Assembly (NCBI RefSeq): GCF_013004105.1
Contig: NZ_CP053085.1
Location: 372,001-436,000, forward strand
Source of the DNA: Gemmatimonas groenlandica
GTDB taxonomy: Bacteria > Gemmatimonadota > Gemmatimonadetes > Gemmatimonadales > Gemmatimonadaceae
Length of the DNA stretch: 64,000 nucleotides
Reading direction: 5' to 3'
Every line of letters starts with the position of its first letter. Within the stretch, counting starts at the first letter, position 1. The position numbers and the translations under genes were made by a program. Below the pieces are notes generated by a model. The model made no database searches and was not told the DNA's origin. It was given only the letters and a program-made list of their open reading frames with translations. Positions 1 to 64,000 of the stretch are shown piece by piece.

Positions 1-474
1 CCGTCGCGCGATTGGCAGAATCTTCGCCAGCAACTCGATCGCGGCCGCAATCGCGGGGGCGTGAAGATGTCGGAGGCCCAGGTGCGACAGATCTCGGGCA
101 ACTTCTTCCCCAACGCGATGTCGATGCTGCTGCAGAACATGGAAGAGCTGCATCTCGACCGGCGTCAGGCGGACAGTCTCGCCACGATGAGTCGTCGCTT
201 CACCAAGCTGGTGGATTCGGTGTGGACGCCAGCCGCGAAGTACATGGCGGCGCTGCCCAAGGACTACGATCACACCGAGGCCCGCCGGCGGCTGATCAAT
301 GCGCGTGAAATCGCCGTGGGCTACCTGCTCGAGGCCGCTCCCAACGCCAAGAAGATGCTCACCAAGGGACAGTTGCGCATGCTGCCGCCGTACATCGCCA
401 ACATCATCGAACCGCGCTATCTCGAGCTGCTCAAGTCTGGGCAGGCCGGCAGCGAATTCGCCTTCTTCTTCTAA
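1..474 (+). CDS. C-terminal part of a truncated protein, function unknown
   Basis: The reading frame is open from the first base of the window, so the gene starts upstream and only its last 157 codons are visible. An in-frame GTG at 61 exists but the frame before it is also protein-like. The visible part is hydrophilic, alpha-helical and ends with a run of aromatic residues (AFFF). Helical tails with repeated Leu/Met and DRRQADSL-like segments resemble Spy/CpxP-like extensions that I recall at the C-terminus of some Gemmatimonadota outer-membrane receptors, but the body of the protein is missing so this cannot be tested here. It ends 13 bases before the next gene, which has its own ribosome site, and the two may be cotranscribed. 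Confidence 0.7.
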   Translation, partial: PSRDWQNLRQQLDRGRNRGGVKMSEAQVRQISGNFFPNAMSMLLQNMEELHLDRRQADSLATMSRRFTKLVDSVWTPAAKYMAALPKDYDHTEARRRLINAREIAVGYLLEAAPNAKKMLTKGQLRMLPPYIANIIEPRYLELLKSGQAGSEFAFFF

Positions 475-487
475 CCGGAGTACTCCC

Positions 488-1768
488 ATGACGCCTGCTT
501 TCTCGCGCGCGCTCGTCGGCGTGCTCCTCTCCACGACGTGTGCCACGCTGCTTGGCGCGCAGGGACCCGCTCCGTCATCGGGCGCCGCGCCTGCTTCGGC
601 CATTCCGATCCGCGCACTCGGACGCGTGGTCAGCTCCGATAGTGCGATCCTGATGGGCGTCGCGTCGGTGCGTCATCTGCCCAACGGCGGCGTGATCGTG
701 AACGACGCCACTCGTCGGCAGCTGGTGCTCTTCGACTCCACGCTGCGCACGCACAGGGTCATCGCCGATACCTCCACGAACTCGCCCAACAGCTACGGCC
801 TGCGCGGCAGCATGGGCGGACTCATTCCGTACGTCGCCGACTCGTCGCTGTTCGTCGATACCGAGTCGAGCGCGTTCCTGGTGATCGATCCGACCGGTCG
901 GTTCGTGCGCGTCATGGCACCAACACGCGCCAACGACCTCTTCTTCGTGGCCAGTGGCGGATTCGGTGCGGCCGGTTTCGATCCGAAGGGCCGCATGATC
1001 TATCGCACGCAGCGACGGTCGCCGAACAATGACTATTTCTCCCAGCGCGATCCCACCGGCAAGCCGCGCGTGGTGGAGATGCCGGACTCGGCGCCCGTGT
1101 TGCGCATGGACTTCGACAAGCGCACCGTGGATACCATCGCGCTGCTGAAGGCGCCAACGTCGAAAATGGTGATCGTCGCCACGCAGAACATGATGCTGAC
1201 GTACGAGGTCATCAATCCGTTGCCGCTCGGTGACGAGTGGGCCATGCTGCCCGACGGCACCATCGCTATTGTGCGAGGGCAGGACTACCACATCGATTGG
1301 CGGGCGCCCGACGGCAAATTGTCATCGTCACCGAAGATGCCATTCGACTGGCGACGATTGCCGATCGAGGAGAAGGAGGCGCTGATCGATTCCGTGAAGA
1401 AGGCGAACGCGGAGCGCGAAGCCAAGCTACCACCGCCTCCTCCGCCGACGCCTGGTCAGCCCGTGATGCCACGTCGACCGTTCATGACGCTGGAGCCCAA
1501 GGAGTTGCCGGACTTCTATCCAGCGGTTCGACAGGGACAGGTGCGTGCGGACGCGGAAGGCAATATCTGGATTCTCCCCAGCACGTCGGCGGCCGCCAAA
1601 GACGGCCTGCTGTATGACGTGGTGAACCGCGAAGGACGCATCGTCGAGCGCGTGCAGCTGCCCGCCGGCAGGACATTGGTGGGATTCGGCGCCAATCGCA
1701 CCGTCTATCTACAGAACGTCAAGGGGCCGGGCCGCGCCACGGTCGAACGCGCCGACGTCGTGCGCTGA
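488..1768 (+). CDS. secreted beta-propeller-like protein, unknown function
   Basis: Encodes 426 residues. The ATG at 488 is preceded by GGAG at 477-480 with 7-base spacing, and gives a clear signal peptide ending at LLGAQ, so export is expected. The rest is rich in short beta-strand patterns and phrases such as LPNGGVIVND, DPTGRFVRVM, DPKGRMIYRT, LPDGTIAIVRGQDYHIDW and DAEGNIWILP, which are typical of six-bladed NHL/TolB-like propellers. A Pro-rich linker (PPPPPPTPG) sits near residue 320. No catalytic motif is visible. It follows the truncated first gene closely and could be in the same transcript. A binding or scaffold role in the periplasm or at the cell surface is only a guess. Confidence 0.8.
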   Translation: MTPAFSRALVGVLLSTTCATLLGAQGPAPSSGAAPASAIPIRALGRVVSSDSAILMGVASVRHLPNGGVIVNDATRRQLVLFDSTLRTHRVIADTSTNSPNSYGLRGSMGGLIPYVADSSLFVDTESSAFLVIDPTGRFVRVMAPTRANDLFFVASGGFGAAGFDPKGRMIYRTQRRSPNNDYFSQRDPTGKPRVVEMPDSAPVLRMDFDKRTVDTIALLKAPTSKMVIVATQNMMLTYEVINPLPLGDEWAMLPDGTIAIVRGQDYHIDWRAPDGKLSSSPKMPFDWRRLPIEEKEALIDSVKKANAEREAKLPPPPPPTPGQPVMPRRPFMTLEPKELPDFYPAVRQGQVRADAEGNIWILPSTSAAAKDGLLYDVVNREGRIVERVQLPAGRTLVGFGANRTVYLQNVKGPGRATVERADVVR

Positions 1769-1821
1769 GCGCAGTGACGAGATGTGTCGTACCGTGAGAC
1801 AGCCCGACCCCGAAGCCGGCG

Positions 1822-2178
1822 TTACTTGACGACCAGATTGTTCACGACCGTGTACTCCGGCGCCTTTGTCTTGGCGACGACTTCCGCACGAGCCTTCTGT
1901 GCTTCGCTCTTCACGCTGCCGTTCAGCGTGACCGTCTTCGTGTCCTTGTTCGTGTCCACATTAATGTCACCGGCGTCTACAGTCGCATCGGCCATCAAGG
2001 CCGACTTCACGTCGGCGGTCTCGCCGGCCGCGTCCATAGCGGCGCCGGCGCTGGACGCGGCCTCGCTCGTCGCTTCGGCGGCGTTCTTCGTGTCTTCCTT
2101 GGCGCCGTCAGCCGTGTTGCCACAGGCGGTCGCAAATACAACGGTGGTGGCGAGCAGGAGCTGTGTGATGCGTGTCAT
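1822..2178 (-). CDS. BON-domain lipoprotein
   Basis: 118 residues. The N-terminus is a lipoprotein signal with lipobox ATAC (Cys19), so it is probably lipid-anchored in the envelope. A low-complexity Ala/Glu/Asp linker (about residues 22-65) leads to a BON-like domain: DVKSALMADATVDAGDINVDT, then KTVTLNGSVKSEAQKARAEVVA and VNNLVV match the alpha-beta-beta-alpha-beta pattern of BON/OsmY phospholipid-binding domains. Such proteins support envelope integrity under osmotic or membrane stress. It stands alone, convergent with the gene upstream in the window. Residue-level function cannot be read from sequence. Confidence 0.85.
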   Translation of the reverse strand: MTRITQLLLATTVVFATACGNTADGAKEDTKNAAEATSEAASSAGAAMDAAGETADVKSALMADATVDAGDINVDTNKDTKTVTLNGSVKSEAQKARAEVVAKTKAPEYTVVNNLVVK

Positions 2179-2314
2179 AGGTGACCCCGGTGTGCTGAAG
2201 TTTCACAGGCAATGGTTCGGACACAATCTGCATATGCAACAGCCGTGCCCGCTCGTCACGCCAATGGCCGGGTTCGCCTAAGCTGAGCGCGTCGCGGGAG
2301 CGTCGAGCGCGTGG

Positions 2315-5300
2315 CTAGCCCGCGATCATGGTCAGCACATCGCCAGGCGACATGTCGCGACCCGCTGCCACCAGCGCGTCCAATAACTCCTTCCCGATCG
2401 TCGCGCGCGCGGCGTCTACCTGACCGCCCATCTCAGGCCCCATCGGATGGACGACCACCACCCCGGTGCGTTCGGTCATCGCCTCGGCGGCGGCGGCGAT
2501 CGTCACCGCACGCTCGGCCCGACCGTCGGCCGCTTCCGCCGCCGCCAATCCCGTCAGGGCCAAGCCGATGCCGCGCGCACTGCCGACTTCGTCATACACG
2601 CGGAGTGACCGACGGAAGGCCTCACGGGCAACGGGAATACGCGCCGCGCCAAGCGCCGTCCAACCAATCTCGCTGTGCACCCGAGCGAGCTCCGGTCGGT
2701 CGCCGACCCGCTTGAACGAGTCGAGGGCTTGCCCGTAGAGCTCGAAGGCACGCCCGACTTCGCCTTTCGCCGCCGTCATCTGCGCGAGAAAGCTGAGCGC
2801 CAGTCCGCCGCCTTCGTAGTCGCCGATCCGTGTTTGAATTCTTCGCGCGTCCGTCAACATCTCGAATCCGGCATCGAGCGCGCCGGAGATAAAAAGCAGC
2901 AGGCCCTTCATCGACATCGACAGCGACAACAGAAAGTCGTGCTGTGCACGCTGGCTGACCGCAATCGCCTCATCCAGCGCCCGGCCCGATTCGTCCATAC
3001 GACCGCTACTCAAGTGTCCATAGCCAACGCACATATGCGCCTCGGCCATCAGCGCTTCATCGGACAGGGCGATCGCGTCGGCCAACGCCCGAGCCCACTC
3101 GTCGAGTCCGCGATCCATCTCGTCCGTGTTCACCGACACCATCCCACGCGCCAGTAATGCCCTTGCACGTCCCCTGCTCGGCGCGCGGCCGACGGCCATC
3201 GGCATCAAGGCATCGATCGCCTCACGGGCCGTGAAATGCTGTCCGCCGATATGCCAGAACCAATTGAGCGATCCGCAGAGCATCAGCCCCCGTTCGACGG
3301 CATCAGGCGCATTAGACCCGTGCGCTTGCTGCGTGCGCGCGTGCGCCGTCCGTGCCTCCCGCGTGAACCAGCGAATTGCCGCGTGCATGTTGGCGTTGTC
3401 GCGGCGCGCACGCTGCATCGCGTCGAGCTGTGCCGTTCCGGTGATGTCGGTGTTCACGGCCTCGGCAAACGCGAGGAACACATTGGCGTGGGCGCGTTGT
3501 ACGTCCTCCGCTTCGCCGCTTGACTGCAGCGCTTCCGCGGCGAAGGCACGGATTGTCTCCAACAGCAAATAGCGCTCGCCCGTGCCCACGACGCGCACGA
3601 GTCCCTTCTCGACCAGCGAAGTGAGTTCATCGAGGGAGCGGACCCGTTCGCGCGTGGTGTAGCACACCGCGTCCATCTCCTCCAGTGTCCAGCCGTCGGC
3701 GAATACCGACAGCCTGCGCAGCAGGCGCTGCTCTCCCGCATCGAGCAGCGAATAGCTCCAGTCGATCGTTGCGCGCAGCGTACGCTGACGCACCGGCAGA
3801 TCACGATCGCCCGAGGTGAGCAGATCGAGCGCGTCGTCGAGGCGCTTCAGCAGCGCCGCCGGTTCGAGAATGCGAATGCGGGCGGCAGCCAGCTCGAGGG
3901 CCAACGGCAGGCCATCCAGCCGGACGCAAATGGTCGCCACGGCCGCGCTATTGGCGCTCGTCAGCGCGAATGTGGGTTGAACCTTCACGGCGCGCTGCAC
4001 GAACAGCATCACGGCCGGCGACTGCATGACGTCGTCAACGAGCGTGGCATCCGCCTCGGGGAGCGCCAAGGGCGCGAGTGCGAGCTCACTCTCCGCGCCA
4101 ATCTTGAGTGGCGCGCGGCTGGTGGTGATCACGCACACGCCGGAGCACCGCGACACCAGCTCGGCGATGTCGCTGGCCGATTCGAGCACCTGCTCGAGAT
4201 TGTCGAGGAGCAGCAGCGTGCGGCCGCCACCGATCACGGTGCCGATCGCATCCAGCGCGGAGCGACCCTGTGCTTCGGCGATGCCCAGTGCGGTGGCCAC
4301 CGTGGGAATCACGTCACTCGCCTGAGACACGGCCGCGATAGACACAAACGCGGACCCATCGGGGAAATCACCCTGCAGCTGCGCAAAGAGTTCGATCGCG
4401 AAGCGCGTCTTGCCCGTACCACCGGCACCGGTCACCGTCAAAACGCGTGCACCACCCTTCACGCGCTGCACGGCCTGCACCAGCGCGGATTCGCGCCCGA
4501 GCAACGCGTTGGCTGGTGTCGGTGCCGGTCGCGAGATCGCCGGTGCCGCGCGCGCGACGGTCGCCGTGGGATGGCTGCCGCTCGCGCGCGTGAGCGCCCG
4601 GCGCCACTCCTCGACCGACGGAAAGCGGTCGGCGGGCGCCTTCGCCAGCGCGCGTTCAATCGCGTCGGTCACGGGCCTCGTCACGGCCGCACGGAGCGTC
4701 CCGAGCTTCGGCACGGGCTCGATCGCGTGACGCATCATCACCGCGATCGCCGTCGGGCCTGAAAACGGTGGTGTGCCGGCCAGCATCTCGAACACGATGC
4801 ACCCCAAGGCGTAGAGATCGCTGCGCGCGTCGATCACATCGCCGCTCGCCTGCTCGGGGCTCATGTATGTCGGCGTGCCGACGGCCATGCCGGCAACCGT
4901 GAGCTTCTCATCAGCCGAGGCGCCGACGGCCTGCGCGATCCCGAAGTCGGCTACGATCGCGTGGCCGTTCTCGATGAGGATGTTCTCCGGCTTAATGTCG
5001 CGATGAATGACGCCACGCCCATGCGCATAGCTGAGCGCGTTCGCGATCTCATCGGCGTACCGGAGCGCGTCTTCAATCGGCAGTTGCCCGTCGCGCGCGA
5101 GGAGGTCACGCAGGCTCTCGCCCTCCACGTACGGCATCACGTAGAAGAGGAAGCCGGCTCCCTCGCCGGAGTCGTACAACGGCAGAATGTTGGGGTGTCG
5201 CAGTCCGGCCGTGGTGGTGATTTCGCGCAGGAATCGATCGTGGCCCAGCGTTGCAGAGAGCTCGGGACGTAGCACCTTCACCGCCACCTGACGTCGGTGG

Positions 5301-5404
5301 CGTACGTCCTCGGCGAGAAACACGGTCGCCATACCGCCGGTGCCAATCTCGCGCTCGAGGCGGTAACGGTCGGCCAGCGCCGACGACAAACGGGGATCGA
5401 TCAT
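2315..5404 (-). CDS. Ser/Thr protein kinase fused to a signalling ATPase and TPR domain
   Basis: 1029 residues. Residues about 14-270 form a Hanks-type kinase: Gly loop GTGGMATV, ATP lysine K43, HRDIKPEN with catalytic D136, DFG at 153-155 and an APE-like SPE at 182-184. Residues about 300-600 form an ATPase of the LuxR/SARP-associated STAND type with Walker A GAGGTGKT (326-333) and Walker B LLLLDN (397-402). The last 400 residues are alpha-helical repeats of TPR type (YGHLSSGRMDESGRALDEAI, LALSFLAQMTAAKGEVGRAF). There is no transmembrane segment, so it should be cytosolic, unlike PknB-type receptors. The combination suggests a stimulus-gated switch in which the kinase output is controlled by ATP-dependent oligomerisation and protein binding; targets are unknown. 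Confidence 0.93.
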   Translation of the reverse strand: MIDPRLSSALADRYRLEREIGTGGMATVFLAEDVRHRRQVAVKVLRPELSATLGHDRFLREITTTAGLRHPNILPLYDSGEGAGFLFYVMPYVEGESLRDLLARDGQLPIEDALRYADEIANALSYAHGRGVIHRDIKPENILIENGHAIVADFGIAQAVGASADEKLTVAGMAVGTPTYMSPEQASGDVIDARSDLYALGCIVFEMLAGTPPFSGPTAIAVMMRHAIEPVPKLGTLRAAVTRPVTDAIERALAKAPADRFPSVEEWRRALTRASGSHPTATVARAAPAISRPAPTPANALLGRESALVQAVQRVKGGARVLTVTGAGGTGKTRFAIELFAQLQGDFPDGSAFVSIAAVSQASDVIPTVATALGIAEAQGRSALDAIGTVIGGGRTLLLLDNLEQVLESASDIAELVSRCSGVCVITTSRAPLKIGAESELALAPLALPEADATLVDDVMQSPAVMLFVQRAVKVQPTFALTSANSAAVATICVRLDGLPLALELAAARIRILEPAALLKRLDDALDLLTSGDRDLPVRQRTLRATIDWSYSLLDAGEQRLLRRLSVFADGWTLEEMDAVCYTTRERVRSLDELTSLVEKGLVRVVGTGERYLLLETIRAFAAEALQSSGEAEDVQRAHANVFLAFAEAVNTDITGTAQLDAMQRARRDNANMHAAIRWFTREARTAHARTQQAHGSNAPDAVERGLMLCGSLNWFWHIGGQHFTAREAIDALMPMAVGRAPSRGRARALLARGMVSVNTDEMDRGLDEWARALADAIALSDEALMAEAHMCVGYGHLSSGRMDESGRALDEAIAVSQRAQHDFLLSLSMSMKGLLLFISGALDAGFEMLTDARRIQTRIGDYEGGGLALSFLAQMTAAKGEVGRAFELYGQALDSFKRVGDRPELARVHSEIGWTALGAARIPVAREAFRRSLRVYDEVGSARGIGLALTGLAAAEAADGRAERAVTIAAAAEAMTERTGVVVVHPMGPEMGGQVDAARATIGKELLDALVAAGRDMSPGDVLTMIAG

Positions 5405-5540
5405 CCGTGATACTGCGCGCCCCGACCGACGGACGCAACAAACGGAATTAATGGTCCTCGTGGCCTCGATTACCTTTCAAGGTGTATCGACGTGGCGTTC
5501 GGGCACCTGCCCGCGCTCCACGTCGCCACCGGAGCCGAAT

Positions 5541-5702
5541 ATGAAGAAGAAGCACAACACCGCCGTCCCCGACTTCTCCCGTAAGCGTCCGGTTCCCGGC
5601 ACGCCGTCCACCGCCGCCGGGGAGAAGTCGACGCAGCCGAGCCCGCGTCAGCCGCAGAAGCCGCCAACCACGGCCAAGAACGGCGGTCGTCGCGGGACCT
5701 GA
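5541..5702 (+). CDS. small basic protein, unknown
   Basis: 53 residues beginning MKKKHNTAV. The ATG at 5541 has GGAG at 5531-5534 with 6-base spacing, which is the main reason to believe it. The product is Lys/Arg/Pro/Thr rich and disordered (PVPGTPSTAAGEKSTQ, ending NGGRRGT), with no signal peptide or membrane segment. A nucleic-acid or polyanion-binding role would suit the charge but is not shown. It is divergent from the kinase gene and shares its upstream region. Being so short and low in complexity, it could be a chance ORF. Confidence 0.5.
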   Translation: MKKKHNTAVPDFSRKRPVPGTPSTAAGEKSTQPSPRQPQKPPTTAKNGGRRGT

Positions 5703-5814
5703 TCGGGCCCCGCGGCGGCCTCCTGGGCTTGGCGCGTTCTGTTTCACTGACGCCGACTACGCCTGGCCATGATGCACTGCTGCGTGCCAAGTGGCGAAGC
5801 AGCCCAGGCGCTTC

Positions 5815-5960
5815 ACTTGCTGAACGGCACGAAGTCGGCAGGCGCTGAGCCGGTGTCGGTGTTGTAGAAATTCGTGAAGAAGCCGTCAAGAAAGGCCACG
5901 CGGTGGCCTTTCCCGACTCGCCGAAGCCGCGGCGGTCGTAACATGATGACCTGGGCGCGC
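5815..5960 (-). pseudogene. remnant of an alpha/beta-hydrolase (non-heme chloroperoxidase-like)
   Basis: Two recognisable pieces of an alpha/beta-hydrolase lie side by side in different frames on the minus strand. At about 5918-5951 the frame reads CYDRRGFGESGK, the loop after strand 4 in chloroperoxidase/esterase-like hydrolases. At about 5855-5905 another frame reads AFLDGFFTNFYNTD, which in intact relatives belongs to the cap region roughly one hundred residues further on. The catalytic Ser and His regions are absent. So there is a frame change plus an internal deletion, and the gene must be dead. The rest of the 373-base gap 5703-6075 shows no other coding signal. Confidence 0.55.
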
Positions 5961-6075
5961 GGCCGATGAGGGTGTGAATCGGGGGCTGCAGATGAACCCA
6001 TCTCCTCACGAATGGTGCCATATGCATCCCACGCCGGATGCGGAGACGCGCCAACCGAGCGCGAGATCTGCCGCG

Positions 6076-6585
6076 CTATTCGTCGTCGCAGCGATCCACG
6101 GTCCAGCCGGTTGCGCCTTGGCGTCCGGCGCAGACCCAGCGGCCTGACACCGCGGCGTGTTGAAAGAAGCCGATCCGCACCGTGAAGGTCGTTGCACTGG
6201 TGAACACGAGCGACTCCGCGAAAATCTCCACGCCCCGCTTGCCCGACTCGGCCTCCACGACCTGCGCGCGATCGAACACCGACGATTCGCCGCGCTCGAT
6301 CCGACAGGCCGAGGCGGGGCGCAGCGCGAAGGGAACGGATTCCGCGAGCGCCGAGAGGACCGCTGCCGGCGGATCGCCCATTTGCACCCGCACGCACACG
6401 ATCTCGAGGTCGGCACCGCGACGGACGTCCTGAAGCGAGCGATCGATCGACTCCCGAAGCGCCACGCTGGTGACCTCGTCCGTGGCTGCACTGCGCACTG
6501 CCGAAGAAGCCATCGGTCCGCGCGCGCAGGCCAGCGACAGTGCACAAGCCACGAGCAACGAAAACGCCTGAAGAGTCGAGGTCAT
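6076..6585 (-). CDS. putative lipoprotein, unknown function
   Basis: 169 residues with an N-terminal lipoprotein signal ending in LSLAC (Cys20), so probably membrane-anchored in the envelope. The remainder has alternating strands and two to three further cysteines (CVRVQ, ACRIERG, WVCAGRQG, DRCDDE) that could form disulfides outside the cytoplasm. The C-terminal half (TFTVRIGFFQ...SGRWVC) looks like a small beta-sheet. No family is recognised. The start at 6585 is supported by TACGAT five bases upstream, a pattern shared with several genes here. It is divergent from the metzincin lipoprotein gene. Confidence 0.75.
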   Translation of the reverse strand: MTSTLQAFSLLVACALSLACARGPMASSAVRSAATDEVTSVALRESIDRSLQDVRRGADLEIVCVRVQMGDPPAAVLSALAESVPFALRPASACRIERGESSVFDRAQVVEAESGKRGVEIFAESLVFTSATTFTVRIGFFQHAAVSGRWVCAGRQGATGWTVDRCDDE

Positions 6586-6590
6586 GCCGA

Positions 6591-6596
6591 ATCGTA
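6591..6596 (-). promoter_or_regulatory. -10-like box TACGAT, possible leaderless start
   Basis: TACGAT reads toward the lipoprotein gene and is separated from its ATG (6585) by five bases. No Shine-Dalgarno precedes the ATG. With the usual 6-7 base distance from -10 to the transcription start, the mRNA would begin at or next to the A of ATG. Confidence 0.35.
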
Positions 6597-6748
6597 GTCC
6601 GCGAGGTGAGCGGCGTCACGGAAAAGGACCGCATCATCACAATCCAATAAAGCGATCTCGTCTGTTGGGTGACAACCGTCACCGCGCGTGCGAACGATAT
6701 AGCACAGCGTTCTCGTACCGTTCGTCCCTCCATTCGTCACCCCATTTC

Positions 6749-9004
6749 ATGACGCCTTCGTTCTCGGTTGCGCATACCACCCGTCGCTGTCTCGCGCTGG
6801 TCGCAACCGCGCTGCTCGCCGCCTGCGGCGATCCCTCCACCGCCGCTGACCCCGCGCAACCGAACGATGCCGCGCTCGCCCGACAGGTCCGCAACACCAC
6901 GAGCACGATTCAGGTGAACGTGAGCGGACTACCCTCGGGTACCGCCGCCGCGATTGGCGTGACCGGACCGAATGGCTACGCGCGTACGCTCACCGGCACG
7001 GCCACGCTCACCGGACTGACGAACGGGAGCTACACCTTCACCGCCGCGTCGGTGATCGCCGGCGGCTCCACCTACGCCACCTCGCCCACGACCCAAACCG
7101 TCAGCGTCACCAAAGGCGCGACGGCCACCACGTCCTTCGTCTACGGCGTCGTGGTCACCACGGGCTCTTTGGGCGTGTCGATCACCATGCCTGATGCCAC
7201 GCCGGCGTCCGTCACCGTGACCGGCCCGAACGGCTATAGCGCCGCGCTGAGCTCCTCCGCGTCGCTGACGCAGCTCTCACCCGGTACGTACACTATTTCG
7301 GCCGCGACGGTCACCAGCGCCCTCGGCGTATCGCTGGTGCCAACGCCCGTCTCGCAGACGGCCAGCGTCACGGCTGGTGCCACGGCCTCTGCTGCCGTCG
7401 CCTACGCCGCGACGAACGTCACCCCCACGCCCGGCCTCAATCTGCAGATCCTCGGCATGTACATCACGCAGAGTGTGCAGACGATGAACGGCGGCGTGCC
7501 GCTCGTGTCCGGGCGCGATGGTGTCCTCCGCGTCTTTGCGCTCGCCAACGCCTCCAATACGGCGCGCCCGTCCGTGCGCGCCCGCTTTTTCCAGAACGGT
7601 ACGCTCGTCTCCACCCTCACGGCGGCGGCCCCGGCCGCGTCGGTGCCCACCGCCGTGAACGAAGGGTCGATCACGGCCTCGTGGAACATCGTGGTGCCGG
7701 GCGCGCTGTTGCAGCCTGGCCTCACCGTGCTGGCCGATGTCGATCCTGACAACGCCGTCGCCGAAGACCTCGAGACGGACAACCTGTTCCCGGTATCCGG
7801 GACGCCGCGCGCGCTCGACGTGCGCTACGTGCCCGCGCTCGCCGTGCGCTTTGTGCCGGTGCAGCAGGGCAACGGACTGCTTGGCACCATCTCCGACGCC
7901 AACGCCGCGGCCTTCCTGACGCGGACCCGCGATATCCATCCGCTCAACGCAGTCACCTCGAGCACGCGTGCGGCCTATACCACGACACTGAACATCAGCA
8001 GCGACGGCACGAACTGGAGCCCCCTACTCGGCGAACTGCGCGCCCTGCGCACTGCCGACGGCGCCTCGCAGAACTACTACGGCGTGGCAAAGGTGAGCTA
8101 CTCGAGCGGCGTGGCTGGCATCGGGTACATCGGCGCGCCGGTCTCGATGGGCTGGGATTATCTGCCCAGCGCCAGCGAAGTGATGGCGCATGAACTTGGG
8201 CACAATTGGGGTCGGCAGCACGCGCCCTGCGGCGGCGTGGGCGGACCCGACGCGAACTATCCATACGCCGGCGGTACGATCGGTGTGTTCGGCTTCAACG
8301 TGCGCTTGAATCAGCTGTTGTCGTCGAGTACGGCCGATCTGATGGGCTATTGCTCCCCCACCTGGATCAGTGATTACACCTATCTCGGTGTGATGTCGTA
8401 TCGCGGGACGTCCACCACCTCCGCGACGATCACGTCGGCGTCGGTGCAGCCGTCGTTGCTCGTGTGGGGCCGCATCGATGCCGATGGCGAGATCGAACTC
8501 GAGCCTGCCGTGCGTCTGACCGGCCGCAGCGTGCTGCCGGCCCGAGCCGGCAACTATACAGTCGAAGCCACCGACGCCGCCGGGAACACCATCTTCTCGG
8601 TGTCGTTCGACCCCGACCAGGTCGCCGACGAATCCAACACGCTCGACGACGAACACTTTGCTTTCATGATCCCGGTCAGCGACGCCGCGCAGGCGCGCCT
8701 CGCCACCGTGCGCGTGCGAGGCAAGGGTCGAGCGGCGGAACGTTCGGCCCGTGGCTCGCAGGCCGCTCTGGATGCCGCCGCGGCGAACGCCTCGGTGCGC
8801 GCCAACGGTGTCGGTCGGGCGCGTGTCCAGTGGAATGCGACGGCATATCCGATGGTGGTCGTGCGGGATGCGGCGAGCGGCGAGATCCTCTCGTTTGCGC
8901 GCGGCGGCAGCGCCGACATCGCCGCTGCCGGAGCGGACGTCGAGGTAGTCTTCTCAGACGGCGTGCGCAGTGCGAGCCGGAAGGTGAAAGTCGGCGGTCG
9001 CTGA
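6749..9004 (+). CDS. metzincin-type zinc protease lipoprotein
   Basis: 751 residues. The ATG at 6749 gives a signal ending LLAACGD, a lipobox, so the protein is lipid-anchored outside the cytoplasm. Residues about 45-220 hold two similar beta-rich repeats (SGLPSGTAAAIGVTGPNGY... and MPDATPASVTVTGPNGY...), each with a GPNGY motif. A CARDB/Ig-like domain follows (about 230-350). The protease motif HELGHNWGRQH begins at H481 and matches the metzincin HExxHxxGxxH signature (H481, E482, H485, H491), followed downstream by a Met-turn-like LGVMSYRG. A second beta domain closes the protein. The longer frame upstream of 6749 lacks a signal and is not used. Zinc-dependent surface proteolysis is a firm family inference; the substrate is unknown. 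Confidence 0.9.
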   Translation: MTPSFSVAHTTRRCLALVATALLAACGDPSTAADPAQPNDAALARQVRNTTSTIQVNVSGLPSGTAAAIGVTGPNGYARTLTGTATLTGLTNGSYTFTAASVIAGGSTYATSPTTQTVSVTKGATATTSFVYGVVVTTGSLGVSITMPDATPASVTVTGPNGYSAALSSSASLTQLSPGTYTISAATVTSALGVSLVPTPVSQTASVTAGATASAAVAYAATNVTPTPGLNLQILGMYITQSVQTMNGGVPLVSGRDGVLRVFALANASNTARPSVRARFFQNGTLVSTLTAAAPAASVPTAVNEGSITASWNIVVPGALLQPGLTVLADVDPDNAVAEDLETDNLFPVSGTPRALDVRYVPALAVRFVPVQQGNGLLGTISDANAAAFLTRTRDIHPLNAVTSSTRAAYTTTLNISSDGTNWSPLLGELRALRTADGASQNYYGVAKVSYSSGVAGIGYIGAPVSMGWDYLPSASEVMAHELGHNWGRQHAPCGGVGGPDANYPYAGGTIGVFGFNVRLNQLLSSSTADLMGYCSPTWISDYTYLGVMSYRGTSTTSATITSASVQPSLLVWGRIDADGEIELEPAVRLTGRSVLPARAGNYTVEATDAAGNTIFSVSFDPDQVADESNTLDDEHFAFMIPVSDAAQARLATVRVRGKGRAAERSARGSQAALDAAAANASVRANGVGRARVQWNATAYPMVVVRDAASGEILSFARGGSADIAAAGADVEVVFSDGVRSASRKVKVGGR

Positions 9005-9025
9005 GTCTTGCAGCGAGAAGCAGGG

Positions 9026-9068
9026 CGTGGGGGCACATCGCGTGACGCGATGTGCCCCCACGGTTTTC
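9026..9068 (+). terminator. strong hairpin terminator
   Basis: A perfect 17-base-pair stem (9026-9042 with 9046-9062) with a 3-base TGA loop is followed by GTTTTC. It begins 21 bases after the stop codon of the protease gene and is a convincing rho-independent terminator for it. Confidence 0.85.
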
Positions 9069-9184
9069 TATATGCCCTTAGCGTTGGCTAATGCATTCCG
9101 TGTTAGTTGAATATTCGCTTTGTGGAAAATCTGCATGAAGAATCCGTTATAACTCCGTAGCTCTGTTCGGACTATCGGTCCAGA

Positions 9185-10858
9185 ATGCATGAAGTTATCC
9201 TCTCGCCACAGCCCCGCTCGCCCTGCCGCTACTCGGAGGCGCCGCACCAAGTGGACATTGGAAATGCATCCCGCAACGACGGCGTTCAGCCGACCGAGCC
9301 CGCCGAGCAAACCTTGCTGGCGCGTGAGGCGCTCTTCCGCACGCTCGCGGAGTCGTCGCCAACCGGTGTGTTTCTCGCGGACGCGCACGGAACGCCGACC
9401 TACGCCAACCAGCGACTGCTTGACTGGTTTGGATTGCGACTCGACGAGTTTGCCACGGGCAGGTGGCTCGATTGCGTGCATCCGGCCGACGTCGCGCAGG
9501 TTCGCGCGGGAATGGAGCGAAGCATCGGGAAGGCGCAGAGCTTCGACGAAGAGTATCGCGTCGTAGTCGACGGGCATGTCCGCTGGATTCGGGTGCGCAC
9601 GCAGGCGGTCATGTGTCCCAAAGGCACGACGGTAATCGGTCAGGTCGGCTCGGTGCTCGACACCACCGGTGAACGCGCGGCCGCCGACGAGCGCGATCGA
9701 CTGCAAGTACAGCTGGAGGAGGTGCGGCGGCTCGAGTCGCTCGGACTTCTCGCCGGCGGCGTCGCGCACGATTTCAACAATCTGCTGGTCGGTATACTCG
9801 GGAACGCATCACTTGCCCGCGCGGTGATCCCGCTGGACGCTCGCGGACACGAGGTGCTCACGGACATCGAACAGGCCGCACACCGCGCGTCCGAGCTCAC
9901 CAAGCATCTGCTCGCGTACGCGGGCCGCGCGCGCGTCGAACGGCGCACGGTGATCATCAGTGATCTCGTCGCTGATGTGCCCCGACAGGTGGGTGCGTAC
10001 ATCCCGTCCGTCGTTTCGCTCGCCATCGAGTTGCCACCGTCGTCGCCGATAGTCGACGGCGACGAGACGCAGCTACGTCGGGTATTGCTCAGTCTCATCA
10101 CGAATTCCGTCGAGGCATTCGGTGATGGGCATGGGCGCGTGGACGTCACGGTATCGCGTGAACACCTCGATGCAGCGGCGCTGTCCCACGTCGCGCTCGG
10201 TACCTCGCGTGAGCCCGGATGGTTCGCCGTGATCACCGTGCGTGATACCGGCATCGGCATGAGCGCCGATGTCCAGGCGAAGATGTTCGATCCGTTCTTC
10301 ACCACCAAGGGTCCCGGACGTGGCCTCGGGCTGGCGTCAACGCTCGGTATCCTGAACGGACACGACGGCGCGATCGGCGTGACGTCGCAACATGGACACG
10401 GGACGACCATGCGCGTGCTGCTTCCCCTGGTCCGTGGACTGACGCCGTATCCAGGTACCCCGGTGATCGACGCGTTCGCGCGCGTGGAGTCGGGTGTGAT
10501 TCTGCTGGTCGACGACGATACGGGGGCGCGCACCGCTGCGCGTCGGATTCTCACGCGCGTGGGCTACACGGTGGTCGAGGCGGCCGACGGGCGTGAGGCC
10601 CTGGACCTGTACGACCGAATGACCGAGCCGCCGCGCGGCGTCGTGCTCGATCTCGCCATGCCGGTGATGGGTGGCGCGGAGTGTCTTCGGCAGCTGCGTC
10701 TGCGAGGAAGTGTCGCACCAGTGCTCCTGATCAGCGGGTATGACGCCGAAGACGAGGCCCAAGGGCACGTGCGGCGGGGCGAAGCCCGCTTCCTGCAGAA
10801 GCCGTACACCGCTCGCGGACTCCTCGACGCCTTGCACGATACGCTCGCTCCCGTCTAG
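9185..10858 (+). CDS. PAS hybrid histidine kinase with C-terminal receiver
   Basis: 557 residues, no membrane segment. A PAS domain covers about residues 48-165 (FRTLAESSPTGVFLADAHG...HVRWIRVRTQAV). The dimerisation helix contains GGVAHDFNNLL with phospho-acceptor H195, the variant typical of kinases fused to their own receiver. The ATPase follows with N box SLITNSVEAF, G1 DTGIGMS and G2 GRGLGLAST. A receiver domain occupies about 435-555 (ILLVDDDTG, phospho-acceptor D489 in VLDLAMPV). It is likely a soluble sensor that phosphorelays within itself to an unlinked response regulator. The thioredoxin-like gene starts 59 bases downstream on the same strand. Starts a few codons into the frame are also possible. 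Confidence 0.92.
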   Translation: MHEVILSPQPRSPCRYSEAPHQVDIGNASRNDGVQPTEPAEQTLLAREALFRTLAESSPTGVFLADAHGTPTYANQRLLDWFGLRLDEFATGRWLDCVHPADVAQVRAGMERSIGKAQSFDEEYRVVVDGHVRWIRVRTQAVMCPKGTTVIGQVGSVLDTTGERAAADERDRLQVQLEEVRRLESLGLLAGGVAHDFNNLLVGILGNASLARAVIPLDARGHEVLTDIEQAAHRASELTKHLLAYAGRARVERRTVIISDLVADVPRQVGAYIPSVVSLAIELPPSSPIVDGDETQLRRVLLSLITNSVEAFGDGHGRVDVTVSREHLDAAALSHVALGTSREPGWFAVITVRDTGIGMSADVQAKMFDPFFTTKGPGRGLGLASTLGILNGHDGAIGVTSQHGHGTTMRVLLPLVRGLTPYPGTPVIDAFARVESGVILLVDDDTGARTAARRILTRVGYTVVEAADGREALDLYDRMTEPPRGVVLDLAMPVMGGAECLRQLRLRGSVAPVLLISGYDAEDEAQGHVRRGEARFLQKPYTARGLLDALHDTLAPV

Positions 10859-10906
10859 CGAGCGTTCAGCGTTTCGCAAACCCTGCAATCAGGTCGCGTG
10901 ATCGAG

Positions 10907-10912
10907 TACTCT
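10907..10912 (+). promoter_or_regulatory. -10-like box TACTCT, possible leaderless start
   Basis: TACTCT ends five bases before the ATG at 10918 of the thioredoxin-YtxJ gene, which has no Shine-Dalgarno. A plausible transcription start falls on or beside the ATG. No good -35 element is seen. Confidence 0.35.
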
Positions 10913-10917
10913 TCAGC

Positions 10918-11643
10918 ATGCCTGTAGCGCTGCTGACTGACGGTGCGTTTTCCGCTGATGTGCTCGCCCACTCGGGACTCGTTGTGGTCGACGTCTGGGC
11001 CGAATGGTGCACGCCGTGCCGAGCCCTGGTCCCGATTTTCGAAGCACTGGCCGTGCGCTTCGACGGCCGGGTTCGCGTGGCCAAACTCGATGCCGACGCC
11101 AATCTGGAAACGGTCACCCGCTACGATGTTCGCGCCCTGCCGACGGTCTTGATCTTTCAGGGCGGCGTGCTGGTTGAGCGGCTCAGCGGAGCGCGCGCTC
11201 TGGGCTCTTACGTCGATGCCATCGAGGCGCATCTGAACCGGGCGGGCATGGCCGTGACCGCGGTGTCGTCGCTGGAGCGCGCCGTGGCGCCGCTCCCGCC
11301 GACCCCCGCGGAGAGCCATGCCATCCGCGAAGCGCGGGAGCTTCTCGCGCACGGCGAAGCGATGCTGGTCTTCAAGCACAGCAACAGTTGCCCCGTGTCG
11401 TTTACCGCCAAGCGGCAATACGATCAGTTTGTGGCGGCCAATCCCGACGTGCCCACCCGACTCGTGATCGTGCAGCAGGAGCGCGAGCTTTCGAATGCGC
11501 TGGAGACGGTGAGCCGTCTGCGGCATGAGTCGCCGCAGGCGCTCATCGTGCGTGAGGGGCGGGTGCTTTGGGATGCCTCGCACGGCGGCATCACGAAACC
11601 GCGGCTAGAGCAGGCCTTTGTGACGGTGCAGCCTCACGGCTGA
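10918..11643 (+). CDS. thioredoxin fused to a YtxJ/bacilliredoxin-like domain
   Basis: 241 residues with two thioredoxin folds. Residues 1-110 are a classical thioredoxin: VVDVWAEWCTPCRALVPIFE with C31/C34 and cis-Pro P76 in ALPTVLIF. Residues about 133-236 match the YtxJ (DUF2847) family: VFKHSNSCPVS with a single reactive C158, SNALE, RHESPQALIV with the conserved HESPQ, and LWDASHGGIT. YtxJ is a monothiol bacilliredoxin candidate that reduces protein-bacillithiol mixed disulfides in bacillithiol-producing bacteria. Both active Cys sets look intact and there is no signal peptide, so the protein should act in the cytoplasm. It lies between two sensor kinase genes. Confidence 0.92.
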   Translation: MPVALLTDGAFSADVLAHSGLVVVDVWAEWCTPCRALVPIFEALAVRFDGRVRVAKLDADANLETVTRYDVRALPTVLIFQGGVLVERLSGARALGSYVDAIEAHLNRAGMAVTAVSSLERAVAPLPPTPAESHAIREARELLAHGEAMLVFKHSNSCPVSFTAKRQYDQFVAANPDVPTRLVIVQQERELSNALETVSRLRHESPQALIVREGRVLWDASHGGITKPRLEQAFVTVQPHG

Positions 11644-11699
11644 TACCCCGGGCCTGTTGGCCGTCGTCTCGACGGTGCACTTGACACGCAGCCAGTCGG

Positions 11700-11884
11700 C
11701 TGCATTGCCGAGCACGGCAGGAAGTCCGTAGAATCCTTCCGATACCGCTACCACGTCGCTCGGGAAACGCGCCCGATTCTTGCGAGTGTGCAGCGTGCGG
11801 ATGATCGATTCCCGATCACGGCGAATTCGTCCTCGAGTTCGACATCGCGATCGCAGTACGCACCACGTCTCGGAGTTTTCGTCG
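11700..11884 (+). other. frameshifted PAS-like coding remnant before a kinase gene
   Basis: The sequence just upstream of the next kinase reads like the end of a PAS domain only if frames are changed. One frame gives DHGEFVLEFDIAIAVRTTSRSF before hitting a stop, and the kinase frame continues with NAEGQVARVVGYVADVT, which is the typical last strand of a PAS/PAC domain. Further upstream YRYHVARETRPILASVQRADDRF is open in a third frame. No single frame covers a whole PAS domain. Confidence 0.4.
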
Positions 11885-13558
11885 ATGACCATGAACGCAG
11901 AGGGCCAAGTGGCGCGCGTGGTCGGATACGTCGCCGACGTCACTGCGCCGATACGCCCGGAGTCGGATATTCAGCGGTACTCCGAGCGACTGCGTCGCCT
12001 CTCCGATATCATCGTGGCGTTCAACGTGGCGGGTCACGTCGGCGATGTCGTGCAGGGACTCGGCGACGAACTGCGCCTCATGTGCGCGGCCGACCGTGTC
12101 GACGTCGACGTGCTGCGCGGCGTGCGTCGCACCGAGCATCATGCGGTCGGCGATGTGCCCATCCTCTCCGTCGGGCTCAGCGACGCCGCCAGTGAGCCGC
12201 TGCGCATTACGCTCGCGCGACGAGACGGTAGTCGACTGGGCGAAGTCGTACTGTCGCGCGCGTCGGCACCGTTCACGTCCGACGAGATTTCCATCGCCGT
12301 GCAGGTGGCGCAGGTGGCCGCCGTGACGATCGAGAATCTCGACCTCATCGATGCGCTACGCGATGCCGATCAGCGGAAGGACCGTTTCCTGGCGACCCTC
12401 GCCCACGAGCTGCGCAATCCGCTTACGCCGATCGTGAATGCGGTGGCCATGCTCGAGCGTGTGGCTGGCTCACACAGCGGGGTCGCGCGTGCCAAGGCGA
12501 CGATCGACCGACAGTCCAGTCAGTTGGTCCGTCTGATCGACGACCTGATGGACGTCAGTCGCGTGACGCAGGACCGCCTCGAATTGCGTCGGGAAGTGGT
12601 GTTACTGCGTGATGTCTTCGAACTGGCCTTCGAAGCGGTGCGGCCGATGATCATCGAACGCAATCTGCACCTGACCGTCAACATGCCGGACGAATCGATT
12701 GGGTTGTTCGTCGATCCGGCACGTCTGGCGCAGGCCCTCACGAATATTCTCAGCAACGCCGTGAAGTACACGGACCCGAATGGCGACATTCTGGTGGCCG
12801 TGCACATGACGACAGACGACGTGCGCATCGAAGTGTCCGATACCGGAATCGGCATTCCGGCCGAGCAGCTCGAGCACGTGTTTCAGATGTTCTCCCGCGT
12901 GTACGACCATGGCAGTCGAATGCCGGCCGGGCTAGGGATCGGACTGGCGCTGGCACGCCGACTGGTGGAAATGCACGGTGGCACCATGACCGCGCACAGC
13001 GCGGGTGTGGGGCAGGGCAGCACATTTCGCTTTACCTTACCGCGCGTCGTACGTTCCGATTCCCATCACGATGAGCTCCTCAAGGTCGACGCCGATCGGT
13101 CGCGTGCGTCGGAGAACGTTCCCGATAGCCCGTTGCCCATGTCTACTCCTCGGTTCGTGCCAGTCGTCGCCGGTCGGCGCGTGTTGGTGGTCGACGACAA
13201 CATCGACGCCGCCGACAGTCTTGCCCTGCTGCTCGAGCGCGAGGGCCATCAGATCTCCGTCGCCTACGACGGGGAGCACGCGGTGCGGGTCTATGCCGAA
13301 CAGCGTCCGGAAGCGGTCGTGATGGACATAGGCCTGCCGCTCCTCGACGGCTACGAGGCCGCCCGGGCCATGCGCCTGGCACAGGGTGACCACCCCCTGC
13401 TGCTCATCGCACTGACGGGCTGGGGACAGGGCGAGGATCGTCGGCGCTCGCAGGAAGCGGGGTTCGATCATCACCTGGTCAAGCCGATCTCGCCCAGGAC
13501 CATTCACGCGCTACTCGTCGAGCATACACGCCTCGCGCCGTCAGCCCCGACGAGCTAG
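11885..13558 (+). CDS. GAF-like hybrid histidine kinase with receiver
   Basis: 557 residues from the ATG at 11885. The first 20 residues are the terminal strand of a PAS/PAC domain whose start is missing or out of frame upstream. Residues about 35-155 form a GAF-like sensor (CAADRVDVDVLRG...LASDEIS-type end, QVAAVTIENLDLIDALRDAD). The HisKA helix carries LATLAHELRNPLTPI with H174, followed by a full HATPase (NILSNAVKYT, DTGIGIP, GLGIGLALA). A receiver at about 430-550 has LVVDDNIDAAD and phospho-acceptor D481 (VVMDIGLPLLDGYEA). An upstream TTG at 11780 is in frame, but the added residues are Arg-rich and unlike protein. Function: cytosolic two-component signalling, input unknown. Confidence 0.88.
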   Translation: MTMNAEGQVARVVGYVADVTAPIRPESDIQRYSERLRRLSDIIVAFNVAGHVGDVVQGLGDELRLMCAADRVDVDVLRGVRRTEHHAVGDVPILSVGLSDAASEPLRITLARRDGSRLGEVVLSRASAPFTSDEISIAVQVAQVAAVTIENLDLIDALRDADQRKDRFLATLAHELRNPLTPIVNAVAMLERVAGSHSGVARAKATIDRQSSQLVRLIDDLMDVSRVTQDRLELRREVVLLRDVFELAFEAVRPMIIERNLHLTVNMPDESIGLFVDPARLAQALTNILSNAVKYTDPNGDILVAVHMTTDDVRIEVSDTGIGIPAEQLEHVFQMFSRVYDHGSRMPAGLGIGLALARRLVEMHGGTMTAHSAGVGQGSTFRFTLPRVVRSDSHHDELLKVDADRSRASENVPDSPLPMSTPRFVPVVAGRRVLVVDDNIDAADSLALLLEREGHQISVAYDGEHAVRVYAEQRPEAVVMDIGLPLLDGYEAARAMRLAQGDHPLLLIALTGWGQGEDRRRSQEAGFDHHLVKPISPRTIHALLVEHTRLAPSAPTS

Positions 13559-13601
13559 ACATTCAGGGACGCAGGTTCATCGATCCCCGGCCCCTCTGCC
13601 G

Positions 13602-15722
13602 ATGTCTCCGTTTCTTGTCGTTGCTCGTCCCCACCGCTTAATCGCCGCCGCGCTGGTGTTCTGCCTGGCCGCCGCGCCCGGACTCCTGCGCGCTCAGACC
13701 GCGGCCGCCACCGCCGCGTCGGCGTCAACTCCGCCGCGTGCGATCCGGCGCGACGTGCCGATTACCAACACCATCCGTCGCGCTTACGCGGCTGGAACCC
13801 GTGATTCAACGGGGCGTCCGGGTCGGAGCTACTGGCAGCTCCGTACCGACTACGCGATTGACGTCTCGCTCGATCCGGCCACGTCGCGACTGACCGGTAA
13901 GGCGCGCATCACGGTGCACAACAGCAGCCCCGATCAACTGCGCGACATCGGTCTTCGGCTCGATCCCAACCACTTCCTCGGCAACGCCCCGCACGCGGCG
14001 CCCTGGGTACCCGCCGAAGTGACCGACGGCATGGTCATCTCGCGCATGACCATCGACGGTAAGCCGGTCAATCTCGCGTCGAATGCCGTCCCCGCAGGCG
14101 ACGGCGGATCGGGCGCTCGGGCGATCGTGGCCGCGCAGCAGAACGCCGCCAATGCGCCCTCCGGCGAAGCGGTGCTGCGCAACGGCCGCTCCACGTCGGC
14201 CAGCGTCCGCCTCGGCACGCCGATTGCCGCCGGCGCCAACGCGGTGCTCGAGATTGAATGGTCGCATAAGCTTCCCGGCGGACCAGGCACCGGACATCGC
14301 ATGGTGCAGCGATGGGCCGACACGCTGTATCAGCCCACTCAGTGGTACCCGCGCGTCGCCGTGTATGACGACTTGCGAGGCTGGGACAATGAGCTCTATG
14401 TCGGACCGTCGGAGTTCTACAACAACTTCGGCACGTTCGATGTGAACATCGACGTGCCGGCCGGTTGGATCGTGAGCGGCACCGGGGTGCTGAAGAATCC
14501 TGATCAGGTACTCACCGCGGCCGCACGCGAACGCCTCGCCAAGGTCTCGCAGTCCGACGCCGTCACCACCATTGTGGGCCCCGATGAAATCGGTCCGGGG
14601 CAGGCCACTGCTACGGGCAACGCCAACGGACGACTGGTGTGGCGCTTCCACGCCGACACGGTGAACGATTTTGCCTGGGCCACGGCCAAGAAGTATGTGT
14701 GGAACGCAACCCGGGCCACGATCCCCGGCAAGGGTGCGATCCCGGTACACATGCTGTTTCTGCCCGGTCGTGCAAACCTGTTCGCCAAGGCGGGTGAGAT
14801 CAGCCGCCACGCGCTCGAGTTTTACTCGAAGCTCTGGTTCCCGTATCAGTTCCCGCAACTCACGCTGCAGGACGGACCGAGTTCGGGCATGGAATATCCC
14901 ATGGTGATCAACTCCAACTCGGGCGCGGCCGACCACGAGACGGGGCACCAGTGGTGGCCGATGGTCGTCAGCAACAACGAGACGTGGTACGGCTGGATGG
15001 ACGAGGGATTCAATCAGTACATGAACATCCTCTCCGATGCCGACGCCGCCTCGAAAGCGCCGGTGTTCGATGGGCTTGGCCAGAACTACGGACGCACCAG
15101 CGGCGCCGAAGCCGAGCCGCCGATGATGTGGAATGCGAACTACGCCGGGCCCGGCTTCTACGGCTTCACCACGTATCAAAAGACGCCGCTGATGCTGTCG
15201 GCGCTGGGTGGCATCGTCGGCGACAGCGCGGTGCAGCGCGCGCATCGCGAGTGGGCGCAGGCGTGGATGTTCAAGCATCCGTCGCCGTGGGACTACATGT
15301 TCTTCATGAACAAGGCGCTCGGTCGCGATCTCAGCTGGTTCTGGAACAGTTGGCTGTTCACCACCGAAAGCGTAGACGGTCGCTTGGCCAGCGTGAAGAC
15401 GCAGGGCATCCGGACCACGGTGACGGTGGCACAGGACGGCAATATGCCGTCGCCGATCGTGCTCGACGTGAAGTTCGCGGCGAAGGGACCGGCCATTCGC
15501 CTCATGAGGAATGCCGTCATGCTCGATAGCCTCACCGCGCGGGTCACGTGGCCGGTGGACGTCTGGTTCAACGGAAGCCGGACCTTCACGGCCGACCTCG
15601 TGTTCGGCGGTCGGAAGATCGAACAGATCACGCTCGATCCAGCCCGGCGCTCTCCCGATCGCAATCCGGCCGACAACGTGTGGCCAGCGGCGGCGCCGCC
15701 AGGCTCGTCGCCCACGAAATAG
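13602..15722 (+). CDS. secreted M1-family aminopeptidase
   Basis: 706 residues with a signal peptide ending about LLRAQT. The M1 catalytic core is intact: substrate motif SGMEYPM (a GMEYP variant of GAMEN), zinc site HETGH at H445/E446/H449, and the third ligand E468 in MDEGFNQYM exactly 19 residues after H449. The N-terminal beta-saddle is recognisable (ATSRLTGKARITVHNSSP) and the C-terminus is Pro/Ala rich (AAAPPGSSPTK). It should be a periplasmic or secreted zinc aminopeptidase that trims peptides for nutrition. A related but distinct M1 gene lies at 24328-26340. It starts 43 bases after the kinase gene. Confidence 0.93.
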   Translation: MSPFLVVARPHRLIAAALVFCLAAAPGLLRAQTAAATAASASTPPRAIRRDVPITNTIRRAYAAGTRDSTGRPGRSYWQLRTDYAIDVSLDPATSRLTGKARITVHNSSPDQLRDIGLRLDPNHFLGNAPHAAPWVPAEVTDGMVISRMTIDGKPVNLASNAVPAGDGGSGARAIVAAQQNAANAPSGEAVLRNGRSTSASVRLGTPIAAGANAVLEIEWSHKLPGGPGTGHRMVQRWADTLYQPTQWYPRVAVYDDLRGWDNELYVGPSEFYNNFGTFDVNIDVPAGWIVSGTGVLKNPDQVLTAAARERLAKVSQSDAVTTIVGPDEIGPGQATATGNANGRLVWRFHADTVNDFAWATAKKYVWNATRATIPGKGAIPVHMLFLPGRANLFAKAGEISRHALEFYSKLWFPYQFPQLTLQDGPSSGMEYPMVINSNSGAADHETGHQWWPMVVSNNETWYGWMDEGFNQYMNILSDADAASKAPVFDGLGQNYGRTSGAEAEPPMMWNANYAGPGFYGFTTYQKTPLMLSALGGIVGDSAVQRAHREWAQAWMFKHPSPWDYMFFMNKALGRDLSWFWNSWLFTTESVDGRLASVKTQGIRTTVTVAQDGNMPSPIVLDVKFAAKGPAIRLMRNAVMLDSLTARVTWPVDVWFNGSRTFTADLVFGGRKIEQITLDPARRSPDRNPADNVWPAAAPPGSSPTK

Positions 15723-15762
15723 TTTAAGACTCAAGTACTTCGGCGACCGTCCCGATAATTCA

Positions 15763-15800
15763 AGAGAGCGCCTGCCAACCATTCGGTTGGTGGGCTCTCT
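15763..15800 (+). terminator. hairpin after the M1 peptidase gene
   Basis: AGAGAGC (15763-15769) pairs with GCTCTCT (15794-15800) and CCAACC (15775-15780) with GGTTGG (15785-15790), leaving an ATTC loop and a small internal bulge. There is no T-run, so it may be a transcript-end stabiliser or a weak terminator. Confidence 0.5.
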
Positions 15801-15852
15801 CGTGCCGGCAACGTAGTCGGCCACATTGGCTGGCCTCCTGTGCTCCGTCGCC

Positions 15853-17835
15853 ATGTTCGCCCTTCGTTCGCTGCGTGCTCGTTTACGCGCCATTGCATTG
15901 ATTGGAGCCGTCGGCATACTTGCCGTCGCTATCGCTGGTCAGGTCGCACTCCGCGTGGCGAAGTCCGCCACGGCGGATCTTGGCCATAACAACGTCGCGC
16001 AGCGCTATCAAATGGATAGCGACATGATGCATGACGCGATGCGCGCGGACGTGCTCGAAGCGATGCTCATGGGCCAACGCGGGGACAGCAGCGGTGTCAA
16101 CGCCGCGCAGGAGGCACTTCGCGAGCACGAGGCGCGATTCGTAGCGTCGCTCGACAGTGCGGCGGCGTCGATCGAGGACGCGACGATCGTGGCGTCGCTG
16201 CCCGAAACGCGAAAGGAAGTCGTCGCGTACGCCGACGCCGCCGCGGCGGTGATCAACGTGGCGCTCGGCGATTCATTGCAGGCGCGCGCGACCTATGAAA
16301 CCTTCCGCACGCAGTTCACGGTTGTCGAAGGGCGAATGGAAGCATTCGGCGACGCGATTCAAGGCAACTCGCGCGCAGTCGAAGCACGCACGGCGTCTCG
16401 CTTTTCGCAGGCCACGCAGTTGATCTGGGCCATCTTTGCCGTCTTCTTCGTGTTCGGCCTGACCTACGCGTGGCGCATTGCGCAAGCGTTGGGTACGCGC
16501 ATGGATCGCATCGCCGCGCAGGTCACGCTGTTGCAGGAACAGGGGGTCGAAGTCGTGTCGCGTGCGCTCGCCGCCCTCGCCCGCGGCGAGATGCTGCCCA
16601 CGCACGCTCACACGATCGCGCCGCTCGATGATCGGTCGCCGGATGAACTCGGCGCCGTCTCGGCGGCGGTTGATCGCATGGCCGGTGAATGCGCGGAGTC
16701 GCTCGCGGCCTGCGTACGGGCGCAGCACGCGGTCACGCACACGGTGCAAGAGATCGAACGGATCGCCGGACAGGCCCGTCAGGGCGTGCTCGATGGGCGC
16801 AGTGACGTCGCCGCAGTGCAGGGCCGCTACGCCGATGTGCTGGCCGGTGTGGATGGGCTCATGACGGCCATTGCGACGCCACTCAGCGCCGCGCGGCAGG
16901 CGTTGGCCGAAATGGCGGACCGCAATCTCGAAGCGCGCATGGATGGCGAATTCGCCGGCGAGTTTGCACACGTGCAAGAGTCGCTGAATACCGCAGTGCG
17001 GAACATGTCAAGCACGCTCGGGCAGGTGCGCGCGGCGGCTTTTCAGGTCGACGACGCCGCCACGCAACTGTCGTCGGGCAGCCAGCAGTTGGCCAACGGC
17101 GCCTCGACGCAGGCCGCCAGCGCTGAAGAGATCAGTGCATCGGTCACCGAATTGCAGACGTTGGCGCAGCGCGCCGCGACCCAGTCCGTTGAAGTGCAAG
17201 CTGCCGCGCGGCTCGCGCAGGAGAGCGTGCAGCTCGGTGCCGAATCCATGGTGGCGATGGGAGAGGACATGCTACGCATCAAGCAGTCGGCCGATGCGAC
17301 GCAGCGCATCGTGAAGACCATCGACGAGATCGCGTTCCAGACGAACCTGCTCGCGCTCAACGCCGCCGTCGAAGCGGCGCGCGCCGGTGACGCCGGTCGC
17401 GGCTTCGCCGTCGTCGCCGAAGAAGTGCGCGCGCTGGCGATCCGTTCCGCCGAAGCGGCCAAGCAGACGGCCGCCCTGATCGAGGAAGAGATTCAGAATG
17501 TGGGTCGTGGCGTGGCACGCGAGCAGTCGGTGCGCGAGCAGCTCGTCACCGCACGTGCGCAGGTGGAGCGCGTGGGCGTTGTCGTCGAGGAGATCGTGAC
17601 GGCGTCGGCTATGCAGGCACGGGGACTCGATGAGGTCAGCCGTGGTGTAGCGCTGATGAGCGAGGTCACCCAGACGGTGGCCAGCAACGCCGAGGAGAGT
17701 GCGGCCGCTTCCGAAGAGCTGCTGGGGCAGGCCGGTGCGCTCGCGGAGGCGGTGCGCGGGTTCAAGACGCGTGATATCGAAACGCGTCAGGACGACACGC
17801 GCTCGTTGAATGCGCGTCGCCGAAAGGTCGCGTAG
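15853..17835 (+). CDS. methyl-accepting chemotaxis protein
   Basis: 660 residues from the ATG at 15853; an in-frame TTG nine codons earlier is less likely. The N-terminus has a short cytoplasmic piece, a transmembrane helix ([21 protein letters not shown]), a periplasmic four-helix-bundle-like sensor of about 150 residues, and a second membrane helix ([18 protein letters not shown]). A HAMP-like and long helical segment lead to the signalling tip with the conserved core [23 protein letters not shown] and [15 protein letters not shown]. There is no C-terminal CheR-tethering pentapeptide. It would feed CheA/CheW, none of which is in the window, so it is an orphan receptor in a motile or surface-sensing cell. 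Confidence 0.93.
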
Positions 17836-17847
17836 AGTGGCGCCGCC

Positions 17848-18834
17848 TTATTTGGACCAACGATAGCTCGCGCGGGTTGTCGAACGGGTTTCGATCGCGC
17901 CGGTCAGCGGCGACTGCATATTCACCGACACGTCGGTCACCGACTCGGCCGGTCGTAGTGTACGGCTCTCCACCAACATCGTCGTGAGCGAGGTGGTTTC
18001 CGGCACTGGGACGTTGTCGAGCATCGACTCGTCGGCGATGCCCATCTGCTTGAGCATGGCGAGCATGGCGGGTTTCATCGTCTCGCGCGTGATCACGAGT
18101 TTGGTCCCGAACTTCCAGCATGCCGACAGCTGCGAGTCAGCGGGGCAGTCGGCCGTCCCCTCGTAGCGCACGACACGCCTGGCCTGAAACGTCAGTCCGT
18201 CAGCGCCGGGGAAGGGCAGATCGGACATGCGCACCAATGTGTCGCCAACCGCCCAGCTTCTGGCTGTAAAGTCGGCGTTGGTCGTTTCCCATCCAAGGGC
18301 GACGGTCGCGGCGATCGACTGGATACTCATCGACTTCCTGACCGCCGCTATCGTGGCGGGCGGAGCGCTTGCCAGCTGCTGAAGCAGGGGTGCCAGCAAC
18401 GCCTCCATCTGCTGTTTCGTGGCGAGCGTGTCGTCGAGACGTAGGAACACGCCGCTGGTGGACACGATGTACGTGGAGCGCATCGCGGCCATCGCCGCTG
18501 AACTGATTCCCGATGGACCGGTCGTTGGTCCCGATTCCACCGTGCCCGGGCCGGTCTGCACTTGCAATCCCTCGGCGTGGCGGGCCACCGCCAAGCGCGA
18601 GCGGGTCACGGTGACGGTGGAGTCGGGCTGACCGGGTACGTTCGACTTCGCGACGGTGCGCGTGACGAGATCAGCCGAGGTACCCGCCGGCCACGCGAAC
18701 TTTGGTGCCACGGCCTGCGCGGAGAGGGCGGACCACGCCGGCGCGAGGGCCAGCACGGCGGCGAACAGGGGGAACTGACGGGAGAGGAGAAGCATGCGCA
18801 TTTGGAAGGAGAAATGAGTCAACAGGTGGAGCAT
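17848..18834 (-). CDS. secreted protein of unknown function
   Basis: 328 residues with an N-terminal hydrophobic signal (MRMLLLSRQFPLFAAVLALAPAWSALSAQ) and no other membrane segment. The mature part is beta-rich, with phrases like DSTVTVTRSRLAV, VDTSGVFLRLDDT and TTMLVESRTLRPAESVTDV, and two cysteines (TADCPADSQLSACWKFG) placed to form a disulfide. It resembles secreted Gemmatimonadota proteins of about this size that carry no known catalytic motif. It is convergent with the chemoreceptor gene, 12 bases apart. TAGAAT lies eight bases upstream of the first ATG, so transcription may begin right at the gene; a start at 18801 or 18795 is possible. Confidence 0.8.
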   Translation of the reverse strand: MLHLLTHFSFQMRMLLLSRQFPLFAAVLALAPAWSALSAQAVAPKFAWPAGTSADLVTRTVAKSNVPGQPDSTVTVTRSRLAVARHAEGLQVQTGPGTVESGPTTGPSGISSAAMAAMRSTYIVSTSGVFLRLDDTLATKQQMEALLAPLLQQLASAPPATIAAVRKSMSIQSIAATVALGWETTNADFTARSWAVGDTLVRMSDLPFPGADGLTFQARRVVRYEGTADCPADSQLSACWKFGTKLVITRETMKPAMLAMLKQMGIADESMLDNVPVPETTSLTTMLVESRTLRPAESVTDVSVNMQSPLTGAIETRSTTRASYRWSK

Positions 18835-19069
18835 TCCCCAGCATTCTAGTCGTCTGTTCCGGCGCCGCGCGACTGATAATGCAGACTCAACTATCTCAGC
18901 ACTTGACTAAAGCGTCGTTCGGCTGCTAACCTCCGCAAACAACTGAGATCGTGGTCATTTGCCGCCTATTGCCGCCACGTAAAACAACGAGCTAAAACGC
19001 GACTGCCCGGGCGAACCAATAGCTCGGGCTTTGTCGTTTGGGACGGCGCCATCGCTACCGGAGCTCCTC

Positions 19070-20044
19070 ATGTCCACGCGCCCCATCGCCATCTATCACG
19101 AGCACCCTGACTGGTTCCGCCCGCTGTTCGCGGAGCTGGAGCGTCGCGGGATTGCGTACGAGCGGCTCGATGCCGCCGCGCACGAATTCGAGCCGGCCAA
19201 CACCGACACGCCGTACTCGCTGGTATTCAACCGGGCCAGCCCGTCGGCATATCTGCGCGGTCACGCCCAAACCACGTTCTACACGCTGCACTGGCTACGT
19301 CATCTGGAGCGGCTCGGCGTTCCCGTCGTGAATGGTGCCGACGCCTACGCACTCGAACTCTCGAAGGCTACCCAACTCGATCTGCTGCGAGAACTCGGAC
19401 TTCCGTACCCGCGTTCGCGCGTGATCAACGATCCGTCGCGTGCGGTGGCCGCCGCTCGCGGCTTCCGCTATCCCGTGTTGGTCAAGGCAAACGTAGGCGG
19501 CAGCGGCGCCGGCATCGTGAAGTACGACTCGGAGCAGGCACTGGCTGATGCCGTGGCGGCCGGTGTGGTGGACCTTGGCGTCGACGGCACTGCGCTCGTG
19601 CAAGAGGCGGCGCCGCTGCGCGAGGGGCACATCACGCGTGTGGAGACGCTCAACGGCAAGTACCTCTACGCCATCAACGTGTTTCCGGCCGCGGGCTCGT
19701 TCGATCTCTGCCCGGCCGACGCGTGCCAGACCACGAATGGTGTAGAACTCGTGCGCGGCGCGTGCGCCATCGACGCGCCCAAGTCGGGCATGCGCGTGGA
19801 GCGCGCCGATCCGCCTGCACACATCATTGCCGAAGTCGAACGCATCGCGCAGGCTGCCAAGATCGACGTGGGTGGCATTGAGTATCTCGTCGATGACCGC
19901 GACGGCCAGCACTACTTCTACGACGTCAACGCGCTGTCCAACTTCGTGGCCGACGCGATCAACGTGGTCCGCTTCGATCCGTTCGAACGCTTGGTGGACT
20001 ATCTGGCGGAACGTGCCGGCGTGCTCGACGCGGTGGGGGCATAA
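19070..20044 (+). CDS. RimK-like ATP-grasp ligase
   Basis: 324 residues from the ATG at 19070, with GGAG just upstream. It has an N-terminal pre-ATP-grasp domain (IAIYHEHPDWFRPLFAELE) and an ATP-grasp core: SKATQLDLLRELGLPYPRSRVI, then FRYPVLVKANVGGSGAGIVKY (phosphate-binding Gly loop and ATP lysine), ALVQEAAPLREGHITRVETL and the metal-binding end HYFYDVNALSNFVAD (a D-x-N pair). Members of this superfamily join a carboxylate to an amine or thiol through an acyl phosphate, for example RimK and other alpha-L-amino-acid ligases. The acceptor and donor cannot be told here. Its stop TAA overlaps the next start (TAATG), so the two products are translationally coupled. Confidence 0.85.
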   Translation: MSTRPIAIYHEHPDWFRPLFAELERRGIAYERLDAAAHEFEPANTDTPYSLVFNRASPSAYLRGHAQTTFYTLHWLRHLERLGVPVVNGADAYALELSKATQLDLLRELGLPYPRSRVINDPSRAVAAARGFRYPVLVKANVGGSGAGIVKYDSEQALADAVAAGVVDLGVDGTALVQEAAPLREGHITRVETLNGKYLYAINVFPAAGSFDLCPADACQTTNGVELVRGACAIDAPKSGMRVERADPPAHIIAEVERIAQAAKIDVGGIEYLVDDRDGQHYFYDVNALSNFVADAINVVRFDPFERLVDYLAERAGVLDAVGA

Positions 20045-21099
20045 TGCGTTTCGGCTACTGGCTCCCGGTGTTCGGCGGCTGGCTACGCAACGTGCCCGAC
20101 GAGGGCATGGAGGCGAGCTGGCCGTATGTGCAGCGACTCGCACGGCGCAGCGAAGAGATCGGCTACGACCTCACGCTCATCGCCGAGCTCTTTCTCAACG
20201 ACATCAAGGGCATCGACGCGCCCGCCCTCGACGCGTGGTCGACGGCGGCCGCGCTGGCCGCGGTGACCAGCCGCCTCGAGCTCATGGTGGCCGTGCGTCC
20301 CACCTATCACCATCCCGCCACGCTCGCCAAGCAGGCCGCGAACATCGATCGGATCAGCAACGGGCGTCTCTCGCTGAATGTGGTGTCGAGCTGGTGGAAG
20401 GATGAAGCACGGCGCTACGGCAGTCAGTTCGACGAACACGACGATCGCTACGCGCGCACGGCCGAATGGCTCGACGTGTTGCATGGCGCATGGTCGCAGT
20501 CGTCGCTGAGCTACCACGGCAAGTACTACCAGGTCGACGAGCTGATCGTGCAGCCGAAGCCGATCGGCAGCCGTGGCCGCCCGCATCCGGTGTTGTACGC
20601 CGGCGGCGAGTCCGACGCCGCGAAGTCACTGATTACGCGCGCCTGCGATGCGTACGTGATGCACGGCGATCCGCCCGATCGCGTAGCACCGAAGGTGGCC
20701 GACATGCAGCGCCGTCGTGACGCGGCTGGTCTTGCGCCGATGCAATACGGCATGGCTGCCTACGCCATCGTCCGCGATACCGAAGCCGATGCGCAGCGCG
20801 AGCTCGAGCGCATCACCAACGTGCAGCCGGGCTCACCGGGCTTCAATAACTATCAGGACTGGATCGCCAACACGCAGCTCGATCAGCACCTCTCGCTGCA
20901 GGATTACTCCGTGTCAAACCGCGGCCTGCGCGCTGGTCTGGTCGGCACGCCCGAACAAGTGGCCGATCGGGTGCGCGAGTTCGAGGCGGCCGGTGTCGGG
21001 CTGTTGCTGCTGCAGTGCAGTCCACAGCTTGAAGAAATGGAGCGATTCGCCGAGCAGGTGATGCCGCTGGTCCGCTCGCCGAATGTGCTGGCGGCCTAG
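20044..21099 (+). CDS. LLM-class flavin-dependent monooxygenase (SsuD/SfnG-like)
   Basis: 351 residues. It matches the bacterial-luciferase-like TIM-barrel family: MRFGYWLPVFGGWLR, LELMVAVRPTYHHPATLAKQAANIDRISNGRLSLNVVSSW (the central FMN/sulfonate-binding region), DDRYARTAEWLDVL, PVLYAGGESDAAK and GTPEQVADRVREFEAAGVGLLLLQ. The closest known functions are alkanesulfonate (SsuD) and dimethylsulfone (SfnG) monooxygenases, which use FMNH2 and O2 to cleave C-S bonds. No SsuE-type reductase is adjacent. Instead it overlaps an ATP-grasp ligase gene by one base, so it may act on the ligase product rather than in sulfur scavenging. Cytoplasmic. Confidence 0.88.
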   Translation: MRFGYWLPVFGGWLRNVPDEGMEASWPYVQRLARRSEEIGYDLTLIAELFLNDIKGIDAPALDAWSTAAALAAVTSRLELMVAVRPTYHHPATLAKQAANIDRISNGRLSLNVVSSWWKDEARRYGSQFDEHDDRYARTAEWLDVLHGAWSQSSLSYHGKYYQVDELIVQPKPIGSRGRPHPVLYAGGESDAAKSLITRACDAYVMHGDPPDRVAPKVADMQRRRDAAGLAPMQYGMAAYAIVRDTEADAQRELERITNVQPGSPGFNNYQDWIANTQLDQHLSLQDYSVSNRGLRAGLVGTPEQVADRVREFEAAGVGLLLLQCSPQLEEMERFAEQVMPLVRSPNVLAA

Positions 21100-21102
21100 G
21101 TC

Positions 21103-21263
21103 GCCACCGCGAAAGGCAACAGCGACAGCGGGAACACGGAGTCGGCGGATTTCACCGGTCACACAGATAAGCAAAGGGCGCTTTTGCTTATCTGTGATGT
21201 CTGCGTCATCCGCCAACTCCGTGTTCCCGCTGTTGTTTTTGCCGTTGCCTTTTGCTGTCGCCG
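21103..21263. repeat. palindromic intergenic repeat, copy 1
   Basis: An imperfect inverted repeat of about 160 bases. The left arm contains GCAACAGCGACAGCGGGAAC then ACGGAGT and GGCGGAT; the right arm contains ATCCGCC, ACTCCGTGTTCCCGCTGTTG and GCCTTTTGCTGTCGCC. The core pairs ACAGATAAGCAAA with TTTTGCTTATCTGT. A related copy lies at 22873-23025, and the two flank the amidase gene. Confidence 0.8.
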
Positions 21264-21293
21264 TTTCGACCTGTCGCCACGCAACCAAACAGG

Positions 21294-21299
21294 TAATTT
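21294..21299 (+). promoter_or_regulatory. -10-like box TAATTT, possible leaderless start
   Basis: TAATTT is followed by six bases and then the ATG (21306) of the amidase gene. No Shine-Dalgarno is present between them. Confidence 0.35.
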
Positions 21300-21305
21300 G
21301 GGTCC

Positions 21306-22862
21306 ATGCCCAGACACGCCCAGCTCGCCACCGCTCTCCTCTTCGCCGCTGCGTCAGCGACGTCGCTCTCCGCGCAATCAGCCCGTCGACCCTTTCGGAT
21401 TGAAGAAGCGACCATCGCGCAGATTCACGCCGCATTCAAGGCGAAGACACTCACCTGTCGCGCGCTCACGAAGGCATATCTCGATCGCATCGAGGCGCTC
21501 GACAAGCGTGGCCCGGCCATCAACGCGATCATTCTGGTGAATCCCGATGCGTTGGCCGTGGCCGATTCGCTCGACAAGCGATACGCAACTGGCGGGCCCA
21601 CCGGCCCGCTACACTGCGTTCCGATGATCGTAAAGGACAACTTCGAGACCGTTGGCATGCAGACCACCGGTGGGTCATTGGCGCTCGAGGGGTGGAAGCC
21701 GCTGCAGGATGCCACGATGGTGCGGCAGATCAAGCACGCTGGGGCGATCGTGCTGGCGAAGTCGAATCTCGCCGAATGGGCGTTCACGCCGTACGAAACC
21801 GTGAGCTCGATACTGCCCGGCTACACGCACAATCCGTATGCCCTCGATCGGGTGACCGCCGGTTCCAGTGGCGGCACCGCCGCCGCCGTCGCCGCCAGCT
21901 TCGGCGCCGTCGGACTGGGCACCGATACCGGCAACTCGATTCGCGGCCCCTCGGCGCATCAGGCGCTCGTCGGCATTCGCTCCACCATGGGGCTCACCTC
22001 GCGCGCCGGCGTGATCCCGCTCAATGCGTCGTCCGACGTGGCTGGCCCGATGGCCCGCACCGTCGCCGATGCCGTGGCCGTGTTCGATGTCGTGGTGGGC
22101 AGCGATCCGGCAGATTCCGTCACCGCACCGGCCGACGCGAAGCGCAGTGCCTCGTACGCAGCCTTCCTCGTGCGCGGCGCGCTCAAAGGCGCGCGCATCG
22201 GCATTCTTCGGCAGGCGTACGAGCGTCCCACGCTCGATCCGGAAGTACAGCGCGTCTTCGAGCGCGCCGTCGCCGACCTGCAGGCCCAAGGCGCCGTCAT
22301 CGTGGAAGCGCGGGTCGACTCGCTCGACGCCATCCAGCGCCGACAGCAGGGTGGGTGTAATCGGTTCAAGGCCGATCTCGAGCGTTACTTCGTCGCGCGC
22401 GGTTCGAACGCACCCGTGAAGACCATCGACGAGGTGCTCCGCAGCCGGAAGTTCCACCCCACCGTGGAGCAGCGTCTCCGCGACGCCGCGCAGTCCACCG
22501 AAATGCCCGAGGCCAGCGCCGGCTGTCAGAGCCGTGAGCGCGTGCGGTCTGCACTCCGCGACGCCGTACTGCAGATGATGGACTCGCTCAAGATCGACGC
22601 CGCGATCTATCCCACGTGGAGCAATCCGCCGCGCCTGATCGGTGACCTGAACACGCCGCACGGCGACAACAGTCAACTCTTCTCGCCAAGCACCGGCTTC
22701 CCGGCCATCACCATGCCGATGGGCTACACGCGCGACAATCGATTACCCGCCGGCGTGAGCTTCCTGGGGCGGCCCTGGAGCGAAGCGCGGCTCATTCAGC
22801 TTGTGTACGACTACGAGCAAGCCACCAAGCATCGTCGCGCGCCGGTACTTCAAGCGCGCTGA
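21306..22862 (+). CDS. secreted amidase (amidase signature family)
   Basis: 518 residues with a signal peptide ending SLSAQS, so it acts outside the cytoplasm. The amidase-signature Ser-cisSer-Lys triad is present: K110 in CVPMIVKDNF, S187 in AGSSGGT and nucleophile S211 in GTDTGNSIRG (24 residues apart as usual). The family hydrolyses linear amides; a secreted form suggests peptide amides, acyl-amides or other extracellular nitrogen sources. Length fits single-domain enzymes of this family. The C-terminal region contains extra cysteines (GGCNRF, AGCQSRER). The gene is flanked on both sides by copies of the same palindromic repeat, with little other spacer. Confidence 0.92.
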   Translation: MPRHAQLATALLFAAASATSLSAQSARRPFRIEEATIAQIHAAFKAKTLTCRALTKAYLDRIEALDKRGPAINAIILVNPDALAVADSLDKRYATGGPTGPLHCVPMIVKDNFETVGMQTTGGSLALEGWKPLQDATMVRQIKHAGAIVLAKSNLAEWAFTPYETVSSILPGYTHNPYALDRVTAGSSGGTAAAVAASFGAVGLGTDTGNSIRGPSAHQALVGIRSTMGLTSRAGVIPLNASSDVAGPMARTVADAVAVFDVVVGSDPADSVTAPADAKRSASYAAFLVRGALKGARIGILRQAYERPTLDPEVQRVFERAVADLQAQGAVIVEARVDSLDAIQRRQQGGCNRFKADLERYFVARGSNAPVKTIDEVLRSRKFHPTVEQRLRDAAQSTEMPEASAGCQSRERVRSALRDAVLQMMDSLKIDAAIYPTWSNPPRLIGDLNTPHGDNSQLFSPSTGFPAITMPMGYTRDNRLPAGVSFLGRPWSEARLIQLVYDYEQATKHRRAPVLQAR

Positions 22863-22872
22863 GCACATTCAA

Positions 22873-23025
22873 GCAACTGTGAAAGCAAAAGCAACAGCGG
22901 GAACACGGACATGACTGATGACACCGATGACACCGATAAACGAAAAATCGCACTTTGCTTATCTGTGTAATTCGTGAAATCCGTCGACTCCGTGTTCCCG
23001 CTGTTGCTTTGGTAGTTGCCGTTGC
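22873..23025. repeat. palindromic intergenic repeat, copy 2
   Basis: Related to 21103-21263. Left arm AGCAACAGCGGGAACACGGA; right arm TCCGTGTTCCCGCTGTTGCT; outer arms GCAACTGTGAAAGC and GGTAGTTGC pair loosely. The centre holds a short tandem GATGACACC-GATGACACC and shares GCTTATCTGTG with copy 1. It sits between the amidase and argJ stops and may also end both transcripts. Confidence 0.8.
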
Positions 23026-23034
23026 CGCCGCCGT

Positions 23035-24213
23035 TCAACTGCTGTAGTACGACGCGTTCTCGTCGACGTAGCCCTTGGTGAGATCGCACCCGTAGGCGAT
23101 CGCCTCGCCGTCACCGACGCCGAGTGACACCGAAAGATCTACCACTTCACGCGAGAGCGTCTCGCGTACCACCGCATCGTCGAAGGCCAGGCGCTCGCCG
23201 TGGCCCACGACTTGGAAGCCGTTGATCCACGCATCCGTGGTGGCCGGACGGATCGTGCAGTCGAAGCACTTGCCGACCGCCATCAGCAAACGGCCGACGT
23301 TCGGGTCGGCGCCGTGCACCATGGTCTTCACCAGCGGCGAGTTCAGAATCGACTTGGCGACCACATGCGCTTCCGTCTGGTTGAGCGCACCGCGAACCGT
23401 CACGCGCACCAGATGTTCGGCGCCCTCGCCGTCGCGCGCCAGAATCTCCGTCATACGACGGCAGCCCGCCGTGAGCACCGCGAGAAATTCCGCCTCGTCG
23501 ACGGCGCCGGCCAATCCGTTGGCCAGGATCGCGCAGGTGTCCGACGTGCTCGTATCGGTGTCGACGGACAGCATGTTGAATGTCGGCGTCACGGCGGCCC
23601 GCAGGAGTCGATCAAGCGTCGGCGCGTCGAACGCTGCATCGGTGAAGATGTACGACAGCATGGTGGCCATGTTCGGCTCGATCATGCCCGACCCCTTCGC
23701 CACCCACGTGATCGTGGCCGTGCCGACCGACGCCGAGAGCGCTTTCGGATGCGTGTCCGTCGTCATGATGCCCTCGGCGCCGACCATGGGATTGTCTTGC
23801 AGATCAGACGTCATGCCGGCGATGCCCGCCTCGATCTTCTCGATCGGCAGCTGCACGCCAATCACCCCGGTCGAGCTCACGAGCACGCGATCCGGAGCCG
23901 TGCCCAGTTCGGTGGCGGCCGCCATGGCCATCCGCCGTGCGTGCTCCACGCCACGGGTGCCTGTCGCGACATTGCTCACCTTGCTGTTCGCAATGATCGC
24001 CCGCAGCACACCGCCCTTGATCGTTTCGCGACCGAGAATGATCGGCGCGCCGGGAAAATGATTGCGGGTAAACACGGCCGCCGCAGCGGCGTCGACCTCA
24101 CTGGCAAACAGCGTCAGATCGCGAGCCGACGGCTTCAGGCCGACATTGCGGCTGGCGCAGCGAAAGCCGCGTGGAAACACCGGCGTCGCATGAAAAGTGA
24201 TGGCGGAGGACAT
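23035..24213 (-). CDS. argJ: ArgJ, glutamate N-acetyltransferase / amino-acid acetyltransferase
   Basis: 392 residues from the ATG at 24213. This enzyme moves the acetyl group from N-acetylornithine to glutamate in the cyclic arginine pathway, in the cytoplasm. The self-cleavage site is present: KGSGMIEPNMATML with nucleophile T184, splitting the precursor into alpha and beta chains. Other family motifs are PRGFRCASRNVGLK near the N-terminus, ANSKVSNVATGTRG, STGVIGVQLP, SVDTDTSTSDT and the C-terminal GYDLTKGYVDENA-like end (YGCDLTKGYVDENASYYSS). An earlier start at 24255 would add an unusual tail; the 24213 start is backed by TAGCTT five bases upstream. No other arg genes are nearby. Confidence 0.95.
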   Translation of the reverse strand: MSSAITFHATPVFPRGFRCASRNVGLKPSARDLTLFASEVDAAAAAVFTRNHFPGAPIILGRETIKGGVLRAIIANSKVSNVATGTRGVEHARRMAMAAATELGTAPDRVLVSSTGVIGVQLPIEKIEAGIAGMTSDLQDNPMVGAEGIMTTDTHPKALSASVGTATITWVAKGSGMIEPNMATMLSYIFTDAAFDAPTLDRLLRAAVTPTFNMLSVDTDTSTSDTCAILANGLAGAVDEAEFLAVLTAGCRRMTEILARDGEGAEHLVRVTVRGALNQTEAHVVAKSILNSPLVKTMVHGADPNVGRLLMAVGKCFDCTIRPATTDAWINGFQVVGHGERLAFDDAVVRETLSREVVDLSVSLGVGDGEAIAYGCDLTKGYVDENASYYSS

Positions 24214-24218
24214 ACCGA

Positions 24219-24224
24219 AAGCTA
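24219..24224 (-). promoter_or_regulatory. -10-like box TAGCTT, possible leaderless start for argJ
   Basis: TAGCTT and then five bases precede the ATG at 24213. There is no Shine-Dalgarno. It is one of nine similar arrangements in the window. Confidence 0.35.
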
Positions 24225-24327
24225 CTATCATTCGTGGGTACGACGTAGCCAGCACCTCGGGACCCGCCCTTTCCCTTCGCTCCGCGTCCGCATGTCCACA
24301 TGCCCTGTTCCTCAGCCGCGCGGTACG

Positions 24328-26340
24328 ATGGCGCGTCGGCTTCTCCCGCGTGGTGCGGCCGCTCTGGCGACACGGCTCGCCGCCGCCACGTTGGTCGCCA
24401 CGGCTGCCGCCGCGGTGGCCTCCGCGCAGTCTGCGCCGGCCGGCACCGCACGGCCACGCGCCGTGTCCGATACGTCGGTGTTCGCACCGCTCGTGCTGCC
24501 CACGCCCAACGAATCGCGCAGCGGCAGCGGCGCGCCCGGTGCGAAGTACTGGCAGAACCGGGCTGACTACACCCTCGCCGCCACGCTCGATACGGCGGCC
24601 AAACTCGTCAAGGGCGAACTCACCCTGCGCTACACGAACCGGTCGCCCGACACGCTGCGCTTCATGTGGTTGCAGGTCGAGCAGAACGCGTTCCGATCCA
24701 GGTCACTCAACTCCTACATCTTCCCCGAGGAGTCCCGCTTCGGAGCCCGCGGCTTCGAAGGCGGCTACACGTTCTCGAAGCTCGATCAGCTCGTGGCGTC
24801 GGCCAAGGGCGGGGCGCCCAAGCGGTCGCCGCTCGCGCGCCGGATGAACGAGACGATGATGAAAGTCGATTTCGCCGAGCCGTTGGCCCCGGGTCGCACC
24901 GCCGTGCTGGATATGGCGTGGACCTTTCCGGTGCCCGAGCACGGCGCCGATCGCATGGGGCGTGATGGTGCGCTGTACGAGATCGCGCAGTGGTTCCCCC
25001 GTGCTGCCGTGTACGACGACGTACGCGGATGGAACATCGAACCGTATCTGGGCCAGGGCGAGTTCTATCTCGATTACGGTGACTACAACCTGGCCATCAC
25101 CGTGCCGTCCGGATACATCGTGGCCGCGACCGGCGCGCTGCAGAATGCGCGCGAGGTGCTCACCCCGACACAGATCGCTCGTCACGCGGTGGCCGCGAAG
25201 TCTGACACGGTGATCCGGCTGATTACCGCCGATGAACTGGCCAACGGGAGCGCGCGCCTGCGCACCACCGGCATGATGACGTGGCGGTTCAGCGCGAAGA
25301 ATGTGCGTGACGCCGTGTGGGCGGCGTCGCCCGACTTTCAGTGGGATGCGTCGAGCTGGAAGGGGATCATGGCCTACGCCTACTATCGCCCCTCGGCGGC
25401 GGTGAATTGGCATGACGCGGCCGACCAGTCGCGCATGTCGATCATCGAATACTCGGAACGCTGGTTCCAGTATCCGTGGCCGCACATCTCGGCCGTGGAA
25501 GGACCGATCAGCGGCATGGAGTATCCGATGATCGCGATGGAGAACATCAGCAACGACATCTACGATCTGTACAACGTCATCACGCACGAGATCGGACACA
25601 TGTGGTTCCCGATGATCGTCGGCAGCAACGAACGGTCGTACATGTGGCAGGACGAAGGCTTCAACACCTTCATCAATACCTTTTCCGAAGGTCGTCGCTA
25701 TCCGGAGCGTGGCGATCAGCTCGCACGCGCGGCCGAAGAGCGGCGAATGGTTGAGCAGTACATGGTGCAAGGCGTCGACAAGCCGGTCGACATCAATCCC
25801 GATCGCATCAATCCGGCGTTGCTCGGTGAAGCGGCGTACGTGAAGCCAAGCGTTGGCCTGCAGCTGCTGCGTCAGGAGATCCTCGGACCTGAGGCGTTCG
25901 ACGACGCCTTCCGCACGTACATCGCACGGTGGGCGTACAAACATCCCACTCCGGCGGACTTCTTCCGCACCATGGAGGACGTCAGCGGCCGTCGCCTTGA
26001 TTGGTTCTGGCGTCAGTGGTTCGTCGAGAATGCGCGGTTCGACCAGAGCGTCGACAGTGTGGTCACGCGCACGAAAGGTGACACGACCTTCGTCGGCGTG
26101 TTGTACGGCAATCGCGAGCGCGGTGTTTTGCCCGTGCGCGCGCGCTTCACCTTCAGCGATGGGACGACACAGGACTACGTGTATCCCGCTGAAGTCTGGA
26201 GCACCAACTCACGTCAGTACGTGCGCGAATATGCGTTCGTGAGAAAGCAGCTCGTGCACCTCGAGCTCGACCCTGAGCAGCGCCTGCTCGACGTGGATCG
26301 GAAGAACAACAGCTGGGGGACGAAGCGTATCACGCCGTGA
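24328..26340 (+). CDS. secreted M1-family aminopeptidase (second copy)
   Basis: 670 residues from the ATG at 24328, which opens directly on a signal peptide (ATRLAAATLVATAAAAVASAQ); an ATG at 24292 would add twelve residues. The M1 site is intact: GMEYP variant SGMEYPMIAMENIS, HEIGH at H420/E421/H424 and E443 in WQDEGFNTF. N-terminal saddle motifs (AAKLVKGELTLRYTNRSPDTLRF) and the helical C-terminal domain are present. It parallels the gene at 13602-15722 in order and length but differs widely in sequence, so these are paralogous families rather than a recent duplicate. It starts about 115 bases from the divergent argJ start. Confidence 0.93.
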   Translation: MARRLLPRGAAALATRLAAATLVATAAAAVASAQSAPAGTARPRAVSDTSVFAPLVLPTPNESRSGSGAPGAKYWQNRADYTLAATLDTAAKLVKGELTLRYTNRSPDTLRFMWLQVEQNAFRSRSLNSYIFPEESRFGARGFEGGYTFSKLDQLVASAKGGAPKRSPLARRMNETMMKVDFAEPLAPGRTAVLDMAWTFPVPEHGADRMGRDGALYEIAQWFPRAAVYDDVRGWNIEPYLGQGEFYLDYGDYNLAITVPSGYIVAATGALQNAREVLTPTQIARHAVAAKSDTVIRLITADELANGSARLRTTGMMTWRFSAKNVRDAVWAASPDFQWDASSWKGIMAYAYYRPSAAVNWHDAADQSRMSIIEYSERWFQYPWPHISAVEGPISGMEYPMIAMENISNDIYDLYNVITHEIGHMWFPMIVGSNERSYMWQDEGFNTFINTFSEGRRYPERGDQLARAAEERRMVEQYMVQGVDKPVDINPDRINPALLGEAAYVKPSVGLQLLRQEILGPEAFDDAFRTYIARWAYKHPTPADFFRTMEDVSGRRLDWFWRQWFVENARFDQSVDSVVTRTKGDTTFVGVLYGNRERGVLPVRARFTFSDGTTQDYVYPAEVWSTNSRQYVREYAFVRKQLVHLELDPEQRLLDVDRKNNSWGTKRITP

Positions 26341-26490
26341 CGAACTCATGCGTCAACATTAAGATCGCTTTAACTCCTATTTGCTGAAACGTGAAAAAAA
26401 CGGGACCAAGTACAGTTAGCTGGGGCTGAGCAGTGTGCTGGAGGGGACGGTAGGAGTGGGACCAGTCCTGTGCAGAATCGGGAATGGGGT

Positions 26491-26496
26491 TATCGT
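26491..26496 (+). promoter_or_regulatory. -10-like box TATCGT, possible leaderless start
   Basis: TATCGT is followed by five bases and the ATG at 26502 of the wHTH gene. This favours 26502 over the in-frame ATG at 26484. The DNA upstream (26341-26440) is visibly AT-richer than its surroundings, as expected for a promoter. Confidence 0.4.
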
Positions 26497-26501
26497 CTCG
26501 C

Positions 26502-27023
26502 ATGCCAACTCAGCCTTCACTTCGCCCGTTTGACGTCGCTGTGGCCCTTCGCCTGCTGCTGGTGCCGGAGGACCGCTACGAGCCGCTCGCCAACGCGTTG
26601 GCCACGAGCACGAGCGCTGCGCACCGGTCGGTAGCCAGGCTCCAGCACGCAGGGCTCTGCGAACCGTCCAGCCGAACGGTGAATCGGAGTGCCTGCCGGG
26701 AGTTCCTCGTGCACGGCGTTCGCTACGCGTTTCCGCCGGTGCACGGTCCGGAGCGGCTCGGAATGCCGACCGCCGGATCGCATCCAGAGCTCTCGCCCCT
26801 GTTCGGCAACGGATCGGCCATGAAGTCGATCGTGTGGCCAATGGAAGGAGGCGTGGTGCGCGGCGAAGCGCTGGTGCCGCTCTTTAATGGCGTCACCAAG
26901 GTGGCAACCCGGGATGCCAGGCTCCATCACTTGCTGGCGTGCGTGGATGTCATTCGAGTCGGCAACAGCGCCCAGCGCGACGTGGCGGCTGACGTGCTCG
27001 CGCAACGGCTTTCGCTTGCCTGA
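26502..27023 (+). CDS. winged-helix DNA-binding protein, unknown regulon
   Basis: 173 residues. The N-terminal 75 residues form a winged helix: LRPFDVAVALRLLLV, YEPLANALATSTSAAHRSVARLQHAGL (the HTH) and a wing. Then comes VNRSACREFLVHGVRYAFPP, a segment I recall as a hallmark of a widespread small family of HTH proteins, followed by a region with LGMPTAGSHP, WPMEGGVVRGEALVPL and an alpha-helical end (HHLLACVDVIRVG). In many genomes relatives are, as I recall, followed by a nucleotidyltransferase-like gene; none is present here. It could be an orphaned half of a two-gene module or a transcription regulator. Confidence 0.8.
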   Translation: MPTQPSLRPFDVAVALRLLLVPEDRYEPLANALATSTSAAHRSVARLQHAGLCEPSSRTVNRSACREFLVHGVRYAFPPVHGPERLGMPTAGSHPELSPLFGNGSAMKSIVWPMEGGVVRGEALVPLFNGVTKVATRDARLHHLLACVDVIRVGNSAQRDVAADVLAQRLSLA

Positions 27024-27065
27024 CTGGCGGCCAGCCCTCTGAGGCAATCGTCTACGATGCACAAA

Positions 27066-27092
27066 GAGCCGCTCCGGAATCCGGGGCGGCTC
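27066..27092 (+). terminator. hairpin after the wHTH gene
   Basis: GAGCCGC-T-CCGG (27066-27077) pairs with CCGG-G-GCGGCTC (27081-27092) around an AAT loop. The following sequence is not T-rich, so it is a likely transcript end rather than a textbook terminator. The gap 27093-27229 shows no gene. Confidence 0.55.
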
Positions 27093-27229
27093 AATGCATT
27101 GAAGCAATCCACACAGTCGACTCACAAAGCCAACACACAGAAGCGGGATTCCGGTGTCGGTCAGCGCCGCCACGGAGCCGGTCAAGCTAACCAGCTCGCT
27201 GACAGTACTCTCGTTGCGTCAGCCAAGCG

Positions 27230-28663
27230 TCATTCGTTTCGTCCCGACGCGGGAAAACCCGCCGCGCTCCAAGCGGCGAACCCGCCGCGGAGGTTCACCG
27301 CGTCGGTTCGACCGAGACGGTGGAGCAGGCTGGTCGCCACCGCGGAGCGCACGCCGGACTGGCAGTGCACGAGCAGCGTCGTGGCGGGGAGTTCGTCGAG
27401 TCGTTGACGCAGGTCGCCCAGCGGAACGTGGAGCGCACCAGCGATATGCCCCGCGTCCCACTCCGTGCGGCCTCGCACGTCGATCACCGTGGCGCCGCCG
27501 TTCGCCGTCGTCGTGGGGATGTCCGTCGCCGAGATCTGCGGAATGGTGTGCAGGTCGTGGCCGGCCTCGCGCCACACCTGAAGAGCCTCGTGCGCATCAA
27601 CCCAGCCGACGATTCGATCAAATCCGATGCGTGAGAGATCTCGGACCGCGCGCTGCACGTCGTCGCTCTCCGCGTCCGCCATCAGCACGAGCTCGTCCGT
27701 CACCGGAATGATCGACCCCGCCCAGGTGCTGAAGCTCTTGGAGTAGGGTAACGACAGACTCCCGTCGATCGCGCCGTAGGCGAATTCGCTGGCCGGCCGC
27801 ATGTCGAGCATCCAGCGCGTGTGGCTCGACGAACCACGGAGCGCATCGGCCGCGGCCAAGCGTGGCGCGAACGGCGGCCGGCCCAAGATCGGCGGACCAT
27901 CCCGGTTGATGCGCTTCATCGCCGCGAAATAGCGTGGCGGCTCGGGCTGCCCGTCGAGCACAGCGGCCACGAACGCCGCCTCGTCCGACTCGGCGACACC
28001 CCAGTTCGAGAGCTTTTCGTAGCCGACCGTGGACGACGGCACGGCACCCAATGCCTTTCCGCAGGCGGATCCTGCGCCGTGCCCGGGCCATACCTGCAGA
28101 TGATCGGGAAGCGCCCGGAACCGCTGGACCGAACGGAACAGCGTTCGCGCTCCCGCTTCCATCGTGTCAGCGATGCCGGCCGCCCGTTCCAGCAGGTCGG
28201 GGCGCCCCACATCGCCCACGAACACGAAGTCTCCGGTGAGAATCCCCATCGGGCCGGCACCGCGCGGACGATCGGTCACTACGAACGAGAGATGTTCGGG
28301 TGTGTGTCCGGGGGTGTGCAGCACATCCAGCTGGATGTTGCCCACAAAAATCGTGTCGCCGTCGTGCAGCAGCACTGCGTCATCCTGCGCGGCAAAGGCG
28401 TACTGCCACTCGGGGCCGCCTTCGGCTGACAGATACAAGCGCGCGCCGGTCGCCGCGCGGAGCTCACGGGAGCCGGACACGAAGTCGGCGTGAATATGTG
28501 TTTCGGTAACATGCGTGATGCGCAGCCCTTCAGCGCGCGCGACATCGAGATACGTCGCGGGATCGCGAAGGGGGTCGATCACGATGGCTTCGCCGGTCGC
28601 CTGGCATCCGATCACGTAGCTCGCCTGAGCGAGCGCCGGATCATAGAGTTCGCGAAAGAACAT
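27230..28663 (-). CDS. metallo-beta-lactamase fold enzyme with two rhodanese domains (persulfide dioxygenase-like)
   Basis: 477 residues, cytosolic. Residues 1-240 are a metallo-beta-lactamase domain of the ETHE1/persulfide dioxygenase branch: THIHADF (H56, H58, D60), HTPGHTPEHLSF, GDFVFVGDVGRPDL and WPGHGAGSACGK. Residues about 265-365 are a rhodanese domain whose active loop reads MADAESDD, with no cysteine, so it is probably inactive. Residues about 375-477 are a second rhodanese with C434 in LVHCQSGVRSA, a normal active loop. Such MBL-rhodanese fusions oxidise glutathione- or other low-molecular-weight persulfides to sulfite and handle the sulfane sulfur. TATATT six bases upstream suggests a leaderless mRNA. 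Confidence 0.93.
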   Translation of the reverse strand: MFFRELYDPALAQASYVIGCQATGEAIVIDPLRDPATYLDVARAEGLRITHVTETHIHADFVSGSRELRAATGARLYLSAEGGPEWQYAFAAQDDAVLLHDGDTIFVGNIQLDVLHTPGHTPEHLSFVVTDRPRGAGPMGILTGDFVFVGDVGRPDLLERAAGIADTMEAGARTLFRSVQRFRALPDHLQVWPGHGAGSACGKALGAVPSSTVGYEKLSNWGVAESDEAAFVAAVLDGQPEPPRYFAAMKRINRDGPPILGRPPFAPRLAAADALRGSSSHTRWMLDMRPASEFAYGAIDGSLSLPYSKSFSTWAGSIIPVTDELVLMADAESDDVQRAVRDLSRIGFDRIVGWVDAHEALQVWREAGHDLHTIPQISATDIPTTTANGGATVIDVRGRTEWDAGHIAGALHVPLGDLRQRLDELPATTLLVHCQSGVRSAVATSLLHRLGRTDAVNLRGGFAAWSAAGFPASGRNE

Positions 28664-28669
28664 GTTTGG

Positions 28670-28675
28670 AATATA
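28670..28675 (-). promoter_or_regulatory. -10-like box TATATT, possible leaderless start
   Basis: TATATT is followed by CCAAAC and the ATG at 28663. It is the best -10 match of the set and there is no Shine-Dalgarno. Confidence 0.45.
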
Positions 28676-28776
28676 CCGAAGGCTGGGTCGAGCGGCTTGT
28701 CACAAAAAGTTTGAGACAATTCCCGCGCCGTAACGGTGGTGCCGATGTCGCTATGCCTGGTTGCTCGTCATTGAAA

Positions 28777-28782
28777 TAGCAT
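28777..28782 (+). promoter_or_regulatory. -10-like box TAGCAT, possible leaderless start
   Basis: TAGCAT, then six bases, then the ATG at 28789 of the single-pass membrane protein gene. No Shine-Dalgarno is seen. Confidence 0.35.
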
Positions 28783-28788
28783 GTTCCC

Positions 28789-29451
28789 ATGTCCTCGAAT
28801 CCCCCGCGCCGCCCATCGACGCTTTCTGCGGAGAAGTTCTCTGCAGCGACGCGGCCGATCGGCTGGGCGCCTGACCCGCGTGCACCGGCACGCCCCGCTG
28901 AGGCCGCGATGACGTGGTCTGCGCGGCCGCCTGCTCCTGTTGCGACGGCGTACCCGGGAGCGCGAGCTCCTGGCGTCGCCTCGCCGGTTGCCGCTGGCGT
29001 ACGGGGGGCGGGTGCCCTGCCGGAGCGGGAGACAGCGCGAACGCGCGCACTCACCAAGGGTGCCGCGAAGTCGGAGAAGGACAGTCAGATCGTGACCAGC
29101 CTGGTCGTCGCGTTCGTGCTGGTCGTCCTCGCCGTCGGATCGCTGCGCGTGCGAGGCAACATGCGCGTGACCCAAAGCAAAGATGCCGTCTCCGGCACGC
29201 TCAAGGCGGTGCACGAACGGCAGTCGACGTTCCGCCTGTTGAATCAGCGCTTCGCGACCTGGCGTGAGCTCGAAGCCCGCGGCATGCGGCTGCCCACCGA
29301 GCAGGCGGTGGTCAAGTCGAACGCCACGGCATCGCACTGGTTCGTGTCCGTTCGGGACAGCGCAACCGGCGTGATTTGCGACAAGACGGGCGAATTGTTC
29401 GACGAGAGCCCGGACGAACGCCGCCCGGTGTGCCGCGAGCCCGGGAAGTAG
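28789..29451 (+). CDS. single-pass membrane protein, pseudopilin-like layout
   Basis: 220 residues. The first 95 are disordered, rich in Pro/Ala/Arg, and should be cytoplasmic. One membrane helix follows (IVTSLVVAFVLVVLAVGSLRV, about residues 101-121), then a long helix (QSKDAVSGTLKAVHERQSTFRLLNQRF) and a compact outer part with two cysteines (GVICDKTGE and PVCREPGK) that may pair. Hydrophobic helix continuing into an amphipathic helix and a small cysteine-bridged head resembles type IV pilin-like proteins, but there is no GFTxxE prepilin cleavage site. Function unknown. The TonB receptor gene starts 71 bases downstream on the same strand, so cotranscription is likely. Confidence 0.75.
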   Translation: MSSNPPRRPSTLSAEKFSAATRPIGWAPDPRAPARPAEAAMTWSARPPAPVATAYPGARAPGVASPVAAGVRGAGALPERETARTRALTKGAAKSEKDSQIVTSLVVAFVLVVLAVGSLRVRGNMRVTQSKDAVSGTLKAVHERQSTFRLLNQRFATWRELEARGMRLPTEQAVVKSNATASHWFVSVRDSATGVICDKTGELFDESPDERRPVCREPGK

Positions 29452-29522
29452 CCGACGAAATCAGTTCGGCGGGAATCGTCGACGCGGGTTCCGATTCCCT
29501 GCTGCGGGCGATAGATCGGAGC

Positions 29523-31715
29523 GTGCATAACGAACCTCGATTTTCATCGCTGCGCCGGATCCGCCGCCGCGACCCGATCGCCGCCCTCGGCGCGGTCATG
29601 CTCACGCTCGCCGCGACGACGGCGCACGCGCAAGCGCGCACACGTGCCGATAGCGCGAAAGCCGACAGCGCGCGAACGACCAGCGCGCAGGCGTTGCAGG
29701 GCGTCCGCGTGACCGTCACGCGAGACGCCGCCCGCTCGCCCCTCGAACTACCCTTCGCCTGGTCGCGCGCCACTATCGATGACCGCCCGGCCCTGCGCCG
29801 CAGCGGCGTCGCCGATGTGCTGCTCGGTATCCCCGGCGTGCAGGTACAGGATCGGGCCAATCCGTCGCAGGATCCACGGATCGCCGTTCGCGGCTTTGGC
29901 GCGCGCTCAGCCTTCGGGGTACGCGGCGTGCGCGTCCTGCGCGACGGCATTCCGCTCACACTTCCCGATGGCCAGACGCCGCTCGATTGGCTCGATCTCG
30001 AATCGGTCGGTCGCGTCGATGTCATCCGCGGCACGGCAGCCGCTCTGTACGGAAATGCCGCCGGTGGCGTGATCGATTTCCGTTCGCGCGCGCCCTCGGC
30101 GCGTCCCTTTGCGATTGATGCCCGACTGTGGGATGGCGGTGGCCTGCAGCGCGGCTCCGTGCTCGCCTCGGGCAGTCGGCGTGATACCACCGGTACGGTG
30201 CAGGGTGGCGGCTGGCTCGGGTCGGTCACACGAACCACGGGCGATGGCCCGCGGCAGTGGTCGCATCTCGATGCCACCAGTGCTTTCGGCCGTGCGATGG
30301 CGACGCTGGGTGGAACGCGCTTCGAAGTGCAGGGCACGCGATACGACACACCGCGCGCCGAGAACACCGGGGCGCTCACGGCGGCCGAGCTGGCGCGCGA
30401 TCCGCGACTCCCCGACTCGCTGAACATCACCCGTCGCTCGCGCAAAGCCGTTGAACAGTCGCAGCTGTCGCTGCTGGCGGCGCGCGGCGACGGAGCGAAT
30501 ACACTCAACGCGTCCCTCTTCGTGGGCACGCGCACGCTCGACAATCCCCTCCCGTTTGCGATCGTCGCTGTCGATCGGCATGTCGCCGGTGGGTCGCTGC
30601 ATGGCGCACGGCGCACGACGCGGCTGTCGTGGCCCCTACGGCTCGGTGCGGGGGTCGATGCGCAACGTCAAGTCGACGATCGACTCAATTTCGAGAACTG
30701 CAGCACACTGGCCGCATCGGCGCCGGCCACTGCGCTCTGCCCGAAGCCGGGCAACGAACGCGGGTCCGTACGCCTCAACCAGCAGGAACGTGTGGGTGGG
30801 CTCGGCGGCTACGTCCGCGCCGAGGTGGAGGCGCCGCATCGGATCTTCGCCAGCGCGGCGCTGCGATACGACCGCGTGAACTTCGCGGTGCGCGACCGCT
30901 TCATCACGGGCACCAATCTCGATGACTCTGGCGAGCGCGTGCTCAGTGCGGTCAGCCCAATGCTGGGCATCGCCTGGCGTGCACGACCACTGCTGTCGGT
31001 CTACGCGAATCTGAGTACGGCCTTCGAGACGCCGACCATCACCGAGCTCACGAATCAGGACAACGGCGCGGCCGGCTTGAATGCGTTGCTCGATCCGCAG
31101 CGGACGCGCACGGCGGAAGTCGGCGTACAGGGCATGCTCTGGTCGCGGCTGCGGGCCGACGTGGCGCTGTTCCGCGCGACCGTGCTCGAGGAGCTCGTGC
31201 CATTCGATGTGCCCAACCAACCGGGGCGCCGCGCGTTCCGTAACGCCGGGCGTACCTCACGTCAGGGCATCGAAACCAATCTCACCGCGTCCACATCGAT
31301 GTTCGATATTGGCGTGGCGCACACCTGGTCGCGCTTCGAATTCGATACCTACCGCGTGGGCGCGGCCAACTACGACGGCAAAGTGATTCCCGGTATTCCG
31401 GCGCACCTGCTGCAGGCGTACGTCACGGCCCGTCGCGCTGGCTGGTTCGCCACGGTTGACGGCACCGCGTCGTCGCGCGTCAGCGCCGACGATGCGAGCA
31501 CGGTGTTCGCGGCGGGCTACGCCGCGTGGAATGTGCGCGCCGGCTACACGGCCCCACGCGTGGGGCATGTACGACTCGAGCCGACGGTCGGGATCGAAAA
31601 CATGTTCGATCGTCGCTACGCCGGCTCGGTAGTGATCAACGCGACACGCTCTCGCTATTTTGAGCCCGGCCTGCCGCGCCGACTCACCTTCGTGATGCGC
31701 ATTCAAGCAGAGTAG
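29523..31715 (+). CDS. TonB-dependent outer-membrane receptor
   Basis: 730 residues from GTG 29523; the frame extends back to 29376, but that overlaps the previous gene and has no signal. From the GTG, a signal peptide ends at TTAHAQA. The plug domain is clear: ADVLLGIPGVQVQDRAN, RIAVRGFGARSAFGVRGVRVLRDGIPLTLPDG and the end VDVIRGTAAALYGNAAGGVIDF. The barrel shows alternating strands, a late FDRRYAGSVVINATRSRYFEPG and the C-terminal strand ending in RLTFVMRIQAE. It imports a scarce substrate such as a metal chelate, vitamin or oligomer using TonB energy; nothing in the context fixes the ligand. Confidence 0.92.
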   Translation: MHNEPRFSSLRRIRRRDPIAALGAVMLTLAATTAHAQARTRADSAKADSARTTSAQALQGVRVTVTRDAARSPLELPFAWSRATIDDRPALRRSGVADVLLGIPGVQVQDRANPSQDPRIAVRGFGARSAFGVRGVRVLRDGIPLTLPDGQTPLDWLDLESVGRVDVIRGTAAALYGNAAGGVIDFRSRAPSARPFAIDARLWDGGGLQRGSVLASGSRRDTTGTVQGGGWLGSVTRTTGDGPRQWSHLDATSAFGRAMATLGGTRFEVQGTRYDTPRAENTGALTAAELARDPRLPDSLNITRRSRKAVEQSQLSLLAARGDGANTLNASLFVGTRTLDNPLPFAIVAVDRHVAGGSLHGARRTTRLSWPLRLGAGVDAQRQVDDRLNFENCSTLAASAPATALCPKPGNERGSVRLNQQERVGGLGGYVRAEVEAPHRIFASAALRYDRVNFAVRDRFITGTNLDDSGERVLSAVSPMLGIAWRARPLLSVYANLSTAFETPTITELTNQDNGAAGLNALLDPQRTRTAEVGVQGMLWSRLRADVALFRATVLEELVPFDVPNQPGRRAFRNAGRTSRQGIETNLTASTSMFDIGVAHTWSRFEFDTYRVGAANYDGKVIPGIPAHLLQAYVTARRAGWFATVDGTASSRVSADDASTVFAAGYAAWNVRAGYTAPRVGHVRLEPTVGIENMFDRRYAGSVVINATRSRYFEPGLPRRLTFVMRIQAE

Positions 31716-31738
31716 ACGAGTCGAGCGCACATCACGCA

Positions 31739-32782
31739 CTACTGATACTGGATGTACAACGGCCTCGGGGTGAGTGCGAGCAGATCGCGCGGCGTCATCA
31801 TCGTGCTCCCCGAACGCCGGTCGTTCTTGTAGAACAGTTTGAAGCCCGCGAACTGGACCGGCTCGGCGTACACATACGCCGCGTACGAATCCCGCTTGAG
31901 ACTCGGCGGTCCCCAGCCGTCCATGTGCATCACCACCTGCACGCGCGGATCGCGCTTGATCTTCGTGGCGTTAGTCAGCATCGGCTTGGTGAAGCGGTGC
32001 ACCACCAGGATCTTCGGCGGCAGCTTCTTTTCCGTGACGAGCTTCGCGAGATAGTCGATGGCCCAGTTCACGTCGGCGGCATCGTAGCTGCCGATCTTCC
32101 GGCCGGGCTTGGTGCCGTTTTTCATGGCGAACTCGGGGTCCATGCCGAAGTGCACGTCGCGCTTGGACAGCCATGATTCGAGGCGCGGCAGTTCTTCCTG
32201 AATAGTGCTCAGCCCGACTTGCACATCAAGAAACAGCAGCGCGTTTCGCTCCTTCGCCCAACCGTACACTTTCTCGGTGAGCGCGTCGCCGTGGCGCATG
32301 CGGTACTTGCCATCCTTGCCGGCGTCGCCCTGCGCCACCGTGGTGATCAGATGCAGTGCCGGCTGTACCGGTGTGGAGGGATCGGCTTTCGTCCAGGCCG
32401 CCACTTCGCGGTCGAGCATGGCGAGCATCTCGGGCTTCGGATATTCGCCCAGCACACCCATGCGTTTCGAAAATGGATTGCCGTAGTACGCGATGATGCG
32501 CTTGGCTGGGAGCACGCTGCCCGGCAGCGGCGCGGGGCCTGGCACGGGCCACACCGGCACGGGTTTACCGGCGAGAGCACGGGCCGCTGCCGACGTGCCA
32601 GTGGCCGGATAGGCGTACTTTGGGCCTGAGTCGGGCTTGAGTGTACTCCCTGCCGGCTTCGTAGCCCTAACCTGTGCCTGCTTGGTGGAGTCTTGCGCAG
32701 TGAGCGGCGATACGACGCGCGTGGTCGCGAGGACAAACAGTATGGATGCCGCGATCACGCGCGGCGAAACACGAGAAGTCAT
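31739..32782 (-). CDS. secreted protein with TIM-barrel-like features, unknown
   Basis: 347 residues starting at the ATG at 32782, nine bases inside a longer TTG frame. It has a signal peptide (VIAASILFVLATTRVVSPLTAQ) and a Pro-rich stretch (PVPVWPVPGPAPLPGS). The core has a pattern of strand-helix pairs: RIIAYYGNPFSK, PALHLITTVAQ, NALLFLDVQVG, VHFGMDPEFAMK, KILVVHRFT, VQVVMHMDGWG and FKLFYKND. This fits a (beta/alpha)8 barrel such as those in secreted glycoside hydrolase-like proteins, but no family catalytic pair can be assigned with confidence; FGMDPEF and HMDGWG carry acidic residues on strand ends. Enzymatic function is a guess. Confidence 0.78.
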   Translation of the reverse strand: MTSRVSPRVIAASILFVLATTRVVSPLTAQDSTKQAQVRATKPAGSTLKPDSGPKYAYPATGTSAAARALAGKPVPVWPVPGPAPLPGSVLPAKRIIAYYGNPFSKRMGVLGEYPKPEMLAMLDREVAAWTKADPSTPVQPALHLITTVAQGDAGKDGKYRMRHGDALTEKVYGWAKERNALLFLDVQVGLSTIQEELPRLESWLSKRDVHFGMDPEFAMKNGTKPGRKIGSYDAADVNWAIDYLAKLVTEKKLPPKILVVHRFTKPMLTNATKIKRDPRVQVVMHMDGWGPPSLKRDSYAAYVYAEPVQFAGFKLFYKNDRRSGSTMMTPRDLLALTPRPLYIQYQ

Positions 32783-32789
32783 CTGGAAC

Positions 32790-32795
32790 AATCTA
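32790..32795 (-). promoter_or_regulatory. -10-like box TAGATT, possible near-leaderless start
   Basis: TAGATT is followed by seven bases and the ATG at 32782 of the secreted TIM-barrel-like protein. This favours that ATG over the upstream TTG (32791), which would lie inside the box. Confidence 0.4.
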
Positions 32796-32903
32796 GATGA
32801 CCGACTGGCACGATACGGGAACCGGTCTCATTGTGTGGCTGGTTGAGTTAGTGTTCCATCGCACGACTCGCGCACGCCAGTCTCCTCCATTCGTCCCGCT
32901 GCC

Positions 32904-33230
32904 ATGAACGAAACGACAACCGTTCCCGAGGATTTTGACGGATTTCTCCTCGACTTCGTCCCCGTGCACGACGGCATCTGGAGCCTGTACGGCATCGATG
33001 ACGACCGTCCGGTCGCGATGTGGAGTCGTCCGCACGCCGAGCGCTATGCGCAGCGTCTGCAGGAAGCGACGGCGCGCGAGAAAATCGCGGAATGGGCGCT
33101 GGGTGATGTGACGGCGAAGAACCTTCCCGCTTGCATCTTGAAGGCGGAAGCGACGCTCGCCACAGCGCGTGCCGCGACCGCCCTGTGGTCGGAGCGCCTG
33201 CGCGTCGTGAATTCGTTTCGGCCGGAGTAG
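32904..33230 (+). CDS. small soluble protein, unknown
   Basis: 108 residues, acidic N-terminal half (EDFDGFLLDFVPVHDGIWSLYGIDDD) and an alpha-helical C-terminal half (HAERYAQRLQEATAREKIAEWALGDV). No signal, membrane segment or known motif is seen. Codon pattern and the compact beta-then-helix layout suggest a real protein. It is divergent from the gene before it and convergent with sppA, with a large palindromic hairpin lying between the two stops. Confidence 0.65.
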   Translation: MNETTTVPEDFDGFLLDFVPVHDGIWSLYGIDDDRPVAMWSRPHAERYAQRLQEATAREKIAEWALGDVTAKNLPACILKAEATLATARAATALWSERLRVVNSFRPE

Positions 33231-33240
33231 CCTTTCAGTA

Positions 33241-33320
33241 ACTCACGACTCCAAACTTCGACTCAAGACTCGAGACTCACGTGAGTCTAGAGTCTTGAGT
33301 GAAAGTTTGGAGTCGCGAGT
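33241..33320. repeat. 80-base palindrome between convergent genes
   Basis: Two arms of about 40 bases, 33241-33280 and 33281-33320, are near-perfect inverted repeats centred on CAC|GTG. Each arm contains the unit GACTC in variants (CGACTCCAAACTT, ACTCAAGACTC, GAGACTCAC), so the arms look internally repetitive. The hairpin would terminate both flanking genes. Confidence 0.85.
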
Positions 33321-33333
33321 ATTTCTGCGATTC

Positions 33334-35247
33334 TTAGTGAATGCGGAGCACGAACGGCATGCGCGCGTACACGCCGCGCGGGTCGTTGTAGCGCAGCAGC
33401 ACGTCCAGCTCATGTGTGATGTCACGAGCCAGTGAGCTGGCCGGGCCGCGTCCCGACAGGAGGGCGTTGGCACCGGCCGGCGAGGCCGCACGGATCGCCG
33501 CTGCCACCGGCGTCGGCTTGTTGTCCAGCATATCCGTCAGCTTCTCGGTCGCGCTCTTCACGCGCGGGTACTCGCGCACGTCGTAGTCGCCGGTGATCTT
33601 CGCCAGTGTGGCGGCGCTCTTCAGGGCGGCATCGAGTCCGCCCATCGAGTCCACGAGACCGATGCGCATCGCATCGTCGCCCGACCACACGCGCCCTTCG
33701 GCAATCGCCCGGACCGAGTCCGGCGTCAGCTTGCGCGCCGTCGACACGCGCGTGATGAACGCCTCGTACACGGCGTCGGTCCCGCGCTGCAACACCGCGA
33801 GTTCAGCCTCGGACCGAGGACGCGCGATCGAGAACAGGTCGGCATAGCGTCCGGTCTTCACAGTATCGAAGGTCACGCCATTGCGATTGGCCAGCGTCTT
33901 GATGTTTGGCACGAGCGAGAACACGCCGATCGATCCCGTGATCGTGTTCGGCTGGGCGAACACGCGGACGGCCGCCGTGCTGATCCAGTAGCCACCGCTC
34001 GCGGCCACCGTGCCCATCGACACCACGATCGGCTTCTTCTTGGCGATGAGCGTCAATTCGCGCTGGATCTGCTCGGAGGCGATCGCACTGCCGCCCGGGC
34101 TGTTCACGCGCAGCACCACAGCCTTCACCTTCGCGTCGTTGCGTACGCGGCGCAGTTCGCGCGCCATTGATGCGCCGCCGATCGTGCCGTCGCCGCCTTC
34201 GCCATCCACGATATCGCCTTCGGCATACACGATCGCGATCGTCTGACTGGCGCTGAAGCTGCGATCCTTCGCCACGGCGATCGGGGCGTACTCGCCCAAC
34301 GTGATCTGCGGCAGCGTCGGCCGGTCGAGCAGCCTGGCCATCTCCGCAGCGCGGGTGCTGTCCTTGGCGCTCGGTTTGGCCCCATCGGCCGAACGCGCCG
34401 CCGAGGCGAGCTTCTGCAAGTCGTCCAACACGTCGTCGAAGTACGCGATACGGTCCACCAGCTTGGCCGCCTTGGCGTCGGCGGCGAGAATGATGCCCTG
34501 TGTATCCACGATGGTCTGCAGCGCAACCGTGTCGATGCCACGACTCTGCGCGACACCGCGCTTCACTTCACTCCACAGATCGCCCAGGTACGACTCGGTT
34601 TGCAGTCGATTCTCCGGGCTCATCTCCTGCCGCGTGAATGGTTCGACCGCCGCCTTGAAGCGGCCGACGCGGCTCACCTGCATGCCGATGCCGTACTTCT
34701 CGAACATGCCGGTGAAGAACACTTGCTCCGACGCCAGACCCGGCATCAGCAGTGATCCGAAGGGGTCGAGCGTGACGACGCTGGCGGCCGAGGCCACGTA
34801 GTAGTCGCGCGTATCCGGATTCACGAGGTAGGCATGGACCGGCTTCTTCGACTGCCGGAAGGTGGCGATCGCCGCGCGCAGTTCGCGCAGCGCCGCGAAG
34901 CCCGAGGCGTAGCCGTCAGCGGAAATGGAGCCACGCAGGAGAATGCCACTGATGCGATCGTCGTCGGCGGCGGCCTTGAGCGCGATGGTCGCGGCGCGCA
35001 GTGGGATGGCGCCACCACGCCCGGCCGAGAGTGCGTCGTCGAGAAAGGATCCCGGCTTCGTTTCGGCAGGCCGATCAGAGAAGGCGCGATCCAGATCGAT
35101 CACGAGCACCGAGCCATCGGCGACCTCCACGGGAGCCTTTGAGCCGGCCGAGGCGGCGATGCCGACGATCAGCAGGATGCCGCCCACGACGCAGATCGCG
35201 ATCGTGAGCAGGTTGGCGGCGATGGCGGTCAGAAACTGCTTCATCAT
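33334..35247 (-). CDS. sppA: signal peptide peptidase SppA, 67K type
   Basis: 637 residues, the length of the duplicated E. coli-type SppA. An N-terminal membrane anchor (AIAANLLTIAICVVGGILLIVGIAASA) places the S49 domains outside the membrane. The general base Lys is in VGRFKAAVEPF (K198) and the nucleophile Ser in VAASGGYWIS (S417), matching the Lys/Ser dyad split across the two repeats. NSPGGSAIASEQIQREL (382 onward) is the conserved loop of the second repeat. It degrades cleaved signal peptides and other membrane peptides. It shares no operon with its neighbours; the 5' end faces the acyl-CoA dehydrogenase gene. Confidence 0.95.
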   Translation of the reverse strand: MMKQFLTAIAANLLTIAICVVGGILLIVGIAASAGSKAPVEVADGSVLVIDLDRAFSDRPAETKPGSFLDDALSAGRGGAIPLRAATIALKAAADDDRISGILLRGSISADGYASGFAALRELRAAIATFRQSKKPVHAYLVNPDTRDYYVASAASVVTLDPFGSLLMPGLASEQVFFTGMFEKYGIGMQVSRVGRFKAAVEPFTRQEMSPENRLQTESYLGDLWSEVKRGVAQSRGIDTVALQTIVDTQGIILAADAKAAKLVDRIAYFDDVLDDLQKLASAARSADGAKPSAKDSTRAAEMARLLDRPTLPQITLGEYAPIAVAKDRSFSASQTIAIVYAEGDIVDGEGGDGTIGGASMARELRRVRNDAKVKAVVLRVNSPGGSAIASEQIQRELTLIAKKKPIVVSMGTVAASGGYWISTAAVRVFAQPNTITGSIGVFSLVPNIKTLANRNGVTFDTVKTGRYADLFSIARPRSEAELAVLQRGTDAVYEAFITRVSTARKLTPDSVRAIAEGRVWSGDDAMRIGLVDSMGGLDAALKSAATLAKITGDYDVREYPRVKSATEKLTDMLDNKPTPVAAAIRAASPAGANALLSGRGPASSLARDITHELDVLLRYNDPRGVYARMPFVLRIH

Positions 35248-35466
35248 GATCCGGACTCGAGAGGAATCGGCGCGCGTGGTCAGAAGCTCCTACGTTGTTC
35301 GCGTCGAAAAAGCTCCAGAAGGGTATACCCGAGGCCCAGTCTCCTCAAAACATGACGGTGGCGTCGCAATTGGGGCTTGCCGACGTCCTGATCCGGCCAC
35401 AGCTTCCAAGGGAGCAGGTCACCCCGCCGTACCCCCGCTGTACACCCGCCTGGAGGACGTCCGTCC

Positions 35467-37257
35467 ATGCCCGCCTACAAGGCCCCACTCGACGATATCC
35501 GCTTTCTGCTGCATGACGTCCACGATGTCGCGCAGTTGGCCGCACTCCCCGGCTTCGAGGACGCGACGCCTGACATGATCGATGCCGTGCTCGTCGAAGG
35601 CGCCAAGATCTGCGAGGAGGTGCTCTTCCCGATCAATCAGAGCGGCGACACGGAAGGGGTGAAGTACGAGAACGGCGAGGTACGCACGCCGAGCGGCTTC
35701 AAGGAGGCGTACGCGCAGTACGCGGCGGGTGGCTGGACCGGCGTGGCGGCCGATGCGAAGTACGGCGGACAAGGGCTGCCCGAGTCGGTGCGCTTCGTGA
35801 TGGAGGAGATGCTCTGCTCCTCGAACCTGTCGTTCAGCATGTATCCCGGGCTCACGCACGGCGCGGTGAGCGCGCTGCTGAGTCACGGATCGGACGAGCT
35901 CAAGGATCGCTTTCTTCCCAAGCTGATCGACGGCACGTGGGGTGGTACGATGTGCCTGACCGAAGCGCACGCCGGCACCGACCTCGGCATCATCACCACG
36001 AAGGCCGTTCCCGCCGGTGATGGCGCCTACAAGATCAACGGCACGAAGATCTTCATCTCGGCTGGCGATCACGATCTGACGGAAAACATCGTCCACCTGG
36101 TGCTGGCCAAATTGCCGGATGCCCCCGGCGGCACGAAGGGGATCTCGCTGTTTCTGGTACCGAAGTATCTGCCGAAGGAAGACGGCTCGCCCGGCACTCG
36201 CAACGGCGTCACGGTGGGCTCCATCGAGCACAAGATGGGCATCAAGGCCTCGGCCACGTGCGTGTTGAATTTCGAAGACGCCACGGGCTGGATGGTGGGC
36301 GAACCGCACAAAGGCATGCGGGCGATGTTCGTCATGATGAACGGTGCGCGCCTCGCCGTCGGCTTGCAGGGATTGGGACTGGCGGAGGTCGCGTATCAGA
36401 ATGCGTTGTCGTACGCCAAGGACCGTCTGCAGGGACGCTCGCTGACAGGACCGAAGAATCCTTCGGGACCCGCCGATTCGATCCTCGTGCACCCCGATGT
36501 GCGCAAAGGCTTGTTGCGCATCAAGGCGTTCAACGAAGGCATGCGTTCGTTGGCGTACTGGGTCGGTATCCGCATCGATCTCGAGCATCGACATGCCGAT
36601 CCCGCGGTGCGTGAGGCGGCCGAAGATCTGGTGGCGCTGATGACACCGGTGATCAAGGCGTTCCTCACCGACAAGGGGTTCGACAACACGAACATCGCGT
36701 TGCAGACGCTGGGCGGGCACGGGTACATCAGGGAGTACGGCATCGAGCAGTACGTGCGTGATGCGCGTATCGCGCAGATCTACGAAGGCACGAATGCCGT
36801 GCAAGCGCTCGACCTCGTGGGTCGCAAGCTGCCGATGGAAGGCGGGCGCTTGGTACGTCGCTTCTTCGAGCTGGTGAAGGGCGACGTGGATGCGGCGGCG
36901 CAGGTGGACGGCCTCGAGGAGTTCGCGAAGCCACTGGGCGGTTCGCTGTATCAGTTGCAGAAGGCGACGATGCTGCTGGCCGAGAAGGGCTTTGCGAATC
37001 CTGATGAAGTCGGTGCGGCGGCCACGGAGTATCTGCATCTCATGGGATACGTGGCGGTGGGGTGGCAGTGGCTGCGCATGGCCACCGTTGCGCAGGAGCA
37101 GCTGGCGGCGGGGAAGGGTGACAAGCGCTTCCTGCAGGCGAAGCTGAAAACGGCGCGCTTCTATTTCGGGCGATTGTTGCCGGAAGCGGCGACGCTGCTG
37201 GCGGCGATTCAGGCTGGCTCCGCGCCGATCATGGCGTTCGCTGACGACGAGTTCTAG
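35467..37257 (+). CDS. acyl-CoA dehydrogenase, long form with C-terminal extension
   Basis: 596 residues, the length of FadE/AcdB-like enzymes with an N-terminal extension and the PF12806-type C-terminal domain. Domain order: N-terminal helix bundle (PAYKAPLDDIRFLLHDV), core with GGTMCLTEAHAGTDLG (the FAD-binding strand), KINGTKIFISAGDHDLTEN, and YIREYGIEQYVRDARIAQIYEGTNAVQALDLVGRK, where the Glu of YEGTN is the catalytic base. C-terminal helices (DVDAAAQVDGLEEF...FGRLLPEAATLLAAIQAG) complete it. It catalyses the alpha,beta-dehydrogenation of fatty acyl-CoA, passing electrons to ETF. Upstream GGAGG at about 35451-35455 fits the start. No other beta-oxidation genes are adjacent. Confidence 0.94.
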   Translation: MPAYKAPLDDIRFLLHDVHDVAQLAALPGFEDATPDMIDAVLVEGAKICEEVLFPINQSGDTEGVKYENGEVRTPSGFKEAYAQYAAGGWTGVAADAKYGGQGLPESVRFVMEEMLCSSNLSFSMYPGLTHGAVSALLSHGSDELKDRFLPKLIDGTWGGTMCLTEAHAGTDLGIITTKAVPAGDGAYKINGTKIFISAGDHDLTENIVHLVLAKLPDAPGGTKGISLFLVPKYLPKEDGSPGTRNGVTVGSIEHKMGIKASATCVLNFEDATGWMVGEPHKGMRAMFVMMNGARLAVGLQGLGLAEVAYQNALSYAKDRLQGRSLTGPKNPSGPADSILVHPDVRKGLLRIKAFNEGMRSLAYWVGIRIDLEHRHADPAVREAAEDLVALMTPVIKAFLTDKGFDNTNIALQTLGGHGYIREYGIEQYVRDARIAQIYEGTNAVQALDLVGRKLPMEGGRLVRRFFELVKGDVDAAAQVDGLEEFAKPLGGSLYQLQKATMLLAEKGFANPDEVGAAATEYLHLMGYVAVGWQWLRMATVAQEQLAAGKGDKRFLQAKLKTARFYFGRLLPEAATLLAAIQAGSAPIMAFADDEF

Positions 37258-37364
37258 AGGGACGCAGGGCGTAACGACTGTGCCCGCCGTGTGACGGTCA
37301 CGCGGCGGGTACTCAACTCCTGGGTGGGACGTGCCGATGTTCAAGGCAACCTCACACCCACTTC

Positions 37365-38558
37365 ATGTTCTTCAAGAAGCTCGTGTCCGAGCCCCGCCCC
37401 TCGATCGAACGAAGCAGTTCGAACGGCGCGTCCGGCTCCCCAGTCCTGAAATCGATCTCCGGCGGCCCAGGCACCGAGATCTCCGTCGCGCCCACCGCAC
37501 AGAGCAGCGAGAACGCTCTCGGTCTGGTGCTCGATGCCCTCGGTGGCGTCCTCACCGCGCTCTCACGCTATCCGATCGATCTCCCGGATCGACCCGCGGA
37601 AAAGAGCGCGGAAGAGATCGCGCGATGGCAGCGTCATGCGACCATGGGATATCCCCTGGAAGAAGGGGCTGGTACGCTCGGCGTGGCCGACCGTGATTGG
37701 GACGGTGTTGTTCGTGCGGTGACCGAACAGCGGCGGGAAGAGCACAAGTACGTGGACTCGTCGATCACCGAACTCCGTGAGGCCCTCTGGGCCTGCGTCG
37801 AGACGGTGCACAACGCGGTGAAGATCGATCATACGGCCGACGCGTCGACGGAGACGCAGATGGACCGGGCGAAGAACGCGCTGAAGCGGATGCAGACCGG
37901 GTCGATCAAGCAGGAAGTGCTGGGCGCCGTGCTGGCGATCGAGGGGGCGCTGCAGTCGCGCCGCGATCAGCAGCAGGAGCAGTACGTGTCGCTGGCCACG
38001 AAGCTCGACCGCATGGGCAAGCAGCTCGAAGAAGCGCGGAAGGAGAGCACGACCGACCCGCTGACCGGCATCGGCAATCGCAAGCTGTTCGACATGATGG
38101 GGCCGCGCGCGGTGCAGATGTTCGCGCTGGGCCGTCAGCCGGTGGTGCTGCTGATGATCGACCTCGACAAGCTCAAGCTGGTGAACGACATGTACGGACA
38201 TCAGGCGGGTGACGCCGCGATCGCGAACCTGGGCGGCGCGTTGTCGAAGGTGTTCCTGCGTCAGAGCGATGTGCTCTGTCGGTACGGCGGCGACGAGTTC
38301 GTGGCCATCCTGCACAACACCGACTGGAAGATGGCGCAGACCTTGGCGCGTCGACTGCAGGAGCAGGTAGCGGCCATGCCGGCGCCGCATCCGGCGATGG
38401 AGTTCTCGATCGGTGCGTCCGTGGGCGTGGCCCAGCTGGAAGCGCACGAAGAGGTGGATGAATGGATTGCGCGTGCCGACAAGGCCTTGTACAAGGCCAA
38501 GCAGAATGGTCGGGACCGGGTGTGTGTGGCGGAAAGCCTCTTGCTCAAAACGGCCTGA
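37365..38558 (+). CDS. GGDEF diguanylate cyclase
   Basis: 397 residues, soluble. The N-terminal 200 residues are helical with a coiled-coil-like run (AIEGALQSRRDQQQEQYVSLATKLDRMGKQLEEARKES). The catalytic domain begins at TDPLTGIGNRK and carries DLDKLKLVNDMYGHQAGD, the active site RYGGDEF and the C-terminal ADKALYKAKQNGRDRV. An inhibitory-site RxxD (RQSD) lies five residues before GGDEF, so product feedback is expected. It makes cyclic di-GMP for surface, motility or envelope control. No EAL domain. The gene ends at a perfect bidirectional terminator. Confidence 0.95.
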   Translation: MFFKKLVSEPRPSIERSSSNGASGSPVLKSISGGPGTEISVAPTAQSSENALGLVLDALGGVLTALSRYPIDLPDRPAEKSAEEIARWQRHATMGYPLEEGAGTLGVADRDWDGVVRAVTEQRREEHKYVDSSITELREALWACVETVHNAVKIDHTADASTETQMDRAKNALKRMQTGSIKQEVLGAVLAIEGALQSRRDQQQEQYVSLATKLDRMGKQLEEARKESTTDPLTGIGNRKLFDMMGPRAVQMFALGRQPVVLLMIDLDKLKLVNDMYGHQAGDAAIANLGGALSKVFLRQSDVLCRYGGDEFVAILHNTDWKMAQTLARRLQEQVAAMPAPHPAMEFSIGASVGVAQLEAHEEVDEWIARADKALYKAKQNGRDRVCVAESLLLKTA

Positions 38559-38584
38559 TTAGGCCGGTTGAGCGGGCGGCAATG

Positions 38585-38620
38585 CAAAGCGGGCCCGGTC
38601 AATTGACCGGGCCCGCTTTG
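38585..38620. terminator. perfect palindromic terminator between convergent genes
   Basis: CAAAGCGGGCCCGGTCAA (38585-38602) is the exact inverse of 38603-38620, an 18-base-pair stem with a minimal loop. It can end the diguanylate cyclase transcript and the convergent PEP-CTERM transcript. Confidence 0.85.
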
Positions 38621-38652
38621 AGTTTGTGCGTCGTACGGACGGGCCGCGCGAG

Positions 38653-39381
38653 TTACGCGGCGAGGTTCCGACGGCGGCGGGCGAAGCCGAAGATGCCGAG
38701 GAGGCCGGAGGCCATTAGGGCGTAGGTCGAGGGCTCGGGGACCGAGGTGATGTTCGGGTTGTCGCCGCAGGTGTAACCGCCGGTGTTGGTGGCGTTGAAA
38801 CAGCGGAGCGATACGGCGGCGCCGTTCTGATTCGTACCTTGCGCGAAATATCCAAACCCGAGCGTGTTGAGCGTCTGCTGCGTAATGACCTGCGATGTTG
38901 CGAAATTGAGCTGAAGGTAGCCGCTTGTTCCGTCTGCGCGAAAGTAGCCAGAAGCGAACGACGAAGCGAGTCCGATGAGCCCCTGCTGCTGCGGAGTAGA
39001 ACTCGCTCCACCGATCCCAGTGAGGCCGGTGCTCGCGAAGAGATTGTTGCCTGCACCGTCGGCAAACGTCGGGGAACCCACCACGGGGCCGTTGATGATG
39101 TTTGCCGCCGAACCCGCCTGCAAGTTCGATCCCGAGACGCTTTGAAGAGCGAAGGCGTTGCTCGTTCCGAAGAATCCGACATCGGTGATGCGAATGTTCT
39201 GCATCGTACCGCCGGCGCCTAGACGCACGGAAAAGCTGTTTGCACCGGTTAGCTGGAACGAGTAGGTGCTACAAAAGGTCAGCCCACCGTTTGCCCAGCA
39301 AAGGTCAGCAGCGCGCGCCTCCGTGGCTCCAAAGGTCATACCAGCGGCAACAGCGAGTGAGGCAATAAGTCGACGATTCAT
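38653..39381 (-). CDS. PEP-CTERM secreted protein 1
   Basis: 242 residues from the ATG at 39381, preceded by GGAG. The signal peptide is LIASLAVAAGMTFGATEARA. The body is Ser/Gly/Asn rich (ADLCWANGGLTFC, GSNLQAGSAANI), with no cofactor or catalytic motif. The C-terminus is a typical PEP-CTERM cassette: SVPEPSTYALMASG, a hydrophobic helix (LLGIFGFA) and a basic RRRRN tail. Such cassettes target proteins for cleavage and attachment by an exosortase in exopolysaccharide-producing diderms. No exosortase gene is in the window. The cassette is nearly identical at DNA level to the one at 40320-40415. Confidence 0.92.
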   Translation of the reverse strand: MNRRLIASLAVAAGMTFGATEARAADLCWANGGLTFCSTYSFQLTGANSFSVRLGAGGTMQNIRITDVGFFGTSNAFALQSVSGSNLQAGSAANIINGPVVGSPTFADGAGNNLFASTGLTGIGGASSTPQQQGLIGLASSFASGYFRADGTSGYLQLNFATSQVITQQTLNTLGFGYFAQGTNQNGAAVSLRCFNATNTGGYTCGDNPNITSVPEPSTYALMASGLLGIFGFARRRRNLAA

Positions 39382-39577
39382 GAAAAACTCCGTGCTTCGG
39401 GGGGAAGCGATCTTTCCGCAATGGCCGCTCATGGTGTACAAGCGACGCTTCGGACATGTTCTCGGCTAACTTGTAGAGCAGAATGCGGACCAGAGTTCAT
39501 GGCGTAGCGCCGGTCTGTAAGTGGTATCGCTTCAACATGTTAGCTGCGATTAACTGATGTTCACATAAATAGTGTAG

Positions 39578-39591
39578 TTGTTGCGCAACAA
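39578..39591. promoter_or_regulatory. 14-base palindrome in the PEP-CTERM intergenic region
   Basis: TTGTTGCGCAACAA is a perfect 14-base palindrome in the 398-base gap 39382-39779. The gap is AT-richer than its surroundings, is divergent-promoter DNA for two PEP-CTERM genes, and shows no gene. The palindrome is a candidate operator for a dimeric regulator. Confidence 0.35.
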
Positions 39592-39779
39592 TTAAGTGCG
39601 TCCGCACCACATCATGAAGAAAAATACACTAAGTCTCATCCGTGCAAGTGAAGCAAAATCAATGCTTTGCATGATGGCAGGTTCATTATGTCCGGCTCAT
39701 GAACGCGGCATGCGTCTTGAAGTATCGATCACAGAGGATCCCAAGTGCACGAGCCAAAATACGTCAACAGGTACCATCG

Positions 39780-40415
39780 ATGAAGAAATTCATTTTGACT
39801 GCGACTTTTGCTGCAACCGCGTTCGTTACCTCCCCGACGGTGTCGGCCGCGCAGACGACGCTGTTCGACCTGCAGAACGTCTGCGCTACGGGGCTCTTTA
39901 AGACCTGTGCCGATGGCAAGATGCTGAAGTACACGGCGCCGAACTACTTCAGCTTCCAGGTCAAGAATGAAGAGGCTTCCCAGAAGTTCACGAGCATTCT
40001 GATGTTCCTGGACAAGACGGCGAATGCGTCGGTGTACAGCGCGCTTCCGTCTGGCTGGTCGATCGACAACCAGCCCTTTAATGGTCAGATCTGGTACAAC
40101 GGCACGCTCTGCAACCAGGGCGGCGGACTCGGCTGCCCCACCGTGTACAAGTTTGACTTCCTCAACAACGGTCAGGGCCTCGCGGCAGGCGCCAGCGCAA
40201 CGTTCAACTTCACGCTGAGCGACAACACCGCAACACCGATCGGTTTCGGCTTCCACGCGCAGAGCGGCCCGAATGGCCAGTCACAGTGGATCGCCATGGG
40301 CGGTACGGGAGTCTTCAACATCACCTCCGTCCCCGAGCCCTCCACCTACGCCCTCATGGCGTCGGGCCTGCTCGGCATCTTCGGCTTCGCCCGTCGCCGT
40401 CGCAACAACGCCTGA
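39780..40415 (+). CDS. PEP-CTERM secreted protein 2
   Basis: 211 residues from the ATG at 39780 (MKKFILTATFAATAFVTSPTVSAAQ is a signal peptide; the frame extends upstream without one). The mature protein has a beta-rich jelly-roll-like feel (FSFQVKNEEASQKFTSILMFLDK, GASATFNFTLSDN) and a disulfide candidate pair (CNQGGGLGC). It ends in SVPEPSTYALMASG, LLGIFGFA and RRRRNNA. The cassette shares nearly every residue, and long DNA runs, with the protein of the divergent gene, suggesting recombination or strong constraint. Possible role: matrix or surface-attached protein. Confidence 0.92.
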   Translation: MKKFILTATFAATAFVTSPTVSAAQTTLFDLQNVCATGLFKTCADGKMLKYTAPNYFSFQVKNEEASQKFTSILMFLDKTANASVYSALPSGWSIDNQPFNGQIWYNGTLCNQGGGLGCPTVYKFDFLNNGQGLAAGASATFNFTLSDNTATPIGFGFHAQSGPNGQSQWIAMGGTGVFNITSVPEPSTYALMASGLLGIFGFARRRRNNA

Positions 40416-40465
40416 GTCGTCCCCCCGTTCCACCCCTGCTTCAGCAGGCAGCTCCACTGAATGCA

Positions 40466-40500
40466 CCGCCTCGGCCAGTCGCCGAGGCGGTTTTGTTTTG
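40466..40500 (+). terminator. rho-independent terminator
   Basis: CCGCCTCGG (40466-40474) pairs with CCGAGGCGG (40482-40490) and is followed by TTTTGTTTTG. This is a textbook terminator for the PEP-CTERM gene before it. Confidence 0.9.
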
Positions 40501-40629
40501 CCCTCGTCTCGACACCGTGAACGAATGCAAATGTGATCCGACCCGCCGCTCAACAGTCTGATCCGACAAGCGCGCGCCGCGACCACTTGGGTCTCGACCA
40601 GCGCTACCATCATCTGTCGGAGTCTTGCA

Positions 40630-41355
40630 ATGAAGTGGTCTGCTCTCGCCGCCGCGTTCACCGCCGCGCTGCTGTCCGTTATGCCGGCTCAGGCCAGCGC
40701 GCAGTCCATTGCGTGCGCTATGGGCTCGTCACTCTGCGTCGGCTACGAGATCACCGACTACACGACCACCGGCCTGTCGCTTCGCGTCTGGAACGCGAGC
40801 CCTTCCATCCAGCAAGCGCGCATCGAATCGATCGCGCTCTGGAACATCGGTGGCATCAGTGGTGCCCTGCATGATTGGAGCGCCTCCAACGACGTGACTG
40901 TGGACAACGCCGGCGCTGGCTGGAGCTACGGCACCCCAAGCGGATGGATCAGCGGCCCGGTTTCCACTCCCTCGCTTTCGGCCAAAACCGGCACGAACGG
41001 CGGTATCGTCGGCCAGGCCGGTTCGGCCGGCGGCGGTACCAGGTGGCAAACCGCCAACGCCAACGTGAATGACCCGAGCGCGTTTCTCACGTTCCGGTTC
41101 ACCTACACCGGCGCCCCCGCACTACTCGCGAACAACGTGCTATTCGGATTCCGCGCCAAGTCACTCGAGCCCACCGTCGACGACGCCGCGTCGTATAAGT
41201 GCGATCCCACCAGCACCAATTGCGCGCTCGTGGAGTGCCAAGGCACCAACTGCGCCCATTACACGGCCATCGTCCCCGAACCGCAAACCATCGCGCTCGT
41301 CGCCACCGGACTGCTAGGGCTCATCGCCGTGTCTCGCCGCCGCCGCAACCAATAG
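40630..41355 (+). CDS. PEP-CTERM secreted protein 3
   Basis: 241 residues. Signal peptide LAAAFTAALLSVMPAQASAQ; GGAG lies upstream of the ATG. The body is extracellular-looking: CAMGSSLCVGYEITDYTTTGLSLRVWN with several Cys pairs (CDPTSTNC, CQGTNC) and beta-rich phrases (LFGFRAKSLEP). The C-terminal cassette is IVPEPQTIALVATG, LLGLIAVS and RRRRNQ, a different variant from its two neighbours. Its stop codon is the first element of a TAGCGC repeat row that runs into the next gene. Possibly a matrix protein handled by the same exosortase as its neighbours. Confidence 0.92.
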   Translation: MKWSALAAAFTAALLSVMPAQASAQSIACAMGSSLCVGYEITDYTTTGLSLRVWNASPSIQQARIESIALWNIGGISGALHDWSASNDVTVDNAGAGWSYGTPSGWISGPVSTPSLSAKTGTNGGIVGQAGSAGGGTRWQTANANVNDPSAFLTFRFTYTGAPALLANNVLFGFRAKSLEPTVDDAASYKCDPTSTNCALVECQGTNCAHYTAIVPEPQTIALVATGLLGLIAVSRRRRNQ

Positions 41356-41378
41356 CGCCGTTGCCCGCTTTTAATTCT

Positions 41379-41442
41379 TAGCGCCCCTCATTCATAGCGC
41401 GGTCAACTCTTAGCGCCCCTAATTCCTAGCGCCGTTCGCCGT
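41379..41442. repeat. four TAGCGC units at exact 16-base spacing
   Basis: TAGCGC begins at 41379, 41395, 41411 and 41427, each exactly 16 bases apart, with the spacer resembling CCTNATTCN in the first and third copies. A further TAGCGCC lies in the stop codon of the preceding gene at 41353. The third and fourth units cover the 3' end and stop codon of the metal ATPase gene. Confidence 0.75.
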
Positions 41443-43305
41443 TAGGCCCGCGCCCGCTGCTCTCAACGCATTCAATATCACCGCCACATCGATCGCCTCT
41501 TGTATCAGCGCCCCCGCAATCGGCGTCAGCATCCCCGCCGCCGCAAACCCCATCCCCACCAGCGAGAGCCCGAGCCCCACACCAATAGACTGCTTCGCGA
41601 TCATCAACGATCGCCGTCCAATCCGCACCGCCTCCGGCACGCGACGCGGGTCATCAATGAGCAGCACCACATCGGCCGCTTCCGCGACCACACCGCCGCC
41701 GTGTCCGGCCAACGCAATGCCAACCGTCGCCGTGGTCAACGACGGCGCGTCGTTCGTGCCGTCGCCTACCATGACCACCCGACGACCGCGCGCTTCCAAG
41801 GCTGCCACGCGCGCGACCTTCGCCTCCGCCGTGAGATCGCCTTCGTACTGCGAAATCCCGACCTCGCGCGCGATCTTCGCCACATTCTCGGCCTTGTCGC
41901 CGGAATACAGATACGCGTCGCTGATCCCGAGCGCGGCCAGTTCCGCGAACATCGGCGCCAGATCGTCGCGCAGTTCATCGGCGAACTCAATGCGGGCGAC
42001 CGCAGGTACAAAGCCGTTCTCCACGCCGCCGTGACTGCCGTCGGTCGCCACATACGCGCGCAACCCCGATACGCCGACTTCCAACGCGGCCAACCGCGCG
42101 GCCAACGACGGCACCCGCTCGCGTACGAAGTCGGGCGACCCCACCGCGACATAGCGTCCGTTCACCATCCCCGTCACGCCGCGCCCCGGCGTTTCCACCA
42201 ACTCGGTCGCGATCATCATCGTGGCACCACGAGACTCCGCCTCGGCCACGATCACGCGGGCCAGCAAATGTCCGGAGCCTTGTTCCACGGCGGCTGCGAC
42301 CTCGAGCATCGTCACGTCTGACGTCCCGTCGTCAGTCACGACCTGATGCACCCGCGGCTTGCCGACGGTAAGGGTGCCCGTCTTGTCGAACACCGCCGAG
42401 TTCACCGACGCCAGCGCTTCGAGCGCGCCACCGTTGCGCACGATGATCGACCGACGCGCCGCGCGATTGATGCCACCAATGATCGCCACCGGTGCCGCTA
42501 AAATGAGCGGGCAGGGCGTGGCCACCACCAGCACCGCCAGCACACGGGTCCAGTCGTGTGACACGAGCCACGCCATCAGGCAGGCGCCAAGCGTGAGCGG
42601 GGTGAACCACACGGCCCATTTATCCGCCGTACGCTGTAGTGGGCTCTTCGACGCCTGCGCGGTCCGCACCAGATCCACGATCCTGGCGTACTGACTGTCT
42701 TGTGAGGTGCGTACGGCGCGCAGCGTCAACGCGCCCTCCTGATTCACACTACCGGAGAGCAGCGACGTGCCGGTCGCGGCGCGCACGGGAATCGGCTCGC
42801 CGGTGAGTCGTGAGGTGTCGACGTGCGACGAGCCGCCCACCACGGTGCCGTCGCAGGGCACTAATTCGCCGGGACGGACGAGCAGCTCATCGCCCGGCGC
42901 GATCTCCGTGGCCTCGATGTCGTGGACCTGTCCCTTCACCACGCGGTGCGCCGTGCGCGGTGCATCGGCTTCCAGTGACTTCACGGCACTCGAGGCGCGC
43001 GCCACCGCGTACGCATCGAGCGCCTCTCCGCCGGTCTGCATGAGCACTACCACGAGACCAGCCAACGGTTGTCCCAACAGGATGGAGCCGGCGATCGCCA
43101 GCATCGCCACCACGTCAGCGGCGAACTCGCCGCGCAACAACCCGGCAAAGGTCCGCCACGCCACGGGAATTCCCGTGAGAACGAGACCGACAAACCAGAT
43201 GCGATTGCGCCAGGGATCCGCGCTCACCACGAGTGGCGCGACCGCACCCGCCGCGAGGAAAGCGAGCGCGGCCGCCGGCAAACGGGGGATGGACGTCCAG
43301 CGCAT
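41419..43305 (-). CDS. heavy-metal P1B-type ATPase with a TPCPL motif
   Basis: 628 residues from the ATG at 43305; a longer frame reaches 43566 but runs into the divergent kinase gene. It has P-type hallmarks: TGEPIPV actuator loop, phosphorylation site DKTGTLT, and MVGDGTNDAPSL. The metal-binding membrane motif reads ATPCPLILAAP instead of the common CPC, SPC or CPH. The usual HP dipeptide of the nucleotide domain is HL (GSGHLLARVIV). There is no N-terminal metal-binding domain. Membrane helices flank the DADDRV-like region at both ends. It likely exports a transition metal across the inner membrane; the metal cannot be named from this motif. Its start faces the kinase at 43414. Confidence 0.9.
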   Translation of the reverse strand: MRWTSIPRLPAAALAFLAAGAVAPLVVSADPWRNRIWFVGLVLTGIPVAWRTFAGLLRGEFAADVVAMLAIAGSILLGQPLAGLVVVLMQTGGEALDAYAVARASSAVKSLEADAPRTAHRVVKGQVHDIEATEIAPGDELLVRPGELVPCDGTVVGGSSHVDTSRLTGEPIPVRAATGTSLLSGSVNQEGALTLRAVRTSQDSQYARIVDLVRTAQASKSPLQRTADKWAVWFTPLTLGACLMAWLVSHDWTRVLAVLVVATPCPLILAAPVAIIGGINRAARRSIIVRNGGALEALASVNSAVFDKTGTLTVGKPRVHQVVTDDGTSDVTMLEVAAAVEQGSGHLLARVIVAEAESRGATMMIATELVETPGRGVTGMVNGRYVAVGSPDFVRERVPSLAARLAALEVGVSGLRAYVATDGSHGGVENGFVPAVARIEFADELRDDLAPMFAELAALGISDAYLYSGDKAENVAKIAREVGISQYEGDLTAEAKVARVAALEARGRRVVMVGDGTNDAPSLTTATVGIALAGHGGGVVAEAADVVLLIDDPRRVPEAVRIGRRSLMIAKQSIGVGLGLSLVGMGFAAAGMLTPIAGALIQEAIDVAVILNALRAAGAGLTANGARN

Positions 43306-43401
43306 CAGCAGGTCTGCGTGAAGGAATCGAGAAACCGAAGGTGCGGCAATCCAATCGGGTAGGAATCGGCCCGATGCTGGAAAGATACCGGTCCGAGAGG
43401 C

Positions 43402-43407
43402 TATTCT
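43402..43407 (+). promoter_or_regulatory. -10-like box TATTCT, possible leaderless start
   Basis: TATTCT is followed by six bases and the ATG at 43414 of the PAS/GAF kinase. No Shine-Dalgarno stands at the usual distance, although CGTGGG touches the ATG. Confidence 0.4.
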
Positions 43408-43413
43408 CGTGGG

Positions 43414-45024
43414 ATGGCTGACACGCATTCGCTTGAAGCGCTCGCGGCAATCGTCGACATCGCCGCTGACGCCATTATCGCGCTCGACAACGACTTCCGC
43501 ATCGTGCGTTTCAACAAGGGCGCCGAGCAGATTTTTGGTTGGACCGAAGAAGAGATGCTGAAGCAACCTCTCGATCGGTTACTGCCCATGACGGCGCGTC
43601 CTGTCCACCGTGGACATGTACGCACCTTCGCCGAGGGGAGTACCGAATCGCGCCGAATGGCAGAGCGCCGCGAAATTGCCGGACTTCGTCGCAACGGTGA
43701 ACAGTTCCCCGCCGAAGCGTCGATTGCACGCGTGACCATCAATGGCGAACGCACCTTCATGGTCACGTTGCGCGATGTCAGTGCGCGGCGCTACGGTGAG
43801 GAGCGACAACAGCTGTTGGCCACGGCCGGCTGGGTCTTGGCGGCGTCGCTCGATGTGGAGTCGACGATGGCGACAATCACCGAGCTGCCGGTGCCGCTGT
43901 TGGGCGACTGGAGCGTACTCGAATTGCTGTCGCCGCAGGGACACATCCGACGCGTTGCCGCCACGCATAAAGATCCGCTGCGCCATGATGAATCGTCGGC
44001 GCTGGTTTCCCGCGTGTCGGAATTGCTCGAAGCCGACCTTCCGGCAACGAGCGCCGGACGTGTCGCGCACGAAACAGAAGCGCAGCGCATCACCGACGTG
44101 GCATCATGGCTGTCGGCGAATTTTCACGACGCGGCCTCACGCGTGCGGGCGGAAGCGCTTGGTGCGAGCGCGGTGTTGATCGTGCCACTTCGCGCCGGTG
44201 GGCGGGCGATCGGTGCGCTCCATCTCGTGCGGTCGCGGCCTGGTTCGACGCACAGCATCGAAGAAGTGGTCGTGGCCGGTCAGTTTGCCGGTCTCGCTGC
44301 CTTGGCCCTCGAAAACGCGAGACTGTATCAGGAATCGCGACGCGCCGTGCGTGAGCGCGACGACATGCTGGCCATCGTGTCACACGATCTGCGGAATCCG
44401 GTAAATGCCATCGTCATGCTCACGGGGGCCGTCCTCAATCGCGAGCCCGGCGATGAGCGGCCGCTGATGGATCGTGATGATGTCGAGGCGATTCGCGGCG
44501 CGGCCCGGCAGGCCGATGGCCTGATTCAGGATCTGCAAGACGTCTCCCGTATCGCGACCGCGCGTCTACAGGTGGAACGACAGCCCGTATTGCTGTCAGA
44601 GTTGGTGAAGGAGTCGGCCGACATGTTCGAGCCGGTAATGGAAGATGCGATCCTGCGTTTCGTACGACAGATCGACGACCAATTGCCACCGGTTCAGGCC
44701 GACCGTCATCGCATTGAGCAGGTACTGTCCAACCTCCTCGGCAATGCCGTGCGCTTCACACCGCACGGCGGCGAGATTGTGCTCACGGCCTCGCGCCATC
44801 ACGACCACGTGCGGATCAGCGTGTGCGATACTGGCCCAGGTGTCGCCCCTGACGACGTACCTCGGCTGTTCGAACGCCACTGGCAGGCACCGCGACTGCT
44901 GCGCGCGGGTTCGGGACTCGGACTCTTTATCGCCAAGGGCATCGTCGAAGCACACGGCGGCGAGATCGGCGTGGAGAGCGTGATCGGAGAGGGCAGCGAG
45001 TTCTGGTTCACGGTGCCGCTGTAA
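43414..45024 (+). CDS. PAS-GAF sensor histidine kinase
   Basis: 536 residues, soluble. A PAS domain (about 5-130: ALAAIVDIAADAIIALDNDFRIVRFNKGAEQIFGW...ERTFMVTLRDV) is followed by a GAF domain (about 140-300: LATAGWVLAASLDVESTMATITELPVPLLGDWSVLELL...FAGLAALALENARLYQES). The HisKA helix has MLAIVSHDLRNPVNAIVML, with the acceptor His in SHDLRNP. The ATPase core shows NLLGNAVRFT, DTGPGVA and GSGLGLFIAKGIVEAHGG. No receiver is fused and no response regulator gene is adjacent, so its partner is elsewhere. It is divergent from the metal ATPase gene; a metal or redox signal is conceivable but unsupported. Confidence 0.93.
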   Translation: MADTHSLEALAAIVDIAADAIIALDNDFRIVRFNKGAEQIFGWTEEEMLKQPLDRLLPMTARPVHRGHVRTFAEGSTESRRMAERREIAGLRRNGEQFPAEASIARVTINGERTFMVTLRDVSARRYGEERQQLLATAGWVLAASLDVESTMATITELPVPLLGDWSVLELLSPQGHIRRVAATHKDPLRHDESSALVSRVSELLEADLPATSAGRVAHETEAQRITDVASWLSANFHDAASRVRAEALGASAVLIVPLRAGGRAIGALHLVRSRPGSTHSIEEVVVAGQFAGLAALALENARLYQESRRAVRERDDMLAIVSHDLRNPVNAIVMLTGAVLNREPGDERPLMDRDDVEAIRGAARQADGLIQDLQDVSRIATARLQVERQPVLLSELVKESADMFEPVMEDAILRFVRQIDDQLPPVQADRHRIEQVLSNLLGNAVRFTPHGGEIVLTASRHHDHVRISVCDTGPGVAPDDVPRLFERHWQAPRLLRAGSGLGLFIAKGIVEAHGGEIGVESVIGEGSEFWFTVPL

Positions 45025-45085
45025 TCCTTCGTATCGTGCACTGGTCACGCCGCGTACACCACGAACGCCGCGACGGTGGTGTCGG

Positions 45086-45670
45086 TCACTCCAGCACGAC
45101 CGGGGCGACGAGTCCGGTATCGAGGTCGTACACACCGCCGGCGATCACGAGCTCGCCGCGCGCTACCCGTCGGGCAATTACCGGAGAAGCCTCGCGGAGC
45201 ACCTCCGCTTGGATCTGCACGTTGCGGCGGATTGCTTCGTTGAGATCGCCCCTCGCTTCCTTGGCCGCGCGACGAATATGCTGGTAGAGCGTCGAGATCT
45301 GTCCCGGCACGTCGTGGCCTTCCATCGTGGCCGTGACGGCACCGCAGCGTGTGTGGCCAAGCACGTACAACACCTGCGCGCCAAGTACCTCGGTACCGAA
45401 CTCCAGCGAGCCGATGATCGCGGCATCGGCCACATTGCCGGCAATGCGCGTGACGAATAGATCGCCGAACCCTTGGTCGAAGACGATCTCGACTGGGACG
45501 CGCGAATCCGCACAGCCGAGGAACGCCGCAAATGGCGCCTGCGTGTCGCTGACTTCCTTGAGGCGCGCCATGTGGCGATTCGGCGCCGTGATCTCCCCGC
45601 TGGCGAAGCGTGCGTTACCGGCGTACAGCGCAGCGAGCGCAGCCTGTGGATCGCGGTTTTCGTGGGGCAT
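45086..45670 (-). CDS. beta-class carbonic anhydrase
   Basis: 194 residues from the ATG at 45670; the longer upstream frame adds a Pro/Arg-rich tail with no motif. Zinc and catalytic motifs are intact: CADSR and HTRCG, with PFAAFLGCADSRVPVEIVFDQGFGDLFVTRIAGN and VLYVLGHTRCGAVTA around them. It hydrates CO2 to bicarbonate in the cytoplasm, supporting carboxylation or pH balance. A terminator for the small membrane protein gene lies just upstream. No bicarbonate transporter is fused or adjacent. Confidence 0.95.
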   Translation of the reverse strand: MPHENRDPQAALAALYAGNARFASGEITAPNRHMARLKEVSDTQAPFAAFLGCADSRVPVEIVFDQGFGDLFVTRIAGNVADAAIIGSLEFGTEVLGAQVLYVLGHTRCGAVTATMEGHDVPGQISTLYQHIRRAAKEARGDLNEAIRRNVQIQAEVLREASPVIARRVARGELVIAGGVYDLDTGLVAPVVLE

Positions 45671-45718
45671 AGGCACGGTCAATGAGGCAAAAGGGCGGAC
45701 CACGACGGTGGCGAATGC

Positions 45719-45752
45719 AAAAAACGCCGCAGTCCTTACGGGCTGCGGCGTT
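45719..45752 (-). terminator. rho-independent terminator
   Basis: On the minus strand AACGCCGCAG (45752-45743) pairs with CTGCGGCGTT (45732-45723) and is followed by a run of six T (45724-45719). It ends the transcript of the small membrane protein gene at 45777-46025. Confidence 0.88.
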
Positions 45753-45776
45753 CGTGCGTCAAGAAAACGCGGAGTG

Positions 45777-46025
45777 TTAGTGCTTGGCTTCAGCGGCCGG
45801 AGCAGCAGCGGCGCCTTCGGCGGCCGGAGCGGCCTCGTGCTTCGCGGCACCAGTGTGCTTCGCGTTGTCTTCCGCGTGATACACCTGGAAGTTCATCGGG
45901 TCGCGCGGATGCCGGTACGTATTCTTGTGGATCGTGTAGGCCGTGAATAGCAGCCCCAACGTGGCCACCGTGGTCACGGCGGCGGCAGGCCAGCCCAGCT
46001 TGTTCGGATCGTACGCGACACTCAT
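45777..46025 (-). CDS. small single-pass membrane protein with Ala-rich tail
   Basis: 82 residues. A short N-terminus is followed by a membrane helix (AAAVTTVATLGLLFTAYTIHKN) and a hydrophilic tail with HPRDPMNFQVYHAEDNAKHTG and a low-complexity AAPAAEGAAAAPAAEAKH end. GGGG upstream with 7-base spacing supports the start, and a clean terminator follows, so it is a real single-gene unit. The His-rich tail could bind a metal. No family is recognised. Confidence 0.75.
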   Translation of the reverse strand: MSVAYDPNKLGWPAAAVTTVATLGLLFTAYTIHKNTYRHPRDPMNFQVYHAEDNAKHTGAAKHEAAPAAEGAAAAPAAEAKH

Positions 46026-46098
46026 AAAGACACCCCGACGGGAAAGCGCAAACGGCGAAGAAGAACACTTCAGCGCAGGGAAGCTATACAGGGCCGCG

Positions 46099-47388
46099 TC
46101 ATTCTTCCACCCTCGGCCCGGTATCGCGCGAGCTATCGACCAAACGGGCCGGAATGATCGCGCTACTCCCGTAGCGGTCCCGGATCTGGTCGAGTGCCCG
46201 CGTGAGCGCCCGATCCTTGGCGTTTTCGACCGGTTCCCCTTCCGGCACGGGCGGCGGCGAGGCCGCGAAAAAGCCGAGCTGGGTGACGGCGCCGGTCCCG
46301 GAGCCGCTGTCGTCGTCGAAGTGCGAAAGCCCGATGCCGACCAGGCGCACTCCGACCCGCCGTTTGCCCCGGAGCGCCCGGTACAGTACCCGCGCCGCTT
46401 TGATCACCGACTTCTCGGACTCGATCGGCTGGGCCAACGTCCGCTGGGCCGATCGCGTCTTGAAGTCGGCATCTTTGAGCTTCACCGTGACGGTTCTCGC
46501 CCGGAGCCCCTGACGGCGCAGGTCGGTGCTCACGCGGACCGCCAACCGGAGCAGTTCGCGCTCGATGAGGTCGTCGTCGTGCAAGTCGCGCCCAAACGTC
46601 TCCTCGCGACTCACCTGCTTCTGGACCTCGCGAGGCGTCACGATGCTATCATCGATGCCCCGAACGCGCCGATGCAGCCAGGCGCCGGCGCGCTCCCCGA
46701 GGCGGGACTGCAGGTCGGCCTCGCTCCACCGCTGCGCGTCGGCGATGGTCTCCAGCCCCATGCGCTCCAGCGTGGCCGAGAACCGCGGGCCAACCATCGG
46801 CAGGTCGGCCAGCCGGAATGGCGCCAGAAACGCGGATTCCTGGCCGGGCGTGACGCAGCGTACGCCGGTAGCGCCAGAACCGGGCTTTGGCTTGGCCAGT
46901 TCGACCGCCATCTTGGCGACCAACCGCGATGTCCCGCCGCCGATGGAGACCGTGAGACCGGTGGCGGAGAACACCGCGTCCCGGATACGATGCGCCGTGG
47001 CCTCGAGCGACTCGTGACCGTACAGCGCTTCGGTGCCGCCCATGTCGCAGTACCACTCGTCGATGCTCGATGCCTGGACGATCGGGGCGAAAGTGGCCAG
47101 CACCTGCTGGATCTGCTTGCTGCGCGCGCTGCAGGCACCGCGGGGTACCGGCACGCAGGTGGCCTGTGGGCACAGTTTGAGCGCACGCGAGATGGGCATC
47201 GCCGAGCGCACTCCGTAGGCGCGGCACTCGTACGAGGCACTGCACACCACGCCGCGTGAACCAGGCCGACCACCCACGATCAGCAACGACGCCTTGCCCG
47301 CACCGTCCGGATCCTCCTGGCGTGCCACGGCCACGAAGAACGCGTCGGCGTCGACCAGCAGAATGCGGCGTGGCGAAAGAGTGGTCAT
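46099..47388 (-). CDS. dinB: DNA polymerase IV (Y-family)
   Basis: 429 residues. The Y-family palm is present: VDADAFFVAVARQEDP (first catalytic Asp), ASYECRAYGVRSAMPISRAL and SSIDEWYCDMGG (second Asp/Glu pair). The HhH thumb region (LPMVGPRFSATLERMGLETIADAQ) and the little-finger domain (VSREETFGRDLHDDDLIERELLRL, VKLKDADFKTRSAQRTL) follow. The C-terminus lacks an obvious beta-clamp motif. It performs error-prone translesion synthesis. It stands alone rather than in an imuA-imuB-dnaE2 set. Confidence 0.93.
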   Translation of the reverse strand: MTTLSPRRILLVDADAFFVAVARQEDPDGAGKASLLIVGGRPGSRGVVCSASYECRAYGVRSAMPISRALKLCPQATCVPVPRGACSARSKQIQQVLATFAPIVQASSIDEWYCDMGGTEALYGHESLEATAHRIRDAVFSATGLTVSIGGGTSRLVAKMAVELAKPKPGSGATGVRCVTPGQESAFLAPFRLADLPMVGPRFSATLERMGLETIADAQRWSEADLQSRLGERAGAWLHRRVRGIDDSIVTPREVQKQVSREETFGRDLHDDDLIERELLRLAVRVSTDLRRQGLRARTVTVKLKDADFKTRSAQRTLAQPIESEKSVIKAARVLYRALRGKRRVGVRLVGIGLSHFDDDSGSGTGAVTQLGFFAASPPPVPEGEPVENAKDRALTRALDQIRDRYGSSAIIPARLVDSSRDTGPRVEE

Positions 47389-47437
47389 GTCCGGGGAAAG
47401 CGGTGGCCCTGACGCAAGCTAGCAGCAATCTTGAAGA

Positions 47438-47908
47438 ATGACGCCCGCCATCCTGTTAGTGCGAAAAGCCAAGATCGCGCACGACGTGCTCTCCTATGAG
47501 CACGACCCGGCCGCCGAATCGTACGGACGCGAAGCCGTGGACCTGTTGCAACTCGAGCCCACGATGGTGTTCAAGACACTCGTCGCCGACGCGGAAGGCG
47601 TTGGACTCGTCTGTGCCGTGGTACCCGTGCTGATGATGCTCGATCTGAAAGCGCTGGCCGATGCGGTGGGCGCCCGACGTGTACGCATGGCCGACCCAGC
47701 GGCGGCGGAACGGGCCACCGGCTACGTCGTTGGCGGGATCAGTCCGTTGGGCCAGAAGAAACAACTCCCGGTGGTGATCGATGCGACTGCGCTCGCCTTC
47801 GAACGCGTCTACGTGAGCGCCGGCCGTCGCGGACTCGAACTCTCGTTGGCGCCGATGGATCTGGTGAAGCTCTCGCGGGGGCGCACGGGGCCGATCGCCC
47901 GCGCGTAG
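47438..47908 (+). CDS. YbaK/EbsC-type Cys-tRNA deacylase
   Basis: 156 residues, single domain. The YbaK pattern is complete: ILLVRKAKIAHDVLSYEHD, TMVFKTLVADAEG (the key lysine), VVPVLMMLDLKALADAVGARRVRMADP, GYVVGGISPLGQKKQLPVVID and FERVYVSAGRRGLELSLAPMDLVKL. It removes cysteine mischarged onto tRNA-Pro, in the cytoplasm. The pole start is 49 bases from the divergent polymerase gene. No partner ProRS is nearby. Confidence 0.93.
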   Translation: MTPAILLVRKAKIAHDVLSYEHDPAAESYGREAVDLLQLEPTMVFKTLVADAEGVGLVCAVVPVLMMLDLKALADAVGARRVRMADPAAAERATGYVVGGISPLGQKKQLPVVIDATALAFERVYVSAGRRGLELSLAPMDLVKLSRGRTGPIARA

Positions 47909-47925
47909 TCGCTCTGATGCGCGCG

Positions 47926-49065
47926 TTACACCGCTCGCGGACGCGACGGGCCTTCGGCCAGTTCGTCGAGGGCCGGTCCGCGACCGCGTGCTTCCACGGG
48001 CCAGCGCGTCTCGACGGCGTGGCCACGCACCCCGATGATTTCGTCGAACAGATGGACGACAATGCAGACGTGGTTGGGCACGACGCGCACCTGATCGCCC
48101 AGTCGTGGGCGCCAGTCCGTCTTGGAGAGATCGAGGATGCCATGCTCTTCCGACATCCGTGACACCACGACCTCGGGATGATCGAGTAGCGCGCCGTAGC
48201 CGTCGCCCTCAGCGCGCAGTGGCTCGCGGCCGAGCGCCTTCGTGCCGGCATCGATGACCGCCTGTCCCTTCACCGCCACGCTCACCACCGTGGCAAGCAC
48301 GGTGAGCGCGCAATCATCCCAGTCGCACGCGCCGATCATCGCCGTGGTGCGATCGTTGTACACATACGTTCCGGGTCGCACTTCCGTCACGCCGGGGACT
48401 TCGTGCATGCGCCAGGCGGCCGGCGTGGAGCCGCCGCTGACGATGCGCGGCGGCAAACCCGCGGCTTCGAACGCCTGCACATAGGTCGCGATGTTCGCAC
48501 CGAGCTGCGAGAGCGCCGCGCCCTGTTCGCCCACGGCCTCGCGAATGTGGCCGGGATAGAAGAGCATGCCGGCGAAATTCAGTGCCGACGCACGATCGAT
48601 GTGCTTCGCGATCGCGACCGCACGCTCGGGCGATGACACACCAACGCGATGCATGCCGAGATCCGCTTCCACGAGTACGTCGAACTGTCGTTGCCCGAGT
48701 CGTGCCGCGACGTTGAGGGCGTCGAGCGCATTGGCGTCGTCAGCGGCGACGGTCACACGCACCGCTCTCGGCAGCCGCGCGAGCCGTTCGAGTCTCGCTG
48801 CCCCGACCGGCGGGTACGCCACCAGCAGATCCTCGCAGACCTCCGCCATCACTTCGGCCTCCCGCAGTGTGGCGCACGTCAGCCCGACGGCGCCCAGGCG
48901 GAGTTGGTCGGCGGCAATCCGTGGCGACTTGTGTGTTTTGACGTGCGGCCGCAGTTGAAGCCCGTGCAGGGTGGCGTACGCCGCCATTCGGTCCAGATTG
49001 AACGCGAGCCGATCCATGTCGACGATCGGTACCGGTGTCTCGAGCTGCTCGAGATACGTCGTCAT
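47926..49065 (-). CDS. fold-type III PLP enzyme, D-serine dehydratase/D-threonine aldolase-like
   Basis: 379 residues from the ATG at 49065, with AAGGGGG upstream; the longer upstream frame overlaps ridA and is a shadow. PLP lysine is in LRPHVKTHKSP near residue 44. The fold-type III (alanine-racemase-like) barrel continues with LVEADLGMHRVGV and FAGMLFYPGHI, and the PLP phosphate/metal region is SGGSTPAAWRM, PGTYVYNDRTT and PNHVCIVVHLFDE. The H-x-C in PNHVC fits the zinc site of D-serine dehydratases (DSD1 type), whereas D-threonine aldolases often use H-x-D; this is from memory. Divergent ridA starts only 29 bases away, which fits an enamine-forming dehydratase. Confidence 0.85.
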   Translation of the reverse strand: MTTYLEQLETPVPIVDMDRLAFNLDRMAAYATLHGLQLRPHVKTHKSPRIAADQLRLGAVGLTCATLREAEVMAEVCEDLLVAYPPVGAARLERLARLPRAVRVTVAADDANALDALNVAARLGQRQFDVLVEADLGMHRVGVSSPERAVAIAKHIDRASALNFAGMLFYPGHIREAVGEQGAALSQLGANIATYVQAFEAAGLPPRIVSGGSTPAAWRMHEVPGVTEVRPGTYVYNDRTTAMIGACDWDDCALTVLATVVSVAVKGQAVIDAGTKALGREPLRAEGDGYGALLDHPEVVVSRMSEEHGILDLSKTDWRPRLGDQVRVVPNHVCIVVHLFDEIIGVRGHAVETRWPVEARGRGPALDELAEGPSRPRAV

Positions 49066-49094
49066 CGCGCCCCCTTCTCTTCGAGACCGTAAAA

Positions 49095-49505
49095 ATGCCA
49101 CACGCTGACGCACCGTCCGATCGTCCGTGGACTCCCGTCGTGCTGCCCAACCTGCCGGCGCCTGCGGGAGCCTACTCTCCGGGCGTGCGCACCGCAAATA
49201 TGGGGAGCCTCTTGTTCGTCTCCGGTCAGACGCCGAGGGACCAAGCCACCGGGGACATCGTCGAAGGAGACGTCGAAGCGCAGACGCGCCTCACCCTCGC
49301 CAACATGGAGCGGATCCTCATTGCCGGCGGTGCCACGCTGGCCAACGTGGTCAGCATCACGGTGTATCTGGCCGATGAGAACGATTGGGGAACGTTCGAT
49401 CGTGTGTACCGCACGGTGTTCTCAGCGCCATATCCGGCGCGAGCCGTGGTCGGTGCATCGCTGCGCGGCATCCGCGTCGAAATCTCGGCGATCGCCGCGC
49501 TCTAG
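49095..49505 (+). CDS. RidA-family enamine/imine deaminase
   Basis: 136 residues from the ATG at 49095; an earlier in-frame ATG would add a shadow tail. Family motifs are present: PAPAGAYSPGVRTANMGSLLFVSGQTPRD, LTLANMERILIAGGATLANVVSITVYLAD, and PARAVVGASLRGIRVEISAIA with the substrate-binding Arg of the PAR motif. RidA hydrolyses reactive 2-aminoacrylate and other enamines released by PLP enzymes. It starts 29 bases from the divergent PLP gene, which is a good source of such an enamine, and 9 bases upstream of another small gene. Confidence 0.93.
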   Translation: MPHADAPSDRPWTPVVLPNLPAPAGAYSPGVRTANMGSLLFVSGQTPRDQATGDIVEGDVEAQTRLTLANMERILIAGGATLANVVSITVYLADENDWGTFDRVYRTVFSAPYPARAVVGASLRGIRVEISAIAAL

Positions 49506-49514
49506 GCATTCGCG

Positions 49515-49793
49515 ATGACGCCGCCGCGGATCGTGGTGTACGCCACGAGTCGACCCTTTCGCGTGCAGTGCGACGCGCTGCTGCGCGCGGCCGGGGCGGC
49601 GGCGCGTCTCGCCAGTCGACAGGCGGAGCTCGCCAAGGCCGTCGGCGAGGGGACGATCGCGGCAGTCATCGCGGAGGATGAACGTCACGCGGAGATGGCG
49701 CGCGCCGTCACTCGCGCGGTCGTGATACCGCGAGCGCCCGGCGAATCGATCGAGGCGATCGTCGCGCGGGCGCTCGGTGCTGCAGGGACGTAA
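49515..49793 (+). CDS. small protein after ridA, unknown
   Basis: 92 residues. It starts 9 bases after the ridA stop and is probably cotranscribed. The layout (RIVVYATSRPFRVQCDALLRAAGAAARLASRQAELAKAVGEGTIAAVIAEDE) looks like a shortened flavodoxin/receiver-like alpha-beta fold, but the acidic pocket and phospho-Asp of receivers are not seen. One cysteine. No signal peptide. It ends six bases from the convergent response regulator gene. Function unknown. Confidence 0.6.
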   Translation: MTPPRIVVYATSRPFRVQCDALLRAAGAAARLASRQAELAKAVGEGTIAAVIAEDERHAEMARAVTRAVVIPRAPGESIEAIVARALGAAGT

Positions 49794-49798
49794 ACGGA

Positions 49799-50470
49799 TC
49801 AGCCGAGGTCGAGCGAGTAGCCCTCGCCGCGTACGGTCCGGATGTCGACCACGCTTCCGGACTCCCGCAGTCGCTTGCGCAGCTGAGCGACGTGCACATC
49901 GACGACGTTCGAGCCGGGATCGAACTGCAAGTGCCACACATTCTCGAGGAGCATCGGCCGCGTGACCGTTTCACCGGCACGCATCGCCAGAAACTCGAGC
50001 AGTGAATACTGCCGCGCCGTCAGGTTGACCGGCTTGCTGTGGCAGTGCACCTCGTGTGACACGCGATTGAGCGTCAGATCGCCGGCACTGACACGCTCCA
50101 TCGATCGCGCGCCACCGCGGCGAATCGCCGCCCGTACCCGGGCCGCCAGTACTTCGTTGGGAAACGGCTTCTGCAGATAGTCATCGGCTCCGGCGTCGAG
50201 CGCGCGAACGACATCCGCGGTCGTATCGTGCGCCGTGGCGACCACAATCGGCGTGGTGCTTCCTTCGCGGCGAAGATCCTGTAGCACGGCGAGACCGTTG
50301 CGATCGGGCAACTCGAGATCGAGAACGATCGCATCGTACGCGGTCGACAGCGCGAGCCGTCGTCCATCTTCGGCAACCGGTGCGATGTCGACGTCGTATC
50401 CATCGTCGATCAGGACCTGACGCATCAGATCAGCGACGAGTCGATCGTCTTCGATGACCAAGATCCGCAT
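49799..50470 (-). CDS. OmpR/PhoB-type response regulator, orphan
   Basis: 223 residues from the ATG at 50470 (MRILVIEDD). The receiver has the acidic pair EDD, phospho-acceptor in IVLDLELPDRNG, and KPF. The DNA-binding domain is a winged helix of OmpR type: NLTARQYSLLEFLAMRAGETVTR, HLQFDPGSNVVDVHVAQLRKRL and TVRGEGYSLDLG. Starts at 50497 or 50563 in the same frame are possible. There is no kinase gene beside it, so partner kinases are elsewhere, perhaps one of the receiver-less kinases in this window. The 210 bases upstream (50471-50680) are AT-rich and hold its likely promoter. Confidence 0.92.
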   Translation of the reverse strand: MRILVIEDDRLVADLMRQVLIDDGYDVDIAPVAEDGRRLALSTAYDAIVLDLELPDRNGLAVLQDLRREGSTTPIVVATAHDTTADVVRALDAGADDYLQKPFPNEVLAARVRAAIRRGGARSMERVSAGDLTLNRVSHEVHCHSKPVNLTARQYSLLEFLAMRAGETVTRPMLLENVWHLQFDPGSNVVDVHVAQLRKRLRESGSVVDIRTVRGEGYSLDLG

Positions 50471-50680
50471 TCGCGTGCCGGATTGAGTAGGAACCATGCG
50501 TCGGAGAGCAGTGGCGGGAGCGGACGTCAATGGGCGCCGCGGCCCGGGGAGGGCAGACGCCATCGTCGGCGAGGTGATCCCCTAACCGTTGTTCCGACAT
50601 TTTAATGCAGTTTTGTCACAAATTTGGCAGGATGAATGGCAATTCATGAAGTTGGTCCACCCGTGTAACGGTCCCCGGGG

Positions 50681-51088
50681 TCAACTGTCGCCTTTGAGTC
50701 GGCGAATAGCGCGTCGGTCTCGCTTCCCAGGCTTGCTGTCGCCGAAGGCAAATGCCGTCGGCATCTGTCGCAGCTGTTCCTGCGCGGCCTCGCGTTTCCG
50801 CTTGCCGTCGGCGACTTCCTCGTAGAGCCGCTGGGCGATTTCGGCGGAGCCGCGGCGCTCAGCGACATCCTTCACGCGAAGCTGCCACGCAAGAGGGCCC
50901 TGCTGCACGCGGACCTCGTCGCCCGCCTGCACCAACTTGGCGCGCTTCGCGCGGTCGCCGTTGACGTCAACCTTGCCGCCGTCGATTGCTTCCGCGGCGA
51001 GCGCTCGCGTCTTGAAGAACCGCGCGGCCCAAAGCCACTTGTCGAGTCGAACCTTGCCCGGTGGAGACTGCTCGTCATCGTCGCGCAT
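50681..51088 (-). CDS. hslR: Hsp15/HslR-like S4-domain RNA-binding protein
   Basis: 135 residues. S4 domain: VRLDKWLWAARFFKTRALAAEAIDGGKVDVNGDRAKRAKLVQAGDEVRV. The basic C-terminus ends TAFAFGDSKPGKRDRRAIRRLKGD, as in Hsp15. Hsp15 binds 50S subunits carrying nascent chain-tRNA and rescues stalled translation after heat shock. It is the last gene of a tight minus-strand group, three bases after an acidic-tailed protein gene. The start fits the length of relatives. Confidence 0.92.
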   Translation of the reverse strand: MRDDDEQSPPGKVRLDKWLWAARFFKTRALAAEAIDGGKVDVNGDRAKRAKLVQAGDEVRVQQGPLAWQLRVKDVAERRGSAEIAQRLYEEVADGKRKREAAQEQLRQMPTAFAFGDSKPGKRDRRAIRRLKGDS

Positions 51089-51091
51089 TCG

Positions 51092-51589
51092 CTACTTCGA
51101 CCCGTCAGCGCTGTCGTCATCCTCGTCGAAGTCGATGACATCATCGTCCACATCGTCATCGTCGAGATCGTCGAGATCGTCGTCGTGTTCCAGTTCATCG
51201 TCCGGGTTTTCAGTGCCATCGAGCGCCTCGGAGGGAATCCCATCCGCCTGCGCGGACTGCGCCTCCGCCGATCGAATCTCCCGGATTCGCGTGGCCGCGC
51301 CGGCGTACACCGAACGAACGGCCGGATTGGATTGCTGCTCGGTAGCGCGACGTTCGAGCAATGGAACCAGTGCCATGATCGCGTCGAGCTCCGCGCTGGC
51401 ATCCCCGTGACTGGCAATCGCCATCAGCATGGCAACGACTTCGTCGCAGGCATCGGCCATGCGGCCCGATGTCGAGGCATCGGGGCCGGGCACTTTCGTA
51501 CCCCGCGCCATGAGCGCGACTCGCTCGCGCAACACGGCGGCATCGGTCTCGAAGCGATTGACGAGATAGTCTCTGGCGGTCGTAGTCAT
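51092..51589 (-). CDS. protein with an extremely acidic tail, unknown
   Basis: 165 residues from the ATG at 51589. The N-terminal 110 residues are helical (FETDAAVLRERVALMARG, ACDEVVAMLMAIASHGDASAELDAIMALVPLLERRAT). The last 40 residues are almost all Asp/Glu (DDDLDDLDDDDVDDDVIDFDEDDD), which may mimic nucleic acid or bind metal. Its ATG overlaps the TGA of the HDOD gene by one base (TGATG), so translation is coupled. A link to ribosome or stress function is suggested only by its neighbour. Confidence 0.75.
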   Translation of the reverse strand: MTTTARDYLVNRFETDAAVLRERVALMARGTKVPGPDASTSGRMADACDEVVAMLMAIASHGDASAELDAIMALVPLLERRATEQQSNPAVRSVYAGAATRIREIRSAEAQSAQADGIPSEALDGTENPDDELEHDDDLDDLDDDDVDDDVIDFDEDDDSADGSK

Positions 51590-52797
51590 CAACTGAGGTC
51601 GTTTCGGGTAATGCCAAGCTCGTCGCGTGCGGCGCGCCACGACGCCAGCCATGCGTCCGCGACAACCGCCGGGGCAATCCCGATACGGCCACAGCGAGAC
51701 GCGAAATCATCCCACCACCCTTGTTCGAGGGCATCGATGACATCGAGCAATTGTCCGAGCGGCAGCTGGCGATCGACCATCGTGTCGCGCAGTGCATTCG
51801 GCAGCGACATGCGCTCGGCCAGCATCGGTGCCGACGCGCCGAGCGCGAACTCGAGCGTGGAGAGCAGGCCGGCGATGAGTCGCATGCGCGCATGCGGCGC
51901 GTTGTCGAGTGCCGCGCCCACCCGCTCGCAGGCACGCGCGCGACGTAGCGCCACGAATCCGAGTTCGGCATCCTGCGCGGCATCACCGATCAGTCGTGCC
52001 GCGACCGACACCAGTCGGTCCATGATGGCATCGCGACCGAGCATCGTGATAGCGTGCGTGACCGACCGCGGCCCACGTACACCGAGCGACGCGGAGCCCA
52101 TCGCGCGCAACAGCGATGCCGCCAAGTGCGGATCGTCATGCACGAACGTATCGAACGAGGAGTCGGTGGGGCGGCCATCGGCGAACGCGGCGAGCATCGT
52201 GATCGCGCGAACGACGCTCTCTTCGGTGGTACGGTCCACCGGGACACCGGCACCGCGCGCCAGTAGGCGCCCGCTGTACAGCGGCACACCGGATTGCAGG
52301 ACGCGGTGCCGCGTGAGGCGGTCGTCCACCCCGCGAACCAGCGGCCGCAGCCCGGCGTCGAGCAGTACACGCACGCGACTCTCGAGGGCGCTGGGCGGTG
52401 TACGCGCTGCATCGAGCACAATGGTGCTGCCCACCAACGAGGGAGGGAGTGGTTCGCCGTCGGGAAACCCTTGTAGCGCGAAGTGAAATCCGGCGCCAAT
52501 CAAGCGGTCGACCGCACGCCGCGTTGCGGCATCGTCGAGTGACTCGGTCGCCAGGAGCCAGACGGCATCGGCCGAGGCAAACCGGGTAATCGCACCCTCG
52601 CGCACGATGGCGGGCGTGATCGGCACCACGAGACTCCGCCCGGCGAGCCGGGTGAGCGCCCCGACCATATCGACGAGCCGGCGCGCATCACCGTCGGGAT
52701 TCGAACCGCTGCGGCGGGGATCGGCCGGACAGGTCGTCACCGCGTACCCAATCACGCGGTCTCGACGATCGCGAATCGGCATCAGCGAGGTCAGCAT
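51589..52797 (-). CDS. HDOD-domain protein with degenerate EAL-like N-terminus
   Basis: 402 residues. The N-terminal half resembles a decayed EAL barrel (MPIRDRRDRVIGYAVTTCP, VDRLIGAGFHFALQGFPDG, IVLDAARTPPSALESRVRVLLDAGLRPLVRGVDD); the catalytic ExLxR and DDFGTG motifs are absent, so it should not cleave cyclic di-GMP. The C-terminal half is HDOD-like (LAASLLRAMGSASLGVRG, VTHAITMLGRDAIMDRLV). YuxH-type EAL-HDOD proteins act as signalling scaffolds. It sits between the CHAD-CYTH gene and the acidic-protein gene. Confidence 0.88.
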   Translation of the reverse strand: MLTSLMPIRDRRDRVIGYAVTTCPADPRRSGSNPDGDARRLVDMVGALTRLAGRSLVVPITPAIVREGAITRFASADAVWLLATESLDDAATRRAVDRLIGAGFHFALQGFPDGEPLPPSLVGSTIVLDAARTPPSALESRVRVLLDAGLRPLVRGVDDRLTRHRVLQSGVPLYSGRLLARGAGVPVDRTTEESVVRAITMLAAFADGRPTDSSFDTFVHDDPHLAASLLRAMGSASLGVRGPRSVTHAITMLGRDAIMDRLVSVAARLIGDAAQDAELGFVALRRARACERVGAALDNAPHARMRLIAGLLSTLEFALGASAPMLAERMSLPNALRDTMVDRQLPLGQLLDVIDALEQGWWDDFASRCGRIGIAPAVVADAWLASWRAARDELGITRNDLS

Positions 52798-52818
52798 CGG
52801 CGGCTCCCCCTCACGCGA

Positions 52819-54342
52819 TCAGCGCGGCGCGCGGTCCGCGCGCGCCAGCACGGAATTGAAATACGCCGGCTCTCCGGTGACGTCGCGCGCGACATACGGC
52901 ACGAGCCATTCGGGGAGCGCCGGTCGGTCATCGAGTCCCGAGAGTTCGACTTCGGCGAGTACGAGATCGCGATCGAGAAAGACGTCAATCTCCCACGCAT
53001 AGGCCTGATCGCGCACGACGTGCCGCTGCTTGCGTACGCGCGCCGCGACCGTCAGCGGCCACATCGCGTCGAACAATTCGCGGCTTGTGCCCTCGTCTAT
53101 CTCGACGCGCGCCTGCGCCGGACCGAGTTTCACGTTCCGCCAGCATGCGACCGTGCCATCGGGATTGGTGGATCGACGCAGCCGCTCGCGCAGTGCGGTG
53201 CCGGGCAGCCAACCCTGCTCGATCAGTGTCGGGGTTACGGCGGCGGCCACCGGGGGCACGCGCGTGAGGAGATATTTGCGTTCGATTTCGAGCGGCACGC
53301 CGGACTCGGTTGCCGGTGCGCTGTCACGCCGCAACTCGACGACAGCCAGCTCGAGCGCCTTCATCACGCTGTCGATGCGCGCGCACCAGTCGAGCGTGAA
53401 CGCTTCGTAGTGCGCCAGCGCCACCGCTCCCAGGGCACGATGTAACGCCGGGAGCTTGGCCTTGAGCGCCCGCTCCGCCAACAGGTCCGCGTCGCGCACC
53501 GCGCCCAGCAGATCCTGACCTCTCGTGGCGAGTTCATACCATGCACCAAGTGCCGGTCGCGACTTCGCAAATGGCGCGAGCATGGCGCGTTGGCGCTTGA
53601 GGCGGATGCGCACCCGGTGCATCGCCTCGCGCGATTCCACGCTGGTGACGCTCTCCAGATCGCGCCGCAGTCGCGCCGACGCCCGTTCGACTCGCGTGGC
53701 GAGATGCCGCGCGAACGGAGTCGGTGTGGAGGGCATACCCACGCGATGCATCAGCAGATACGTGGACAGGCGGGCCAGCAGCCGGTCCACGATCGGATCG
53801 AGATGCTTCTCGAACGCGCGCGTGACGTCGGCCGTCGAGCGGGTGGCCCGACGGTCGAGGATCGCGCGCAGACGCATCGCTTCGTCGCGGGCGTCAGCGG
53901 GAAGCTGCTCCGTTTCCGCGTCGAGCCACGAGCGCTGCACGTCAGCATCACGCACGGCATTCGTGGCTTGTCCGAGTGCCTGCAGTGAACGCAGCGTGCG
54001 CCGGTCGACCGCACCGTCGAGCGCACTCTCATGCTCGCGAAGCACCGCGCGCAGCCGTCGCAGCGAGACGCGAGCGCGGTGCAGTGTCTCCGCCTCCATC
54101 CCGTAGGCGGTATCGGCCGAGGCCACGGGAGCACCGGCCAGCAGCGCGGCCTCACCAGGCGGCAGCACATCCGCCGACACGATCGCCGACGGCTGCCATC
54201 GCGCGCGCGCTTCACAAAGCTGATCGAGCCAGTGCAGGGCGACCACGCGCGCGCCTTCCTGTGCCGGCCGGCGAAGCGCCTCTGGCAGCAGACGGCGCAG
54301 GTCGGTGGCGGTCAGGAGCGAAGCGTCAACCATCGTTGTCAT
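52819..54342 (-). CDS. CHAD-CYTH two-domain protein
   Basis: 507 residues in an unusual order: CHAD first (about residues 20-340, alpha-helical, with conserved His-rich motifs such as LHRARVSLRRLRAVLREH and MHRVRIRLKRQRAML) and CYTH last (about 350-500, opening with EIERKYL from residue 352). In most CYTH-CHAD proteins the CYTH domain comes first. The CYTH part keeps its tunnel residues: ExExK, ALRERLRR, VEIDEG, RVRKQR, and WEIDVF...LAEVEL. CYTH enzymes hydrolyse triphosphates or inorganic triphosphate, and CHAD domains bind polyphosphate, so this protein may sense or cut polyphosphate. Its start overlaps the CPXCG gene. Confidence 0.92.
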   Translation of the reverse strand: MTTMVDASLLTATDLRRLLPEALRRPAQEGARVVALHWLDQLCEARARWQPSAIVSADVLPPGEAALLAGAPVASADTAYGMEAETLHRARVSLRRLRAVLREHESALDGAVDRRTLRSLQALGQATNAVRDADVQRSWLDAETEQLPADARDEAMRLRAILDRRATRSTADVTRAFEKHLDPIVDRLLARLSTYLLMHRVGMPSTPTPFARHLATRVERASARLRRDLESVTSVESREAMHRVRIRLKRQRAMLAPFAKSRPALGAWYELATRGQDLLGAVRDADLLAERALKAKLPALHRALGAVALAHYEAFTLDWCARIDSVMKALELAVVELRRDSAPATESGVPLEIERKYLLTRVPPVAAAVTPTLIEQGWLPGTALRERLRRSTNPDGTVACWRNVKLGPAQARVEIDEGTSRELFDAMWPLTVAARVRKQRHVVRDQAYAWEIDVFLDRDLVLAEVELSGLDDRPALPEWLVPYVARDVTGEPAYFNSVLARADRAPR

Positions 54343-54634
54343 CGTGATCGTCGTTCGCGTCGACGTGCACGTGGGCCGTACCGTCGTCGTCGTAGCTCAC
54401 CGACACGAGCCACGGACGACAGCAGACCTGACAGTCCTCGACGTACTGCTGGTGCGTCCCGGAGCCCGGGTCGAGTGTGATTTCAACCGGCTCGCCGCAG
54501 TACGGGCACTGCACCTCCCCAACGAGATCGGCGACGCCGTCGCCAAGGGGAAACTCCTCGTCGTCGAGCGCGTCTTCGGCCTCATCGGGATCGCCGACGT
54601 CATCAGGCAGGTCCCACTCTTCCCGGTCAGCCAT
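54326..54634 (-). CDS. CPXCG-motif cysteine-rich protein
   Basis: 102 residues with the CPXCG pattern: VQCPYCGEPVEI (C43, C46) and EDCQVCCRPW (C68, C71, C72), placed to bind one zinc. The N- and C-termini are very acidic (LPDDVGDPDEAEDALDDEEF; ANDDHDDNDG), unusual for such a small zinc protein. It overlaps the CHAD-CYTH start by 17 bases, so the two are likely made together. Relatives are widespread and of unknown function. TACACT eight bases upstream may be its -10. Confidence 0.88.
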   Translation of the reverse strand: MADREEWDLPDDVGDPDEAEDALDDEEFPLGDGVADLVGEVQCPYCGEPVEITLDPGSGTHQQYVEDCQVCCRPWLVSVSYDDDGTAHVHVDANDDHDDNDG

Positions 54635-54698
54635 GTTGGCTCAGTGTAAGCATGCGCGTAATCAAACGCCGCTACCGCCCGTGTCCACCTCTGGCGAC

Positions 54699-56165
54699 CT
54701 AGTTCTGCTTCAACAGCAGCGTCCGGTCGCCGGTGGCGACGGCGAGGGCGGCACGGGCGCCCGCCACTTTGGCTTCTACCGCCGCGAGCTTGACGGCTTC
54801 ATCGAGCACCAGGCGTTCACGCAGGTTCAGAATGAGCAACGTGCTTTCGCCATTCTCGTAGCGCACCTGCTCGGCATCGCGTAACAAGCCAGCGTTGCGA
54901 ACGTTCGCCGCCTGCCGCTGCCGCAGCCGCTCCAGATTGAAGATGTCGAAGATCGCGGCGCGCGCGTCGAATTCGACCTCGCGTCGTACGCGATCCCGCT
55001 CGAGCCGCTGAAATTCGAGACGCTGCCCCGCCGACGCGAAGCGACCGGTTTCCTTCAAGAAGAGCAGGGGCGACTTGATGCTGAGGCCGGCCTTGTAGTT
55101 GTTGTCCAGTCGCTCGCCGTCAAAGAACGACTGCTCGCTGTCGCTCGCCCCGAGTCCGGCCAGCTTCGCTTCGGCCAGCGGCAGGAGCGCCTGCGTGCTG
55201 AACAGGCGCTGGGCCTCGGCCTGCTTGATGCGCGCCTGCACCTTGAGCAGATCCGGATTCCGACGCGTGGCGACGTCGAGCAACTCCTCCAAGCGCGTGG
55301 AATCGATCCCCACGCGATCAATGCCGAGCAGCACGGGTTTCGCATCGGCGGGCAGTGGGGCCGGGCGGCCCGCGTCGTCCCAGAGATACGCCGTGACGTC
55401 GAGCGATGACAGGTAGAACGACGCTTCGGCCTCGAAGCGGGTGACCTCGCGGCGCTGCAATTCGAGGAGCGCTTCGATCGTGTCGATGGGGGCACTCTCG
55501 CCGTTTGCCACACGCCGTCGTACGGCCTGCAACCGGAACTCGGCCAACGCTTCGCCTTCCTGCGCGATCACGCGGCGGCGCCAGCTCTCATACCACGCGC
55601 CATAGTCCTTCGCGGCCGAAAAGAGCAGCTTGTTCACGATGGCGGTGCGATCAGCATCGCCGGCATCCCGCGCAGCGCGCGCCTGTTGCAGCGCGTTTCG
55701 GCGTTCGTCGGTGAGGATACGTTGGCCGAGCGGGATGGAAATACCCGCTTCGAACGTGCCGTTGGCCTCGGTGCGTCGGTCCGGGTTGAAGTACCGCCCC
55801 ATCGTACGATCGAAGGCGATCGTCACATCGGCTCCGATCGGCAGCGGGATCTTGAGCTCCGCGTCGAAGTAGTTGTAGTACTGCGTGCCACCGAACTTCT
55901 TCTGATCCCACGAGGCCGTCACCGTGGGGTCGAACGCGCCCCACGCGGTGCGCAGATCGGACCGCGCTTGATCGGCCACCAATCGAGCCTGCGCGGCCAC
56001 CGGATGGTTGGCGAGAATGCCGTCAACGAATGCCGGAAAGGTGAACGGCGTGCCGAGGGTATCGAGCTTGGCCGGTGCCGACTGCGCGGACATCGGACCC
56101 GAGAGCAAGATCGTACAGCAGAAACCGAGTGTGACGGCGAGCGTGCTGCGCACGGGGCCCGTCAC
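54699..56165 (-). CDS. TolC-family outer-membrane efflux protein
   Basis: 488 residues beginning with GTG at 56165 (GTGA overlap with the preceding stop). The signal peptide is LAVTLGFCCTILLSGPMSAQS. The body has long helices typical of TolC-like channel proteins (FVDGILANHPVAAQARLVADQARSDL, LQQARAARDAGDADRTAIVNKLLFSAAKDYGAWY, RIKQAEAQRLFSTQALLP) with two repeats and beta segments. It should form a trimeric channel through the outer membrane for the exporter encoded just upstream. The gene order ABC, HlyD-like, TolC-like is that of a type-I-like secretion system. Confidence 0.92.
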   Translation of the reverse strand: MTGPVRSTLAVTLGFCCTILLSGPMSAQSAPAKLDTLGTPFTFPAFVDGILANHPVAAQARLVADQARSDLRTAWGAFDPTVTASWDQKKFGGTQYYNYFDAELKIPLPIGADVTIAFDRTMGRYFNPDRRTEANGTFEAGISIPLGQRILTDERRNALQQARAARDAGDADRTAIVNKLLFSAAKDYGAWYESWRRRVIAQEGEALAEFRLQAVRRRVANGESAPIDTIEALLELQRREVTRFEAEASFYLSSLDVTAYLWDDAGRPAPLPADAKPVLLGIDRVGIDSTRLEELLDVATRRNPDLLKVQARIKQAEAQRLFSTQALLPLAEAKLAGLGASDSEQSFFDGERLDNNYKAGLSIKSPLLFLKETGRFASAGQRLEFQRLERDRVRREVEFDARAAIFDIFNLERLRQRQAANVRNAGLLRDAEQVRYENGESTLLILNLRERLVLDEAVKLAAVEAKVAGARAALAVATGDRTLLLKQN

Positions 56166-57523
56166 TTCTTGCCTACGCTTTTCGCATCGCTCTTACCCGT
56201 GCCTTTCCCGCCTGCGACCGCGTCCGCCGGCAGCGCTTCGTTCGGATTGATCGAGAGCGGGAAGCCGTTGAGCTGACGCCAGATTTCCCAGCCGACGGTC
56301 ACGTTGTCGAGCATCGCCCAACCTTGCACGCCTGTGCCGAGGCGCAGCTGCGCCGGCCACGGTTCGTCCCGAGTGGTATCAGGAACCAGCAGCACTCGGA
56401 ACTGTCCCGCGCGGTTCGGGAATTGGTCGATCACGGCAACCTGCGCGCCGAATGTGCCGGAGGCCACCTGTGGCCACCCCGAAATCTGCAGTGCGGGCCA
56501 CCCGTCGAAGAAGATGCGCACGTGTCGCCCCGGCTTGAGCAGCGCGATGTCCATCGGCTTGACGAACAGCTCAACGGCCTTGCTGGGGCGCGCCGGTTGA
56601 ATCGTGACGATCGGCTCGCCGGCTTTCACGATTTCGCCCTGTCCAGCCTTCGTGGCGCGTACCACGTAGCCATCCTGCGGCGCCTCGATGAGGTAGAAGC
56701 TGTTGCGAATGGTGAGCGAGCCGACCTTGTCCTTGAGCTTCGCCACTTCAGACCGGCCTTCGCTCACCTCGGCGAGCGTCGACGCGCGATCCGACCGTGC
56801 CTTCGAAATCTTCTCGCCGTACTCCGCCGGAATGCTCGAGAGATCCGTCTGCGCACTGAGCAGCATCTGTTGCTTTTCCACCAGCTTGGCGGACGCCGAC
56901 TGCGCGCGGATCTGAAACGCCTGCAACTCGTTCACCGAGACGAGACCGAGCGTATCGCGGAAGAGTCGCTCGCGGCGACGCAGCTGATCGCGCGCCACCG
57001 AGTCTTCCAGCACCGCTTGGCGGACTTCCGCACGATACTGTTCGATCTTGTTCGCGGTCTGCTGCAGCTTGAAGTCGCGCTGCGCGTCGAGCTGCGATAT
57101 CAGCGTGCTGAGGGCAGCCGCCTTGTTCTGCTTCTCGCCGATCGCGGATTCCTTCGCCGACTGCTGCTGCGATGTGAGCGGAAGGACGTTGGGGTTGAGA
57201 TATTCCTCCTTGATCTCGGAGATGCGGACGATGCTGTCGCCCTTGTTCACGTACTGGCCCTCCTGCACAAACCACTGCTCGATGCGGCCATCGATCCGCG
57301 TGGGCAGCTCCTGCGGACGGTCGGCGGGATCGAGAGCGGTGACCGTGCCTTCACCGCGCACACTCTGCTGCCAGGGCAGAAAGAGTACGAGGAACAGCGT
57401 GATGAGAATGCCCAGCAGCCAGCGTGATACGATGCGGCCGGTGTTCGCTTCGCCCAAGAGCGCCGTCGTCTCCAACGGCAGGTGTTTGAGTTCGCGTTCG
57501 ATATCGAGATCGGACAAGGCCAT
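56162..57523 (-). CDS. HlyD-like periplasmic adaptor
   Basis: 453 residues from the ATG at 57523; the longer upstream frame is a shadow of the ABC gene. One N-terminal membrane helix (WLLGILITLFLVLFLPW) anchors it in the inner membrane. A beta-barrel/lipoyl domain follows (VTALDPADRPQELPTRIDGRIEQWFVQEGQYVNKGDSIVRI), then a long coiled coil (about residues 125-290: ISQLDAQRDFKLQQTANKIEQYRAEVRQAV, LRRRERLFRDTLGLVSVNELQAFQIRAQSASAKLVEKQQM), then the second half of the barrel (FYLIEAPQDGYVVRATKAGQGEIVKAGEPI). It links the ABC exporter to the TolC-like channel. The start lies 5 bases after the ABC stop. Confidence 0.93.
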   Translation of the reverse strand: MALSDLDIERELKHLPLETTALLGEANTGRIVSRWLLGILITLFLVLFLPWQQSVRGEGTVTALDPADRPQELPTRIDGRIEQWFVQEGQYVNKGDSIVRISEIKEEYLNPNVLPLTSQQQSAKESAIGEKQNKAAALSTLISQLDAQRDFKLQQTANKIEQYRAEVRQAVLEDSVARDQLRRRERLFRDTLGLVSVNELQAFQIRAQSASAKLVEKQQMLLSAQTDLSSIPAEYGEKISKARSDRASTLAEVSEGRSEVAKLKDKVGSLTIRNSFYLIEAPQDGYVVRATKAGQGEIVKAGEPIVTIQPARPSKAVELFVKPMDIALLKPGRHVRIFFDGWPALQISGWPQVASGTFGAQVAVIDQFPNRAGQFRVLLVPDTTRDEPWPAQLRLGTGVQGWAMLDNVTVGWEIWRQLNGFPLSINPNEALPADAVAGGKGTGKSDAKSVGKK

Positions 57524-57528
57524 GGTGT

Positions 57529-59751
57529 CTAGGCTCCCGTGGTCATGGGCGTCTCGTGCAGCAGGTTGAGGCACATCGGGTCCATCCGGACGACGCTGAA
57601 CGGGCCTTCGCGCACGACCTGTCCGTCTTCGACCACGAGCACGCGATCGAACGCCTCGAGCAACTGCGGATCGTGCGACACTGTGATGACCGTCCACGGA
57701 CGGTTACGGTCGGTGAGCAGCTTGATGATGAGGGTGCGCGACGCGGCGTCGAGATTCTGGAAGAAATCGTCGAGCACGATCAGGCGAGGACGGCCCACCA
57801 TACCCTGCGCCACGAGCAACTTGCTCGCGAGATGCGCGGGCAGCGTACGCCCACCATTGGTGAGTTCGGTTTGAATGCCCTGCGGCAGCTGTTGGATCTC
57901 GTCGGTGAGCGCGAGGTCATCGAGGGCCTCGCGAACGTCACGCGGGGTGATGTGAGTGCGACCGACGCTGACATTCTCCTCCACCGTTCCGTCGAAGAGA
58001 TCCGTCCAGGAGAGCATTTGTCCGATGCGCGCGCGCAACGCCGGCCGATCGAGGTCGCGCAGCGTGACCCCGTCGAAGCGGATGGTGCCATCGTAGTCGT
58101 CGATGAGCCCACCGAGCAGCTTGAGCAGCGTCGACTGGCCAGACCCGTCCGAGCCCATGATGGCCACCCGTTCGCCGGGGGCAATCTGCACGGTGACCCC
58201 GTCCACCGAGGCGGAACGCGCCGAAGGGTATCGATAGCGGAGATCCTTGGTCACGATGGACACACCCACGCCCGGTGTATGGATCGGGGCGAGTCCGCCG
58301 CGGGCTTCGAGCGGGAGATCGGCGACGTGGCCCGACTTGTCCACGCTCGTGAGCACGTCGTACACGGTCGCGATGCTGTTGATGAGCTTCTCGACACCAG
58401 CGAGAACGGTCACGATGACCACTTCCGCGGCCACGAACTGGCCGAGCAGGAGTCGGTTCGACTGCACCAGCGTGGCCCCGATGATCAGGACGGCAGCCGT
58501 GATGAACGTCTTGAAGCCAATCAGTGCGATCGTCTGCTTGACGAGTATGGCGAAGTGTTTGCGCCGGTACTTGAGGTACCCAGTGACGACATCGTCCATA
58601 CGCTCCACCGGTAGCGTGGAGTCGCCGGCATACTTGAAGGCGTGGAAGGCGCGCGCGATTTCCTCGAGCCAGTGCACGGCCTTGTACTTGTACTTCGATT
58701 CGACGATCGAGGTCTCGAGTCCTTCAGGTCCCGACCAACGGATGATAAACCAGAGTGCCGCCGTGACGCCGATGGCGAACACGGAGAACCATGGACTGTA
58801 CACCGTGAGCAGCAAGAGGCTGAAGACGATCGTGAGCAACGCGGTCGGCACGTCGAGCAACAGTTTCTGCACGCCCTTCTGAATGGCGATGGCTTCGAAC
58901 AGACGGTTCATCTGCTCGGGGAGATTCTGCTCCAGCGACGCCGCGTAGCGCAGCCGCGGAATGCGAAAGGCGAACTCGAGTGCCATGCGGGCGAAGACGC
59001 GCTGTTGAATGCGCTCCACGACATTGAGAATGCCGATCTGCAGCACACCGGCGACGATTGTCCCCAACACGACGAAGGAGATCAGCACGATCACAGGCTG
59101 CAGATACAGGCGACCCTGGACGATCTGCACGATACCGCCTACGGCGAGCGGAAGAATCAGACTCAAGCCGCCGGACAGCGTCGCATAGAAGAACACCGTG
59201 AGAATCTCGCGACGCTCGCGGGCGAAGAGGGCGAGTGTGCGGTCGATCGGTGTGCGCGGCTCATGCTCGTCATTGCGGCCAGTTTCGCCCACGGGACTGT
59301 GTGGATAGGCGTTCGAGAGGGAGCTGTTGGCCGGCCGCAGGGCCATTGGCGCCAGTGCCGCCAGTGCATTCCCCGACCCCATCCGAGCGAACAGGGTTTC
59401 GGCGAGCGCATCCCCCTGTCCGTCGATGACCACCTCGCTCCCGTCGCGCGGAACGAGGAGCGCCTGCACCCGGTCATCGGCATCGCGACACATGACGATC
59501 GCATCGTCGTTGCGTAGGTCCAGCAGGACGATGGGAACCGTACGCTCCCCAATGGCCAGCTTCAGTGTGTCGAGGGAGATCTGGCGGTCGAGGTAGCCGA
59601 CATCGACCGCGCCGCCGATCGACCGCAGTCGGTTCGGCAGAGGATCGGTGGACAAGATCTGACGCGTGAGCGCGCGCCAGCGTGCCTGCTCGACATCAAG
59701 GCCGAGCGCGGCGGTTACGAGTTGGTTGACGCGAGTGGCCTGAGCCGACAT
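57529..59751 (-). CDS. ABC exporter with N-terminal C39-like-position domain and degenerate ATPase
   Basis: 740 residues. The first 150 residues sit where C39 peptidase-like domains sit in such exporters but lack an obvious catalytic Cys-His pair. Six-helix permease segments span about 180-460 (TLSGGLSLILPLAVGGIVQIV, ILISFVVLGTIVAGVLQIG). The nucleotide-binding domain is unusual: Walker A is GSDGSGQST (533-541) with Q539 in place of Lys, the ABC signature region reads LPAHLASKL rather than LSGGQ, and Walker B ends D661-D662 rather than Asp-Glu. The H-loop (VSHDP) is kept. Permease and adaptor look normal, so it may export with weak or borrowed ATPase activity. The substrate is unknown. Confidence 0.92.
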   Translation of the reverse strand: MSAQATRVNQLVTAALGLDVEQARWRALTRQILSTDPLPNRLRSIGGAVDVGYLDRQISLDTLKLAIGERTVPIVLLDLRNDDAIVMCRDADDRVQALLVPRDGSEVVIDGQGDALAETLFARMGSGNALAALAPMALRPANSSLSNAYPHSPVGETGRNDEHEPRTPIDRTLALFARERREILTVFFYATLSGGLSLILPLAVGGIVQIVQGRLYLQPVIVLISFVVLGTIVAGVLQIGILNVVERIQQRVFARMALEFAFRIPRLRYAASLEQNLPEQMNRLFEAIAIQKGVQKLLLDVPTALLTIVFSLLLLTVYSPWFSVFAIGVTAALWFIIRWSGPEGLETSIVESKYKYKAVHWLEEIARAFHAFKYAGDSTLPVERMDDVVTGYLKYRRKHFAILVKQTIALIGFKTFITAAVLIIGATLVQSNRLLLGQFVAAEVVIVTVLAGVEKLINSIATVYDVLTSVDKSGHVADLPLEARGGLAPIHTPGVGVSIVTKDLRYRYPSARSASVDGVTVQIAPGERVAIMGSDGSGQSTLLKLLGGLIDDYDGTIRFDGVTLRDLDRPALRARIGQMLSWTDLFDGTVEENVSVGRTHITPRDVREALDDLALTDEIQQLPQGIQTELTNGGRTLPAHLASKLLVAQGMVGRPRLIVLDDFFQNLDAASRTLIIKLLTDRNRPWTVITVSHDPQLLEAFDRVLVVEDGQVVREGPFSVVRMDPMCLNLLHETPMTTGA

Positions 59752-59868
59752 GACGTATTGGAGGGCGCTATGAGCAAGTACGCCCCCTCGTCGCGACGGG
59801 CGACGAGGGCGAACGCTGGAAGAGGCGGGCCTGAGTGCCCGCGCTCTGGTGACCGGTACCGCGAGCGA

Positions 59869-60321
59869 TCAGCGGTGGTGCGGCGGAGCCCGTGTCGGTG
59901 CTGCGCCCAGGCGGCCAACGCGACGGTGCACGTCGAAGTGTGCGACGGACGGTAGGCCGCGACTCCGAGCGTAGGCAGATCGGGCAATCAGGCCAGTCGT
60001 ACGCTCGACGCCAGAAATCTGCGACGACGCCGTGCGCTGCGTACGTCGGCCAGTGCTGCGCTGCCAGGCGGCGCGTGCTGTGGGAGCCAGCCGCGTCGAC
60101 GCGCGATCGATCGGCGCATCGTGGTTCATCGGCAGGACGCGTCGCACGGACTCGAAACGGAACGCACCGTCGCCTGCGATCCTGGCGGCGTGCAGCGCAC
60201 TCGGCAGCGCATTCGGCAGCGGCCGGTGTACCATCGACGTAGCGGCAAGCAACACGCACGCCATGGCCGCACAGGCCAAAGTGAGGTGAAAGAGCCAGCT
60301 GGGACGAGGCGCCTCGGTCAT
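59869..60321 (-). CDS. possible small membrane protein upstream of the exporter
   Basis: 150 residues. It opens with a membrane helix or uncleaved signal (LFHLTLACAAMACVLLAATSMV) and continues with a basic, low-complexity stretch (RRTQRTASSQ, RVGRLGAAPTRAP). The reading frame and codon pattern look less protein-like after residue 90, so its true extent is unclear. It would precede the exporter ABC gene by 118 bases on the same strand. The rest of the gap 59752-60504 shows no other coding signal. Confidence 0.35.
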   Translation of the reverse strand: MTEAPRPSWLFHLTLACAAMACVLLAATSMVHRPLPNALPSALHAARIAGDGAFRFESVRRVLPMNHDAPIDRASTRLAPTARAAWQRSTGRRTQRTASSQISGVERTTGLIARSAYARSRGLPSVAHFDVHRRVGRLGAAPTRAPPHHR

Positions 60322-60504
60322 ACGGTCAAGAATTACGAGATCTCTGGTCGGGATTCAAGGCGTGTCAGCATTAAGACTCGCCGCAACCGGGGGGGGAGCG
60401 CAATCCGTGACACTTTCGGCAGTCGCTGGCGTATTGCTCAGCCATAGCGACCGCACTCGGCGGTCTCTTTGTAGCTTCCAATTGAACGACTAACGCGCCA
60501 AACC

Positions 60505-61248
60505 ATGTCACGCGTTTCCATTGGTTCATTCCGTGTCGCGTCCGCGCTCGTGGCCGCCCTCACGACCGCCCTTCTGGCCAATCCGGCCAAGGCACAATCC
60601 AGCGGCGAAGCCGGCGCGCCCTCAGGGCGCGGATCGGTCGGCGTCCATCTGCAGATCTCTGAGCCCAAGGGCGAATTCGGCCGGAATACGGGCAACGGCT
60701 ACGGCTTCGGAGGCTACGTGCTGATGCGGCTCGATCCGAACTCGATCGTGAATCTCCGCGGCGATGTCTCTTTTCTGATGTATGGGAACACCACCCGGCG
60801 CATTCCGCTTGGTGGAACGGGAGGGCTCATTCAGCTCGACCTGCGCACCACCAGCAACATTGTGTCCGTCGTGACCGGCCCGCAGCTGCTCGGCCCCACC
60901 GGGACCTTTACCCCGTACGCCACGGCGCTCGGCGGCTTCTCCGTATTCTGGACCTCCAGCGCGATCGAAGGGTCGGCCAACGAGAACGACCCCTTTGCCA
61001 CGACGACCAATGCCAGTGACGCGGTCTGGGCGTACGGCGGCGCGGTGGGCAGCTACATCCGCGTCAGCAACGGTAAGAATCCGGTGCGCATCGATCTGGG
61101 CGCGCGCTTCCTGCGTCACGATGACGTGCGATATCTCAACGCCGATCGCGTCCGCGAAGCGTACAGCAACGATCGTCCGCCCGTCCCCATTCGCGGCCGC
61201 GCCGATTTCGTGACGTACTACGTCGGTGTCAACGCGATCGTCTTTTAA
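60505..61248 (+). CDS. outer-membrane beta-barrel-like protein
   Basis: 247 residues with a signal peptide (VASALVAALTTALLANPAKAQ). The mature part has alternating hydrophobic strands (GSVGVHLQISEPKGEFG, GYGFGGYVLMRLD, SIVNLRGDVSFLMYG, TPYATALGGFSVFWTSS, PVRIDLGARFLRHD) and ends with a typical C-terminal strand VTYYVGVNAIVF. That fits an eight-stranded OmpA/OmpX-like or larger barrel. Function unknown. It is divergent from the exporter operon. GC-rich tandem repeat follows the stop. Confidence 0.82.
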   Translation: MSRVSIGSFRVASALVAALTTALLANPAKAQSSGEAGAPSGRGSVGVHLQISEPKGEFGRNTGNGYGFGGYVLMRLDPNSIVNLRGDVSFLMYGNTTRRIPLGGTGGLIQLDLRTTSNIVSVVTGPQLLGPTGTFTPYATALGGFSVFWTSSAIEGSANENDPFATTTNASDAVWAYGGAVGSYIRVSNGKNPVRIDLGARFLRHDDVRYLNADRVREAYSNDRPPVPIRGRADFVTYYVGVNAIVF

Positions 61249-61253
61249 GCCGC

Positions 61254-61281
61254 CGTCCGGCGTCCGGCGTCCGGCGTCCGG
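61254..61281. repeat. four tandem CGTCCGG heptamers
   Basis: CGTCCGG occurs four times in direct succession (61254-61281) and a fifth degenerate unit follows. It is a short simple repeat in the 39-base gap between the barrel and arfB stops. Confidence 0.9.
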
Positions 61282-61287
61282 CGTCGC

Positions 61288-61701
61288 TCAGTCCTCGTCC
61301 GGACGTCGACGCCGCTTGGTCTCTCCGCGCTGACGCTTCTCGGTCAGTCGTCGTTCGACGGAGCCCCGTGTAGGCCGTGTTGCCTTGCGGGGTTTCTGTA
61401 TCACCAGCGCTCGCGACACGAGCTGCACAAGCCGCTCGATCGCCGCCCGCCGGTTCTGCTGTTGACTGCGATACTCGCCGGCGACGATGCGCAGTGCGCC
61501 GTCGCTGTCCAAGCGCGATGCGAGGCGCGCCATGACGAGTGTGCGCTGCTCGTCGCCCAGCGCACGCGTGTGCCGCACGTTCCACTGCAATGCGATGCGC
61601 GTCGCACTGCGATTCACATGCTGACCGCCGGGCCCGCTGCCGGAGATTGCGGTGATATCGAGTTCATACGCGGGAATGCGAACACCGGGTACGACATCCA
61701 C
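61288..61701 (-). CDS. arfB: ArfB-type peptidyl-tRNA hydrolase (ribosome rescue)
   Basis: 137 residues from GTG at 61701, which has AGGA 5 bases upstream and gives the normal ArfB length; the frame extends to 61944 without family similarity. The catalytic GGQ is in ISGSGPGGQHVNRSATRIALQWNV, as in class-I release factors. The C-terminus is the basic tail that enters the mRNA channel of the empty ribosome (VIQKPRKATRPTRGSVERRLTEKRQRGETKRRRRPDED). It frees stalled ribosomes on non-stop messages. It starts 25 bases after the exported methyltransferase gene. Confidence 0.93.
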   Translation of the reverse strand: MDVVPGVRIPAYELDITAISGSGPGGQHVNRSATRIALQWNVRHTRALGDEQRTLVMARLASRLDSDGALRIVAGEYRSQQQNRRAAIERLVQLVSRALVIQKPRKATRPTRGSVERRLTEKRQRGETKRRRRPDED

Positions 61702-61726
61702 GTCGTCCTGCGATGGCGCTGTCAAC

Positions 61727-62527
61727 TCAGCCACCGCCCGGCGCACGACACGGCGACGCGCCGAGTGCCGTCGAGATCGACGCAGGAGTTGGACGTGCGG
61801 TCGAGTCCGGCGACGCAAAGATCGCCACGTATTCTGACGGCGCCGTGTTGGTGAACGAAAGCTGTCGATAGCCCACCGCCGCCAGCTCGCAGCGCAACAA
61901 CGACGGCGGCGTCCCGTGTCCGAAAGTCGGGCGTTCAAGATCAAGGATCACGAGCCGTCCGCCAGGCCGCATGGCCGTCGCCAGATTCCAGAGCAGTGCG
62001 AACGGCTGCTCGATCTCGTGATACATGTGAATCATGATCGCCACGTCCACGCTTGCCGCCGGCAAACGTGGGTCGTGTGTGTCGCCACGAACCACCCGTA
62101 CGTTCCGCAGTCCTTCCCGTTGCACGCGGCGTTGCAGCATCGCGAGGTAGTCGGGAATGATGTCCTGCCCGTACACTTGACCCGTGGCGCCCACCAACGG
62201 CGACAGCCGCGTCACGTAGTAGCCATCCCCCGCGCCGATGTCGGCAACGCGCTGTCCGCGACCGATCTTGGCCAGTTGCACCACGCGCGCGAACTCGCCG
62301 ACATCGTCGCGATCGTCTTCGTCGCTCCAACGCGGCGCGACGATATCCGCCACGGGACGCATCGGGCTCGGAAAGGCACTCGCCGGCGCGCCGGGAGGCG
62401 ACGCCGGACCGATCGTATCCTGCGCGGCGCCGGTCGCGCCGCCCACGGCGTTGTCGCTGCGATCGATGGCGGCGCCGCACGCCACGGCGGCGGCAACAAG
62501 CAAAAGTGGCCACTTGGCACGGATCAT
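61727..62527 (-). CDS. predicted lipoprotein with class-I SAM-methyltransferase fold
   Basis: 266 residues. The N-terminus is a signal with a lipobox (LLLVAAAVAC at Cys17), then a Pro/Ala-rich linker. The rest is a methyltransferase fold: VADIGAGDGYYVTRLSPLVG (SAM-binding motif I), YGQDIIPDYLAMLQRRV, VRVVRGDTHDPRLPAASVDVAIMIHMYHEIEQP and AMRPGGRLVILDLERPTF. Such proteins are cytosolic in most bacteria because SAM is not known to reach the periplasm, so either the signal is not used or the fold does something else. It overlaps the stop of the next gene upstream (ATGA at 62524-62527), giving coupled translation with the CNNM/CorC-like gene. Confidence 0.85.
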   Translation of the reverse strand: MIRAKWPLLLVAAAVACGAAIDRSDNAVGGATGAAQDTIGPASPPGAPASAFPSPMRPVADIVAPRWSDEDDRDDVGEFARVVQLAKIGRGQRVADIGAGDGYYVTRLSPLVGATGQVYGQDIIPDYLAMLQRRVQREGLRNVRVVRGDTHDPRLPAASVDVAIMIHMYHEIEQPFALLWNLATAMRPGGRLVILDLERPTFGHGTPPSLLRCELAAVGYRQLSFTNTAPSEYVAIFASPDSTARPTPASISTALGASPCRAPGGG

Positions 62528-63879
62528 ATGGCGCTCGGTACTTCGGTTCGTAGATGCACGCGGAGGGCAGCCACCCGACGACCGTCCATCGCGACGATTT
62601 CGAGTTCACCGCCAGGATAGGTCACCCGATCGCCGACCTTGGGCAGCCGCCCCAGCATCGCGAACGCATAGCCGCCGAGTGTTGACCAATCACCTTCGGG
62701 AATCGGAAGCTTGTGATCGGAGCGAACGTCGACGAGTGACATGGAACCGGCGAGTTCGAGCACGCCGTCGAAGAGCAGGGCATCGCGCGACAGCGGATCG
62801 TACTCGTCAGCAATGTCACCCACGACTTCCTCGATGAGATCCTCCATTGTCACGATGCCCGCCGTCCCGCCATACTCGTCGAGCACGACGGCAAGGTGCG
62901 CGCGGGTGCGTCGCAAATCATCCAGCACGCGTTCGGCCGCGCGCGTGGCCGGAACGAACATCGGTTCACGCAGGTGATCGCGCAGTGAGAACGACTCGGG
63001 ATGCTCATCGAGCCAGAAGTCCTTCGCGAGAAACACGCCGACGATATCATCCTGGGTTTCGCGATATACCGGGTACCGCGAGTACCGCTCGCGGCGCAGG
63101 GTCGCGATCAGCTCGTCGAGCTCCACGTCTTCGGCAATCGCGATCATGTCGGTGCGAGGGCGCATCACGTCCAGCGCCTTTTTGTTGTGGAAGTCGAACA
63201 CGCCGGCCAGCATGGCCGAGTCGGATTCGTCGAGCGTGCCGTGCGCACGGGCCTGCATCACGAGCAATCGCAGCTCTTCCGGGCTGTGCACATGTCCCCC
63301 TTCGGAGACCGGCTGGACGCCGAGCAGCTTGAGCAACCGGTTGGCGGTACCGTTCAGCATGCCGATGAAGGGTGACATGACGCGCGAGAAGAGCATGAGC
63401 GGGCGGACCACCCAGCGGCTCACGCTTTCCGGGCGTGCAAGGGCGATCGACTTCGGGGCCAGCTCGCCGAGCACGATGTGCAGGAAGGTGATGACGAGAA
63501 ACGCGACCGCGATCCCGGCGCCGGTGTGCGCGGCGCCTGTCGCTGGCTCAACGCCCACCAGATGCAGCGCGCGGTCGACCAACACGGCGATGGCCGGCTC
63601 ACCGATCCAGCCGAGGGCGAGGGACGCGAGGGTAATGCCGAGTTGCGTGCCCGAGATGTATCGGTCCAGCTGGCTGAGGGCGCGCTGCACGACCTTCGCG
63701 CTGCTGTCCCCCTCGGCGGCCATCTGGTCGATACGGCTTCGCCGGACCGCCACGAGCGCGAACTCGGCGGCGACAAAGAAGGCATTGAGCAGGACCAGCA
63801 GCAGAACGACGAGCAATCGGCCCGAAGCCACCCCGAAGGTGAGTTCGTCGACGACCGGCGAAGAAGGGTCAGCAAGCAT
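62524..63879 (-). CDS. CNNM/CorC-type membrane protein (DUF21, CBS pair, transporter-associated domain)
   Basis: 451 residues from the ATG at 63879; the longer frame starts outside family limits. Residues about 20-200 are the DUF21 membrane domain (LLVVLLLVLLNAFFVAAEFALVAVRRSRIDQ, SLALGWIGEPAIAVLVD, LHIVLGELAPKSIALARPE). Two CBS domains follow (VMRPRTDMIAIAEDVELDELI, HLREPMFVPATRAAERVLDDL), and the C-terminal transporter-associated domain includes EYGGTAGIVTMEDLIEEVVGDIADEYD and GGYAFAMLGRLPKVGD. Such proteins are linked to magnesium and cobalt efflux. It overlaps the methyltransferase gene by four bases. Confidence 0.95.
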   Translation of the reverse strand: MLADPSSPVVDELTFGVASGRLLVVLLLVLLNAFFVAAEFALVAVRRSRIDQMAAEGDSSAKVVQRALSQLDRYISGTQLGITLASLALGWIGEPAIAVLVDRALHLVGVEPATGAAHTGAGIAVAFLVITFLHIVLGELAPKSIALARPESVSRWVVRPLMLFSRVMSPFIGMLNGTANRLLKLLGVQPVSEGGHVHSPEELRLLVMQARAHGTLDESDSAMLAGVFDFHNKKALDVMRPRTDMIAIAEDVELDELIATLRRERYSRYPVYRETQDDIVGVFLAKDFWLDEHPESFSLRDHLREPMFVPATRAAERVLDDLRRTRAHLAVVLDEYGGTAGIVTMEDLIEEVVGDIADEYDPLSRDALLFDGVLELAGSMSLVDVRSDHKLPIPEGDWSTLGGYAFAMLGRLPKVGDRVTYPGGELEIVAMDGRRVAALRVHLRTEVPSAI

Positions 63880-64000
63880 ACTGAAAGGAAACGGACACGC
63901 GGGTGATTCGTCAGGGTAGTGCAATCTGCAAGAGTGCCGGGCATTCCGCTTCTGCGGCATTCTGCAAGACTCACGACTTCTGTGCGCTATACCCCCGCGA

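Follow-up and report, generated by a model that had tools for sequence, protein, structure and literature searches.

A tripartite exporter family of Gemmatimonadota and Bacteroidota with a degenerate—and in one clade missing—ATPase domain

An ATP motor is the defining feature of ABC exporters. A stretch of 64,000 nucleotides from Gemmatimonas groenlandica (contig NZ_CP053085.1, positions 372,001 to 436,000; here termed the window) contains an exporter operon in which the residues of that motor are largely gone. The first-pass annotation of this DNA, made from the sequence alone, had described a complete and tightly packed ABC/HlyD-like/TolC-like operon, and both the gene coordinates and the Pfam matches confirm this architecture (Table 1): the stop codon of the ABC gene and the ATG of the HlyD-like gene are separated by 5 bp, and the TolC-like gene overlaps the stop of the HlyD-like gene by 4 bp. 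The same annotation had read, in the ABC subunit (P0001), a Gln at the position of the Walker A Lys, LPAHLASKL where LSGGQ is expected, Asp-Asp in place of the Walker B Asp-Glu pair and an intact H-loop—all of which are found in the translation of P0001, at Gln539, residues 637–645, Asp661 and Asp662, and His693, respectively. Decay extends beyond that list, as the Gln of the Q-loop is also lost; the Tyr of the A-loop (Y508) is retained. The transmembrane domain (TMD) matches the six-helix exporter family ABC_membrane of Pfam (PF00664) with 31.4 bits, above the cut-off, and an intact combination of Walker A Lys, LSGGQ and Walker B Asp-Glu is missing from the nucleotide-binding domain (NBD).

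Table 1. The exporter operon and the landmarks of its ABC-type subunit (positions in the window)
Feature	Position	Strand	Description
ABC exporter-like subunit P0001	57529..59751	-	740 aa; C39-like domain at the N-terminus, then a TMD of six helices and a degenerate NBD
P0001 N-terminal C39-like domain	59332..59751	-	residues 1-140; without catalytic Cys or His
P0001 transmembrane domain	58318..59259	-	residues 165-478; best-conserved part of the family
P0001 Glu443	58423..58425	-	acidic, within the hydrophobic core of TM6; almost unchanged across the family, NBD-less members included
P0001 degenerate nucleotide-binding domain	57592..58284	-	residues 490-720
P0001 Walker A	58129..58155	-	GSDGSGQST, residues 533-541; Gln539 for Lys
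P0001 Q-loop	58009..58011	-	Ser581 for Gln (RIGQMLSWTDLF)
P0001 signature position	57817..57843	-	LPAHLASKL, residues 637-645, stands for LSGGQ
P0001 Walker B	57766..57783	-	LIVLDD; Asp661 kept, Asp662 for catalytic Glu
P0001 H-loop	57673..57675	-	His693; retained by Gemmatimonadota, usually Asn in Bacteroidota
HlyD-like periplasmic adaptor gene	56162..57523	-	ATG at 57523; Pfam PF13437
TolC-like outer-membrane factor (OEP) gene	54699..56165	-	Pfam PF02321

From a structural perspective, the predicted model of P0001 (mean pLDDT 85) could be superimposed on TmrAB across the TMD and the NBD (6rai_B; Z 28.8, rmsd 2.9, 565 residues) and on HlyB over its full length (8dck_A; Z 27.8, rmsd 6.3, 670 residues). 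The AF2 model of the N-terminal domain (pLDDT 94) found its best match in the C39-like domain (CLD) of HlyB (7sgr_A; Z 11.0, rmsd 3.3, 118 residues), and this fold comparison supports the earlier description of a domain that occupies the place of a C39 peptidase and lacks the catalytic Cys. Since the domain contains no His whatsoever, and since its sole Cys (Cys88) lies outside the catalytic position, it is no peptidase; on the evidence of the models, it is a C39-like domain, most similar to that of HlyB and catalytically dead. The likeness to HlyB–HlyD–TolC therefore covers the order of C39-like domain, TMD and NBD, the three-gene logic, the full-length fold and the N-terminal domain, and two hallmarks of type I secretion are in place: the C39-like N-terminal domain, and an HlyD adaptor together with a TolC-type factor in the same operon. 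The protein nevertheless failed both dedicated family models, scoring 149 bits against TIGR01846 (HlyB; cut-off 726) and 185 bits against TIGR03375 (LssB; cut-off 693). It further differs from HlyB in the loss of the catalytic residues of the NBD—and, in one clade of the family, of the NBD altogether. To judge from its residues, P0001 belongs to an exporter with the anatomy of an HlyB-type tripartite system, yet one that does not qualify as an ABC exporter by catalytic criteria.

Of 249 genomes sampled from the phylum, 25 from the taxonomic family of P0001 (Gemmatimonadaceae, assigned from named relatives) had an orthologue of it, including nine of the ten genomes of its own genus group (g1), and one divergent copy lay outside the Gemmatimonadaceae. 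A scan of named genomes with P0001 returned 520 relatives, and about half of the best 80 came from Bacteroidota, mostly from Cytophagales. Among 345 Bacteroidota genomes, 89 contained a member of the family, nearly always as a single copy, with scores between 396 and 1055 bits; other ABC proteins, checked in nine Bacteroidota genomes, reached at most about 180 bits. These two surveys bear out the mention, in the first-pass annotation, of degenerate relatives in Bacteroidota, and by sequence homology the family is a deep lineage common to Gemmatimonadaceae and Bacteroidota. Those members from the latter phylum that measure about 555–590 aa lack the C39-like domain. Genes for HlyD and TolC adjoin the family ABC gene, in Bacteroidota often with a TetR regulator upstream, and these were the only recurring recognizable neighbors at 80 loci; no substrate or cargo gene, RTX or otherwise, was recognized near the ABC gene there, which may be a further difference from HlyB, as type I systems often carry the gene for their protein or peptide substrate close by.

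Decay of the ATPase is a property of the family at large. The full hydrolysis set—Walker A Lys, signature Ser/Gly, and Walker B Asp plus Glu—was present in all seven canonical control exporters and in none of the 164 main-family NBDs, 64 from Gemmatimonadota and 100 from Bacteroidota. Which residues were lost depends on the lineage: the Walker A Lys persists in 2/65 Gemmatimonadota vs 41/41 Bacteroidota sequences, the Walker B Asp in 64/65 vs 6/41 and the H-loop His in 60/65 vs 2/41. Other positions have eroded in both phyla, namely the Q-loop Gln (3/65 and 0/41), the second signature Gly (2/65 and 3/41) and the catalytic Glu (14/65 and 0/41), which is mostly replaced by Asp; the A-loop Tyr was found in 64/64 Gemmatimonadota. 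As for Gln539, alignment of homologues showed the same residue in close relatives of P0001 (L010, L039–L044, L052 and L054), and others have Arg at this site; together with purifying selection on the NBD, this speaks against chance or a sequencing error. A pattern of different losses in different lineages is what would be expected if ATPase activity were no longer selected, and by these residues both ATP sites are broken in a homodimer of the subunit. A divergent group of 11 members has a near-canonical NBD, and four of these members keep the hydrolysis set; the Q-loop Gln is missing from its usual place in all 11.

Moreover, we found members of the family that have no NBD. In four Bacteroidota genomes of the phylum sample, the protein ends directly past TM6, and a survey of two orders recovered this form in 72 of 349 genomes (in one order, 57 of 201 genomes with 58 places between them; in the other, 15 of 148 genomes with 16 places), with open frames of 333–374 aa. 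These short permeases are ABC_membrane proteins (PF00664) by Pfam, with 35.6–43.2 bits, above the cut-off, and the operon is retained around them: at 45 of 45 such loci, HlyD homology sets in 25–99 bp downstream of the point where permease homology ends. No NBD was detected nearby in 49 NBD-less loci searched in six frames with family and canonical NBD HMMs under lax filters, with positive controls that matched. A split gene with its NBD in the vicinity was likewise rejected, as the search yielded only weak matches of 10.6 and 7.6 bits (E 0.05 and 0.5) to an unrelated P-loop ORF of locus L169. In four genomes, the nearest ABC ATPase among the matches listed lay 36–243 kb from the NBD-less locus. 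Loss of the NBD from an otherwise intact operon suggests, at the level of the genes, a pump that no longer runs on its own ATPase.

Our phylogenetic reconstruction from the TMD places the NBD-less members in a single clade (bootstrap/SH-aLRT 100/99), nested among degenerate Cytophagales proteins at nodes of 99–100, with a Runella protein as its sister (99/90). A first tree, rooted with distant canonical exporters, had very long branches that left the position of the near-canonical group unsure, and the tree was rebuilt without them. Given the nested position of the clade, decay of the NBD seems to have preceded its loss, which would have happened once.

The permease and the NBD also differ in how well they are conserved. 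In distant comparisons—the only ones for which the contrast holds, since a close canonical control pair gave no clear difference between the domains (dN 0.021 vs 0.025)—P0001 and its Bacteroidota homologues share 45% identity in the TMD and 36.5% in the NBD, an inversion of the values for divergent canonical exporters (about 22% in the TMD and 47–57% in the NBD). In the NBD-less members, coupling helix 2, the docking element for the NBD, has lost its near-invariant Arg, Phe and Gly, against a background of conservation in the rest of the permease; coupling helix 1 (NRFF..IQK) is still highly conserved. The inverted conservation and the change in coupling helix 2 can be read as signs of relaxed dependence on the NBD. 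Estimates of dN/dS in the Gemmatimonas group were 0.02–0.04 for the TMD and 0.05–0.12 for the NBD; the latter values denote purifying selection, so the pseudo-NBD would have a structural or regulatory job. For the NBD-less permeases, dN/dS was 0.03–0.04 where dS was measurable, indicating strong purifying selection.

The reading that we favor is an HlyB-like tripartite exporter—an ABC-type permease, an HlyD-like adaptor and a TolC-like channel—the ATPase domain of which is now a pseudo-NBD, and in which transport has probably become independent of ATP hydrolysis by the subunit itself. Where the pseudo-NBD is still present, as in P0001, it probably serves as a folded scaffold or gate on the cytoplasmic side, and it may still bind nucleotide, as the A-loop Tyr is kept. 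With less certainty, cycling of the permease dimer could be coupled to an ion gradient, or the substrate could pass down its own gradient into the adaptor–channel conduit. The candidate coupling site would comprise Glu443 of TM6 and the basic residue at position 414 of TM5, which is also conserved in the family. Glu443 sits where TM6 is most hydrophobic, at a position occupied by Thr or Leu in four canonical exporters, and it could serve either in ion coupling or in the binding of substrate. Since the near-canonical relatives have it too, its origin does not coincide with the decay of the NBD. More tentatively, and as something we would not yet bet on, the family may represent a natural class of ion-gradient-driven tripartite exporters that arose from ABC exporters through step-wise decay of the ATPase and then its complete deletion.

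Several findings weigh against ATP independence. In Gemmatimonadota, purifying selection still acts on the NBD, which retains its A-loop Tyr, and nucleotide binding may therefore matter; the conserved coupling helix 1 of the NBD-less members would be compatible with a cytosolic partner, even an NBD in trans; and a distant subset of the family (L173–L175 and L186) keeps most ATPase motifs. The first-pass annotation had named three options for P0001. Motion powered in a different way is the one best supported, by the clade that has no NBD, and pairing with a normal ATPase is unlikely; weak hydrolysis is possible by sequence in NBD-bearing members and inapplicable to the NBD-less clade.

A precedent exists in the NBD-truncated forms of MsbA and LmrA, which transport ethidium with proton coupling, albeit less efficiently than full-length MsbA (PMC4979069, PMC6155054). 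Both these constructs and the NBD-less members described here feature an ABC exporter permease without an NBD; by analogy, an ion gradient perhaps drives the natural proteins as it does the artificial ones. However, MsbA-MD and LmrA-MD are laboratory truncations, whereas the deletion reported here arose in nature, has become fixed in a large clade and is embedded in a tripartite operon. The searchable literature, which covers few subscription journals, yielded no account of an exporter that naturally lacks its NBD or is fully degenerate. To our knowledge, the case for ion-coupled action of an ABC exporter membrane domain has so far come from LmrA and MsbA truncated in the laboratory. The same truncation seems to have arisen by evolution, with its stages—near-canonical, degenerate and absent NBDs—in one family and one operon layout, and the question of ion coupling is now directly testable with natural proteins. 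This also bears on automatic annotation, which is likely wrong where it calls the products of these genes ATP-driven transporters or ATPases of type I secretion.

Within ATP independence, the permease might be a mere inner-membrane anchor, or a gated passive conduit for HlyD–TolC, with substrates that go down their gradient or load from the periplasm at no energetic cost. We regard this sub-case as rather unlikely: the operon is indeed left without an energy supply once the NBD is gone, but the permease is strongly conserved over its whole length, charged membrane residues included, and its dN/dS of 0.03–0.04 suggests a worked mechanism.

Less probable still is export that remains ATP-driven in trans, through a canonical ABC ATPase from elsewhere that heterodimerizes with the subunit or is borrowed by it. 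Potential donors abound—62 ABC ATPase family matches in the genome of P0001 and 46–58 in each of four NBD-less genomes checked—and the persistence of coupling helix 1 in NBD-less members is in keeping with such an arrangement. However, 79 of the 80 NBD-bearing loci have no adjoining ABC gene (a second ABC-like frame is found at the remaining one), and neither do the 49 NBD-less loci; a partner gene within the operon was rejected on these grounds, and the second ABC half that the first-pass annotation had suggested as a mate for the subunit finds no backing at these loci. TmrAB, TM287/288, BmrCD and TAP likewise combine degenerate ATP-site residues with an otherwise intact exporter fold. Heterodimeric exporters of this type are asymmetric: the two halves complement each other, and one working site remains (PMC7756269). 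In P0001, by contrast, the Walker motifs and the signature are broken on the same chain, so that pairing with a normal half would still leave every ATP site incomplete. For the NBD-less members, the loss of Arg, Phe and Gly from coupling helix 2 counts against an NBD in trans, and these members share a genome with NBD-bearing ones only in G848 and G911.

Slow, non-canonical hydrolysis in the NBD-bearing members, with the NBD-less clade as a separate, repurposed or non-transporting derivative, is comparably improbable and the most doubtful of the biological alternatives to the ATP-independent exporter that we favor. Purifying selection on the NBD, the invariant A-loop Tyr of Gemmatimonadota and the Walker A Lys conserved in Bacteroidota would all fit residual activity; the signature, the Q-loop and the catalytic Glu, however, were lost together, on top of which one lineage lost Lys and the other Asp and His, and the NBD-less clade is nested within the degenerate group and has kept the same operon.

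Finally, frameshifts, misassembly or decaying pseudogenes, as hinted at by a stop codon inside a few match stretches (e.g., L083 and L088), have a negligible chance of explaining the family and were rejected, as the motifs recur in many independent genomes, the short open frames are consistent in dozens of them, and dN/dS is low for the NBD (0.05–0.12) and the NBD-less permease (0.03–0.04) alike.

Two features of the permease in P0001, the ABC subunit of the window, stand out for their conservation. Glu443 lies in the TM6 core and shows almost no variation throughout the entire family, and the corresponding position is occupied by Thr or Leu in four canonical exporters. Likewise, the NRFF..IQK region forming coupling helix 1 is highly conserved, and this conservation persists in the NBD-less members of Bacteroidota despite the absence of the usual docking partner. 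We also found divergent Bacteroidota relatives (L173, L174, L175, L181, L182, L183, L186 and L187) with near-canonical ATPase motifs (LSTGQ, Asp-Glu and His), which share the operon layout of the rest of the family and lack the Q-loop Gln.

Coordinates of the features discussed
Feature	Locus	Position	Strand	Remark
Glu443 codon	window	58423-58425		TM6 core
Coupling helix 1	window	58858-58923		permease residues 277-298
ORF	window	59869-60321	-	directly upstream of the ABC gene
Small membrane-anchored protein	L170	6253-6603	-	conserved directly upstream of NBD-less permease
Small membrane-anchored protein	L171	4493-4867	+	conserved directly upstream of NBD-less permease
Metal-efflux adaptor-like and RND pump-like genes	L170 (G337)	6763-10001	same as NBD-less operon	assigned by sequence resemblance

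At 27 loci of one order, the NBD-less permease is preceded by an open frame of ~110-160 amino acids encoding a membrane-anchored protein with no Pfam match, which could constitute a fourth subunit of the NBD-less system. The ORF preceding the window ABC gene does not belong to the conserved operon; among the closest relatives, just 6 have a counterpart (~40-50% identical).

In genome G337, the NBD-less operon lies downstream of the genes that resemble, by sequence, a metal-efflux adaptor and an RND pump. The adaptor-like gene likewise precedes the operon in L191 and in L188, which comes from the same genome. These neighbors may hint at the substrate of the NBD-less exporter.

Family copies that are clearly Gemmatimonadota-like and Cytophagales-like were encountered on contigs labelled Candidatus Kuenenia and Thalassobius (L060 and L075), which are probably mis-binned MAG contigs. 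Finally, large plasmids of some Bacteroidota (Persicobacter, Aureibacter and Riemerella; matches H1-H7) carry family members, some of which are annotated as ATP-binding proteins.
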